From Tetracentron sinense (Eukaryota; Streptophyta; Magnoliopsida; Trochodendrales; Trochodendraceae), in contig CM026571.1 of assembly GCA_015143295.1 (NCBI GenBank), positions 7,940,501-8,004,500 on the forward strand: 64,000 bases of DNA, read 5' to 3'. A program made the translations under genes and the position numbers. This document shows positions 1 to 64,000 of this stretch, piece by piece (the stretch's first letter is position 1; every line of letters begins with the position of its first letter). The notes under the pieces are model-generated. The model ran no database searches and was not told the origin of the DNA. It saw only the letters and a program-made list of their open reading frames with translations.

Positions 1-1703
1 ACTGAGACAATGGTCCCCTGGCACGCACTGCGTCACCATTACTGGAATCCAGATATTCTCCCAAGTATCCCTCCTCGACCAGCTTTTCTAAATATTTTCT
101 CAAAATACGACATCGGTTTGTAAGATGACCACGACACTTATGATAATGACAATACTCGTGTGCCTATGGTCCCGACGTGACATCTTGCACAGCTTTGGCA
201 GGCCACTCGAAGTACGCCTAATCATCCATTGACCTCATGATAGTCGCTGGACTGACCGTGAAATTGATACGATCAGTTCGAGCTGCAAAAAGACGTCTCT
301 CTTTCGTCTGAGCACCTCTCTCCCGCTGTTCTTGAGGCTGCCCTTGGCGTGGTTGATAAACTTGCCTTTCTCGCGGCTGCTGGTGATTTGGGTCTGGTCG
401 TCTCTCCGTCCTACTCTGCTGCTGTTGTTGGTTTGAATTTCCCTTATACGGGCGCCGAACCGGCTGATCCCGCTGCGTCACGTACACTACTTTCTCCTTC
501 CTTCCTCTGGGTGGCGAGTCTTCAGAAGATGAAGACTCATACCTCCGTCTTTTCTCCTTCCTCTTCGATGAAGATGAACGGCTTGCTCTTTCTACGAGCT
601 CCACCCCCCTTGTCTTTGGCTTTAGTGTAATAGTCTTCATCTTCATATCTCCCGAACTTGGTCGCACGAACTATCATTTCGTCCATCTTGACAGGATAGT
701 CAAGAGCAAGAGATTTGTAGAGCTCGGAGTACTTGGGGATGACATTCTTAAAAGCAGCTATGCAACTTCCTTCATCAACCTTGTCGATGCTATGAACTTC
801 ATCAGTGAAGCGTGAGATGAAATCCCTCAAGGATTCTGCCGGCTTCATCCGTAGAGCGAAGAGAGAATTTGCACCAGCTTTTTTCTTTTTATTGATAATA
901 AATTGATCAATAAAAACTGACCTGAGCTCGGAGAAACTGCTGATGGAGCCAGGGGGCAGATTGCGGAACCATCTTGACGTTGCTCCCGTCAAACTATTGG
1001 GGAAAACTTTGCAATAAAGATTATCATCTGGATTGCGAACAGCCATCACATGCCTAAAATCAAATAAATGCTCATCTGGATCCGTTCTTCCGGTGTACAT
1101 GGAGAAGTTCGGGGTCATGAACCTGGACGGGGTATAAGACTGGTTGATAGCATCTGTGAAAGGAGAGTTCTCGACGTTGTCCTTTGCTGACTGAGCAAAA
1201 TGATCAGGAGCCCCTCCTATCATGCTCTTGACACGGGCACTGATCATGGCCTCCACCTCCTTTGAGGTTATCCAGGTCTTCTGAGTGGTAGCCTCCTCTG
1301 CAGCACCTCCTCTAGCTCCTTCTCGGGTTCTCTCTTCTCGTAACTCAGTACGATCAGAAGGATTTCTCTGATTATCACGAACTGGGGCCTGGCCTGCATC
1401 TCTCTCGGTAGGAAGAAGCACGAATCTGGTATCACAAGGCTCTTGCTCCGGTGGGGAAGAGGAGAAATCAAGCTGACGCCTCACTGAAGGCCTCTGCGAT
1501 GGTCCATCATCTACTTCAAGCCTTCCATGCTCAAACGCATCTAACCTTTCCTGCAACATCTGCTGTTGCCTGGTGATTTGATCCAAAACTGACTGTTGCC
1601 TCTGCAACATCATTAAAATACGATTGGAAGAATCATCCGGGGGAAGTACAGCTCTCTCAGACTGTCCGGATGATTGTCCAATCCCCGTGATAGATGTTTG
1701 CAT
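1..1703 (-). mobile_element. Ty3/gypsy retrotransposon gag (5' part of element, cut by window edge)
   Basis: Reading leftward, an open frame at 1703-537 encodes about 388 residues. Its middle third has the retrotransposon gag (capsid) pattern, including SRWFRNLPPGSISSF and a DFISRFTDEV-like stretch, after a Gln/Arg-rich N-terminus. The frame then breaks near a run of C at about 603-608 and continues in another frame (667-218) as a Ser/Arg/Gln-rich nucleocapsid-like tail. Beyond stop codons, the first 180 bases still read as a degenerate zinc-knuckle-like stretch (CHYHKCRGHLTNRC). The protein is therefore no longer made intact. Protease, RT and integrase would lie outside the window. A primer site and LTR follow directly upstream, so this is the 5' end of a minus-strand element. 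Family assignment is firm; the Tat/Athila-type lineage is a guess from the primer-site sequence. Confidence 0.85.
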
Positions 1704-1811
1704 GCCAGAAGGTGCGAATGGAGTGGCCTAAGGGGTTTGATTCTCACGCACGGGCACAGAGGTTTGATCTACCATGATCACAATGAGTGAAGGGAGGTTC
1801 GTTTATAATAT

Positions 1812-1829
1812 TCCCACAGACGGCGCCAA
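1812..1829 (-). other. Primer-binding site of the gypsy element
   Basis: On the minus strand, TTGGCGCCGTCTGTGGGAA lies immediately inside the presumed LTR edge and upstream of gag. This motif is commonly found as the primer site of plant Ty3/gypsy elements. It fixes the orientation of the element (minus) and the LTR boundary. Confidence 0.7.
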
Positions 1830-1832
1830 TTT

Positions 1833-2481
1833 TGAAGTTGAAAATACCGGAGAGGACACGCGTCAGCAACTGCTACTCGAACTCTGGTTTATTGGTAGAA
1901 GGTAGGAGTTGAAGGGTGTGATACCCTGCCTTGTACTCCGATGCCAAAGTAAGTAGATGTAGGAGATGATGAACAGTAGTAAACACAATGCAAGTGAGAG
2001 AAAGAGAGAGTGTGTAAAAAAGATCCCTGGTACTGAATTTCTCGGGGGTATTTATAGGTTTAACTCAGAATGCCCATGGATGACCATAGATGACCATACC
2101 ACGTGTCCAGCACTCATTACCAAATATGTCAGACAAATCTGCCACCTAACGTCTCTCACGTGGGCGCCTACTATTAGTTCAATCGGTTTGTTTCTGATAG
2201 CACGCAGAAGTGACCAGCATTAAATGCCATGACAGTGCTTTTCGCCTACTTGTCAGAATAAACGATCGCCTCCTGATCACTTCCTCCTGCGAGTCGGTCT
2301 CGTTGTTGACTTGAGCTCGAGTCCGTTGTTTATGTCTTAAAATGAGGTTTGGTCTAGCTATCCGAAGATAACGGATACGTTGTCTATAAGACAACGGAAA
2401 CGTTGTGCAGCAGACAATGGAATAACTCTCTCTTTTAAGCCCGAGATCCACGTGTCATACTTTGGCGAACACAACAACACA
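1833..2481 (-). repeat. 5' LTR of the gypsy element
   Basis: The stretch between the primer site and a CA at 2480-2481 has LTR character. It starts TGAAGTTG on the plus strand next to the primer site, holds a TATA box and ends ...CAACAACACA. The partner LTR is outside the window, so the outer edge is approximate (within a few tens of bases). Confidence 0.55.
2049..2056 (-). promoter_or_regulatory. TATA box of the gypsy LTR
   Basis: CCTATAAATACCCCC on the minus strand, about 220 bases before the LTR/primer-site junction, is a good TATA box in the position expected at the end of U3. Confidence 0.5.
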
Positions 2482-4529
2482 AGCTAGCTCGTTCTCCAAT
2501 ACTTAATCAATTTTACGAATTTTATCCATTACAATAATGTCGGGCATATTGTTTTAATTGTTTTAATAATATTCGAGCCTTCTCACTTGTTGGAAGGCTA
2601 TTGGAGTCATTTGATAAAATCTGCATGGTAATCTTCTTAATTGATCTGTTGAAGAACGTGATTGTACATTTTGTCAATCTGGTTTATTCGTAGTTTGTGG
2701 TGGCCACTTGCTGTTTGTTGGCAAAAAACTATGCGGACATTACTAATGGATGTGAACTTACCGTTTTTGTATTGCTTGAAATAAACAGGCTGCTTGTTAG
2801 CAAATTATATCTCAGTGAACTACTTGAAGTCTGACTATATTTGTTTGGGTAGTTCTATATTTTGGTAAAACTGCTATGTATGTGCTTATGTGGAACATTT
2901 TGTGTCTCGAATCTCAAATAATTTAAAGAAAACATTTCTTACCTCTTGAGTTGCCCAAACTGCCATTGCAAGTGGCTTGTTGGCATGATGATAATGTGTA
3001 ATGTTATAGAAATTTGAAAATATTTATAATCTGTTATTGTTTAGATTTTGGAAGGTCACAAGAACCTTGCTATACTTTTTTTTTCTTTTTTCTTTTTGGA
3101 TCGGCAAATAGATCAGAATATGTTAATGCAAGCAAAAACAAAACTTTACTCTAATGTTATAGGAGATCAGCTAAAGATGTATGCTCTTTTAGTGGAATAT
3201 GGATGTTATTATGTCTGGCACATTATTTTGGAAATATTTGGGCCTTTATTTGCGAGTTGGGGCATATTGAAAGGATGGAAATAAACTTTTTTTTTTCTAT
3301 TGCATTATTTTCTTTATTAAGTTTCCTTTTTTTTATTAGTGTGATTAATATTGTTTGACCCTACTTGCCAACTTACTGCACATTATTTACTTCTAGAACA
3401 AATATGTACCAATGTCCTTGTACGACAAAATGGTAAGGGGCACATCTCGTGTGAACGAAGACTCAGTGACTACTTGTTATGTATGCGGTTCTTGTTTGCC
3501 TGAACAAACTTGTAATCACCTGAATAGGAAAAGAATAAAAAAAGAAAAAGAAAAATAATAAAGAAGAGGAAAGAAGAAAAAACACAAGGTGTGTACTTTT
3601 CATATCTCCCTGCATGTCTAGTACAAAATCTTGTCTTTGGAAATGTCATCCATTTGCTTTTCTTTCAATTGAGGGCGTTATAATTATTTCAAGATTATAC
3701 TTTATTTATTTAGTCGTTTTGGATGATCTCAAGATCAATTTTGGCAATCAGAAAATTGATGGTAATTTTCATCCATGTTTACAGAAGTAGGGAGGATTTT
3801 TGTAAATTACTATTTTCTCCTTTTGTCGTTGAAAGTGTATGTGTACACACACACATAGATGTATTATATACAACATATGTATTTATTTGATAACTAACTA
3901 TTGGAATTTTTATAAGCAAAAAGCAAAGGAGAAAAGAGGCATGATAGTTTTCTCCAAAAGAATGTCTTTGTTTTGCACCATTTCTTGCCAAATATGTGAG
4001 ACTATCTGTACTATGTGATGTGACAAAAGTTAAAAACTCCGTTGCCAGACTGTTGAATTCTATCTATGGTGTTTCTGATCTTCAAGGGCCTTCTTTCAAT
4101 TAGTAACAAGTGAGATATTTTGCGAATATGGTGAACCGGCTCTTCTATGATAAAATAGCAGAAAATCCTTTTGTTTTGTATAGCTGAAAGCAATTACTGT
4201 GTTGTCACGTGGACTGCTTGCTTACATTTGGATAATGCAACATAAACTGCTTAGATTTGATTCTGATTGTTTTGGAGTTGGTGAAGAACGAAGGCTATTA
4301 TATTTAGTTCAGGACTAAGGCTATTACAGCCATAGATATAAATATATAATGGCTAAAACGAAGGAATGACACTGTCCAACCAGGTCTATTCACTGGAATA
4401 TGCTAGTAGCCTAGTGGAAAGAGGAAAACTTGTAATAGATATGAAATATCATTACAATTTTATGAAAGTTGTTTTAGGGATTTTTGCAGAGCTGCTATGG
4501 CTACTATAATCCATTTGTGGCTTTTGTAG
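2482..4529. other. Intron-like AT-rich sequence, no gene seen
   Basis: The stretch between the gypsy LTR and the first MBD half-exon has only short open frames without recognisable motifs. An N-terminal MBD half-exon, which should precede the exon at 4530, was searched for and not found here. It may lie left of the window, beyond the gypsy insertion. A purine-rich A/G tract occurs at about 3530-3585. Confidence 0.5.
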
Positions 4530-7500
4530 TATTACACTAATTTGGAAACCGGGCAAAAGTTTCAATCCAAGGATGAGGTCCTTCGCTATGTTAAAATGGC
4601 AACGCTTCGCAATCACTCGCCTCAACCAGTTAAAAAGTCCATCAGCATGTGCTCAGGAGATAAAAATATGCCAGTGAGTTTGGAAACCTCTACGACTTCT
4701 TTGGCTCTTACTTTTATAATTTTCCAATTTATTTAATAGTTATTATCCATTAACTCTTACTTTTATAATTCTTCAATTTATTTAATTAGTTATTATCCAT
4801 TAATCACCAGATTGTAGTACAAACAAATGATTCACCAAAGTGGTTACCTAAGGGTTGGATTATGCAGATCAAAACTTGAAAGAGTGGCCCAAAAGTTGGA
4901 GAGAAGTACAAGTTACCCACCACCAATACATAGTAATTTATTTTGGGTCTTCACCACCTTTTCTACTCATTATTGTTCACCCCCTTCGATTTTCTACTAA
5001 TTTGATCATTTGTGGCGGGCATAATGACACTTATGTTGGATACATGAGGTACTTTCAAGGTGGTTATTAAGCATGATATAGCTACAATTCTGGAACTAAT
5101 GGTGTTTACACCTGCACCACTCAGTTAACAACTTGTACAAGTTCCTTCGCCTGTCACATGCAAGGCTGTCAATGGGCCTGGTCGGGGTCTATCGAAACCC
5201 AGCCTTCACTTGTAAGAGTCCAGCACAAGCCCTACCCTCAGGGCTGGGCCGGGATTGCGCCTAAAAGAAGACAATTTTTTTGTCATAATATTTAGCAATA
5301 TTTTTTTTTATTTCTAAACGACGACTGGCTTTCAACCTTATATCAATCCTCTTCCTTTAAGCATATGTGTGAAATCCAAGTATTCCCTCTAAGGTATCTT
5401 TCTTCCTATGGAATGCGACCTTAAATAAGATTCTTACTTGTGTTCACTTAAAAAATAGAGGGTGAAGTATGACTAATCGCTGTTTTTTGCGCCTTCAAGC
5501 AAAAGAAACAGAATATCACTTGCTTTTCCATTGTTTTTTTGTGTTCGGGATTTGGGGGCATTTCCGGTTCCAAAATAGGGGTGGACTGGGTCTTTGCCTC
5601 TACATTTTACAACTTCTTATCTTGTTGGGATTTGGTAAGGGAGGTTAGTGTTCGGGGGGCAATTTGGTCGGCTTTTCCTAGAGCCATAACATGGACTGCA
5701 TGATGTGAGAAACAAGAGGGTTTTTGAGGACTCTCCCTCGCCTACATCACAGATATGCTTACACATCCGATCACTTGTCTTAGAATGACTTTCCATTTCT
5801 CATGTAGAGGAAGACTTGGGTGGATTGATGCTTTGATCATCCGTTTCCTTGTTGTCCAGCGTTGGGTTGTTTCATTTACGCTTTTGTTTTGAGTTTATGT
5901 ACTTATAAACTGTTTTGCCTGTTGTACTAACCTTGTATCTTTATTCTTATATTGTTAATATATCCATTTTGATTAGTGATATAAAAAAATCATCTTCCTT
6001 TATCTGGGCTTAGGACTAGCAATGCAATCCAAAGAGTAGCACGATGGAGTTAAAATATTTTGTTTTATTTGCTGGGTCAATGGCGAAGTAGAGATTTTTT
6101 CTTAGGTAAAAAATAATAATAGTTTTTATTATTATTACTTTTAACTATTGTTTTTTTTTTATAATGAAACTACACTTTTTTTTATTGACGCATTAGCCAT
6201 TCAAGCAAAAAAACCTGTCAGAGTTAAGATCATTGGCACAAGCCGCACAACAGTCGTATAAGTATAGTGAAGGTTTTAACTTGAGTCACTTGACTGGAAG
6301 GCAGGTTGTTACTGCATCCTTCTCATTGTTTCTCTCTGCAACAGTATAAGCGATGTTACCTGACAATATTTCCAATTTCTAGTTTTATTTAATTGGCTTC
6401 TCCCTGTGTTTGGAGTATAGACAAAAGAGGTGCTGTAATTTTCAATTATCTCATCTATGGTTGGATGAATAAGAGCTAGTTGATGTGCGTGCAAGTAGTA
6501 CCCATAGTCTCCAGGAACATATTTCATAGGTCTTTGAGATCCTTCGTCTTTTGCAAAAGTATTATTTATAGATTCAAAATCAAAGCATTTCAGATTCCCA
6601 CCAATAACTTAAAGAGGTCCCATAGGCTTAGTCTTATCAGCTAAATATGTAGCAAGACGAGCTTTGGCGATATTACTACCATGCTCTCAATACTAATACG
6701 TTATGGAGGGGTGAATGTGTAAATTAATATTAAATATAATATAGTAAATATTATATCATTAATGGTGTAGTATAGAAGGGCTGGACCGGGCTCTACAAGG
6801 TGTTGCCCAGTCCTGACCCTCATGTTAGCAGGCCTATGTATATTTGGGCCCTACCTGATCCTCAGGCTTTAGGGGGTGAAAAAACCCTCAATTTTGTGGG
6901 CCTAGTTAGACCAGGTACCCTCATCAAAGGGCTGGATTGATAGGCCCAGTCTTGTGCATGGGCATGTGTATGCGGATACACGAGCAACATGACAGTGAAT
7001 CAAGAGATGGTTATCACTTTCCTCTTCTTTGCCGCACATAAGACACCTATTCGAGATTGTCATATCGGAATTCCTAAGATGATTAACTTGAAAATTTTTC
7101 CAGAATTGCACAGATCTCCAAATTTTATGAAAATTGACATCACTCTGAAGTTTTTTCTATTAGTTATCTAACATTGTTTATAAAAAAGATGTAACTAAAA
7201 ATACTCCGACTGCCTTTCTTCGGAGCCATCTATACATGCTAGGACATACACCACATAACTTACTTGGCCCACCTCATTCATTCTCTCAAAATTGGACTCT
7301 AGTCCCTTCCCCAACCACGAATCTCATTTGATATGCAAACTCCTCTTGGTCTGATGATATCCCATTCCGGACCCATACCCATAAGACCCACTATAAAGCT
7401 TAGAATTCGAGTTAGGCCTTGACACCCCAAACTTGGCATCGATGATTAGGGGTGATACTCATCCAAGCCAAGCCAAGCCAAGTTATAGCTTTTTGAGACT

Positions 7501-10500
7501 CAGATCAACATTATAGGCGTTCAAGCTTGTCTCGAGCTTGAGGATTCTTGTTCGAGCTTGGATTGTGAAAAATGCTCCAAACTCGTGGCTCAGATTATTA
7601 TTTGTAGCGCCGATTTCAAAACAACTTTTTGTGAATACTGACACCCCTAACCACGGTATAGAAAGACAAAAGAAAAGTTTCTTTTTTTAATCCTAAAATC
7701 TGGAAGGTAAAAGACACAGAAGAAACAAAGGACATGAATACATAATAGTAAAGAGACAAATAAGCATAGGAGACATAATTAGACATATGATGCACAATAC
7801 ATCATTTGTAGGAACAGATATCAAAGGGGAATCAAGATCATCTGAATCTGAATTAGAGTTTGGTTAAGAAGAATCTTAATTGGTAGCTAATCTTATCACA
7901 GTGGTCTTGAAGATTACAGTGGTCTTGTCTTGCGTCTGGTGTAAACATGTAAGTCTTTCTCAGTAGTAGTAATGTAGTATTAGTAGGAGCTAAGAGATGC
8001 CCTTGAACAACAAACTGGAACGGAACATCCTTGACATCAATGACCGGTTGAGGAAGAGGAACCGAAGAATGCTGCCTCTCTTTCAACTCACTATGCTTCC
8101 CCTGAAGAGAGGTAGGTCTAAAAAAAGTGTCATCCATGATAACAAACCATTTTCGTAACACTAGATCAAAACAGTTGTATCCCTTTTGAGTGGAGGAATA
8201 CCTTAAGAGAACACTCTGAATAGATTTGGGATCCAATTTAGTTCTATTTGGACCCAAGACATAAATAAAGCATACACAAACGAAGACTGAGGAAGTACAA
8301 CAAAGGGATTGATTTGTACAAAGAATGTTATGTGGAGACTTTAACTTTAGTACTCGAGACAACATACGATTGTTAAGATAGGCCATTGTAAGAACTGTTT
8401 TTGCTCAAAACTTCTTAGGTACATTCATTCTTATGAGGAGGCTTCGGGCAACTTCCATGAGATGACAATTTTTCTCTCTACCGCCCCATTTTGCCGAGGA
8501 GTATATGGACATATACTCCGATGGATCATACTATAATTGATGCGGACACCTGACCATTAGATTGTGCTTATGATGGAGATCCACCGTTGGATCACGATTT
8601 GGAGGACGATTGACCCGTCAGATCGAGATAAGATGATCGGGTGGCTGACCCACTCCTTTAGTTATTTAGTTGTTCATTTTATCTAGTTTGTTTTTATTTT
8701 GTTTTGTCTCTTATAGTTAATTTATTATGAGACAACATAATAAGGGTAGTTTGATATTTTTCTTTTAAATAGAGTTTTATGATTGTCTATAAATACTTTT
8801 TTTTAGAGATTAGAAATTTACAGAATTTTTATGAATGAAATATGCGAGTTTTTTGGCTTTTAGAATCTCCTGTGATGGGAACAGGGTTCGCAATATCGAT
8901 AATATCGGCGATATATCGCTGATATTTTTCGGTATTGCCGGTGACCGATGCATCTATATGCTGTTCAACAAAACTTACATGGTGTTGGTTGTTATCGCCG
9001 ATATATCGGTGATATCGGCGAAATATCGCCGAGAACTCATTGATAACGACCAAGACCCGTGAATCAAGTTTTTTTCAATAAAAAAATGCCCCCCTTTTTT
9101 TTTTTGCAGAAGTGCAGGCATCCATCCAAAAAAACAAGAGGAATCAATATTGAGATCTTTGATTTAGTAAAAAGAAAAAGAAAAAGGGTTTGAGACTTGA
9201 GTTTAGACGGTAGAGAAGAAAGAAGGAAGAAGAGGGTTGTGGCCGTGGGTACATACCTGTGCCTTCACCGTCGCCAACTTGCCGTAGCCTTTGCCGATTG
9301 CAAAGCCAACACTGTCACCGACTCGCCGAACCCCTCAAACCCCTTCTTCCATTCAGAGCTCCTGTTTTTTTGTTTTCGTTGTGAACTCTCAACTCTCTAA
9401 AATGATCGAAGGCTTTGGTTATTAAAGTTTTAAACCCTAACAAGGGTACTGCTAATGTCACTTTATCTCTTTAAACCTAAAAGAGTAATGCTAATGTCAC
9501 TTTGTCTATACATACTTCTATTTAAATGTTTTAACTTAATAAGGGTAATGCTAATTTCACTCTCAATAACATACTTCCCTTTTAAGTATTTTAACCTAAC
9601 AAGGGTAATGCTAGTTTCACTCTCTTTAAAAATTGGGGGCTTAGGCTTTTAACCTAAAATTAAAAAGATTAATAATATTTTTAGTACAAAAATTTTATAA
9701 GTTAAAGTGTTAACTTATAAATTTATAATATATTTTTTTTTTGGTTTAGTAAATAATCTAAAAATATATATTATAAGTTAAAATTTTTAATATAAGGCCT
9801 TTTTGTAAAAATGATGTGCCATATAAAAAATGATATTATACAACAAAAATTAATATGTTAAAAACTAATATTGATTTATATTATACACCCAATTCAAAAA
9901 AAAGTATCAAAATTTGTAATATAAGGTTTTTTTCTATTTTAAAGATTATACTTGAATTCATGTATATTTTATTTAGTTATGAATTTGAATAATGTTATAT
10001 TATTATTACATTAAACTTGTAATTACCTAAACAACATTCAAATAACACTAAATGTTTTTATTCTAAAAGGTGTATTAACATCTATTTTAACATTTCCTGA
10101 AGTTTCATTGCAAAATTTCATGTTTTGTCCAATTTTTTTGCCATTTTTTCAAAAATCACCGATAAACGATATATCTTTTTTCTGCGACTCGATATGTCGA
10201 GCGATATCGACATTCAGAACCTTTGGGAATGGTGTGATGCCATGGTGTGATGTCAATCTCGGAGTGATTCCAATATACTTTTTCTATTTTCTTATGCTCT
10301 ATCTCTCTCAAATCACTATTCACGAGTTACCGTTCACCTACAACTATTCCAACTCATCTCTAGCTACTGCCACAACAAGACTCCAACCTAATCTGGCACT
10401 GTCCCAACAATTTTAATCTATCCATAACCAGTTCCAAATTGCCCAGCCATTCTCCCAACCCTAATATTGCTGCCACAGCCCCTTTTCTCAACCCTAGCCA

Positions 10501-13500
10501 CAAAAGCAACAATTTGCAACCTTTTTCCCTCTGTTATGCAATCGGTGCCTTTTCCCTGCACTAACAGCCCCTATACCTATTTCCCCAGCTACCACAGCAA
10601 CCCCACAGTCCTTACAACCTCTGCCCTTCACCCTACAACCCCCCTATACCTTGTTCCCATCACCAAGTCCCCCTTCCATTGCTGTCCCCTCCTTCCCACA
10701 ACCACTACAAATATTTTTTTTTGATCGGTAATCAAGGATAATATATTAAGCAAAAGCGGCAAAAAATATACAAGCAGAGCCCAGAGGTTACTGAGGAGTA
10801 ACCACTCTGGAGGAAAAAAGACATCTACATAGCTATATGAACAGAAGCAGGAGGATAAGAAATAGAAAACTACAATGCTTGGAGTTGGGCACCCAAATCC
10901 GCAGATCTATGGCCTACTGACAACCATTCCGAGATTGATTGCTTTACATGCGCACGAATATGAGGGATCGAAGAAAGGGAATTCTCGAATACTCTAGAAT
11001 TCCTTTCCTTCCATATGGCTCAGGCTATAGCTCCAGGAAACACAAACCAAAATGCCACACGATGACCCTCCACACTTACTTGAGACCAACAAGATAAAGA
11101 TCTCCAGAAAGAGTTATGAAAGACCCAGGCTACCCCTACCCCTACCCGGGATAGGAAATAACCCAAAATCTCATAAGCAATAAGGCAATTTAATAACAAA
11201 TGGTCTACAAACTCCTTTCTATCCAACAACCCCACAACATTCCTAGTATTGATGTAGCACCCCATAACTTTTTCTAATTGCCATTACAGCCAACCCTTAT
11301 CCCAAAACCTTAAAAACAACAAACCCATAAACCCTAACCTTGGATATTGAAGATCCTTGATCACTATTGCTGTTGGGTTCTTTTTTGATTCAATTATACA
11401 TTACTCTAAACCCTACTTTACATGCATGAAAAATTCCTAATCATTATTGAGCCTAGACTATTCTTTGAAATCCTCAATTAGACAAGGAAATCACAATTGG
11501 TTATTGATCTAAAACCTTGAGCTAGAGAAAGTTCCTACTTCCATTATGATCACCCTAATCAGATTTAAAAATTCATTCTTGCGGGATTGTGGCTTGACCT
11601 AGGATATTACTAATTCCCTTTTGACTCTTTATTGTAATTGTGGAATCCTAATTAATTTTATGAGTTTTTCTTATTATTGCAATTCAATTTTGATCTCTCA
11701 ATCATATCATCCTAGGTTTATTACAGGGACCTGCATCAATAATGTTCCAAATATTTTCGCAGTTCATCTTCAATGTATTCTTTTGCATTATCAGATCAGA
11801 AGACTTTGATTTGCTTCTCAAACTGTGTTAGTATCATCTTATGATTTTTTTTTATAATACTGGAACTTCATCACAAGTCTTCATCAAGTAAAGCCAAGTA
11901 TATCAAGAGAAATTATCCACAAATGTCAAAAAATACATATAGCCATGTATAGGCATGGTTCAAAATATCGGTATCGGTCGCCGTATCGGTAAGTCCAAAA
12001 TAAGATACGTATCGGCGTATCGGTATTGTATCGATTGGATACGGTGGAAAAATTCAGGATACGCTAAAAAAAACTTGGATACGCAAAGAAAAACTTGGAT
12101 ACTTTGCATAAAACTTCTTTTAATACGAATATAAGCTAAAAACAAACTAAATGAAAGTCTTCAACTACATTTATAATCATACATATGAGAGTTAACAAAT
12201 TTATAAGTTAAAAAAGACGTGCGCGCTGATAAATATGTATGAAAATGAAAATACAAACCATAGTTACTTAACCAAGTGATAGAAGCTCACTTGCATTCAT
12301 AAATCAAATATATGAAAATATTTAGACCCTTGTATTCACAAATCAAATTACATACATGATAGAAGCTCAATACCACATTGAGCTTTGTGTCGGTCGTACT
12401 CTATAATTGTGGGATCAAGAATTGAGTAGAGTGATACATTATAAGTGGTCCAGACATGATGACACCACTGTGTCCAAATCATCATCATGCGATACATGCC
12501 TAGGTACATTTGTACATATGCTTGTTGCTGAATCATGATCTGTCCATAACTGTCAGTCGAAGACTGAGATTGAGCATCATAACCGGTGGCTCCTGATAAG
12601 TAGGGTTGGGCTAGAGCATCATAACTAGTGGCTCCTGATAAGTAGGGTTGGACTGGGGCATCATAACCAGGGGAATAACCCTATTTACATATTAAAATCT
12701 AAAGTAAAATCAAGTTAAAATCATTTACTTAAATAATATATTATGTAAATAAGTTGTGTGTATCGGGTCTGTATTGTGGATCCTAGTGTAAATGAAAAGA
12801 GAAAAAAAATTAAATGAAAAATCTCCGTATCGAGTGTATCGGGCCTGTATCGGCCCGATACAGTGGAGTTTTTTTTCCAGCGTATCAGTGTATCGGATAG
12901 CTCCAAATAGGATACGTATCGGCCCGTATCGGTCGATACGTATCGATATTTTAAACCATGTGTATAGGTGAAGTGGAAGTGGGTCCTCAAACGTCAAAAT
13001 GAACAAGTTGGAGTGGAAATGAACTTTTATTGATGTTTGGGGAAAAAGTAGTTCTACAATACTTGGACTATTCACACTTTCTCATTGTAGATGATGATTT
13101 GACATATACTTAAATAAGTTAGGAAAAACTAACTTTAAAAACCAAAAATAAATGACAGAGACGACTGTGCAACAATTTGATTTAGGCATTTTATTTCTCA
13201 TAATAAGACTACTATTAAACTGTAATGTTGAAGGAGAATCAACAACATCCAAGAGGTAGAGAGACCATCTATTTCACAACAATTTCCAATCGTTTCTCTT
13301 GTTGCCTAGTTTTGGAAGACACAATGGATGGGAGAAAAAGTTATAAAATAGTTAGAACTTTTAGGTATACTACTAATGGATAATAAGTTTGTCAATAAAT
13401 TTGGAACATGAACAAATGAAAGAGATTAGTTATTGGAAAGTTTGACATCACCATTCCTAGAGATAGAGAAAAAGAGAGATCCATCAGCATTCCTTACCTT

Positions 13501-16500
13501 ATCTCTTCCATGCAAAAACTATAGGCAAAGAAAATAGCGGATAAACTATTCAAATGATCCGACACACCTGCATCGATAATCTGGACTGGTCTGGACGAGG
13601 AATGACTTACAAAATTAGTAGATGCATGAGTACCTGACCAAGTAAAGGATGTGGAGGCAGATGGACCTTCCATCTGGTTTGAAAGACGCCGGAGACGGTC
13701 AATTTCAGTCATAGAGAAGTTGTCGGAGGTTGATGATGTACTTCTTGTAGAAGGAGCTAATGAAAAGGTACCCAAGTAAAGAATCATAGTTGCTGTAGTG
13801 TTGCTAATAGGAGCATTCACCTATTGCCCGAGACGGGTATACCTTATCGTTCTGCCACGTAGATCCTAGTAAGTCTCATGTATGCCGAATCTTCCCACAA
13901 CGATCATACTTCAGTTTGTTCTTGTTATCCAAGGGTTTGTTCTTCCTATTGGGGTCTGTCTCCCTGTATTGAGCACTAGAAGATGCAACAAGAGTTGAAT
14001 GATCAGTCGGAGTAGGCTACATAGCCTTTTTATGACTTTTCTCACTCGGTACCATAGAATAGCTTTGATCCGAAGTGGGAAGCTTGTCTCCAACTTAGAG
14101 TTCAGACCCCCTAACAAATCCAAATCCTGTTATGCTTCGCTTGTTACTGATGTTTATCTATATCTTTATCAATGTCTCACTTTATGACCTGATAATGATC
14201 TAACTCTTCCCACAGTCCTTGAAGAGTATAGTAGTAAGTAGCTAAACTCTTCTCCTGCCTGTCGAAGAGTAGCAATTCCTTGCCTCAATTGATATACCTT
14301 AACAATGTTCTAACGTTGGGAATAAGTTCTAGTAACTTTATCCAAATCTCTTTCGTCGTCCAAAAGGAATAAAAAACCTCCACTAATATGTAATTGCATG
14401 GAATTGAGTAACCATGACATCACCATAAGATTTTCTTGTTCCCATTTGTCATACATTGTATCATCTATAAATGGTTCTTTACTTCCTTTACCCTATCATT
14501 CTAAGTTTCCCTCTTCCACTGATATACATCTTCACGGATTGGGACCATTCTAGAAAACTAGTGACATCGAACTTTTTTTTTTAATGAATAAATCAGTAGC
14601 GGTCTGCCAAACCCCTCTCTCCCACTAAGAGGCTTTGTTAAAAAAAAAATCACCTCAAACCCCTCTTTAGCCGACATTGATGAAGGACGGTAGAATCTTC
14701 ACAAATTCTCTAAATCTCAAATTTAGGAGATTTGGAATCCCAAAATAACAAAAAACAGCCCTAAATAGAGAGAAAATCACCCCGACATCAATCCTTCACA
14801 AAACTTCTCCAAACGAGTTTTAGAAATTTCTGAAATATTCAAACTCATCAAACAATAGCAATTTCCCCTCGAAAAAATAGCCTAAACAGATTGCACCAAT
14901 CGAATTTTAAAAGTGATACACATCGGGTGAGAAAAACTTCTAAACATTATTCAAAAATTCCACAAACATACTCAAAAAATTCAAAATCACATACCCTTAA
15001 AAAAAATTGTAGGCTTTGTCTTTTTGCTATGATACAAAGTAAAAAATACAACCCTAGATAAAAAAAAGAGGAAGAGAAGAGAAGAAAGAAAGGAGAAGAG
15101 AAAGATCCGAGAGAAAAGATTTAGGACTGATTTCCCATTTTTTTATTATTTATACTGCCTATAGAAAGAAGATAACAATAATGCCCTTAATGACTTAATG
15201 ATACTAGTGAGTCAAGACAATGCCTGGGAGATTAAACCTGGAGAGGCGAGGCGATAAAAATAATAAAATTATAAATAAATAAATAAATATATATATATAT
15301 ATATATATATGATATTACTATATACACAACAATTCTAACCACGGTTACATCTAGGAAAATCAATATTTAATAGCCCACCTCATTTCATGTTTATCTCAAC
15401 AGTAAGCTTATTTTCCTGTCACAATGGTGGCTCTTGTATGTAAGTCTTCTTCTGCTGAATTGTTAGTTGACTTTTTGATATGTAGATGAAAATATTTTTG
15501 AAGACTAAAATATGAGATTTTTCTTACCAATCTTTTGGGATTTAGTAATGTTTTGATATAGTATAATTTATATAATTTTAAGATTTGAGAAATATTTGGC
15601 ATTTGCAAGTTGAAAAATTGACCTAACCCTAAAAGTGGATTTTGTGCTTGAACTGGAAAGTTGACACTTTATTGTGTAGAGATTTGGATCTAGGATGATT
15701 TTTATTGAATTCAAATGGGGCGTATAACCTTTTGTACATATAAATATCTTAAGTAAGGCGCCTAAGCGATGATGGTCCAAAAATGCCTAAGCGACTGCCC
15801 AGGCGATGCCTTGACTACACTATATGATACCGTGTATCTACACTCATAATAATAATGTATCTCAACAGTTTTTACTAAAATTTCTCTTATTACAATCAGA
15901 AGGTGGCTAGGACCCAGAAGAATTGCTTCTAAGAATGACATTGTGCCTTAACTCTGTCAAGTATGATGTTTCATGAGGCAGAGGAAAAACACAAATTTTC
16001 ATGATTGTGCTGCTGCTGGATGCTAATTTTACCCAAGTACTCCAAAGTCTTCACAACACCTAGTGGGGGAATATATTATCCCACAGATAGTGTGCTGAGC
16101 CTACTTGCCTGAGCTTATGTGCAAAACTATAAACAAGCAAGATGTTTCAAGGTATTATATGTGACCCATATGAAGAGAAACTCCTACGCGCAGACATAAA
16201 TTTAGGATTTAAAGAAGGAAATAGTCTGTGAAGGGGATATGCTCTACAACTTAAAGATGACTCTTTGAGTCTTTGGTTCTCGAACAGGCACCCGAAAATT
16301 GGTTTGGAAATTCAGGGAGTTGTACAAGTTTGGTTCCTCCAGAACTTGGTTTGGAAATATAGGGAGTTGTGCAAGTTGGGTTCCTTTAGAGTTGGGACTT
16401 AGGAGTAGGTGTGACTATTCCATGCTTGTTACTGGAGTGGTCCTAGGTTGCTGCACGTAGGATTTTTATGCATGATACCTTGTTTTGCTGTGGATGGCAT

Positions 16501-19500
16501 AATGTACCAAGAGTTTAACTAGCGAACTCATTTTGGTTTATGGGGTTAAGAAAAATCAGGATTTTGGATGGAATATTGTGTACCCTAGTTTCATAATCAG
16601 GGGTATTTAGTATGTTTTCTATCTTAAACTTGTTTATTAAATAAGATCAGTACAGTACTCTTAAGTTTAGAGAGATCTCCACGAAAGCTTTCATTGTGTA
16701 TCCATGTGCAACTTAAAAGATTCCTTTCCATTGGTAATACCCTCTTTACCGGTTTTTTTTTGTGGTAGAATAATGTGTTCATTTTTTTTCACTTCTAATT
16801 ATTAGAAAGCTACAATGGACCCCGTCTTTAGGATGAAATGAGATAATGAATACTTCGTAAAGTTTGAAGAAATTCTCTCTCTCTCTCTCTCTCTTTCTAT
16901 ATATATATATATATATGGTCCAGCAGGTAATACGATTTTTCGTGGATAATTATGTTCATTTATGCTTATTGTTGTGTTAGATATGCTGTAACTTTGGCTG
17001 TCTTGGGGGGGTTGTATTTGGTGGTGGGTGCTGTTGAAGAGTTTACTTGCTTGTAAACTCTTTGTTATGTTGTTGTTTCTTGTACTTTTTGTTTTTGCTT
17101 AATAAAGTGTGCTATTGATCAAAAAAAAAAAAAAAAGATTGCTCCGGTTTCTAGAAGAAGATTCTATTCCAAGAAACAGGTATCCCATAATCTCAAGATT
17201 GTAAAGTCTGACAGTTACACATCCAAACAAAAGAAAAGAGGCATTGGCGTGCATTCCGCATTTCAGCTAGCAATGTTTGTGTTACATAATATACTCTTTG
17301 TTACATTTCCTATTTATTCAAGAGGAATGCTAGACCTACTCTCATCCTCCACCAACAACCTGGCCATTTTGCAATGATTAAAGCACTCTCTCACCAAAAG
17401 AATGGACAGGCGGTTGGGGGCTGAGAGTAGGGATTGATTGAGAGTAGGACTAGCGCACCTCATTTATTTAATATTCCGTTATTCACATTTCTAGGTTAGA
17501 TATGAAAATTCTGATTTTTCAAGTAATCATTAGGTTGTGGTTGAGAAGGCTACGGCGGACGGATTGCCCTCAGACTGGATTAAAGAAGTCAAAGTTAGAA
17601 AGGGGACAAGTAAGGTTGTGGTTGAGAAGGCTACGGCGGATGGATTGCCCCCAGGCTGGATTAAAGAAATCAAAGTTAGAAAGGGGACACGTAAAACCAG
17701 GAGAGACCCGGTACCCATCTCTACTTCCAGTCTCTGTTCAGATTTTTGGTTCATTTATACTTGTATTCACAGGCCTATGACCCTAATCTCAGGGTTACTA
17801 AATTATCAAGTCCGTCCCTATGAAACTAATCTCAGGTTCCTAATTGCTACAGTATTACACGGATCCTGTAACTGGATATGTATTCCGCTCTGAAAAGGAC
17901 GTTCTTCGCTATCTTCAAACTGGAGATCTTGGAAGGCTTGCAATTAAACCGAAGCAAAGCAACAATGATCTGGAGTTATTAAATGACAATATCTCTGTAA
18001 GCCTGCGCGCTGTTGGATCCTCCAGTTTTGTCTTTGTTTTTGTGTCTCAGCTGCATTTCTTTCCTATTTTTCGTGTTGTCACTAGACTTCTCCAATTCAC
18101 AAGACGTTTGGATTTTCCGTTAAAACTTTAGTCCGTGAAAACAACAGGAAGAAAGGGGAATTTGTTGATGTGATCCAATCTAGAACTATATCTAAAAATT
18201 AATGGTGGGAGTCGTGGGACGACTAAATAAAACTGAAATAGTAGTAAACTATATGCAGGCTAGTGATTACATGTGTCTGTAACATGCCTCGAGTTGAGAT
18301 ATTGAGTTGGTTTATTGTACTCTTGCTTAAAATGTTTATGCCTTCAATTTGAAAAATGTTCCTGTACCGCTGCGCCCTATGTTTTAAATTTCCTATTTTA
18401 GGTATAGCAGTTGGCCATCTTATACGTTAATTTTTTCTCCTGTTACTATTACAGTGGGTTTCTCTGCCTTACATTTGAAAAAATGATTCTGAAGTATATT
18501 CTAAAAGTTCTTTTAGGTACAATACCAGTGGTGTGTCAGTACCTTTTCCTTTTAACAATAACAGTTGGTTTCATTTTGTTTCGAGTAGTTGTTGAGATAT
18601 AGGTCTTATGATTTATTTGTTACAATGAAGAATGGTAGGAAGGTGATTGTGGCCAAATGCGGCCTTACATCTCCTTGGCTTCCTAAGAGGGTTAGGGGCC
18701 CGCATGGTGTGGGTCTGTGGAAAGGTATTATGAGAGTGACCAAGTCTCTAGATCCTTTCATTAGGTTCAAGCTGGGTAATGAGGCCAAAATTCAGTTCTG
18801 GCACGATGTCTGGTGTGGTTAGTCAGCACTTAAAGATGATTTTGGATCTATCTTTGTTTGGCCACTCATTAAGGAGCTTACATTGCCGAGTGCACAGAGA
18901 GTTTGGGTGGAGGTTTTATATGGTGCCCTAGGTTTAGGAGGGATTTAAATGATTGGGAAGTCGACGATATCCAGCGACTTTTGGGCAGGTTGAGCCCCTT
19001 TTCCCCTAGAACTCAAATTAGTGATTGTAAGGTTTGGTCTCGAAGCATCAGTGACCGATTTTCAATGAGATCACTCTTGCAGTCCTTTGGCTCTCCCCCT
19101 TTGCGCTTTTTTCCCCATAAGGTTGTGTGAGTTAACCAGGTCCCCACGAAGGTATCCTTCTTCCTCTGGTTTGCAACACTAAATAAGATTCTAACTACGG
19201 ACCAGTTAAAGAGGAGAGGGTGGAGCTTTGCTAATCGTTGCTATGTTTGTCTGAAAAAGGAAGAAAGTGTGAATCATTTGTTCTTGCATTGCCTGGTAAT
19301 CTTTGAGATTTGAGCTTTTTTCTTGACTCGGTTGGGTGTGGAGTGGGTCTTCTAATTTTCCATTCCGAGCTTCTTATATGGTTGGGGTTTGACAACTTTG
19401 GTGGGTGCTAAGGAAACAATCTGGACTTTGTTACTGGGCGTGATAGCATGGACCATCTGGAAAGAGGAATGACCCAGTATTTGACAACTCCCCATCCCCA

Positions 19501-22500
19501 TTTCTTCATATACTGTCACGGGTTCGCCAGTTGATTGTGGAGTGGAGCTCCTCTCTCCATTTGACTCATGCAGTGAGGGACACCTTGCATCCCTGAGGAG
19601 TTGGTGGTGGATCTTTTGTTATTTTGTGTTGCTAGCCAGTCTTTTCTTTAGCCTTGTTTCTTTTTCTTACTTGTTTTAGTTTACATCTCTGTACACTGGT
19701 TACATCTTGTAATATATATCTGATTTACCGATTAAAAAAAAACCCTGTTTCTTTTTCTTACTTGTTTTAGTTTACATCTCTGTAAACTGGTTACATCTTG
19801 TAATATATATCTGATTTACCGATTAAAAAAAAACATAGGGATTACTAGAGAGTGAGCCCAGAAAAGAAAAGCGACTAATATAGCAGCCAATATTTACCTA
19901 TTAACCTTAGGTAAATGATATCCACAAAAAAAGTTCTAAGTTGAGAGGATCCCTATGGAGGGGTCCTCAGGAGTCATGATAAGCCAAGCCAACTCATGCT
20001 GTTGAACTCATCTCTGCACATTATCCACTAGATAAGAATCTGCTTGGTTCTCAAACGAATTGAGATCACAAACGAAACAATCCCGTAAAAAATCCTACAA
20101 TTTTGCTCTTTCCAAAGGCACCATACTAGTGCAATAGGGAGGAGAGAACAAAATACTCTGGCTCCAGGGAATACCCTTACCATAGTCCAACATGATTGGA
20201 AGTCTTGGAAAATACAAGGGAAAATCCAACTAAAAGCGAAGGGGGGCAATACAGCAGTAGAGGTCCATTATTTTCTCTGCTTCGAGACATAAAACAGCCA
20301 TTGTCCATTCTCCATCCCCTATGCATTAGATGGTCACATGTGAGAATTTTGTCCAAAGTTGTAGATTGAAAAAAGAAAAAAACTTTAGAGGGTATGCAGG
20401 AATTCAATATGGATCTATGTGAAAAAGGGGCGTCATGATTGGTCTTCAAGACCTGATATAGGTATCTCATTGAGAACCGACCTTTGGTGTTTCAGAGCAA
20501 TAATCATACGTCCTTAAGAAGGGGGTAGTTCACTATTGAGCTCAAGCGCTCCACATGGTGATAAACACTGTCGAATTGCCAATCTTGTTGGTTACGCATG
20601 TACCACATTGTCAAGTTAGGTGCCCAGTCATAACAATTCCGCATTAGTGCATGTCTACACTGCTAAAGGCCACATGTTAGGAAACTCAACCCCAAGTGGA
20701 GCTTGGCCACACCACTTGTCCTCCCAAAATCTAACCTCATCACTCCTTTATACTTTAAAATTGTGTGTTTCTAGAACTATGACCACCCTGAATAGAATGA
20801 TACCCTTCCATAGCCCATTCTCATGTGGACCACGAACTGGCTTTGGTTCTTAGACATAGATTGCCCCATACTTATCCCTTACTACTTTCCTCCACAAAAT
20901 GTTTCTCTTAGACATAGATACAAACTTCTCCGATTTTTTTCAACCATATAATACCCGACTTTTTCTTCGAACGAATAATTCACGAAGTATTTGTGTGTTT
21001 TGGGAAAAAAAATAGCGACTTTTCAAAAAGTTGCGAATTTCACATACTATTCACGACTTTTTGACAAAATCCCGAATAAATATCTAATATATGGAATATT
21101 TGTTATAATTTTCATAATTAGCAATATTATTTTATATTTTTCATATCTTGTCCAACATTTTTTTGATTTATTTTTGAATTTTGCCATTTTTTTCTAAACT
21201 TTTCCCTCAATGAATAATTCTCGAATCCCAATTTGATAACTGTGTTCTCAGACCCGAATCTCCATAACCATTTTCCCTAAGAGAGCCTTATTGACCTCCA
21301 TGAGGGGGCGTACATTTAGACCCCCTTCTTCCACAGGGGAGCACACCAAACTCCATTTTACCAAGTTATAATTTTTTGTATCAATCCAAGTCATTCCACA
21401 AAAAATCTTTTTGCATCTTTTCCAATCTCTCATCTTTTCTGTTCTTAGTTGGCGTTCTATAGCAATGTCCGATCTAACATGAAGCTTCTGAACATCCAAC
21501 ACGACCTCCAAGGTCATGCTTAGGAAAAGCTGGTTATTTGTGAAACCCATATATCATTGAGCCTAAAGAACTTTTTTTGAAATCCTCGATTAACAAGGAA
21601 ATTCAATTGATACTTGTTCTATATCCCTAAGCTTGTGGAAACATAGAATTCTATACAACCCTCCCAAATATAACTGACGGCCGTATTTGTAGGTTTGTGG
21701 CGCGGCCTCGAATCCTTAAAAAATTGTTTTCTTGAATGTTCTAAAATAATTATTTGTGATAAGATTGTTATTTTGTAATTTTCATTATTATTGTTAATCC
21801 AATCTTGATCTCAGCTCATTCGATTTTAGGCCATTGCATAGTCCTACATCAGATTTACTCATACTCGAATTGACTACTCGTGTTTGTTTGCATTGGTTGT
21901 CAAATGGATTCTGTCTTATATACTTGTCCTACTGTTAAGCTTGTGATAGCTAATAAGCTATATTGAATATGAACATACTAACAACTATTTGAGATATTCT
22001 GACTAGTTTATACTACATAGGTCTAAAGCTAATTGGCTGAAAAATAGAAAAAGAATAGAAACAAAAAAGAATAAATAGGACTAATAGTGGAAGTTTTTTT
22101 TTTTGGCTTAGAAGGCAAATTTCATTACTGAGAAAGAGACGGACCCGTGGAAGATCCAGGCCCCTACAGGGGCTGGATCGGGCCCAAAAACATAGCAGAT
22201 GAATGGATGCTCTCGTTGAGAGCTAATGGTGGAAGTTGACTCAAAGGGTTTAAGATATTGAGGTAGAGTGGTTGGGTCGAAAATGTGCTTTTGCCTGAAG
22301 TAGTATATGCTCATGTTCATCTAAGATCAATATTGTTGAAACCGTTTTATAAGGTCATTCTCCCCAAGGGGGTACATCAATAATTTGTGTTGTTTTATGT
22401 TGGTATTGTAACAATCAGAACAAATAAGAAATTTAGCAGACCACTTAAGGATGCTTAATAATTTTGCTTAGCTGACTTTCAATGATGTGAGTGGATAACA

Positions 22501-25118
22501 ACCAACCAACCGGAGCTGCCTGACACCTGCTTCCTGTTATGCTTGAATTCTGGTTATTGTCAGACAATTAGGCCTATGCAGGTTTGGGTGTGAAATTTTG
22601 AAATGCACTCCTTTTATGTAGAATCTCCCTGGACAAATGAAAGCTTGATGTGCTTCTAGTAAATGACTATTTCCATAACAAACTGAGGTTATTACATCTA
22701 TTTACAGATATCACTAATAAAACCTTTGTTTGTATGAAACAGCATGCTAAACCTCAAATATACCTTCCCAGTTCCCACCATCCAATCAGTGGCCTATTAA
22801 CTCTCCTAATTCTGCTTTGTTAATTTACTTGTCCATCTATCTTTGTTTATGGTTTAATTTTTTTTTCTTTTGTGGCCATATTTGTTTAATATTTTGAATC
22901 CATGGGATTTTCTCCCTCTCTTTCTCTCTGTATTTTATTTTAAAAATATTTCTGTAATGCTTTATCCGAAATTGTTGCATTGTTGTGGGCTGAGTTTTCA
23001 AGTGTTTTCACTACCCTAGTGAATGAACAGTGTTTCCACTTGTTCACTGTTAGTCGGTTGCAGTTTTTAACTATCCACAGTTTACACCCCTAGGAATGCA
23101 TACAGGCCTTGACTTTTGCAACTATTGTCACATGGATGCACCAGTCAATTACGCTATATGTAGAATAGATTCTGATTTTTTGGAATTTGTGTGTTTTGTC
23201 TCTTCTTTCTTAGTCACCTAGTGCAGCCAAAAGACCAAGATTAGCAAGCATTGCAACAAGGAGACAGCTTTTCACAGGCCAGACCTCAAAGTTAAACGAG
23301 ACTGTAGAAGATGAACAAATCTTGGAATCTTCAGTGACAGAAGGATGTGTTCCGCTATCCAAACGTGCTTCTGATCAGTGTAAAGTACCAAACTTCACCT
23401 TAACAGGAACATTGATCTTTTACCTGATTTCTCTCTCTCTCTCTCTCTCATGATGGACTGATGGAGATGTAAAAACACTTCACAATACACAGTAACACAA
23501 AAACACCTTTGAGCGAATCACCAAAAATGCCTCTCATCCAACCTTGAACAGACTATACATCCTGTTCAAGAAGAGACACAAAATGGGTTTGAGCTGCTGA
23601 GAACTTTGTTTAGGTTCATGGTCATGTGATGAACCGAGATTTAAAAACTATATGAATGCACAAAAGCACCTCCAAGCGAATCACCAAAAATACCTCTCAC
23701 CCCACCTTGAGAGACTACCTCCCGGTCAAGAAGAGATAAAATGGTTTTGAGCTTCTGAGAACCATATTTTTTTTTATGGAATTGTTATCATGTGACACAC
23801 ACACACACTCTAAACTCACACACGCAAAATTAATTAAAATAACATGTTAAGGATTTTGAGCTTCTGAGAATCATCTTATGGAGTATTTGATTGCTTACAA
23901 GAAATTTTCACTGTATAACTTGGTCATTGCTTTGCTACAGAAAAATGTGGAAATCAACAATGCTTGAATTCAGAACCTTTCAGAGGGTTAGTGATTAGCC
24001 ATTGTGTTTTAAACTTCCTTGCTTCTGATTTGAACTTACCGTATGCTGCAGGTGGGGAAAGCACTGACCTGAGTGGCTTAGCCCTGCCAGAGGCCACGGG
24101 ATCAAAGAAAAGGCAAGTGAAGAAGGATTGTGATGAAAACATGTTTGATTCAGCTCCCGCAGCTGAGATCTTGCCGGAGAAGCAAGCACTAGTGAATGGG
24201 GTGGAAAAACAGAAAAACAGAGAGACTCGGCTTAGCTCAAGCAAATCCAAGGACAAAAAAGAGCTTATCTTGCCTCGCCGTGCTTCGAAGAGACTTGCTG
24301 GGATCAAAGCTGACCAGGCACCAGATTTGGAGACCAGTAAACGAGTTCGTAGAGACACAGCTAAACAGTCAGATGGTTCTGGGACCAGTAACCGAGCTCA
24401 TAGTGTTGCAACTAGACAGTCAGGTGAGCTTGAAGAGCACCCTGAAGAAATCAAAACTGAGAAAAAGGATGATGAGAAGGCAGAATGGAATGACACAGCC
24501 AAACAGTCAGATGGTTCTGGGACCAGTAACCGAGCTCATAGTGTTGCAGCTAGACAGTCAGGTGAGCTTGAAGAGCACCCTGAAGAAATCAAAACTGAGA
24601 AAAAGGATGATGAGAAAGCAGAATGGAACGACACAGCTAAACAGTCAGATGGTTCTGGGACCAGTAACCGAGCTCGTAGTGTTGCAGCTAGACAGTCAGG
24701 TGATCTTGAAGAGCACCTTGAAGAAATCAAAACTGAGAAAAAGGATGATGAGAATGCAGAATTCCCATTCGGAGATTCATGGCCAGACCCATGCCTCGAG
24801 TTTGCATTCAAGACTCTTACAGGCGCAATTCCGGTGGAGGATAATAAGGCAATTCAGGATTACTTCCAACAACTCAGCACATCTCAGACCCAAACTGACA
24901 ATGGCTTGGCATTGCTAGATATTGGCTTGGATAGCTCTTGCCAAACCGAACTTTTGGACCAGTTTGAAGCATTGAAGCAGCCTGTATTGGGACAGCAGTT
25001 TCCAGTGAAGCCCACATTTCCATCCCCTGGATATATTGGCTTAACAAACTCAAGTGAGAATGCTCAACAACCCAGTGGGGAGGGGAACAAAGAATGTTTA
25101 ACAAAGGTAAACCAGTAG
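4530..25118 (+). CDS. MBD13: Methyl-CpG-binding domain protein, MBD13 type (3' part of gene, 4-5 exons visible)
   Basis: Nuclear reader of methylated CpG; the family binds methylated DNA through MBD folds. Supported exons, all GT/AG and frame-consistent: 4530-4673 (C-terminal half of one MBD, YYTNLETGQKFQSK), 17534-17710 (N-terminal halves, GLPPGWIKEIKVRKG), 17853-17996 (C-terminal half, YYTDPVTGYVFRSEKDVLRY), 23214-23379 (basic linker) and 24054-25118 (last exon, stop TGA/TAG region at 25116-25118). The last exon holds the plant signature PRRASKRLAGI, three 46-residue acidic/basic repeats, and the conserved C-terminal block FPFGDSWPDPCLEFAFKTL. Joining 23379 to 24054 makes a Cys codon across the junction. 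The 5' exons and start are not in view. The introns are huge (12.9 and 5.2 kb) and packed with transposons. A half-exon at 4811 is decayed but can be skipped in frame. Family is certain; functionality is not. Confidence 0.85.
4811..4916 (+). pseudogene. Decayed MBD half-exon of the MBD13-like gene
   Basis: After an acceptor CACCAG, the frame reads a clear N-terminal MBD half (PKWLPKGWIMQIKT, stop, KSGPKVGEKYK). The in-frame TGA sits where the family has Arg; CGA to TGA is a single C-to-T change. The expected donor after the Lys codon reads AAGTTACC rather than AAGGT, so the 5' splice site also looks lost. Its C-terminal partner half-exon was not found before 17.5 kb. The neighbouring exons begin and end in phase 0, so skipping this exon keeps the frame. 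Confidence 0.7.
5160..5995 (+). mobile_element. LINE remnant (zf-RVT region and 3' end)
   Basis: Broken frames at about 5390-5720 read like the reverse-transcriptase zinc-binding region of plant LINEs (SFFLWNATLNKILTC, then TNRCFLRLQAKETEYHLLFHC). They contain several stops and a frameshift. The tail ends near 5985 in a short A run. A G/C-rich repeat at 5164-5270 precedes it and may be a separate element. Dead copy. Confidence 0.6.
6902..7190 (-). mobile_element. LINE remnant, zf-RVT fragment
   Basis: The minus strand encodes NSDMTISNRCLMCGKEEESDNHLLIHC, the Cys/Cys/His/Cys pattern of the zinc-binding domain that follows reverse transcriptase in plant LINEs. About 70 residues are readable; the rest is lost. 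Confidence 0.6.
7446..7650. mobile_element. Small inverted-repeat element, possibly hAT-type MITE
   Basis: The left end TTAGGGGTGATACTC and the right end GAATACTGACACCCCTAA are imperfect inverted repeats. The inside is the CGAGCTTG-rich sequence common in plant hAT MITEs. No clear target duplication was seen. Confidence 0.4.
8788..8795 (+). promoter_or_regulatory. TATA box of the LTR-like insert
   Basis: CTATAAATAC about 250 bases into the TG...CA insert, followed by a transcribed-region-like stretch, fits the U3/R border of an LTR read on the plus strand. Confidence 0.4.
8883..10222. mobile_element. TIR element with ATATCG-rich ends (non-autonomous)
   Basis: The left end AGGGTTCGCAATATCGATA and the right end (reverse complement AGGTTCTGAATGTCGATA) are imperfect inverted repeats, rich in repeated ATATCG/CGATAT. 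The interior is AT-rich with three copies of an AAGGGTAATGCTA-type repeat at 9430-9615 and no transposase. TGGGAA occurs next to both ends, but the target duplication is not clean. It resembles the element at 11954-12960 in end structure. Confidence 0.5.
10713..11265 (-). mobile_element. 5'-truncated LINE
   Basis: The T run at 10713-10722 is the poly(A) tail read backwards. Upstream on the minus strand are zf-RVT and post-RT residues (DRKEFVDHLLLNC, AIWKERNSRVFEN), typical of plant L1-type LINEs. Only the last 550 bases are present. It lies inside the LTR-like insert. Confidence 0.65.
11954..12960. mobile_element. hAT-like element with perfect 8-bp target duplication
   Basis: Ends CATGGTTCAAAATATCG and CGATATTTTAAACCATG are inverted repeats, with repeated GTATCGG motifs inside each end. 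Flanking TGTATAGG at 11946-11953 and 12961-12968 is a perfect 8-bp duplication, as hAT transposases make. There is no transposase frame, so it is non-autonomous. A short internal direct repeat (ATCATAAC...GGCTCCTGATAAG) lies at 12569-12670. It interrupts the copia integrase. Confidence 0.8.
15205..15822. mobile_element. hAT-like element
   Basis: The inverted ends TAGTGAGTCAAGACA and CTTGACTACACTA are flanked by AATGATAC (15197-15204) and TATGATAC (15823-15830), a 7/8 matching 8-bp duplication. GCCTGGG/GCGAGGCG-type subterminal repeats are present at both ends. No coding capacity. An (AT)n run lies at 15288-15311. Confidence 0.65.
15831..17311. other. Intronic sequence without a gene; microsatellite and LINE-like tail
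   Basis: No supported coding exon was found. A (CT)n tract followed by (AT)n lies at 16874-16916. From about 16960 a sequence ending AATAAAGTGTGCTATTGATC plus a 16-base A run (to 17136) looks like the 3' tail of a plus-strand LINE or another poly(A) retroelement. Confidence 0.45.
17321..17461. mobile_element. Foldback MITE (Mutator-like, 9-bp duplication)
   Basis: This is a 141-base stem-loop with GAGGAATGCTAG...CCTACTCTCA at one end and the complement at the other. It is flanked by ATTTATTCA (17312-17320) and ATTTATTTA (17462-17470), an 8/9 match, which suggests a Mutator-type 9-bp duplication. It sits 72 bases before an MBD exon. A second copy is at 47803-47975. Confidence 0.65.
17534..17695 (+). 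repeat. 81-bp in-frame tandem duplication inside an MBD exon
   Basis: Two copies of 81 bases, starting at 17534 and 17615, each encode VVVEKATADGLP..WIKE.KVRKGT. Only the second copy is followed by the rest of the exon and then by the C-terminal MBD half. Each copy starts after AG|GT, and the first ends in a donor-like AAGTAAGG, so the duplication also copied potential splice sites. Confidence 0.85.
18589..19833 (+). mobile_element. LINE remnant with duplicated 3' tail
   Basis: Plus-strand frames read post-RT LINE sequence (GPHGVGLWKGI, FKLGNEAKIQFWHDVWCG) and then a zf-RVT region broken by stops. The 3' end, about 95 bases ending GATTTACCGATTAAAAAAAAA, is present twice in tandem (to 19741 and to 19833). 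It is 5'-truncated and dead. It lies in the 5.2-kb MBD intron. Confidence 0.75.
20028..21556 (-). mobile_element. LINE remnant, interrupted by a hAT MITE
   Basis: Minus-strand frames carry the end of the RT domain and the linker (KNYNLVKWSLVCSPVEEGGL, NKALLGKMV) at 21550-21248. LWRKVVRDKYG and GPHENGLWKGI follow at about 20880-20800, then zf-RVT residues to 20028. The break at 20913-21244 is a later MITE. Several stops and frameshifts. Opposite in orientation to the LINE at 18589. Confidence 0.75.
20913..21244. mobile_element. hAT-like MITE, CATAG family (copy 1)
   Basis: It begins CATAGATACAAAC and ends GATAACTGTG, imperfect inverted ends. Its flanks CTCTTAGA and TTCTCAGA match at 6 of 8 positions. 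The interior shares a TTCG..CGAATAATTC stretch with the element at 27244-27810. It disrupts the LINE reading frame, which resumes on both sides. Confidence 0.55.
21557..23213. other. Intronic sequence without a supported gene
   Basis: The first 300 bases resemble the right end of the LTR-like insert at 11440-11738 (shared TTTGAAATCCTC, CCTACATCA). A T-run-headed, GGCCC-containing stretch at 22092-22330 may be a reversed poly(A) retroelement fragment. No exon with conserved motif was found. Confidence 0.4.
23496..23768. repeat. Diverged tandem repeat in an MBD intron
   Basis: Two units of about 110-115 bases (23496-23612 and 23660-23768) share GCGAATCACCAAAAAT, CCTCTCA and GTCAAGAAGAGA-type blocks and a TTTGAGCT.CTGAGAAC end. 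They lie between a (CT)n microsatellite at 23431-23449 and the last exon. Confidence 0.65.
24354..24767 (+). repeat. Three 138-bp coding repeats in the MBD13-like last exon
   Basis: Units start at 24354, 24492 and 24630, each 138 bases (46 residues): DTAKQSDGSGTSNRA, then SVAARQSGELEEHPEEI, then KTEKKDDEKAEWN. They differ at only a few sites, so the amplification is recent. The repeat is charged and probably disordered. Confidence 0.9.
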
Positions 25119-26359
25119 AAGGGAGACCTCTAGCCATAGATATTAAACTATGTAAAAAAAAAAAAAGGTTTAGTAAGAGAGACCTCTAGCCATAGATATT
25201 AAACTATGTAAAAGAAATGGTTTTAAGTACTTCAATAACCTTTTGGCCTTCCTTAAATCCTTTTGGTGCAATGTAGTAATGAAATCCTTTCGGTGCAATG
25301 TAGTAATGAATTTCATCTGTTTATGCACTTCACCATTGTTAGCACAAGGTTAGCCTTAATATTCCCCTTTCTTCTTTTGGTACAAAACCTTAATAAATAA
25401 TTTTTTTTTAAAATGAATATAATCAGTTTCTAGTTATCTTGGTATTTGACGCCATACTAAGTGATGTGCATTGATACATCGATGGGTAGTTGTGAGTTGT
25501 GACCTAACCGCATCTGTGCTGTCTATTCTACTTTGCCTGAATGCCTACTTATCCTTCAGGGAAAATCTTTTCTAACAATACCTGTTGCTCTCGAGGATCA
25601 GTTTCTTACCAGGTTAGAAGCCTCCAAACTTTCATGCTTTAGGAAACAGAAGGTATGAGTTTAGTACAGTGGGTCGCCCATGTATAAGAAATGTTCAAAG
25701 CAATTAGACTGTAAAATTACAGTTGTTGATGGAGGAGTGCTAGCGGAGACCCAGAAGAATTCAAAATTTTCCAAATTCTTCAAAATTTTCCAAACTCCCA
25801 CTGTGTGAGCAACATCTGGTGTTGCTGCCCAAGGTTAAGAAAACAAACAAAATTTTCAAGGAGGATTATACTGATTCTCAAGGTAATAGGGAAAAGTAGT
25901 TACACTTGTCACTACCACAGTGAGAATTTGAAAATCTGCATATGGGGTTAGCATTTCTCTTAGTTTTTTTTAATGTACCCAGCCCTAATTTATATATTGT
26001 CTTCTTCACGAATTTGATAATGCATGATTATTGAAGTTCTTTTTTTCTTCTTAAAAGAAGGAAAAATCAGCAACACTAGATAATTTTGGCAGACTTAAAG
26101 TACTGGTTGACTGCACCCGCCTCACCTCGAGCTCCTAGTCCTTTAGTAGAAGTTACCTTCCGCAATGTGGCAGGTGGCCAACTCACCCTCGCCCAATGTA
26201 ACCGCGTAACTAACTAATTATGACCATTAAGAAAAAGGTTAATTGGAAGACATTCAACTAACTATTCGAGCCAGAGATCACCTCATAGAAAAACATCAAC
26301 ACCAAATCCAAATTTCGGAATAATATACATACATAAATAAGCGTGCATGCGCGCGCGCG

Positions 26360-26393
<34 letters not shown>

Positions 26394-26521
26394 GTGGAAC
26401 TGAATAATATGTTACGAATAACCTTTTGATCATCCAATTATCCTCAGATCACGGTACTGTCAGTAAAGAACTGCTAACCAAGGAAGATCGAAGTTCACCA
26501 CAGAATAAATGGTCACTGTCT
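25119..26521. other. Intergenic region between two convergent genes
   Basis: This region holds the 3' ends of the MBD gene (plus) and the C2 gene (minus). A 35-base block beginning GAGACCTCTAGCC is repeated at 25123 and 25178, and a second short block (CCTTT.GGTGCAATGTAGTAATGA) at about 25257 and 25288. A compound (GC)n(AC)n(AT)n microsatellite lies at 26341-26392. No further gene was recognised. Confidence 0.6.
26341..26392. repeat. Compound (GC)n-(AC)n-(AT)n microsatellite
   Basis: An uninterrupted alternating purine-pyrimidine tract runs from GCATGCGCGC through CACACA to about ten AT units. Confidence 0.9.
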
Positions 26522-29500
26522 CTAGAAAGAAGATTCTTTCCATCCACCATAGCTCTCCTGTTCTGCACAGAACTCTTGCTCACAGCCACCCTACACGAAG
26601 AACAGAGATAATATAAGTTAGCCCGCTGCACTAACCTTTATGAGAATAATAAGGGTGTAATTTTGAATACCAGGCATAGAGGAGAAACAAAATAATCGAT
26701 ATATCCAGCATGTAAAGGAAATTAAGCACACACAGGAATGCACCAGAAATTCAAGAAACTGGGCAGCATCCAATGCATCATAAACTAATGGACGTTGAGA
26801 AGAAATACCTGCTCAGGAGTAAAACTGAGGCCAATTTTAATCTCTCCACAATATTCTTCGTCCTTGACCACGTTGTATGGAGTTGGTGGGAGGTTTCCTT
26901 CCATAAACAGCGGCTCTAGAGGAATGCTGCAAAGGGTCATAAACCAAGTATGGAATAAATTTCAAATCTGGCTGGCGATAATACATTGAATTAAGTCAAT
27001 TTCATCATTCTATCAGAGTAATGTCATGTCTTTGATATCGGGTGTTTTGTTGCTTATTTTCCTTCTTTTGTGCTAAACAAGAGTGTTGTCTGCTATTGTT
27101 TTACTTTATTGTCATATTCCAAGAGTATATAGGAGTCTTGACTCTTGATTGATCTAAATTAACTGACTTGTGTGGGGGCTGAACTTTTGAAAAAACAAGA
27201 TTTTTTTTTAATAGGGCATAGATATGAGGAATGGGGTTAGGTGCATAGTCACAAAGTCGGGGTTCGGGAATAATTCGGCAAGGGTCAAGTACGGGAAAAC
27301 TTGAAAAATTCGGGAAAACTTGAGAAAAAAACGGAGAAAAAATTTATAATTATAAAAATTAGAAACGATGCTAATTAATATATCTAACAATTTGGTAAGA
27401 TAATATATAAAAAGAGTAACTATAAGCAACAACAATAAATTCATAACATTATTTTAATATCAAATTCATTCCATCAAGGCATTAAATTTCATTAGAACAT
27501 TAATTATCAAGATTAAAATCAAGACTAAAATACACATATTAATAAAACCATTCATTTATATTCATCAATTGCTCAAAAGCGCATCAAAGTCATCAATATT
27601 TACATAATCTTCATTCTCAAAAAATTTCAAGAGTATCCGTTTTTTATTTTATTTTATTTTAAACGTGTTTTTTTCGTATTATTCGTTTAAAACTATAATA
27701 TGTGTTTTATTCAAAAAACGGGTTTTAAATGCCGTTTTTTACAACAGGGTATTAATGCCCGTTTTAAATGAGTTTTTTTTTTTTTTAAAACACAGTTTTT
27801 TGCGACTATGGTTAGGTGGGCAGCTGCTCCTGAACTTAAAAAATAAAGTATCTTTTATATTAAGTGATTTAATTATTTAATTTGACATAAGCATGGGAGA
27901 AGGGGATAGTTGCGTCTTAAAAAATTATACTATATTATTTAATAGAACATAGACATGGACAAGGAGACAGTTGTCATTGAAACTTTTGGAAAAAACAAAA
28001 AATATATATTTAATTATTTAGTAAGGCATAGCCATGGGGTTAGGGGAAAGTTGCCTTATAAACAAGGAGAAACAGAAAGTTGCCCTATAAACAACGAGAA
28101 ACAATACCCACAAGATACGCACGAAATGACCCACAAACTTAGTCGTGGATGTTACTTAACTCACTGCCGCAGTTGACTACCTATTCTAATGTACAGTCCT
28201 CATTGGTCAATGCCTCCTTTTTACCACACATCAACTGTAGTTAAAGATTTACTCACTCCTATAGTTAAGCAATCTAAGCTTGATTTTCAAAAAGCAAAAA
28301 AATCAAAACATTCACTTTAATTTTCTTAAGCTTAACCATAGTTAAAGTAGTGTTAAAAGGGACACTTGGCCATGGCATTAGATTATCTACTCTAATGGGG
28401 GGTGTGCTAATCACGGCCCATTTTTTTTTTCGTGCCCCCTTACTATAAAATGCCGGCTCCACCCCTGTACCCATGTAGTCTTCGAGTTCTTTCTTTTTAG
28501 ATTTTGTTATAGGAAGCAGAGATGAGTGGGTACTGTTGGGGTGGAAATTAGACGAGTACTTCATAATTCAGCTTAAAATAACATAATAAATAATATATAA
28601 AAAGTGTTGAACAAAAATATCCTGTAAATGGGATTATTACTCACGTTGCTTTTCCCACAAAATCGTCACTGGTTAAACTATCTTTGTCCATTATTTTTAA
28701 AGTGAGTTCTGAAATGCCATTAGAGATGGTGAATACGAAGTTCTCATTCCATTCTGCTTCTGATCCTTGACCTGCATCAACCATTCACCAATCACAGTAA
28801 ATACAGAGCTGAAACCCAATTTCCTCCCTAGTGCTTTAATGTTGAGCCCACAGCTCAACTAAACAGAAATGCATGTTCTAAGTAAGTGCATCAGTGTAAT
28901 TACTAGCAAAACACACATTCGGCATTTTTCTTCTTTTATTGTGTTAAGAGTATATGCAGTTCATATAGTTTTAGAGTATTTCCGTTCATCTAGAATGATG
29001 TAACATATGATCTATCTAAGAATTCAAAGTGGCTAGAAATGCACCTGACGCAACACTGCTTTTCTGCTCCTGAGTACGGCAAGTGAGAATTACATAAGGA
29101 TCCATTTTAGCTGTTCACAAACATGTAAATCTCATTAAAGAGCAGTAAAAATGGGGGGAAGGAGAAATGAAGTAGTAATGAACAACACCTACTCAGCCAA
29201 CTCAGGTGCACCAATATATTCAGATGGATATATATATAGCTTTACAAACTAATGGCAGTAAATTTCTTCAACTTAATTAAGAAGAATTTCGGTAGTTCTT
29301 CAATCAAATTGGTTAAGAATTATCTTCCAAAAAAAATGGTTAATAATATGTAGATCAAATGATTAACTGAGAAAAATTTACAAAGATCCAGAGATAAACG
29401 GATTCAAACATGAACACAGCTTAAGGATTTTCACTCAATTAAGTAACAGAATGATCAATTCCATCACAAAATTCTAATTTCATCGTTTGGGACACATTAT

Positions 29501-30612
29501 CAATAAGGTGAAATTAGAATTCTCTAATTCCATAAAGAATTAGAGCAATCATTTTAAAGACAATTATGTGGAATTCAATTCTATAGTAAAAAGGTTTTAT
29601 TTGACAAATCCAGACTGCTGTGGAATTTAAAAACGAAAGAAAGAGAAGCTTCATGGTTTCATTTTGTCCATGAATTTAATAATGCATCCAAATGATAGAA
29701 TTCTGAATTTCATGGAATTTAATTCAGCAGCTTTTAAATCTATGGATTTCAATAATTTGGCTCAATTCCAATTCCATAAATCCAAACATGGTCATTGGCA
29801 AGTAACAATAAAAAAAATTAACAAATTCAGTTACTTGTTCATAAATTCTTCACCTTTTATTACAGATCTAAAGGTAAGAGAGGTGGAAAAAGATCATGGA
29901 TCACATAAACGTAGCATAGCTAAAATTATATATAGAGGAAATATACCAGCACTGTCCAGAAGAGAAACTCAAATCTCAGCAAAAGGAAGTCTAGATCTAT
30001 CAAAACTCCTCCAGAAACTAAAGAGAACAATTGGTGTTCCAAACTTCATAAACCAGATCAAATTAAAAATAAAAACACTGCCAAGTGCAAAGCATGCCGA
30101 TAGAAAAAACACCATTTGCTTGAAAACTAAAATCATTCCCCCAGATTTAGACAACTTCTATAGAATCTCGGAGTAGATCCGCATAAAAAAAGTAAAAATT
30201 TAGTGAACATCTGTGATGATGATCATAAAAATAAAAAATAAAACAGATTTTAAGGAATTGAAACAATTCAGTGCTCCAATGAATCAAAAACAGAAACTTA
30301 GTTAAAATATCAATAATATTCAATACAAAGACAATTCTCATCATAAAATTCAAATGTCTTCAAACAGAATCCAGATCTAAACAAATCTACATTCTACACA
30401 GTAGTTCATACAACAATATTCTACGTGCCGATGAAAAACTCTAGAAATCAAATATATGTATGAATTATCAAGTTTTTTTACGAAAAAGAAGAAGAATAAA
30501 GGAAAAGAAACAGATTTCTAAATAGAGAGATTTATGAGAACTTACTGAAAAAATCAGTGCTCTTGAGACCTTTAGCACAGACGAGAAGAACATCAAGCGT
30601 TCCTCGCGGCAT
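26522..30612 (-). CDS. ERG3: Single C2-domain protein, elicitor-responsive protein 3 type
   Basis: Small Ca2+/phospholipid-binding protein; relatives in plants are fungal-elicitor-induced or phloem proteins. Five exons, minus strand: 30546-30612 (MPRGTLDVLLVCAKGL), 29045-29110 (KMDPYVILTCRTQEQKSSVAS), 28645-28771 (EWNENFVFTI...LKIMDKDS), 26809-26926 (IPLEPLFMEGNLPPTPYNV), 26522-26590 (ESYGGWKESSF, stop). All junctions are GT/AG and keep the frame. The sum is 447 bases, 148 residues, the usual length for the family. The C2 fold covers about residues 4-128. Asp20, Asp26, Asp73, Asp75 and Asp81 are in the calcium-loop positions, so Ca2+ binding looks intact. The MPRGTL start is the family's normal N-terminus. 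Intron 3 contains a hAT MITE. It looks functional. Confidence 0.93.
27244..27810. mobile_element. hAT-like MITE, CATAG family (copy 2), perfect 8-bp duplication
   Basis: It begins CATAGTCACAAA and ends TTTGCGACTATG, inverted ends. Perfect 8-bp flanks GTTAGGTG lie at 27236-27243 and 27811-27818. AT-rich, 567 bases, no transposase. It lies in intron 3 of the C2 gene, inside a diverged local repeat. Same family as the element at 20913. Confidence 0.8.
27860..28105. repeat. Diverged short tandem repeats in C2-gene intron 3
   Basis: Blocks of the type ATTATTTAAT..RRCATAGRCATGG..A.GGGGA.AGTTG recur at about 27870, 27940 and 28010, and a remnant is split by the MITE at 27210. Unit length is roughly 70-85 bases and divergence is high. 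Confidence 0.5.
28168..28400. mobile_element. Foldback MITE in C2-gene intron 3
   Basis: The left arm (TGACTACCTATTCTAATG...TCAACTGTAGTTAAAG) and the right arm (CATAGTTAAAGTAGTGTTAAAAGGGACAC...TATCTACTCTAATG) form an imperfect stem. The GGGACAC core with GTTAA is shared with the larger MITE family at 31-49 kb. Confidence 0.45.
29111..30545 (-). other. Intron 1 of the C2 gene
   Basis: It is bounded by a GTAAGT donor at 30545 and a GAACAG acceptor at 29111 (minus strand). The sequence is AT-rich with small inverted repeats around 29460-29530 and 29560-29800 (AATTCCAT/ATGGAATT types), probably an old MITE. A 170-residue open frame on the other strand (29664-30176) has no family motif. Confidence 0.6.
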
Positions 30613-30749
30613 CTTTTGATAAATGTGAAAGCGAGGAATATTTGGAGAGAGAGAGAAAAAGGCGAAATCGAATGAAAGAAATTTCGATCCCTTATTCCAC
30701 CTTTGCTCTCTTTCTTTCCCACAAGTAGGACGAAGAATTGAGAGAGCTC

Positions 30750-30755
30750 TTTATA
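30750..30755 (-). promoter_or_regulatory. TATA box of the C2-domain gene
   Basis: CATATAAAGAG on the minus strand about 140 bases before the ATG is a plausible core promoter. An A/G-C/T-rich leader follows (GAGAGAGAGA complement at 30645). Confidence 0.5.
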
Positions 30756-31079
30756 TGGCACTTCCAGTCTGCCACCGAACCTAACTGAATCGGTCAATTC
30801 TTTCATTCATTGCCAACTCAAGTCCATGGTTGGTCTATGTGCGTTCACGTCAATTGTTTTGGGAGTATGGATTTGCAACAACGCCTATTGTTGCCAAAGA
30901 GGTACAGTAGGCATGCTATTGGTCTATCTTAATAAGCAATTCAAAAAAAAAATATTTTTTTTTTAGAAAATATGTTGTAGTGACAAAGCTATTTCTTTGA
31001 ATTTTATATTGAGATGGACCAATAGCATGCCTATACAGCAAAAGTTACTGTTAAGACTCACTCTCTTTTTGATTCGACA

Positions 31080-31330
31080 ACATGCTGCCATGTGTCCCTT
31101 TTGATAACCCTTAGTTGTGGTTTAAGATTCATCCTCCCCTAAGGTTCACCCACCTATCATTGGTTTTTATTAAAAAAGAAATTTAACCCAAGTTAAAATT
31201 CACGAACTCTTAGGATTAATTTTTTTCAAATAATTTTTTCTAAAGCCAAGGATAGGTGGGTAAACCCTAGGAGTTGGTAAATCTTAACCATAATTAAGGG
31301 ATGTTAAAAGGGACACATGGCAGCCTTAGT
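31080..31330. mobile_element. Foldback MITE of the ACACGTGTCCC family
   Basis: Two arms of about 110 bases are near-perfect inverted copies. The left runs GCTGCCATGTGTCCCTTTT...GGTTCACCCACC, and the right runs GGTGGGTAAACCC...AAAAGGGACACATGGCAGC. The loop is AT-rich. Related arms recur at 32029, 33430, 43800, 48250 and 48590. Confidence 0.65.
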
Positions 31331-31411
31331 GGCGTAACCGGATTCCCGCAAGTTTGGTTACAACTGGAGATGATTACGAGTCTTAAAAGAAAGTGGAGTT
31401 ACCCCCAATGC

Positions 31412-31581
31412 AAGTTCGGATGGGCAACAGCGCAGCTATTGCGCTGTTGCACCTTTGTGTCTTACAAAAGAAGGCCCCACATTCAACAGGGGTAAATTGG
31501 GAATAAAAAAAAAGAGCCCCATTTTTTGTAAGACACAAAGGGGCAATAGCGCAACAACGTGCGCTGCTGCCCATCCTAACT
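31412..31581. mobile_element. Foldback MITE with 10-bp target duplication (Mutator-like)
   Basis: The terminal repeats AAGTTCGGATGGGCAACAGCGC and its imperfect complement run for about 60 bases into a hairpin (GTGTCTTACAAAA/TTTTGTAAGACAC). Perfect flanks CCCCCAATGC at 31402-31411 and 31582-31591 give a duplication in the 9-11 bp range typical of Mutator-like elements. Confidence 0.8.
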
Positions 31582-32028
31582 CCCCCAATGCTAATGGGTC
31601 CAAGCCCTTCGGGGCTTTTTATAATTCTATATTGAGGTGCACATGTAAGTCTAGGGGTGCAATCTAGGGTGGGCTAATCCCAACCGATCTGATCCAAAAT
31701 AATAATAATATTTCTCTATGGTGCCACTCGCTATAAGTTAAAAGTGAGCATCGCCTCTATAAAGAAATTGCAAGAATTTATGGGGTTCGCAGATTCTTGT
31801 CTTTTAGTGCATAACTTTATTTTAAATTTTTCATACCAAAAGTAGGTTCTTTTGCAAGAAAGTAATATTAAAAGTTTTGAATTTCTATTATACCATTAAC
31901 TAATGTCACATCATCTATTACATTTCATGTAAAAATGAAATTATTATGAAGGGTAATTTAGAAATATCAACTTACTTTCTTTCACTTTCTTTTCTTTGAT
32001 ACCAAACACCCAAAAGAAAATGACTCAG

Positions 32029-32316
32029 GATCCTCTCGAGTTCAAACCGGGGAGACTCTCTTCGGTTTAAACCCCTAGACTCTAAAAATAAAACATTTTT
32101 AAAATAAAAAAATGTTTTTAATATTAAAAAAACTCTAAAAACGCTTTTTAATTTTAAAAATAATAATTAATATATTAAAAAAAAACCAAGAATGGGTGAG
32201 TGAACCCTAGGGGTGGGTGAACCTTACCCATGGTTAAGGGGTGTCAAAGGAGACACGTGGCGACCTCTAGGGGTTCAAACCAGAGAGAGTCTCCCCGGTT
32301 TGAACTCGAGAGGATT
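32029..32316. mobile_element. Foldback MITE, ACACGTGTCCC family (variant)
   Basis: The left arm ATCCTCTCGAGTTCAAACC and GGGGAGACTCTC are matched in reverse at 32285-32316 for about 55 bases. The right side also carries the shared ACCCTAGGGGTGGGTGAA...GACACGTGGCGACC block. The ends are more GC-rich than those of sibling copies. Confidence 0.6.
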
Positions 32317-32523
32317 TGAGCGAAAGAAAATTTATTTTCTTTTCTTTTACTCTCATTTTCTTTGCTTTTACTCATTTCTTGCAAAACGAAAGTACCTACG
32401 AGTTCATGAGATCATATTTAAGTTATAAAAGTTAATTATTTTTCAACGTTTAACCAAATGATTTAGAAAAGTTTGACCAACTACTTTTTTTTTATATTTA
32501 AATATATATATATTTTTTGGTTT

Positions 32524-32642
32524 GTCGATAGGAGTTAGTATTTGTTTCAGGTGAGGAAACACCACGCTGACCTCTCTCCACAGGTTGAAACCCGGGACCT
32601 CCCTCCTAGTGAGGGGATACATCACCAGTGGGCCGCTCACCA
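32524..32642 (-). mobile_element. Possible tRNA-derived SINE
   Basis: On the minus strand, GTGAGCGGCCCACTGGTG is followed by GGTCCCGGGTTTCAACC, which resembles a pol III B box. A 3' end with an A/AT-rich tail follows (AAAAAATATATATA). The A box is weak, so this is tentative. Confidence 0.4.
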
Positions 32643-33134
32643 TATCTTATTATAAGGCATGTCCACTATAAAATCAGTCGTCGCGGGACGGCAAGCATGA
32701 TATTAGGCATCATGCCCTGTGTCTTTCCTCTCCTCTCATATATATATATATAATTGTCTAATATATATATAATTGCCGGATTCTATCTATAAAAAAAGAT
32801 AAATACCAGGGGTGTGAGTCCCACCCAAAAGTGGCAAAGAGAGGGCGCCTGGCCAGGGGGTGCGTCTACAATCTCGGAAACAAATATTCTCTGTTCTTGC
32901 CTGGGATCTTTCGTTGTGGTCATGGGTGTTGAAAGGCCAAGATCGACATGTGTCCCTATCAACACCCCTAAACTATGGTTAAGATTTGCTAATCATTAGG
33001 ATTCAACTATGTAAACCTAGAAAAAATATTAATCATAGGAGTTAAACGTTTGAACTCAGGGTTCAAGGGGCAGTTAAAGAGACCCTGTCAGTGGGACAGA
33101 CCAAATTTGATTCTAATATCCTGTGTGATTTATT

Positions 33135-33410
33135 CACTACAACAAATCTACCAATTAGTAACGGCATAGTAGAGACAAAAATTTTTCCGTCTCTAATATT
33201 CCATTTACCGACATGGAAAAAATTATGGCATTACTATTCCGTCTCTAATAATTTTGCTTCATATAATAGATATTAGGGATGAAATATTTTTCGTCTTTAA
33301 TGTGGTTGGACACGGAAATGATGTGACACATATATTTTTCCATTTCTAAGTTAAAGAAACATTAGAAACAGAAATTAATATTAGAGTTTTATGAAGTTTA
33401 GGGTCAGTTT
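33135..33410 (+). mobile_element. CACTA-type fragment
   Basis: It begins CACTACAACAAATCTACC, the classic end of plant CACTA elements, followed by subterminal CCGTCTCTAAT repeats typical of them (33188, 33240, 33270). The opposite terminus was not found, so the copy is truncated or merged with the next MITE. Confidence 0.5.
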
Positions 33411-33429
33411 TTAATTTTTAAATTAATAT

Positions 33430-33580
33430 TTAAAAAAAAACCAAGGATGAGTGGGTGAACCCTAGGGATTGGTGAATCTTACCCACGGTTAAGGGTGTCA
33501 AAAGAGACACGTGGCTACCTCTAGGGGGGCTTCGGATTCCCTGGGGGTGATAACCGGATTTGCCGCAGAGGATTTGACTC
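33430..33580. repeat. MITE arm, ACACGTGTCCC family
   Basis: It carries the shared blocks AACCAAGGAT, GGTGAACCCTAGGG, GGTTAAGGGTGTC and GACACGTGGC, then GGTGATAACCGGATTTGCC and GAGGATTTG at the outer end. Only one arm is clear. Confidence 0.5.
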
Positions 33581-34006
33581 CTGTTCGAAAATATGTATGT
33601 AATAGATAACAGTTCAAATATGCGAAGCTCTGCATTACGCGGAACTCCCTTTTTACACTGCAAGAGCAAATGTGTAATTATCAATAATTACACATATGCC
33701 CGTGCGGAGCTCTGCAGGAAAATTAATCTCAATAGAAAATTGAAACCGCTACAAAATAATATAATAAACCCAGCTCAATCTCGTAAATTCTATCTTTATT
33801 CCATTGTAGTTGTTTCATTCTTCTTTCCAAGAAATCTCATTACAACGATCTCAACAATAAAAGATAATAGAACATGTGCAAAACGATACATGCACATCAC
33901 TTTAATTATTTTACTCATGATCTTCAAAACCTCACAAGAGAGGATTCAAAGCGCTTATTCTTGATATTAATTACTACCATGCAGTAAATTATGAAGAGGA
34001 AAGGCC

Positions 34007-34672
34007 TCATGGGCAAAACACAACCTTATAGTTAGTACCAGAGGGGCAAGTGAATGTGCTAGTTGGATCATCCTTGGGGTAACTGTAAGCATCTGGGCAC
34101 CTATCCTTGAAGAACTTTGAATATGTGGTGGGTCCACAGGTCCAGGAGTTGCAACAGTATTCATCAGTCTTGAAGACGGTACACGGGTTGTTACACCCTC
34201 CAGGGGCCTTCAATTCGGTCGGGCATTGCCCGTTGATATCCGCCGAACACCGGATCCCCCGGCAACCGCCAGTGGTCGGGCTAAAGTCCATAGGGACATT
34301 GAATCCATCAACGAGAGAGATGTCAAGGAAATCCATGTTATTGAATTGGTTCAACGCGTATTCGGCTAGGGTGTTGGGAGGGGAACCATAGCCTTGGCAT
34401 TGTAATAGACCACCACAGTCACCAGTTTCGCACTTTCCTTGGCCATTGCCATCGAAGTTACAGTTGGTTCGGGGCCAAATGCGGGCTTGGGTCGTGCCTG
34501 GGTTCACGTTGATGGTCCAGGATTGGCCTTGGTTGAGTTGCTGGCCTCCGCCCGGTACAGCGCCGGCCCAGACTGTGTAGCTGCATTGGTTTACGATCTC
34601 GAAGGTGGCTGCATGGGTGAAGCTGAAGAGGACACTACTAAACAGAAGGAAGCAAAATATAAGGAGGTTGCT
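34007..34672 (-). pseudogene. Thaumatin-like / osmotin-like protein gene, start removed by LINE insertion
   Basis: PR-5 family secreted defence protein. The open frame reads a hydrophobic signal segment ([19 protein letters not shown]), then mature [20 protein letters not shown] and the signature [16 protein letters not shown]. It ends [15 protein letters not shown] with a stop at 34007-34009. All 16 cysteines expected for eight disulphides are present, and there is no internal stop or frameshift over about 220 codons. The frame has no ATG. Its first codons (SNLLIF) abut LINE sequence at 34673, and reading on into the LINE meets a stop before any ATG. A TATA box with short leader lies on the far side of the LINE at 37541. 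The body is intact, so the insertion is recent. Expression is unlikely unless splicing or another promoter rescues it. Confidence 0.85.
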
Positions 34673-37523
34673 TGATGGATACCCAGGGGAGTTTTACCAG
34701 AAGAATTGGGATGTGGTGGGGAAAGAGATTTGTGAAGCTGCTCTAAGCTTCCTAAATGGAGGCTATCTATTGAAGGAGATGAACCACACATTTATTGTTC
34801 TGATTCCTAAGGGGAGAAATCCAGAAAGGGTTGGTCAGTACAGGCCTATAAGTCTCTGTAATACAACATATAAGGTTATCTCCAAGCTTATGGCCAACAG
34901 ATTAAAAGTGTTCTTCAATGACATTATCTGTGAAAATCAATCAGCTTTTATAGTAGGAAGACAAATCCAAGACAATATTATCATTGCCCATGAAGTAGTT
35001 CATTATCTAAAGAAAAGGAAAGAAGGTAAGGAGGGGTACATGGCTTTGAAATTGGATATGGCAAAGGCTTATGATAGAGTTGAATGGGGTTTCTTGGCAA
35101 TGGTGCTCAAAAAAATGGGTTTATGCCAAAGATGGATTCAACTAATATACCAATGCATTTCTACAGTATCATATTCAATTTTGATAAATGGTGAGCCTAA
35201 AGGAAGAATCTTTCCTACCAGAGGAATTCGACAAGGTGATCCCATATCACCATATCTGTTCATCCTGTGCGCCCAAGTTCTGTCTATAAATCTAAATACT
35301 GCAATGGAGGAAAAGAGGATTAGTGGGATTAAATTGTCTCAAAACTGCCCCACTATCTCTCACCTATTTTTTGCTGATGATTGTTTTGTGTTTATCAAAG
35401 CTAATGTAAAGGAAGCTACTGAAGTTCTGAAAATTCTAGATGACTACCACAAAGCTTCTGGTCAACTAGTAAATGTGGAAAAATCAGGAATTATTTTCAG
35501 CAAGAATACTAAAGAAGATATCAAAGAAAAGATGATTGAATGTCTAAAGTTCAAGTATGTTGCATCTACAGAAAAATACCTGGGTACTCCTATATTCTTT
35601 GGAAAATCTAAGTATCAGATTTTCTCTCATATTAGAGATAGGATATCAAAGAAGTTACAAGGTTGGAAAGAATCACTTTTATCTCAAGCTGGTAAAGAAA
35701 TCCTGATAAAATCAATAGTGCAAGCTATTCCAGCCTATACAATGCAATGCTTCAGAATCACAAAGAAGCTATGTGATGAAATTGCAGCTATGATGGCTAG
35801 ATTCTGGTGGGGGCAGAAACTAGAAGAGAGGAAGATTCATTGGGTTAGCTGGAATGAGATATGTCGGAACAAAGTGGATGGTGGTTTAGGATTCAGAGAT
35901 TTACAAGCTTTTAATTTGGCTTTGTTAGCTAAGCAAGGCTGGCGGATTCTTATGAACCCCACTTCCCTCTGCAGTAGAATTCTCAAAGGGATTTACTTTC
36001 CGAAGTCTGAGTTTCTTAAAGCTGGAAAAGGTGTTCGTCCATCATGGGGATGGAATAGTCTTTTAGAAGGAAGAAAGGTGATGCTAGAAGGAATAAGATG
36101 GGCAATTGGTAATGGAGAATCTATACAAATATGGTCAGATCCATGGATTCCAACAGCTGAAAAATTTAAAGCTAAGAGAACCGAGAGGACTGATTGTCTG
36201 AATTTGAGAGTTGTAGACCTCATTGACACCACAAAAGGTAGTTGGAAAGAACAAATGATCTTAGACCTTCTAAAACCAGAAGATGCTCAAGAGATCCTCA
36301 AGATGGCATTCAGTATCCAAGGAAAGGCTGATAGATTAGTGTGGCACTATACAAAAAATGGGATATATTCTGTCAAATCTGGTTATCAAACTTGCAGGCA
36401 AAGAGACAACAATGATAAGAGCAAAGCATCTTGTTCTGAATCAGCTGTGCCAAAGGATTTGTGGAAGGAAATATGGAGAGTGACTTCAGTAAATAAAGTT
36501 AAACATCTACTGTGGAGATGTTTGAAGAATACTTTGGCAGTAAACCTAAATCTGTGCAAAAGGAAAATTAAAGAAGATGACAGATGCCCAATGTGTAAGT
36601 CCATGCCTGAATCTATACCTCATCTGTTCATAACATGTGAGTATGCTAGGGAGCTATGGTTCAATATCAAAGAAAGGGTGGAAATCCCTTCGAAAGAGCC
36701 AAATTTTTTCAATACTTGGTGGGAAGGGGAATGGAGAAGACTGAGACTGGACAAAGATGGGCAAGATTTTTTGGGATTAATGGCTAACATCATCTGGGCT
36801 ATATGGAGAGCTAGAAATAATCGGGTGTTCTCTAATAAGTTTGAAGAAACAAATGATACATTCAAAATAGCCTGGTTGCAATTTGAAGAATATAAATCTG
36901 CTATGGATGACCAGAAGAACCAGCTACTGAAATCCAGAGTAAATGGGAGTGTTTCAGTTAATAGGAAGGAAATGTCAAAGTTTGACTTTATTATCAAATG
37001 TGATGGTGCTGCCCAAAGGGATAGGGAAGCTGCTGGAGCTGGGGTGGAGATTCTGAATAACTCGGGTGGAAGACTTACCACATTAATTGTCCCTTTCAGT
37101 GGTGGATCTTCAACTCTGGCTGAAGCTCAAGCTATAAAAATTTGTGCCTTATTGATTGATCAGTATAGATGGGAGAATGTGTTAATTCAATCTGATGCAA
37201 AGGTGGTTGTTGATGCTATTAATGCTGGATCAATAACCTCAATTGCAGTTGATGCCCAAACTTCTATTCTGGACTGTATTGCTTTGCTGAAATCTTCAAA
37301 AAATGTTCAACTAGAGTTCATATCTAGAGATCAGAATGGGGGAGCCCATGAGTTGGCCAAGATGGCCTTGTATAGAAGCAGGAAAATTCTGTTTGATAGA
37401 AGAATTATTGGTGAGCAAAGATCAAGTTTTGATCGGCCAAACCAATATGTACATGTAATATGATGTTTTTGTTTGAGTTCAATAAAGTGGATTACATTGA
37501 AGACCAAAAAAAAAAAAGAAAAA
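34673..37523 (+). mobile_element. 5'-truncated LINE (L1-type) with intact RT, zf-RVT and RNase H frame
   Basis: One uninterrupted frame runs to the stop at 37461-37463. The RT domain has LKLDMAKAYDRVEW (about 35045), GIRQGDPISPYLF (about 35225) and FFADD (35367-35381). SGQLVNVEKS follows, then a zf-RVT region (CPMCKSMPESIPHLFITC, about 36585). A plant-type RNase H comes next (IIKCDGAAQRD, AEAQAIKI, IQSDAKVVVDAI, to about 37370). AATAAA lies at 37481-37486 and the poly(A) tail at 37506-37523. The N-terminal endonuclease is missing: the element starts in mid-frame at [13 protein letters not shown], so it cannot move by itself. The first codons of the apparent frame (34605-34672) are antisense thaumatin sequence, not LINE. 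No clear target duplication flanks it. Confidence 0.92.
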
Positions 37524-37540
37524 AGCTATAGGCCTGACGG

Positions 37541-37550
37541 GTATTTATAG
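37541..37550 (-). promoter_or_regulatory. TATA box of the separated thaumatin-like promoter
   Basis: CTATAAATAC on the minus strand lies about 18 bases upstream of the LINE poly(A) junction and points toward the thaumatin-like frame. Without the LINE it would sit a few tens of bases before the coding start. Confidence 0.55.
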
Positions 37551-38947
37551 TTGAAAGGATGGCTATGGTGAGGTCCCTAGGTGATAACGTGGTTAATATC
37601 TTGGAAAATTCGTTAGATTTCTATACACTTGACTTGATGACTTGTTAATGAAAAGTCAAGAAAATTTAGGTAATCTTGACATGGACTATGAGCCAGGCGC
37701 AGCCCATTAAGATAAGTTATCGAAGGATCTGGGAAGCTAACTCCAAGCTCCCAACACACACACACACACACACACACGTATACACAATGTTAATTGGTCA
37801 ATAGGCGGTGGTAGGGGTGGTAATTGGTTCGAGTGTGATCTACAAAGAGCACTCTAAATCCAACCTAAGCTATTGGACTTTGCTGCTGAGACCACAAAGG
37901 GCTGAGACCACGCCAAGACTTTGCTTGTGATGCATGGATCTCAAATTTTCATTAAATTCTTTTTAATAAAATTCATACATCACAAGCACGGTCTCACAAG
38001 CACGGACTCATGGTCTTGGCCCTTTGCGGTCTCACTAGCATTTTCCAAGCAATTATTAATGAGTTGAACACTCTAAATCCAACCTAAGCTATTATTAAGC
38101 CAAGTTGCCAACCTTTGTTTGTTTCTAGAGAGGCAGAAGTAAAATTCACCATAACCTCTTCTGTGAAGTACTATTCCATGTGAAAATAGAAGAAGAGAGA
38201 GACGGCATCAATCTCACACGTACAACTGTTAGAAACCAAACTGGACATTAATCTGATTCATACAAGGTGGGTCCCATCTTAAAACGCATGGACTAAAAAG
38301 AAGTGAAGAAAAGTCCACCCTATAAAACCAGATAGTAGTACTCCCATAGATCCAGGACTTCTCAGTTCTCACAGGAGGCCCAACTCAGTACCCACAGAGC
38401 GATGATATTAAAAACAATCTACGGGGATCAAACTCCATTGATTCATTATTCAATGGTTCCTAAGCAGTGTGACGTAAGGAATACTCATAATGATTGCTTA
38501 TGTGAACCTGATTTAATGGTGTATTGAGAATTTAAATCATTTAATATGGTACGTGGAGAGGTACTGGATGTTTTCGCTCTCGTCAATTTTAAGGCCAAAG
38601 TCATTGAATGTCCTCTGGTATCAAACTTGGCAAACTGAGATGCTCATATAGCCAAAAACAAATAGGATAGATTGATACGTAACGAGAAAAATGCTTCAAG
38701 GGCCTATGGAAAATAGGCTAGAGTACTTTTATTAGGCACAACGATTGTCTATTCCTAAAACGCAGTTTGCGGAAGAAGGAAGATTTTTCTCCTCGTCCAG
38801 CAACTAAAGATAAGATAAGGATAGTTTACACGAAGCTTGGCCAGTCGATGTTGTTGGGTATGAATTATGAGCCTACCACATTCCTTTGGATTAGATAATC
38901 TAACTCAAATGTTAATTGTCCAGTGAAGACTGTTTGATGGTGATGAT
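37551..38947. other. Former upstream region of the thaumatin-like gene, no coding seen
   Basis: A (CA)n microsatellite lies at 37754-37776. A 25-base direct repeat (CACTCTAAATCC-AACCTAAGCTATT) at 37850-37874 and 38070-38094 flanks a 195-base palindromic insert. A plus-strand TATA-like CCTATAAAACC lies at about 38319, with no convincing gene after it. Confidence 0.5.
37875..38069. mobile_element. Small palindromic insert between 25-bp direct repeats
   Basis: The inner ends GCTGAGACCACAAAGGGC and GCCCTTTGCGGTCTCACTAGC are inverted, with a second pair (TGTGATGCATG / CATACATCACA). The flanking 25-base direct repeat is longer than normal transposase duplications. Confidence 0.5.
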
Positions 38948-38952
38948 TGATG

Positions 38953-39337
38953 TGTGGTGAAAATGACACCTAAAGAATGTAAACAGAAACACACAAGAAC
39001 ATACAAGATCTACATGGTTCACCCAACTGGGATTACGTCTACAGAGAGATTACTTCTTCACTAATAATCAAAGCAAAGAGATACAATGGTTCCTCAACCT
39101 CTCAAACAATCTGTCTCTCTCAAAGAAAAGTTTGGCTTTCGTTCTATTAACTTCCTATTTGAAACCCTAGTTCAAAGGATCTTAAATAAGGGAAAAAACT
39201 CGAAAATAATTAAAATTCCGGAAAAACACGATTCGGGTGATCGATCTCCTAAGTGGGCGATCGATCGCCACTACCTGTGATCGATTGCCCATCTTGGGTG
39301 ATCGATCGCCCTCTGCAGATTGTAACAAATACTAACA
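38953..39337 (-). repeat. 3' LTR of the copia element
   Basis: 385 bases, beginning TGTGGTGAAAATGA and ending TAACA on the plus strand. It has three GATCGAT(C/T)GCC-type repeats near its right end. A polypurine tract (AAGGTGGAGAG, minus strand) abuts it at 39338-39348. Confidence 0.9.
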
Positions 39338-42300
39338 CTCTCCACCTTGACTTCAATTCTGTTCTGCTTCGGGTGAAGGATAACTGCATCTCTAAAGATG
39401 CTTTCACACTCTCCCTCAAGGGTGTGGACTTCCATTTACCTCATCGAATATGAACCAAGTTCAAGCAATGCTTAAACTTGGATATAGTGACCGACTTTGT
39501 CATCATATTTGAAGGGTTCTCACTTGTGTGAATCTTTTCCAACAAAATCTCATTCTCAGATATCGCGTCTTTAATGAGGTGGAAGTGCACATCAATATGC
39601 TTCGTTCTTGAATGGTAAACTTGATTCTTCGCCTAATGTATAGCACTCTAACTGTCACAGTGAAGAATCATCTTCTCCTGCTTCACTCCCAGTTCACCAA
39701 CTAGGCTTCTCAATCATATAGCTTCCTTAGTTGCTTTTAAAGCTGCCATGTATTCAGCCTCAGTCGTTGACAATGCTGTAGTAGGCTGCAACATGGATCT
39801 CCAACAAATTAGTCCTCCACTCAGTGTAAACAAGTACCCTATAGTAGATCTCATCTTGTCCAAGTCCCCAGCATAATCGGAATTGACATACCCAACTATC
39901 TTATAATTGTCATTCTTGTCAAACAAGACTCCGACATCAATGGTACCCTTCAAGTACCTCAGAATACAGTTCACTGCTTGCTAGTGGTCATTTCCAGGAT
40001 TCGTTATGTAGCTACTAAAAACACTAACACATTATGAGATGTCAGGTCTAGTGCAAACCATGACAAACATCATGCTGCCCACGGCACTTGCAACGGAAAT
40101 TCATTCATCTCTTTTTTCTCTTCATCTGTCACTGAATATAACTGAGATGATATCCTGAAATGTACTGCCAATGGAGTACTCGCCGGTTTTGCATCTTGCA
40201 TATTGAACCTTACAAGGACCCTCCTTATGTACTTCCCTTGGGATAGAGATAGTCTTCCCAATTTCCTACTCTTCGAATTTCCATGCCTAGAATCACCTTT
40301 GCTGCACCTAAGTCTTTCATCTTAAACTCATTACGGAGTTGCTTCTTCAATACCTTCATTTCTGACATGCTTTTGACAGTAATTAACATGTCATCCACAT
40401 AAAATGCTAAGTATATGAAGGAACTACCTCTAAGTTTTCTAAAATAGAGATAGTGATCATACTCACTTCTGGAATACCCATTCTTCAGTATGAATTAGTC
40501 AAACCGCTTGTACCATTGTCTGGGTGACTGCTTCAGACCATACAGGGACCTCTTCAGTTTGCAGACCTGATCTGCTTTTTCCCTCATCTAAAATCCCTCT
40601 AGCTGTCACATGCATATATCTTCATTTAGCTCTCCGTGTATGAAGACTGTTTTCACATCCATTTGTTCAAGCTCCAGGTCTTGCATAGCTACTATCGACA
40701 ACATTGTTCTAATAGAGATATGCTTTACAACTGCTGAGAAGATTTCATTGAAATCTATTCATTCTCTTTGTGCAAAACCCTTTGCAACCAGTCTCGCATT
40801 GAACTTTACTTTACTGCTTTCAATGGTAGGTACCTTCTTTCTGAAAATCCACTTGCAACCAATGACTTTCTTCCCCTTAGGTTGTTCTACAAGATCCCAA
40901 GTCTGGTTCTTGTGTAGTGATTCTATCTCTTCATCCATAGTCTTCTCCCACTTTCTATGATCACTATCTGACACCGCTTCCTTGAAACTGGATGACTCCT
41001 CATTCTCAATTATGAGAGTAAAAGTTACCATGTCTATGTCATCATCATATCTTCTGGGTGCTTTTTGAACCCGTTGTGATCTCCGTGGCTGTGGCTGTTG
41101 GTCAACTCTCTCGACTTGAGATGGTTCTTTATCACTTTCATCTGATTCAGATCTATCCAGCTTCACCTGAACTGAATGCTCACTACTGCCAATTGCATCA
41201 TTACAATGCTCCTCCTTTTTCATCATGACAGTCTCATCAAAAACTACATCCCTTCTCACAACAATCTTCCTTGTTTTAGGATCGCATAACCTGTAGCCTT
41301 TAACTCCTTTATGGAAACCCAGAAAAATACACTTCCTTGATTTTGCATCAAGCTTACTCCTCAGATCACCGTACATATGTGCATATGTTGGACAACCAAA
41401 AATTCTTAACATAGAAAAATCATAGGGTTTACCTGACCAAACCTCTTCTGGTGTCCTCAAATCTAAAGCTTTTGATGGTGATCTATTTATTAGAAAGCAT
41501 GCTGTGTTGATTGCTTCTGCCCAGAAGTCTTTCTTCAATCCAGCACTGATCCTCATACTCCAAGATTTCTCTAGGAGTATTTTGTTCATTCGTTTCTGCT
41601 GTGGAGTTCTGTGTGTGGTGAAATCTCGAGCAATACCCTCATCTTCACAAAATTTTGTGAATTCTGCAGATGTATATTCTTTTTCATTGTTTGACTTCAG
41701 ACACTTCACCTATTTTTTGGTCTGCTTTTCAACCCCGGCTTTCCATTGCTTGAAAATACCAAAAACATCAGACTTTTTCTTCATGTAGTACACCCAAACT
41801 TTTCTCGAGAAATCATCTATAAATGTAATATAATATAGAGATCCCGACAGTGACTTCACAGGGGTTGGTCCCCACACATCTGCATGAACATACTCTAGAA
41901 TTCCCTCACTGCAATGTAAAGAGGTCTTGAACCTCACCCTCGACTACTTCCCGAATACATAGTGGTCACAGAACTGTAGCTTGCAGGTTTTGATGCCTTT
42001 TAAGAGCTTTCTACTATGAAGCTCCATTAAAGCCCTCTCGCTCATATGACCCAGTCTCCTGTGCCATAGTTTGGTCTCATCATCCTATTATGATAGACCA
42101 ACGCGGTTCCATCTGTTATGGTATTTCCTGTCATCTTGTATAGGATTCCAGTCCTTATGCCTTTCATGATAACAAGGGCTCCCTTGATTACCCTTAGAGC
42201 TCTACCTAAAGCTATGTATTTACACCCAGCAGCTTCCATCGTACCCAAAGAAATCAAATTCTTTTTCAGGTCCAGTACATGCCTAACATCAGTTAGGGAA

Positions 42301-43360
42301 CAACACCATCGAACATCTTCATTCTGACAGTACCTATCCCTACTGTCTTACAAATGACATCATTCCCCATCAAAATTATACCCTCATCATTGGTTTTATA
42401 TGTGTCAAACCAATTTCTATTTGGACACATATGATATGAACACGTGGAATCTAAAATCCAAGAGTCAAAGTAGGTTTCCTTACTTGTATGGGTGCAAAAG
42501 GTGTTGCCGCTGCTACTTTCTTCCGAAACTGCATTAGCTTGGTCTGAGGCTTTCCCTTTCCTCCTTTCCGGTTCCTTTTCTTGTTTCTCCTTTAGGATTT
42601 TACAATCTTTCTTAATGTGACCATATTTCTTGCAATGATGACATTGAGGTCGAGTCATTCCAGACTTTGATTTCAACATTCCTCTTCTTTGTTCTTTCTC
42701 TTTTTCCCTATCTTTTTCTCTTTCTCTAACAAATAAACCCTCAGCCTGAGTATTTTTCTCTTCCTGATTTTTCTTTCTCAAATCGTTTAAGAGTAGGGTT
42801 GCTACTATGTCTTCTAACTCTATAAAATCATTCCCATAGAGTAGAGTTGTAACGAGATACTTATAAGAGGGTGGAAGTGAAAAGAGAAGTTGTAGGGCAT
42901 GATCTTCATCGCTGACCTTCTCATCAATGTTTGCTAGGTCATTGACTATTTTGTTGAGAGCATTGATGTGATCTGTGAGATCCCTACCATCCTTCATCTT
43001 GGTAGTATGAAGATTCTGCTTTACGAATAGCCTCTTTGACAATGATTTTGTCATATATAGGCTCTCAAGCTTCATTCAAAGCTTCGGTGCTAAATCCTCA
43101 TTGACCACATGATAGAGAACGCCGTCAGATAGGCTTAACCTAATGGTGTTCGCCGCCTTTAATTCCAGATCTTCCCAATCTTCATCGGATATTGACTCCG
43201 GTTTCTTTTCTTTATCTTTTAGGGTTTTGTGTAAACTTTGTTGAATCAATAGATCTTTCACCTGACTCTGTCATAATCTGAAGTTGTCATTCCCATCGAA
43301 TCTTGCAACATCGAACTTGGCGCTGGAACTCTTCGATGCCATTGCTTCGAATCTAACCTG

Positions 43361-43373
43361 ACTCTAATACCAA
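43361..43373 (-). other. Primer-binding site of the copia element
   Basis: TTGGTATTAGAGT on the minus strand directly inside the 5' LTR differs slightly from TGGTATCAGAGC, the initiator-Met-tRNA primer site of plant copia elements. Confidence 0.75.
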
Positions 43374-43375
43374 TT

Positions 43376-43709
43376 TGTGGTGAAAATGATACTTAAAGAA
43401 TACAAACAGAAACACACAAGAACACACAAGTTATACGTGGTTCACCCAATTGGGGCTACGTCCATGGAGAGATCCCTTTTTTACTAATAATCAAAGCAAA
43501 GAGATACAATAGTTCCTCAACCTCTCTCTCTCAAAGAAAAGTTTGGCTTTCGTTCTATTAACTCCCTATTTGAAACCCTAGTTCAAAAGGATCTTAAATA
43601 AGGGAAAAAACTCGGAAATAATTAAAATTCTAGAAAAACACGATTCGGGCGATCGATCGCCCATCTTGGGTGATCGGTCGCCGTTTGCAGATTGTAACAA
43701 ATAGTAACA
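43376..43709 (-). repeat. 5' LTR of the copia element
   Basis: 334 bases, clearly homologous to 38953-39337 but about 51 bases shorter. The shortage lies in the GATCGATCGCC repeat cluster, consistent with a deletion between short repeats. Confidence 0.9.
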
Positions 43710-43774
43710 TGATGAGGGTGCAATTTCCTACCTACCCATCAACTGGCCCAAAAATCACGAACCTTTTACATAGG

Positions 43775-43960
43775 TTAGTGTTTTAAAGCTTGGTTTGGAT
43801 TGGAACCAAATCCTCTATGGTTATAACCGAAATCAGGGGAGTCTGGTTACGCCGCCGTTGTGGTCATCACGTGTCCCTTTTGACACCCTTAATTGTGGTT
43901 AATATTCACCCACCCCTAGGGTTCACCCACATTTTTTTGGGTATATCTACCTTACCGTTG
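43775..43960. repeat. MITE arm, ACACGTGTCCC family
   Basis: AACCAAATCCTCTATGGTTATAACC is followed by GGTTACGCCGCCGTTGTGG, CACGTGTCCCTTTTGACACCC and CACCCCTAGGGTTCACCC. This shows the full outer end of the family. The opposite arm is lost. Confidence 0.5.
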
Positions 43961-44454
43961 AGGTCACAACATGTCCATTTGTACATCTACACATTTGTTT
44001 GGGTATATTTACCTTACCACCTACTGCTTGCTTCAATGGTATGATGTACCCCTCTTATAAAGGAGGCCATGGGATCTAATCTCAAAAGTGATGTCTTGCA
44101 ATAGTTTCACTTAACTATAATGATTACTATTGCAATTGGTAAATGATATAAAAAAAATGTCATACCTTAGATTCTACCAGATATGGTAGTGTCTATACCC
44201 AAGCACATTGGTAGGCCCATGGCACGCATTGAAGGGGTAGCTACGAATTCAATGGCCAAATAAGAAAAGTCATTTGAGCTGTGCTAGCCCTATTCTCCGA
44301 CGTTCGCTACTCTCAACTAAAAATGAACACTTTCATAACTGTCAACCAAAAACAAACTTACATCCTTACTTTAACAAATGTTGGTTCTTGGACGAGAGTA
44401 GGGAATGTCTAGGAGTAGGAGTAGCAATCAAAAGTCTTTTTGATACTTTGGGTC

Positions 44455-44612
44455 TATTTCTCACTCCCCCTTTGGGGCCAGCCCCGCAGGGGTTTACCCG
44501 GACTTACTTGGTGTGGCAGGTTGCGGACTTGCGGGTTCACGTTGCACCCTCTGGGATTAGTCCTAACCCAAAGGGTTGGGGACACCCCGAGTTCCAAAAA
44601 AAAATTGGGTCT
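44455..44612 (+). mobile_element. Possible SINE with A-rich tail
   Basis: CCAGCCCCGCAGGGGTTTACC, GGTTCACGTTGCACCC (B-box-like) and an end reading GGTTGGGGACACCCCGAGTTCC followed by nine A residues resemble the 3' half of plant tRNA-derived SINEs. A related but diverged stretch lies at 48980-49140. Confidence 0.4.
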
Positions 44613-44890
44613 TGGATAGGGGTGTATTCGAACCGAGCTAATCTAAGCTTTGGCATGGCTTGAATGTGCTTGAACTCGGCTTCATCTTCATTCGAGCTTG
44701 AATGTTTATGCTTGAGCTTGTCTTGATTGAGTTCAAGCTCTGTTCGAGCTCGAACTTTATTCAAGTCGAGCTAAGCTTGGGTTGACTCAAGCTTAATTTG
44801 TGCAATTATTTTGTTTAATTTAATATGATTTTAGTAAAAATGTTTATTAGTAAGTTATAATACAAAAACTACAAAATTTATACATTCATA

Positions 44891-45934
44891 TATTAGGGAA
44901 TAATGAAGTGTATGAGATACACTAAATCTAAATTATTTTTGATGTATCTCATCACAAATAAATTAGAATTAAATATTAAATTTGATTATGCTTTTTTAAG
45001 AGAGAAAGGTGGGGATAGGCAGACCTCGACCAGAGCACTAAAAACCAAAAGGAATTACAATATAGGATACATACAACCCCTAACATCATCATGGATGATT
45101 CTGCCTAGAGATGGGGCAACTGCAACGGGTCAAAAGAAACTTCACCAGTGCTATGAAATAGCTTAGAGAGGAAATTGGCCGCTCTATTGGCTTCCTTAGG
45201 AGAGTAACAGATTTCACAGCTCCCCTAACCTATTGGTCAAACTACACATGAGATCTTTAACCCAATGTCAAAGTATAGAACCATAAATACAACTAACTGC
45301 CCGTTTAGAGTCAAATGCCACTTGCGCATTAAATTTGATTATGATTAGGATGTGATAATGCTTCTATCTTGAGACTCATGTGATATTTATATAATCTTGA
45401 ATGAGGAGTCATTGAAATCATCTAAGATAATCAATAGAATCAATTTTCCAACATGGTATCAGGGTCATCGACCATTTGGTGATCTCTTAGCTCATGTCTT
45501 TCTCTTTCCAATGGGTGATGCTGCCACCCAGCCTGATCTAGTGGGCCACCGGTTCTGATAGACTCATAAAAATGAGCGGGATGCGATAGAGGGACTTCAT
45601 AGATTGTCGGTGACCACCAATCATTGTTGAATGTTCTAATTATTCATCAACAAATCAAAGGAAGATCAATGGTGAGGAGTACTCAACTTGTGGTAAACTC
45701 ATGAAGATCCCAATCATCGTGTGTTTAAGGGAGGAGTATTAGGGAATAATGAAGTGTATGAGATACACTACATTATTATTGTGTATCTCTTCATAAATAA
45801 ATTGGAATCAAATATTGGATTTGATTATGATGTAATAATGCTTTTATCTTGAGACTCGTGCGATCTCTATATAATCTTGAATGAGGAGTCATTGTAATTA
45901 TCCAAAGTTATTCAATAGAATCAATTTTTCAACA
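44891..45934 (+). mobile_element. TRIM-like miniature LTR element with nested LINE
   Basis: LTR1 (44891-45453) and LTR2 (45737-45934, 198 bases) are homologous: TATTAGGGAATAATGAAG at the start and TCAATAGAATCAATTTT..CAACA at the end. A primer site TGGTATCAGGGTC follows LTR1 (45454-45466) and a polypurine tract AAGGGAGGAG precedes LTR2 (45727-45736). The internal part is only about 280 bases with no gag/pol, hence TRIM-like. LTR1 is lengthened by a LINE insertion at 44991-45327. Flanking duplication is not clean. Confidence 0.8.
44991..45327 (-). mobile_element. LINE 3' fragment with 16-bp target duplication
   Basis: The minus strand reads RNase H-type LINE residues (FDSKRAVSCIYGSIL, EANRAANFLSKLF) and ends in a short A-rich tail (CTTAAAAAAG). 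ATTAAATTTGATTATG occurs on both sides (44975-44990, 45328-45343), as expected for target-primed integration. It lies inside LTR1 of the TRIM-like element. Confidence 0.75.
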
Positions 45935-47304
45935 CCATGTACAAAAATAAAATTTAGGGGCAATCCTCGAGTAATGAGAGTAGAGAGTTAGAGTCAAGGT
46001 CAAGGTTTCTGCTTTTAAATTCTTAATTTGTCTGTTATTATTATCTCTTAGACTGATTTATTAACATATAATATAAAAAAATAAACATATTATTCTTATT
46101 ATTATTATAAATAACACTATAAAAAATAGTATATGTACATATATTTTGATCCGAGCCAAGATTAAGCCGAATTGTGCCATAAACGAGCTAAGCATCACGT
46201 CAAGCTGAATCAAACATGGTCTAGCTTGAACTTGCCTTGTTTAAACATTTGAGCTAAAATAAAGTTTGGTTTGAGTGTAGCCTAGTCATGGATCCTTGAA
46301 TTTCATTTGCGTACGGATTTAGAGGGGTAGCAATGAGTAGTAGGGTGTAAACGATACGAGTTTAGCCGAGCCGGATGCTGCTCAAGCTCGGCTCGTGACA
46401 AATATATGCTTACTAAAACTCACCTCGAGCTCAATTCGAGTCCTCAAATGCTCGCTTGAGCTTGGCTCGTTTATTGATAATCGAACTTGAGTTGGCTCAT
46501 GAGCTTGCACTATAGTTATTCTCGTGGGTCTAATTGAAGGAACACGATATAGAGTTTTTTTTTTTTTAATATAAATTTTGAAAAAATGAAGTTATTTTTT
46601 AAGTTTGACCTAAAAAAAATATATATTTAAGTTTCTTAACATAAATTTATATGAAAACTAATATTATTAAGGTATTATAAATAGTACAATAAAATGAATC
46701 GAGCCGAGCTGCTCATTGCTTGTGTTCGACTTGATTAACAAACGAACTCAATCATTTAGCTCGGCTCAGCTCAACGAGCTCAAATACCCAAATCAAGCTC
46801 GGATCATTTTGAGACGAATTGAGCCAGTTAACGGTGAACTAAGTTTTTGAACTTTAATTAATGACAGTTGTTAAAGAGACCGTTATCCTCTCGATGGGTA
46901 GTCAGTAGCCTTAAGAAGTTGTGCGATACCAGATATACCCACTTCGTTTTTTCTTTGGAACCGCACCTAAAAGGCTATACCTTTTATTTTGGGCGCACTT
47001 TTGTTTTGGGTAAGAGGTAATATAACACCTATAATACACACGAAATTGGACCTAATGTAAAGGTGCCACCTTAATTTTGGGGGCACAAAAAAAGAAAAAA
47101 AACTACTATCCCTTTGAAATGATGTAGATTACTAAGAGCGTTAATCTGCTCCTCGGTCGGTGGAACGACTTACGAACCCTTAAATTCCAAATTGGATTAG
47201 CATTTATCCTAAAGAATTTGTTGACCAACTAGATTAATGGGACACAAGGTGTAAGGGTGTGCATGCTTAAGAGATAAATGCAAGTGACATTAACATTCCC
47301 CTAC
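45935..47304. other. AT-rich repeat region, no gene
   Basis: Two diverged blocks of CGAGCT/AGCTCG-rich sequence (46140-46290 and 46344-46850), the second starting TAGGGTGTAAACGA, look like old hAT-type MITEs. The rest is low-complexity AT sequence. Confidence 0.4.
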
Positions 47305-47552
47305 TTGGTGTCAATGGGCCGATTTGGCTACTCAGCCCGATTACATAGGTCAATTAGCTTGGGCTTAGAGGCTTAGGCCCATAGCCTTGTTAGACTAAGA
47401 TATGAATTGGGTTTGGCCCGACACGATTACTAAAACCCAAAAAAAAAACAGCCTCTTCCTTGTTTTCCAAAGGGTGGGCTGGTTTGAGCCTAGTCCATTT
47501 TGGCCCGATTAATAAGTGGTATGGCCTGGTCGGTTGACACCCCTAATTAGGG
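47305..47552. mobile_element. hAT-type MITE remnant
   Basis: The left end GGTGTCAATGGGCCGATTTGG and the right end CCTGGTCGGTTGACACCCC are imperfect inverted repeats, with GGCCCAT-rich subterminal sequence. No clean duplication was found. Confidence 0.4.
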
Positions 47553-47802
47553 GCAGAGTCGGGAATTTCTAGTAGGAGTGCATGTGGTGGTTTATTGAAA
47601 ATGGTTGTAATTGTTAATGGATTTGTGGAGAATTATTAGACGAGTACGAAATATCATGGCTCTAAGGAGGATGGGGGTTTGAGGGTGTATACCTCGAGCT
47701 TTTTTTTATGACCAGGTTCTTGGCCATTTTGCCATACGTTTAGTATATATCTTATGAATATTGTTTCTTATTATTTATGGGACAGTTGTGCCCTTACCCT
47801 TA

Positions 47803-47975
47803 GAGGAGTGCTAGTCCTACTCTCAATCAGCCCATACTCTTACCTCCATGCTCTTACCCTCAACCAATCACTTGTCTATTCTACAATGATTAAAACACGG
47901 TTTTACCAAAAAGTGGACAGGTGGTTGGTTGAGGGTGAGAGTATGGGTTAACTGAGAGTAGGGCTAGCATTCCTC
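47803..47975. mobile_element. Foldback MITE (same family as 17321)
   Basis: GAGGAGTGCTAGTCCTACTCTCA at the left is matched in reverse by TGAGAGTAGGGCTAGCATTCCTC at the right. The internal CCACTTTTTGG..CATTGTAGAATAG arrangement parallels the copy in the MBD intron. Confidence 0.65.
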
Positions 47976-48179
47976 AAGTAATTAAATAATATGATATTAA
48001 AGATATATTTTGTTTTCAAAAGTCCAGAGACAATTGCCCCCCATTGCCTTATGACTATGCTTTATTAAATAATTTAAAAAAATAGTCTAATTTTTTAGAA
48101 GACAACTACTCTTTGTTCATGGTTATGTCCAATTAAATAATTAAACAACTAAGTATGTACATGGAGCAATTAGGAATCA

Positions 48180-48740
48180 AAACAAAATCCTCTATGGTTA
48201 TAACCAAACTCGGGAGTTATGCCGATTAATTTTTTTTAAAATATTTTTTACCAAAAAACAAAGGAATATGGGTGAACCCTAAAGGTGGGTGAATCTTAAC
48301 CCCATTTAAGGGATGTCAAAAGGGGCATGTGGCGACCTCAACGGCGTAACCGGACTTGGGGGAGTCTGGTTAACTGGTATTTTCTATTCCCTATTCCCTT
48401 CCTTTGGAGTGATGCCAAATGAGCCCTAAATCTACACAAGGTCTTAGAGCATCTCCAACAGTGTGTGCTATATTGGTTGTGCCAATTCCAAATTTGACAC
48501 ATCTACAATGTCAAAATGTCATATTTGACAGGATGCTCCAATGGGTTGTGCCAATTTCATTTTTTTCACAATCACAATCCCTGAGGTCTGTCACGTGTCC
48601 TTTTTGACATCCCATAACTGTAGTTGATATTCACCCATCTCTAGGGTTCACCACCAATATTTTTGTTTTAAAAAATATTTACAAATAAAATTAATATTTT
48701 TGTTTAAAAACCAAGGATTGGAGGGTAAAATGGTAAAACA
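48180..48740. repeat. Two further ACACGTGTCCC-family MITE pieces
   Basis: One piece (48180-48390) has CCTCTATGGTTATAACC at one end and GTGGCGACCTCAACGGCGTAACCGG at the other. The second (48590-48740) has CACGTGTCCTTTTTGACATCCC and TCTAGGGTTCACC in the opposite direction. They lie 0.6-1.1 kb before the MYB3R promoter. Confidence 0.5.
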
Positions 48741-49281
48741 TTATAGCCTTTGGAGGAAAAAATAGTAAAAAAATCAAATATACTCGTTAGATAGTAAAGT
48801 GGTAAAAAAAAATAATCATTGGAGGGCAAAATAGTAAATACCAACAAAAGCCATTGAGTCTAAGGGCATATGTCATATTTTGGCACTACCATAATCAACT
48901 GTTGGAGATTACTTTTTGCATTCCAATGCTATAATATAGTATTGGAACACCATATAGCACACTGTTGGGGAGCTCTTTTTTGAGGGCTCTACAGGGGCAG
49001 ATATCATTTACCAACCTCTATAGAGTCAGCCAGTCAGTAGTTAGTTGGGGCGCTCTTGTAACCCTTATACCTAGTGGGATTAGATCCCGAGACGTCCACC
49101 TTGGAAGGCCACACCCCTACACTCACGCAAGAGGCGGGGGTGTCGTTGGAGATGCTCTTAGAACGTGGCGTTAACACACCATTAATTATTCGCTCTTCCA
49201 ACGTGGTTTTTTTAGCTGGCTCCTTCTAACGTAAGCTGCTTGAGATATTTAAAATAGGCGGAAATATAATTGAACATCTAT

Positions 49282-49325
49282 CCGTTTTGGACTCTCCGGG
49301 GATTTAATAATTCTCATTTTCCCGC
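49282..49325 (+). promoter_or_regulatory. E2F-like site and AACGG core upstream of MYB3R
   Basis: TTTCCCGC at 49318-49325 matches the E2F consensus TTTSSCGC. CCGTT at 49282-49286 is AACGG on the other strand, the core of the M-phase-specific activator motif bound by MYB3R proteins themselves. Both are about 500 bases before the ATG, near the presumed transcription start. Presence is seen; function is inferred. Confidence 0.5.
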
Positions 49326-49374
49326 GACGTCGCGTCGATCGTAACCTCTCTCAGAGCTCTGTAAAACCTAAGCT

Positions 49375-49407
49375 ATGGCGATACAAAACCCTATCTGCCA
49401 TCTCTAA
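49375..49407 (+). other. Upstream ORF of 10 codons in the MYB3R leader
   Basis: ATGGCGATACAA... ends at TAA after ten residues (MAIQNPICHL), about 390 bases before the main ATG. It lies in sequence that looks transcribed, but an intron in the 5' leader cannot be excluded. Confidence 0.35.
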
Positions 49408-49796
49408 ACATAGTCAGTTTCTTCTATAGATCGAAGCTTTTAATCTTGTTATGTCTTTTATTATCTGTATATCTGTGTTTGTAGCTTCTTTTGTTGCTGC
49501 TACAGAGAAGAAGAATCTTAAAAACCTAGAAATCTATTGAAAGCTCTCTGCTTTCTTGCATTGCCCTAATTTTCCGTTGATGTTGGTTTTGATCTCCGTA
49601 CTTGACAGTGTTTAGTGTTGTAGATTTGGATTTGGAGGTTGAACCATCGAGAATTTTGATTTTTGAGTTTGGTTTATCGTGTGGATCTGTATTTTGGGTT
49701 TGGTTTTGATTTCTTTGAGTTCCTTCTGATTATTGTTTGCTTGTCATTTGAGGTCAAAGATTCTGCTTAATTGGTTTTTAGGAGAGCTGATCCATC

Positions 49797-52700
49797 ATGG
49801 AAGAAGTTAAAAAGGTGGAGTCCAATGAAGGGACGACTAAGGAAGATACGGTGACTTCGATTTCTTCTGTTTCCAACAGCAGTTGTGATACTGCTGTTCC
49901 CAGGCTAGGTTCTGTTCAAGGGTATATTTTATCTATCTGTTTTCCAAATATTTTGTTTGCCTTTTAAAATTATTTCTTGTTGTATAGGAGTTTGAATTAA
50001 AATGATTTATGGGCATAGCACATAGTTTAATTTGAATATTATACATATTGGTGCATATTCTTTACATTGCTTCCTTATTGCTCTCTCCGTTTCGTGGATG
50101 TTCCACTGAATTTAAAGGATCTCTAAGTGCATATTGATTCCAAAGTAATTAAATTTCTGTTGGGAAATAGTTAACTTACCTGGGAAATGGATTTTAAAAT
50201 CCAAGGTTGGACCTCATTGGTCCATGCCCCCCCTCTTAAATACCCACCAACTGTGGTGGGTATTTAAGAGGGGGGGGGCATGGATCAATGAGGTCCAGCC
50301 TTGGATTTTAAAATCCATTTCCCAGGTATGCCTATCACTGCTCATTTCTGTATATCGGAATCTGCAGAATAATATCCAGACCCAAAAGCATACAAAGTAT
50401 ATCATACAGAGCCCTTGTTTAAAAATATTATATAAATATAAAGTAATTCATTTCTGGTTTTAAAATTTTCATTTTGTCAAAGGAAGTAAGGCACAGTTCT
50501 TTTCATTATGATGCCAGCTGTTATTTTATTTCAGGAGGACAAAGGGCCCAACCAGACGTTCATCAAGGGGAGGATGGACTGAGAAAGAGGTGAGTAGCTA
50601 TAGGTTCTTGTCTGGTTTATAGCTTGGTGTTTTATATTTGTGAGAGTAGTGGTTCATCTAGAAGCTGCACTTCGTTCTTGGAACTTTGAGGAGTAAATTG
50701 GAGACTAGGTGAATGGTCCTTTCTATTACTATTTGGTGGAACTATTGCGTAACCTTTTTCCTTCGACAGATTACATGGATTAATAAGCAGACTAGTTTGT
50801 TTACGCAGACCGTTTAGCTATTAGTTTGGGCATATATAGATGGATGATTCATAAGGTCTAAATTACTGTTTGTGACCACTCTTCTTCTTGAAATATGGTG
50901 CATCATTCACTGATTTTTTGAAAATTACTGGCATTTAGAGAAAACATTTAACAATTAAAACTAGTTTTATGCGTAAAAAAGTTCAAAGTAGTCTTGATTG
51001 TGTACACTACACACAATTAAAAGTACTAGACACTCACCCAGTTAAAAGCCTGAATTGAATTCACCTCTCTTGTTAGATCATAGATGGAAGGATTTGCATA
51101 AGCTGAAGCATTCTAGTTTTTGTAACCAGTCATGACTTTATTTTTGTTCTTTCTTAATTTGGGCAGGATGATATTTTAACCAAAGCAGTCGAAATGTTCA
51201 AAGGGAAAAACTGGAAGAAAATAGGTGCATACGACTTATATTTGGTTTGCCTTGCATGACTTCTATTGAACTATTATTATTGAGGTTGAATCAATTTTTT
51301 AAGACCTGACCTTGCTGGCCAGTTGGACTGGATCACCTGGGAACCAGGCCTCATGATGGTCAAGTGGTCATAACCCGGAAATGTCCTCAAAAATGGTGAT
51401 CCATCTGGTTTAATCATGAACCTGCATAAATCAGGTGGTTCAATGTGAATTGGTTGGGTGCATGCAGTATCAACTGGCACATGGTAAGGGTGGTTGAGAG
51501 GGGGTTTTCTCTCTCCGGTGAAAATGTCCCTTGTGAATTTTCAATAGTGCAAGAATATCCCCCAGGAATAAGTTAGTTGATATAAAAGCTTCCTATGTTT
51601 AAATGTGAAAAAATATATATGAGAAATTTGGATGCAAACGGAATGAAGGCTGTGTTGTTCCACCCTCCAAACTGTTGATTTGATGAACTTCTGATCTTTT
51701 GCAGCTGAATATCTTCCTGGTCGATCAGATTTTCAGTGCCTGCATCGCTGGCAGAAGGTTCTTGATCCCAAGCTTGTTAAAGGACCTTGGACCAAGAAGG
51801 TGCAAATCAAATCTTCTTGCCTGTTTGCATTCCTAGGAGAATTTTGCCTGTACTCTTATCTTTTTTTATATGTGAGCATCTTGTTTATTGTTTGGCATAT
51901 ATAGGAAGATGAACTCATTATTGAGCTAGTTGAAAAATGCGGTTGTAAGAAGTGGTCTGTTGTAGCGAACTCCTTACCGGGCCGAATTGGCAAGCAATGT
52001 CGAGAAAGGTAGGTGACAATAATTGGTTCACTAAATTCCTGCCATGCAGTGAACATACTTGGTCATTTAGTACTGTTTAGGCTCTTTCTTTTTAATGTAT
52101 TGAGGGTGTTTTCGTTTCCATGGATTTTGGGAGGAATCTACTCCAACCTCTTACTTTTTTCTATCACAAGGGAACAAACATCATGTAGTTGATTCATGAT
52201 TGTAATAGGGATTAGAGGGCTATCCTTAACATGATTGGACCTTTCATTCTTGCATCTACTCGGCCAATTAAATGACTTCATGTGTTGGAGTGCATGGACA
52301 ACCTTGGAGGCTATCCAGATCATGGTCACACTCTAGTATTTGCTTTGTCTTTATTATCTATTCCATTATATGATATAGGTATGTTGCACTAGTTAGGCAT
52401 TTCGTACCTAGTAATCATAGTAGCAAAATTCTGTTTTTTTTTTTTTCTTTTTCAAAAAGTCATAAATTGATCATGACTTTTTCACCAAACTATTCTTGGA
52501 TTTTTTTTCGTACCTTTGCATTTTTGATCTGCCAATCACTTACATTTTCTCATTTCATATTTTGCTCCATGTGTTTGTGTGAAAGGGAGGGAGAGGGCTG
52601 CTCATTTTCCTTGTTGCTGGATTTGTGTTGTACTTAAAAGTCATGCCAATTTATGCTAAATCTTGAAATGGTGCTTCTATGACCCTGATGATCATCTGTT

Positions 52701-55700
52701 TATGTTTTTCTGATCATCAGCAAGATATTATTTTTCTAGTGTGGAAGTGATTTAGGGTCAATTGCATAGAGGTCAAGCAGTTCAAAGCATCAGAATCTAT
52801 TGAAAGTGCCAATCATTACCCATGTTCTTTTTCACTAAATTATAAGCAAACAATGGAAGTTATTGTAGCATTCTGTTTCTATGAGCTCCTTACAGTTATT
52901 CCTTACATTTTCATACCAATAGTTTAGCTGTACCAGAGTAGATAATCACCTGCTACAGCTTAGCTTTTGACCATTGTCAACCATGCATGTCTTATCTTAA
53001 CAAGGGATGTTCATTCTAGAAAATTTTAAACTAATCATTGATTTTTCAGGTGGATCAACCATTTAAACCCAGCCATAAAGAAAGATGCGTGGACCAAAGA
53101 GGAGGAGTTGACTCTTATTCATGCCCACAAAATATATGGGAACAAGTGGACAGAAATAGCGAAGTTTCTACCTGGAAGGTATCAATAGCATATTATTGTA
53201 CTACTGATAAAAATGGACAGAAATCGCGAAGTTTCTTCCTGGAAGGTATCAATAGCACATATTATTGTCACATCAAAATTACATCAGCAGATGGTACACT
53301 ATAAGGACCTGTATCACTTTCTCATGCAGGAAAAAAAAAGGCTAGTGGTGTAGAAAAAAACCAATATATTGGATAGGAGACCTCCTGGGTCGCCCGGGGG
53401 GGGGTCATCAGATGGTGGATCTCACCCTGTAGGGATGGGTTGGGTGATCACCAACATGGCAGGAAAGCGGTAACCCTAATTTGACCAAGTTATAAACGGG
53501 CTGAGAGATGGCAACCGGAACACATGTGTCTTTCTTGTGTGTGTGTTTTTTTACGAGAATGATTGTATCCCATCAAAGGGTTTCAGATAGAAGATATCCT
53601 TATATAGTTCCATTGTTAGCAGTGTTCTGCAAGAAAGTCACAAATAATATGATTTTCATCTGAGAAATGATAGAACATATTTGGATGGTAATGATAAGTG
53701 ATTACGTGCGCCGGTGTACAAATAATACAAATTTTGGGAGAGCTATGTACCTTCCTCTATTCAAAGTTTCAAATAGAATTATACCCTTATTAACCAAAGA
53801 GAATATGGAAAGTAACATGCTTGTAGACCTTAAGGCAGTCTACCATCAACTTAACAATGCACATGAGAGAGAATCTTAGGTTTTGTTTCACCACATGAGA
53901 AAAAAAATCAACTTAGCCTGAGCAATACGTTTAGTTCATTAATTTTGTACATATATTAAATTATTAATATTGTCAATAGTCTAGGTCTTATGTACCTATG
54001 GGGCCATGGATCCACCCAAACCCGACTATAAATGGGTTGAGAAACTCTACCTGGATCTGTCCCAAGAGTCAGGAACACCAACTTTAATCTGAAAATATCT
54101 GGGTGGGTCCTGCGGTCCAGGTTAAGGTTTTCCACCCCTACCTCCTTGTGTTTGCACATTGTGTATCGGTATGAGATTTGATGTCCTTATGGTCTAATGG
54201 ACAGGTAATTTAAATTTCTGATGTGCATTACTCATACATAGTCTGTTAAAAGCCAAATTTATTATTAGCTTGGCTGAATTCTTACGAAGAGATTGGTCTC
54301 ATTAATTATAGCATGAGCAAGACAATTTCAATCTGTTTATATTTATGGAGCTTTCAAATACTTGTTTCTATATTAGCATATTTAATCCAAAGAACTGCAT
54401 TAAGTACGTATTTTGACAGAGAAGATGATTTATTCCTATTAAGTATGGTGGTATTTCTATTTATTATTTTTCTTCTGGAAATAAACAGAGCAGACAACTC
54501 TATAAAGAATCACTGGAACTGCTCAGTGAAGAAGAAGTTAGAATCATATTCATCTTGTGGTTCCGCATTGGATCTGTCTGGAACAACTGCTCCTGATTCC
54601 TACAACCATGAAACAACTGTGGAATGTGTAAAGTCTGAAGTAGCGATACAAAGTCTTGGCAAAATAGTCTCTCTTGATCAGAAAATGGCCTCTGAGGGTT
54701 GTGTTGACTCTTATTCTCTAGATTTGGTTCTTGGAAAGGCTAATGAAGGGGAGAGACATCTACAATCACCACCTCTTAAGATTGAAAGTTGTAGATCTCC
54801 GAAGGAAGAGTTAAACGAGCCAATGAAACCACCACTTGGGATGCAATCTGATGATAAAGACGCTACTGCAAGTGGTCTGACCAGTGAACAGAGCAGAAAC
54901 AATGCTAATCATGCTGACATGCCAGGTGATTTACATAGTATTATTGCTATTTATCCCCAAATATTGTGTTGGACTTAATTTACTTATCCTGTGAATCCTT
55001 CACATACACATGCGCCTGCAGATCTTATCAATCTTTCATCTCCAAGACCTCCACTTGTACATGTTACTGTATCAGCCTCTTCTTCGAAGGTTTCCTTAGA
55101 TGTGACTGGTTGTACTGGAAAAAATCTAGAGGTGGTTCTTCCGGCCACTGGCAAGAGATTAATTGAACCTCCTAAAAGGCCATGGTGCAATACATTTGCC
55201 ATGGATGGCTTGGGTGTTAAGGATTCAGAAATCATCATCAAATTAAACAATACCATCTCAAATCTGTTGACGTGCAAATTTGGTGAGGAGAATGGTCAAG
55301 TGGGTAAGAAAAAAAAAGTTCCTGGAAATGGTAGGTTTCCAAGTACAGACAACTACATTCAGGCAAACAATCCAGTTTGTTGTTCTACTCCACCTAGCAA
55401 CGTGCGAGGTATTTCTGCTTATGGTAGCAACAGCCTGGAATCTATGTTGAGGAGTTCAGCTAAGAGTTATAAAAACACTCCATCTATAATAAGAAAGAAA
55501 GGGCATCAGACTTCCAAACATGCTGGCAAGGCAGATAATTCTGATGACGCTTATACACCCCGAGAAAGGAACGATAATTCCAACGGGAGGCAGGGGTTAA
55601 GACATTCATGTTCGCGTGAGAAAAATGATCTCAGCTGCATAGATCTTTTCAATGTGAAGAGGATTTTCCTTTCTACCCCAAATTCTCTGAAATCTGAAAT

Positions 55701-55944
55701 TTCCTCTGCTGTAAAATCTGTAGAAAAACGTCTGGAATATGCGTTTGATATGGAATGGGATTCTGCCAAAGTTCAATGTAGCCCCTCAGTTACAGCAAGT
55801 GATTCGTCTAATGCCAATCATGCTGAAAATACAATGATGATGCTTTCAGATGACTCACCTTATTGTTCGAGAATGGGATCAAAAGGTCTTTTTCTAAACT
55901 CCATGCTGCTTGATTCTGGAGTCAATTGCAACTATGTTACATGA
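49797..55944 (+). CDS. MYB3R: Three-repeat MYB transcription factor (MYB3R)
   Basis: Nuclear DNA-binding regulator; plant MYB3R proteins control G2/M genes through AACGG elements. Eight exons: 49797-49921, 50535-50589, 51167-51224, 51705-51799, 51905-52008, 53050-53178, 54489-54925, 55022-55944. All are GT/AG and the total is 1926 bases, 641 residues, in frame throughout. R1, R2 and R3 cover about residues 55-105, 106-157 and 158-208. All nine repeat Trp are present (56, 76, 95; 108, 128, 147; 160, 179, 198). Typical blocks are [21 protein letters not shown] and [13 protein letters not shown]. The C-terminal part has the family-like motif [20 protein letters not shown] (about residues 485-505). 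The C-terminal region is shorter than in long MYB3R activators. The stop is followed at once by a GTGAGT donor, suggesting a 3'-UTR intron. Confidence 0.93.
50179..50326. mobile_element. Near-perfect palindromic MITE in MYB3R intron 1
   Basis: A 148-base hairpin has arms of about 71 bases (CCTGGGAAATGGATTTTAAA ... and its complement) differing at only a few positions and closing on a tiny loop (CAACTGTGGTGG). TA flanks it on each side (50177-50178, 50327-50328), consistent with a TA-duplicating Tc1/mariner-type MITE, though the ends are not the standard Stowaway sequence. Confidence 0.8.
53147..53272 (+). repeat. 67-bp tandem duplication of an exon end with its splice donor (MYB3R exon 6)
   Basis: TGGACAGAAATAGCGAAG...CTGGAAG|GTATCAATAGCA at 53147 recurs at 53214 with two substitutions in the coding part, including an intact GGAAG|GTATCAAT donor at 53246. 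Splicing at the second donor would read through TAG just after the first. Confidence 0.85.
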
Positions 55945-55950
55945 ACTTGG

Positions 55951-56283
55951 TGAGTAAAGTGTTTTTTTTTTCTTTCTTTGTTTTTGTTTGAGGCATATCA
56001 GTAATATTTACTTCTGTGAACAGAGTCAACTATTTCTAGAACCCCTACAAGTTGCAGACCAGCTTAGATAATTGCCTGTCTGTATCAGACCATCTCTTTC
56101 TAATGTTGTGAGAAATGTGATGAATTCTGATGACATAAATTGAACTTAACTGTAAACCAGGTAACCATGCCTGATAATAAGAGATGACAGTTTATGATTG
56201 CTTGATATATTCTCTTCTTTCATTCTTCATTTACTTATATCTGTCTTTGCATGTAATAGTTGTCACTTTTGCCTTCTTCTTAG
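55951..56283 (+). other. Probable 3'-UTR intron of MYB3R
   Basis: GTGAGTAAAG directly after the stop-codon context and TTCTTCTTAG at 56275-56284 make a convincing intron pair. Splicing would not change the protein. Confidence 0.45.
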
Positions 56284-57439
56284 GAAAGCCAAAGCTTAAT
56301 GAGGCTTGAATGATGAAATATGGAAACCTCTAGTTGAACATGTATTTTGGAAGCTACATTGTTATATGAAAATTTACAAGTTATTACGAAGTCAGTATCT
56401 AAGTTTCTGTCAATGGATCTCATCTAATGTTTCAGGAATATTGTTGACTCTAAGCTGTACAATTCAAATTTAGCCATAAATATGCTCATCCAAGTCTTTA
56501 ATGTGGACAACCAGGGTGGGTTCTTGGAGTATATGTAGTGCCTTGTCAATGGATTAATCTTATGAAAATTGTATTCATTTACACATGCTCATTTTTAAGT
56601 TGCTTGGAATAGAACTTGTTACCATCAGCATACAATTCTATAATCTTCACCATTATGCTTTATTTGAATGCACATTCTCAAGTAATTATACTCTATAGTC
56701 TAGTCTATCCTCTGATTTTTTATTATCATTCTAATCAGTTTACTAGTGGGATCATTCTTTCCATACTATCCAGGTCATAATCTAAATGGGATCCCCATAG
56801 TTGTTAATAAAGGGAGACCACGTGGAATCAAACAATTACAGTTCAATCTACAAAAAGAATTGAATTCATGTGAACCAAAATCTCAACATTCCCGTCACAA
56901 GAATTGCAAAACCTTAGGAGCAACCTAATATTCTTGCAGAATTTAAACCTCTGTAGATACCAGTTTGCCTTTGTAGGGATTTGCAATCTGTGTAGCCTAG
57001 AAAATCCTGGGCAGGCCAGCCACCAACGTCGAATGAAAGGGACCTTCTGTAGGTGTTTGCAACTATAGAGGTATGTTCAGTTGTTGCGTAGGGCACCATT
57101 TGTTGATTTTATAGTTTTTAATATTTTGATGGTCACCAGATGGAGTTAACCTATGGAACAATGTTCCTGCATATCCGAGCAGTTGCGTTTCAGCACGTGT
57201 CTATTGGATTCTCAATTGTTTCAGATTTTACATTGTCTTTAATTTGTTAGGCTATTCTGTTTTCTAATTATATAAATGCTAATTTTGTATGACATTTAAT
57301 TGTATTTTGTAGAATTTAGGTATTCTATGCTTCCTTTGTTGGAGGCAAGTTACAGTTTGAAGCACCCTTCTCAGGCCATCAAAACAATAGAATACTTAGA
57401 TTCAAGCATATGCATGCCTCCATTATCCTCAATAGTAAT
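56284..57439. other. MYB3R 3' region and intergenic sequence
   Basis: AT-rich sequence without long open frames or recognised repeats. Some of it is likely the MYB3R 3'-UTR. Confidence 0.45.
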
Positions 57440-60002
57440 TGTAGAGACCTGGATTTTAATTTATCGATAATTGTGTCATTCATGTGATGTATTCAAAAAT
57501 GAGAAAAATAAAAAAAAATAAGAAAGAAAAATGGCAATTTTTATACGGTATAGCAAAGCCTTCTTTTATATTTGATATTAGTATCTAGGGTATCAAGGTA
57601 TAAAATAGTGGAGCCTTCCAAAGACCTTCTATTTAATAAGTTCTAATTAGATTAGAATTATAACCAATAGATGATAAGAAGGGACCCACTCTCTCCCTCT
57701 CTCTCTTTCTAATTATGAATTAGATTAGAGGAGAAAATCCTAAACTAATTAGGAAGTATTTGAATTATTTTCTAATTAGATTGTGGTTCTCCCTTACATT
57801 CATCCAACTTGACGGGCTGTTTTGACCTTGAATGACTTAAAATTAGGACATCTCTATTTCACAAGAAATTGTTCCCCTTTGAATAAGGGTTTCCAACGCA
57901 TTTGAAATCGTCTAATTCTGATAACCAAGTCAAAAGTTATACGTCAAATACTAGAGCAGGGTTTGAGACGGAATTTTTCCGAAATACGCTGATTCCGACC
58001 TTTTTTTAATATTTTAGGGTTCTTAACTCTATAAATACCTCCTATTTCGTGGATTTAAGGTTAGGAAAACATTCTAAGACTTTTAGGAATTCTAAAGAGA
58101 GTTCAACTCAGGTTTTCTCAAGGTTTTCATCTCAAGGAGATGGGAAAGCTTGGAGATCAAAATCCAAGCCTATTCTTAAGCAAGGGATCGTAGGGAAATG
58201 ATCAAGGAAGGTACTATGCACTATTCTAACTAATGGTTGTTATAAGATTAAGTATTTTTAAGATCTGGAGATGTGTTTATATACTATGCATTGTCTAACT
58301 TAATGATATCTCTAAGAGTTTGCATGAAATCAAGATCTAGAGTTGATTATGAGTTTATGTGAATTGAATAAATAGATTGTGATGTTTTCTTGTATTAGTT
58401 AAAGAGAATTTTAAGGATGAGACCTAGAGTGAATGGATGTATGATTATATGTATATGATTGAGAACGGAGGAAGGGATTGAATTATGGATTCATGAATTA
58501 TTAAAGTAGGATGAGAATAACATGGGTCGGATGTGAATAACTCAGTTAACATTATGATTTATGCTTGAAATAAGAAGAATGAGAATAATCATGGAATTAT
58601 GATGAATTATAGATAATGTTAGAAATTGGTAATTTCTATTGATGCTATTAATTAACTTTGTCAATTATTAAACCTGATTTTTATATTGCAAATTATTCTT
58701 TATGTATGAGTAAGATTTTAATGTGATTCTCGCATGTTATTTATATTAAATTATGCATGTTTATTGATTGATTGAATTTCGGATATGTGAATACTTAGAT
58801 AGAGGATGATATCAACGCCCTAAATCTCCTAACTTTAGTTATGTAGGTGGCTTTGGTTGGGATTTGGTGATTTGATATCGGAACCTAAGGGATAACCTAG
58901 ATAAAAGTTAATCATTTCACGATCAAGCACAAGTTTCACGGTATGATATTTGATAAGTTCTCATAAGTTCGCGAGTCATGAATCTGCATGAACTAACAAG
59001 ACTTGTAAGACCCTTATTGCGAGGACCGGATATGGAAAAATGTGATTGGAAGGACATGGTATAACAATCATGGAAACATGTGGTGAACAAGAATGACCCA
59101 ACAAGCATGGCAACATGTGGTGAACAATAATGACTTAACAAGCATGATAACATGTGGTGAACAAGAATGATTTAACAAGCATGACAACTTGTGGTGAATA
59201 AGAATGACCTAACAAGCATGACAACATGTAGTGAACAAGAATGGTCTAACAAGTATGACAACATGTGGTGAACAAGCATGACTTAACAAATATGACAACA
59301 TGTGGTGGCAAGAATGGTATAACAAACACGGTAACAGGTGGTTACAAGGAAATCTAGAAAGAATTGACATGCATCTCATAAGTCTCACAAGTCCACACAT
59401 GTCAAGAGTCTGATTATATGCTTTGCATAATTGTATGTTTTATGTTTTCCGCACGTGAATTATAAGATATGTTATTTATGTTAAAGCATTAGCATGTGGA
59501 TATATTATGATATATTGATAGCTAGACTTTGCATACACTGAGCTTTCGTTTGCTCAACCGTACTTTTTTATGTCGGTAGTTTCAAGAGGGTTCGACATCT
59601 GTGCTCCACAACCTTAGATAGAGGAGTACACAGAAGAGCAGGAAAGTGATTTTCAGGAAGAGGAAGTTAATCTGGACTACTTTCCCTATTATTGAGTTTA
59701 GATGATTAGTTGTTTATTTTAGTTTATTTAAGGGATGTGACAAGACAATTTCAGATTATATTGTTTTGATTTATTTTCAGTCATTGATCATGCTTAAGGA
59801 TCAGATTTACTTGATATGTATGATTGGTCAGACAGGTTGGATTTAATTATTGGAATTATTATTATTGTTTGAGGTTAATGATCATGAGGAAATTTTCAGG
59901 TTCGTCTTTTAGTATGCTTTTAAATGCTCTTGAATGGATCAAGTCAAGTAAGTCACGTGCTAAAGTTCCACATTCTCCTAGGGGGGATTTTGGGGCGTGA
60001 TA
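57440..60002 (+). repeat. Long LTR (gypsy-like) followed by a primer-site-like sequence
   Basis: It begins TGTAGAGACCTGG and ends GGGGCGTGATA (TGACA decayed). A TATA box CTATAAATACC lies at about 58030, and TGGTAATCAGAATTC, a damaged tRNA-Met-like primer site, lies a few bases after the end. No gag/pol follows, so the element is truncated after the 5' LTR. A 37-base minisatellite lies inside. Confidence 0.6.
59075..59343 (+). repeat. 37-bp minisatellite inside the LTR
   Basis: About seven head-to-tail units of the type AACATGTGGTGAACAAGAAT + GACCTAACAAGCATGAC, 5-15 percent diverged, with the last units degenerate. Confidence 0.85.
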
Positions 60003-60013
60003 GAACTGGTAAT

Positions 60014-62674
60014 CAGAATTCAAGGCATTAAGTCCCTTTTGGGATAAGATATTGAACAAAAAACTTAGAAAAGAAACATCAAGAATAATACACTAGAATT
60101 AGGGCAACATAAGTGAAGAAACTCTAACAAAGATGAAGAGGAAAAGCCTCGGCGTTAGTTGACATCACAATATAGGTTCAGAAATGCATGGGAGAAATTT
60201 GATTGATCTGGTTGACTAAGCTTTCAATGAAATTTTGAAAACAAAATGTCAGATGAATGGGGGAAAAGTACCTTGGTATTTATATACAATTGGAAACTGA
60301 GATACAAAGGAGAAATTGATGCACATGAGAAAATTGAGATACGAAAACTGCAACAATTATAAAAGATCAAAATTATGATCATTTGTATGAAATTAGGAGA
60401 GAGTAATGGAGCAAAGATTAAGACATTAAACAAGGAAATCATTGAATCAGCTCTACTTCATGCATGGGAGGTCAATGATTGTAGTTATATACTCGTAAAC
60501 TTATTCTTAATAAATGATCATGCTATTGGTGGCTTAGAGAAGTTATATTTACTTGAAATCTTGTTCTTGTTCTCTTATCAATTAATGATCATGATAGGGA
60601 ATATAGTTAACATAGGGAATATATCTACCTTAATCGTTGATGAATCTGCGAATTGAAGGCCGGAAACCAAAGATCTACCAAGAAGCAATGCCTTTGATCA
60701 ACGATCTCTTCTTCTTCCAAAGCTTTTCCTTCTCTGACAAAATTCTCTTCAAACCCTAGGTTTTCTTCTCTTTCCTTTCAAAATTAGGTTTAGTGTGATT
60801 AGAAAGTCCTAAAGGCCTAAGCCCACAAAATAATGTTTAAGTAATACTTATAGGGCTTAGTTTCCTAATCCCCCACGGATTCCTACAGTTAAATTCTAAT
60901 CTTTTTCAGCTTCTATATGATTTCGTTCGAACGATCTTGGTTTCATTCGAGCTAAGCTTCACTTCGTTCGAACGAATTTCATTCGGGAAACTTTTTTATT
61001 GCTTTCATTTTCGTTCGAAGCAAAGTGATTTTGTTCGAACGAATTTGGGTTTTGTTCTATCCAAATTTACTGTTTTTTTAGTAACTTTTTTGTCAACATG
61101 AATATCAAGCATCCAGAACATGGAAAAGACTAAAAATGAATACAATAAGAATGGTCTCTACATAAATAATTGGTCAACAGGATTTGACTATGTTTTATAG
61201 CTTAAAAAACAACATTCCCCAAAATATTGCATGATATCGTCGATATTGCATGATATCATGTAAAATTTATAAACCCCATGCAAGTATGTTGGGGGTGGGG
61301 TGCGATATTGATAAATTTCATCGATGTCGACGATATATCGTCGACATTTCATTCCATGTTTGCAAGTTTTGTGTGATTTTTTGTTTGTTCGAGTAAAAAA
61401 TTAATTAGTTCCATTTTCTGCCCTTTTTTGTAGATTGTAATTTAACTGGTGATGCTTGTACAATTGAAGATATGGTTTTGTACAATTGAAGATATGCATA
61501 CAATTGAAGATATGTTCGAAGGACAGTGCCATGCATACTCTGTGGAAATACACAAAAACTGTCACAGAAGAGATTGTTGATTTCTTGGGGGGTGGGGAGG
61601 CATTCTCTTTTCTGATGGAATTTCATTAGTTACGAAGGTCACTTGATGGTTTCCATTTAGTTCTGTAAATCTTTTGATTTTTCTTTCCCCTCAGGAAATT
61701 ATTAATGTCAAGATAAAAAGTGTGAAAATTTTGCATACCAAGGTAGGGCTGTATAAGAGAATATTCAATGAAAAGTCATTCTGCCCATATTTTTTAGCCT
61801 TTTCTATATGGATGTTTGGTTATGCTTTCATCATATGCAAATTGCAATTGCTAAAGCTTAAAAGAGGTCAAAGTTAGTCTGGCAATTGCTAGGTGATGTT
61901 TGGATGGAGGAATAGCTCTATCCTTGATATTTGGAATATAAGATGGAGCTTATATGATGTGTGGTTTGTAGGGCATGATGAGTATCAAGTCCGTCAATCA
62001 GTTTTCAGTGGATTGATCAATATGATTATCAGCAATATGGACGACATAGCCCATCTATTGGAGCATTAGATCCATATTCTTTTGTGAAAATTGCTTTGGA
62101 GACCAGGCCCAGTGCGAAAAGGGTTAAATTGGCAACGCCTTTTTTGTTTGGGGGTGTGCCCCAAGACATAGGGTGACCCTAGGGTTTTGGGTCACCTATA
62201 AACATGTCTTGGAGAGTGCACTCTCCAATAAAAAAGGTTTTCTGTACATAGGACCACGACCATCCCAGTGAGCAAGCAGTTTTCAGTTTGCAAGATCGGT
62301 TGGGCTTTCCTTCTTTGTATGACATCCATCCTTTTGAGTGATTAGTTCACACATTGGATTCCTATTTTTTTTGTTAACAATGAGATAGATTTGATGCTGT
62401 GATCCATTTTGTTTTCCTGAAACCTGCTGGGAAGAGTTTCGCGAATTCTCACCGTTATTCTAACAACAATTTAAAGAGGACATTGAATCTGTACGGGGTC
62501 ATGGCAAAAAATGGTTGTAAAATGTGTACCACTGTCAATTTATTTGATCAAGGTTTCTTGTTTAGTATCTAATTCTTACTTTACAACTTTTATAAGGGAG
62601 AACACAAATCCTTTGTTTTCAAGAAGTAGCTTGACATATGCCTGAATTTTTAGAACTTATTGCATTGATTGTTG
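60014..62674. other. No supported gene; repeat fragments
   Basis: A stretch at 60690-61080 contains four TTCGTTCGAACGA-type palindromes (about 60924-61045), like the GATCGATCGCC cluster of the copia LTR, and may be an old LTR. At 61215-61365 a CGATAT/TATCG-rich inverted segment resembles the ends of the elements at 8883 and 11954. The rest is AT-rich. Confidence 0.4.
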
Positions 62675-63104
62675 ATGTTTCAAATGCTCATGGCTTCCAA
62701 TATCTATTTGTACATACTCTTCTCCATCCCAGTGAAAAACAATTATAAGATCACTACTTATCATTACCATGAAAGAGTTTATGTTCCTGTGCTACTATAT
62801 CTTGGATGTTCACAATCTGACAAGCGCGCAATGACGAAGAAATTTAGTCGTGTTCATATGTGCTATTACTTTCTTGCTTATTCCGCAACCAATGTTTCAA
62901 ATTCTCATGGATTCCGTTATATATTTGTACTTGCTCTTCTCCATCCCAATGAAAAACGATTATAAGATCACTACTTGTCTTACTCTTTACCATGAAAGAC
63001 ATCTTGGATTTTCACAATCTGATAATCGCGCAATGATGAAGAAATCTAGTTGTGTAATTGTGTTCATATGCGCTGTAGTGTCTTGTTTATGCCTCAACCC
63101 ATTT
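62675..63104. repeat. Tandem duplication of about 217 bp
   Basis: The unit at 62675-62891 (ATGTTTCAAATGCTCATGG...) recurs at 62892-63104 with scattered substitutions and a small internal gap. Shared blocks include CTTCTCCATCCCA.TGAAAAAC and CACAATCTGA.AA.CGCGCAATGA. No conserved protein is evident. Confidence 0.8.
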
Positions 63105-64000
63105 TAAGCAAGGGAAGTGGTTTTTCTTGCAGAGAAGCTTATTGCTTACAGTCCTGTCAATTTGTCTCTTGTTTTGTTCTAGTCAGTGAGTCTGGTCGAC
63201 CTCTCTATATCACTGGTATCTTTTATCTAAACCAACATGGTCCTTACCTTATTGAATACCTTATTGTTTTTCATAACCTGTCAAACAAGAAGTTCATTTT
63301 ATCAGGTATAAAAAGATACCAGTCCCTGTTTGTTGTTTCTTTTGCCCATATGTTATGTTTGATCAGTATAGTTCTAGAAGTATGTCTTATATTGTAGATG
63401 CCCATATGTTCCAGTGCTGTATGCACCAGTTTTGCATCCAGATATCAATCTAACTTATGGATGTCCTTTTGGAAGTTGGAATTTCGGCCATTGAAGAAAG
63501 GGTACTGTATGGTCTGGATTAACGAAAGTGCATACTAAGAAACTATTTACCTAATGGCTACCATGCAACGTGCAAGAGTGGCTTGTCTGTGGAGACAACC
63601 CTTCATTTAAGGAGCTTTCTTGGTAGACAATAGAAACCTTGCACAAATTGATTGTATCGCTCATAAACCATTCCATTATGGTTGAAACTTGGAACCATCC
63701 TATCCAGACTTTTTCTGTGGCATTGTGATAATTGACAGTAAAAAATAAATAAAAAATTGAGGGCTACTGTTATCTATCTGGGTCAATTTTTTGATCTAGG
63801 GGGCTCGCAGATGAACCTTCGATTGTGGGTCATATTCCCTGCATCTGCACAATGTTTTTGGATATTCTATTAATAGTTGTCATGTCTGTAAATATATCAG
63901 TGTTATTAGTTCTTACAGCTAAAGCTTTCAGGACAAATTATGGCAGAGGAGATGTGCAGAGACCAATGGAATTAAGCAAGCAGTAACATAGGAGAGTGGC
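63105..64000. other. No supported gene
   Basis: AT-rich sequence with short open frames and no recognisable motif or repeat structure up to the window end. Confidence 0.4.

Follow-up and report, generated by a model that had tools for sequence, protein, structure and literature searches.

A probable recent natural knock-out of a thaumatin-like gene by a LINE inserted at its start codon in Tetracentron sinense

In the stretch of 64,000 nucleotides of Tetracentron sinense DNA analysed here (the window), which spans C21:7940501-8004500 of the assembly, an osmotin-type thaumatin-like (PR-5) gene is found without its start codon, exactly where a young LINE copy begins. The gene is probably a real and recent natural knock-out, produced by a mechanism that is already known. 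The explanation that we favour, with a probability of roughly 0.8, is a LINE insertion-mediated deletion which would have struck a working PR-5 gene in one event. The result would most likely be a fresh null allele, because the promoter is cut off by 2.85 kb of LINE sequence and no start codon is left.

The retained body of the gene lies uninterrupted at 34007..34675 on the minus strand, from the codons for SSNLL... to the stop codon, with the first codons gone; in the list of open reading frames it appears as a frame of 228 codons (34007-34693, minus strand). The Pfam Thaumatin domain (PF00314) was recognised in this frame with an E value of 8.2e-63 over the whole profile (positions 1-209 of 209), the closest solved structure is 1z3q (E 5.3e-117), and 4l2j and 4bct are further solved relatives. 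The mature protein (34010..34609, minus strand) has 200 aa, 16 cysteines and the thaumatin signature, a stretch of 16 residues. It is preceded by a signal peptide remnant of 22 aa (34610..34675, minus strand), which lacks the initial residues of the paralogues (Met-Ser-Phe in L004). A stop-free body with all 16 cysteines, as the first-pass annotation had described it, was thus confirmed. With the osmotin-type PR-5 proteins of known structure the mature part aligns over its full length, sharing the 16 cysteines and the signature; by contrast, the copy in the window is without the first codons, the leader and a contiguous promoter.

To place the missing start, we relied on paralogues. A protein search of the 1.16-Gb assembly gave 52 matches, the window's own counted. 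The nine nearest of these paralogues (L002-L010) all begin with ATGAGNTTYTC, so that the ATG is found at the expected place in 9/9 of them and the LINE does sit at the start codon, as first proposed. In the window, TATCCA is followed directly by TCAAGCAACCTCC, versus ATGAGCTTC followed by TCAAGCAACCTCC in L004. The codons ahead of the break are antisense LINE sequence, in which a TAA in the frame of the gene (34694..34696, minus strand) shuts the frame upstream. No in-frame ATG is present between this TAA (34696-34694) and the signal peptide, and the first one in the retained frame is codon 114, at 34336; the reported lack of an ATG before the signal peptide therefore stands, and what remains is a gene remnant rather than a complete translatable gene with a start codon. 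Seven of the nine paralogues have uninterrupted frames of 225-242 aa, and these seven were used for Ka/Ks; the frames of L007 and L010 are broken, running from the ATG for 81 and 104 codons, respectively. Five of the close paralogues (L002, L004, L008, L009 and L010) are clustered at C1:4.846-4.874 Mb, a group that mixes whole and broken frames, with the frame break of L010 and fragments at 4863436-4863949.

The insert, about 2.85 kb in length, is a 5'-truncated non-LTR retrotransposon of a young subfamily (34676..37505, plus strand) with reverse transcriptase, zf-RVT and RNase H regions, followed by an A-tail (A12 G A6) at 37506..37524, on the same strand. A Pfam scan with E up to 0.001 found RVT_1, zf-RVT and RVT_3, and no endonuclease domain; the copy is a fragment of an L1-type element, presumably of the L1 clade. 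Seven further copies (L022-L028, with L027 a duplicate of L023) place the 5' edge at 34674 by homology, since each of them still reads LINE sequence at the point from which the window reads the gene. The truncation point varies in the family, since L023, L024, L025 and L028 each break elsewhere, and L022 and L026 have a further ~1.5 kb of shared sequence towards the 5' end. A 929-codon open stretch is found in L022 and L023, and is broken in L024, L025, L026 and L028. The LINE frame of the window, which ends at 37463, had been called undamaged: it is indeed open, but the copy is truncated and has no endonuclease, so that an open frame does not amount to an active element; it accompanies youth and is no evidence of activity in this copy. 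As for the assembly itself, L023 (C7:37372025) and L027 (C364:329422) are one LINE insertion with identical flanks on two contigs; the C364 copy has many small gaps and probably represents an alternative haplotype, noisy in sequence, that has remained in the assembly.

The youth of the insertion was evaluated from an alignment of seven copies (window, L022-L026 and L028), in which the window LINE carries 8 private substitutions in 2832 bp, corresponding to 0.28% (Poisson 95% range 3.5-15.8 events, or 0.12-0.56%). The nearest copy, L022, differs at 14 of 2832 sites (99.5% identical). Six gap columns were private to the window; since its row stopped short of the A-tail, they probably correspond to tail sequence. 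Taking 1.5e-9 to 7e-9 substitutions per site and year, rates which may not be those of this species, the central age of the insertion would be about 0.4-1.9 million years; this is an upper figure, as part of the eight substitutions may have been present already in the source copy, and counting error alone permits roughly twice that age. Before the insertion, purifying selection had acted on the gene through most of its past, as indicated by Ka/Ks values of 0.16-0.30 against the seven paralogues (0.16 for L002, at Ks 0.51). Since the insertion only about 2 substitutions would be expected in 666 bp, and a dead frame of this length would still be free of substitution stops with a chance of about 92% (85-97%), assuming that 4.5% of substitutions make stops and ignoring indels. 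Given this chance, the perfect body is what is expected of a freshly killed gene and is no evidence that it functions now. Thus, of the earlier statement that both gene and LINE look recent, the part on the LINE is upheld by its private substitutions, whereas the intact gene frame alone is a weak argument.

On the other side of the insert, as had been noticed, a TATA box remains: TATAAATACC (37540..37549, minus strand) begins at 37549 and lies 25 nt from the LINE tail, across the ~2.85-kb insert from the gene that it served. It belongs to a retained promoter region (37525..37714, minus strand), which matches the DNA upstream of L002 over 34 bp around the TATA box (37540-37573) and that upstream of L004 over 86 bp (37629-37714). 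As a rule, transcription starts about 30 nt from a TATA box, which here is roughly the position at which the LINE tail begins. The distance from the TATA match to the ATG is 105 nt in L002, 83 nt in L008 and 65 (or 96) nt in L003, and no TATA match was found in L004, L005, L006, L007, L009 and L010, which therefore stay outside the estimate of the deletion. If the leader in the window was in the range of the paralogues, about 50-90 bp of the target would be missing, comprising leader, ATG and two more codons, with the deletion and its size resting on paralogues at Ks 0.51 or more whose leaders differ in length. The suggestion that a few bases including the ATG were deleted was therefore correct for the ATG, but too modest, as the loss is larger and takes the leader too. 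A MITE-like inverted-repeat element of about 170-190 bp (37871-38058) lies ~320 bp upstream of the TATA box and has at least 83 matches, the window's own counted, in many places on both strands (40 of 1191 candidates scored).

At the 5' junction, LINE and gene overlap by 3 nt, TGA (34673..34675, plus strand), which are common to the LINE (..CCTGATGG..) and to the start of the paralogous gene, e.g. in L004 (..GCTTGAGAAGCTCAT, plus sense). A comparison of the flanks (157 x 160 bases) revealed no identical stretch of at least 8 bases, in agreement with the report that no target duplication is visible. Among matches of at least 6 bases nearer the joins, the sole one was a 7-mer which lies at the 5' join but recurs 108 bp past the tail, and is not placed where a duplication would be. 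The absence of a target duplication, together with the leader and first codons missing with respect to the paralogues, is the pattern of a LINE insertion-mediated deletion.

How common a missing duplication is in the family was estimated from other copies; a search with the LINE 3' end gave 24 matches, the best 10 of which were examined. Copies were left out of the count when they were a duplicate contig (L027, of L023), had an unclear 5' end (L029), represented a split copy (L030/L036), had the 5' end outside the stretch examined (L022, L026) or were places already counted under other identifiers (L057-L060, L062-L066). Target duplications were found in 2 of the 8 copies with both ends located, namely L024 (17 bp, lying slightly away, by a few bases, from the homology break) and L028 (18 bp, right at the break), and in none of the other six (window, L023, L025, L039, L049 and L061). 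With six of eight copies showing none, the lack of a duplication is not rare in this LINE family, which may often insert with deletions; some of the duplication-free copies may instead reflect later rearrangement. Five-prime inversion (twin priming) was discarded, since no LINE sequence was found in the 5' flanks examined for the window, L023 (134 bases), L025, L039, L049 and L061.

From this anatomy we infer the following order of events. A young LINE copy would have inserted by target-primed reverse transcription, close to where transcription of a working PR-5 gene begins. A minus-strand nick just downstream of the TATA box would have given the priming end, now the A-tail junction. Reverse transcription would have halted within ORF2, and the end of the cDNA would have been joined through the 3-nt overlap to the target some 50-90 bp deeper in the gene, at codon 4. 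Leader, ATG and codons 2-3, lying between the two joins, would thus have been lost instead of the target being duplicated, while promoter and coding body would have survived, parted by 2.85 kb of antisense LINE.

A longer history in two steps is rather unlikely, though it is the best of the alternatives. A longer LINE would have entered promoter or leader with a normal duplication, and a later deletion, joining at the TGA overlap, would have removed in one piece the 5' part of the LINE, the duplication and the gene's leader and ATG. The 5' join looks alike under either history, copies with ~1.5 kb more 5' sequence exist (L022, L026), and two close copies, L024 and L028, do carry duplications; a duplication could then have been lost later with the 5' part of the LINE, which weighs against a single step. 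On the other hand, two events would be required in the short time allowed by 8 private substitutions, and the differing break points of L023, L024, L025 and L028 indicate that truncation on arrival is common, so that one event is enough.

That the gene is still alive seems very improbable. The antisense LINE would have to be spliced out of a transcript from the retained promoter so as to give a usable signal peptide along with a new start. Otherwise, translation would have to begin at a non-AUG codon, for which the near-cognate ATA at 34660 is only a possibility. With any ATG allowed there are 8 solutions with donors of 7/9 consensus bases or better, one of which has a credible leader: a donor GT at 37078 (7/9), joined to the acceptor AG at 34672-34671, gives a leader of 22 aa, and pyrimidine-rich AG sites also occur within the signal peptide. 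However, this solution has four ATGs upstream, and under the first-ATG rule no single-intron solution was obtained from 88 donors x 5 acceptors (start assumed at 37519). Moreover, 165 of 300 random surrogates gave some in-frame solution and 120 of 300 one that keeps the hydrophobic core; splice rescue thus finds no support, its solutions being at chance level. An unspliced transcript from the retained TATA box would meet 34 ATGs before the gene, none of them in frame and open to it, and the seven paralogues used have uninterrupted frames. Least probable of all is an assembly artefact in which a LINE copy was misjoined into the gene: the joins are known from the assembly sequence alone, and a noisy duplicate contig occurs in the assembly at least once (C364, L027), but both joins show insertion hallmarks (A-tail, truncation point, overlap), the LINE copy has private substitutions, and the target bases are gone, not merely interrupted.

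Since the insertion is so young, a presence/absence polymorphism is plausible. No second version of the insertion site was found, by protein search or by DNA search (40 of 1191 candidates scored), in the one assembly examined, where these searches gave a single copy. Tentatively, and with the odds somewhat against it, the insertion may be still segregating, with other haplotypes carrying leader and ATG and a LINE subfamily still jumping. If so, one PR-5 gene would be a clean natural null in some individuals and not in others.

The favoured one-event deletion has precedents. Han et al. 2005 are said to have described L1 insertion-mediated deletions in human and chimpanzee, likewise L1 insertions with deletion of the target, though in mammals (cited in PMC10368883). 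With non-LTR elements, a second nick placed upstream can lead to target deletions, and microhomology has been implicated at mammalian junctions (PMC2881922). The closest plant case is BrLINE1-RUP in BrCER2 of Chinese cabbage, where a 130-bp insert and a 40-bp deletion lead to a premature stop codon in the first exon, with mapping in support (PMC10368883). As in the window, this is a partial LINE-1 in a plant gene, without target duplication, with loss of target bases and with loss of function, which for the window gene is probable. The differences are in the insert (2.85 kb here), in the missing target, estimated here at 50-90 bp including leader and ATG, and in the genetic mapping that backs the BrCER2 case. 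In a limited literature search we found no report of a thaumatin-like gene broken by a LINE. The window is a new instance of a mechanism already known, with the same outcome as in BrCER2, here at the start codon, and would add a start-codon case to the plant LINE insertion-mediated deletion already in print (PMC10368883).

It is also a readable example of gene death, in which apparently one event took promoter contact, leader and start codon and left a body that looks perfect, and which automatic gene finding could wrongly annotate as a live gene. For the wider biology its effect is limited, as the plant still has relatives of the gene whose frames are whole (the seven used).

Other features were observed elsewhere in the window. 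A frame at 39714-39980 has no Pfam match, nor does an open frame of 399 aa at 23919-25118 (plus strand), which contains three near-identical tandem repeats (unit with DTAKQSDGSGTSNRAHSVAARQSGELEEHPEEIKTEKKDDEKAEWN). Beyond the promoter lie pieces of a copia-type LTR retrotransposon (40759-43075, minus strand) with gag, Pol_BBD, SH3 and RVT_2, and an open frame with a retrotransposon gag domain is found at 537-1727, also on the minus strand.
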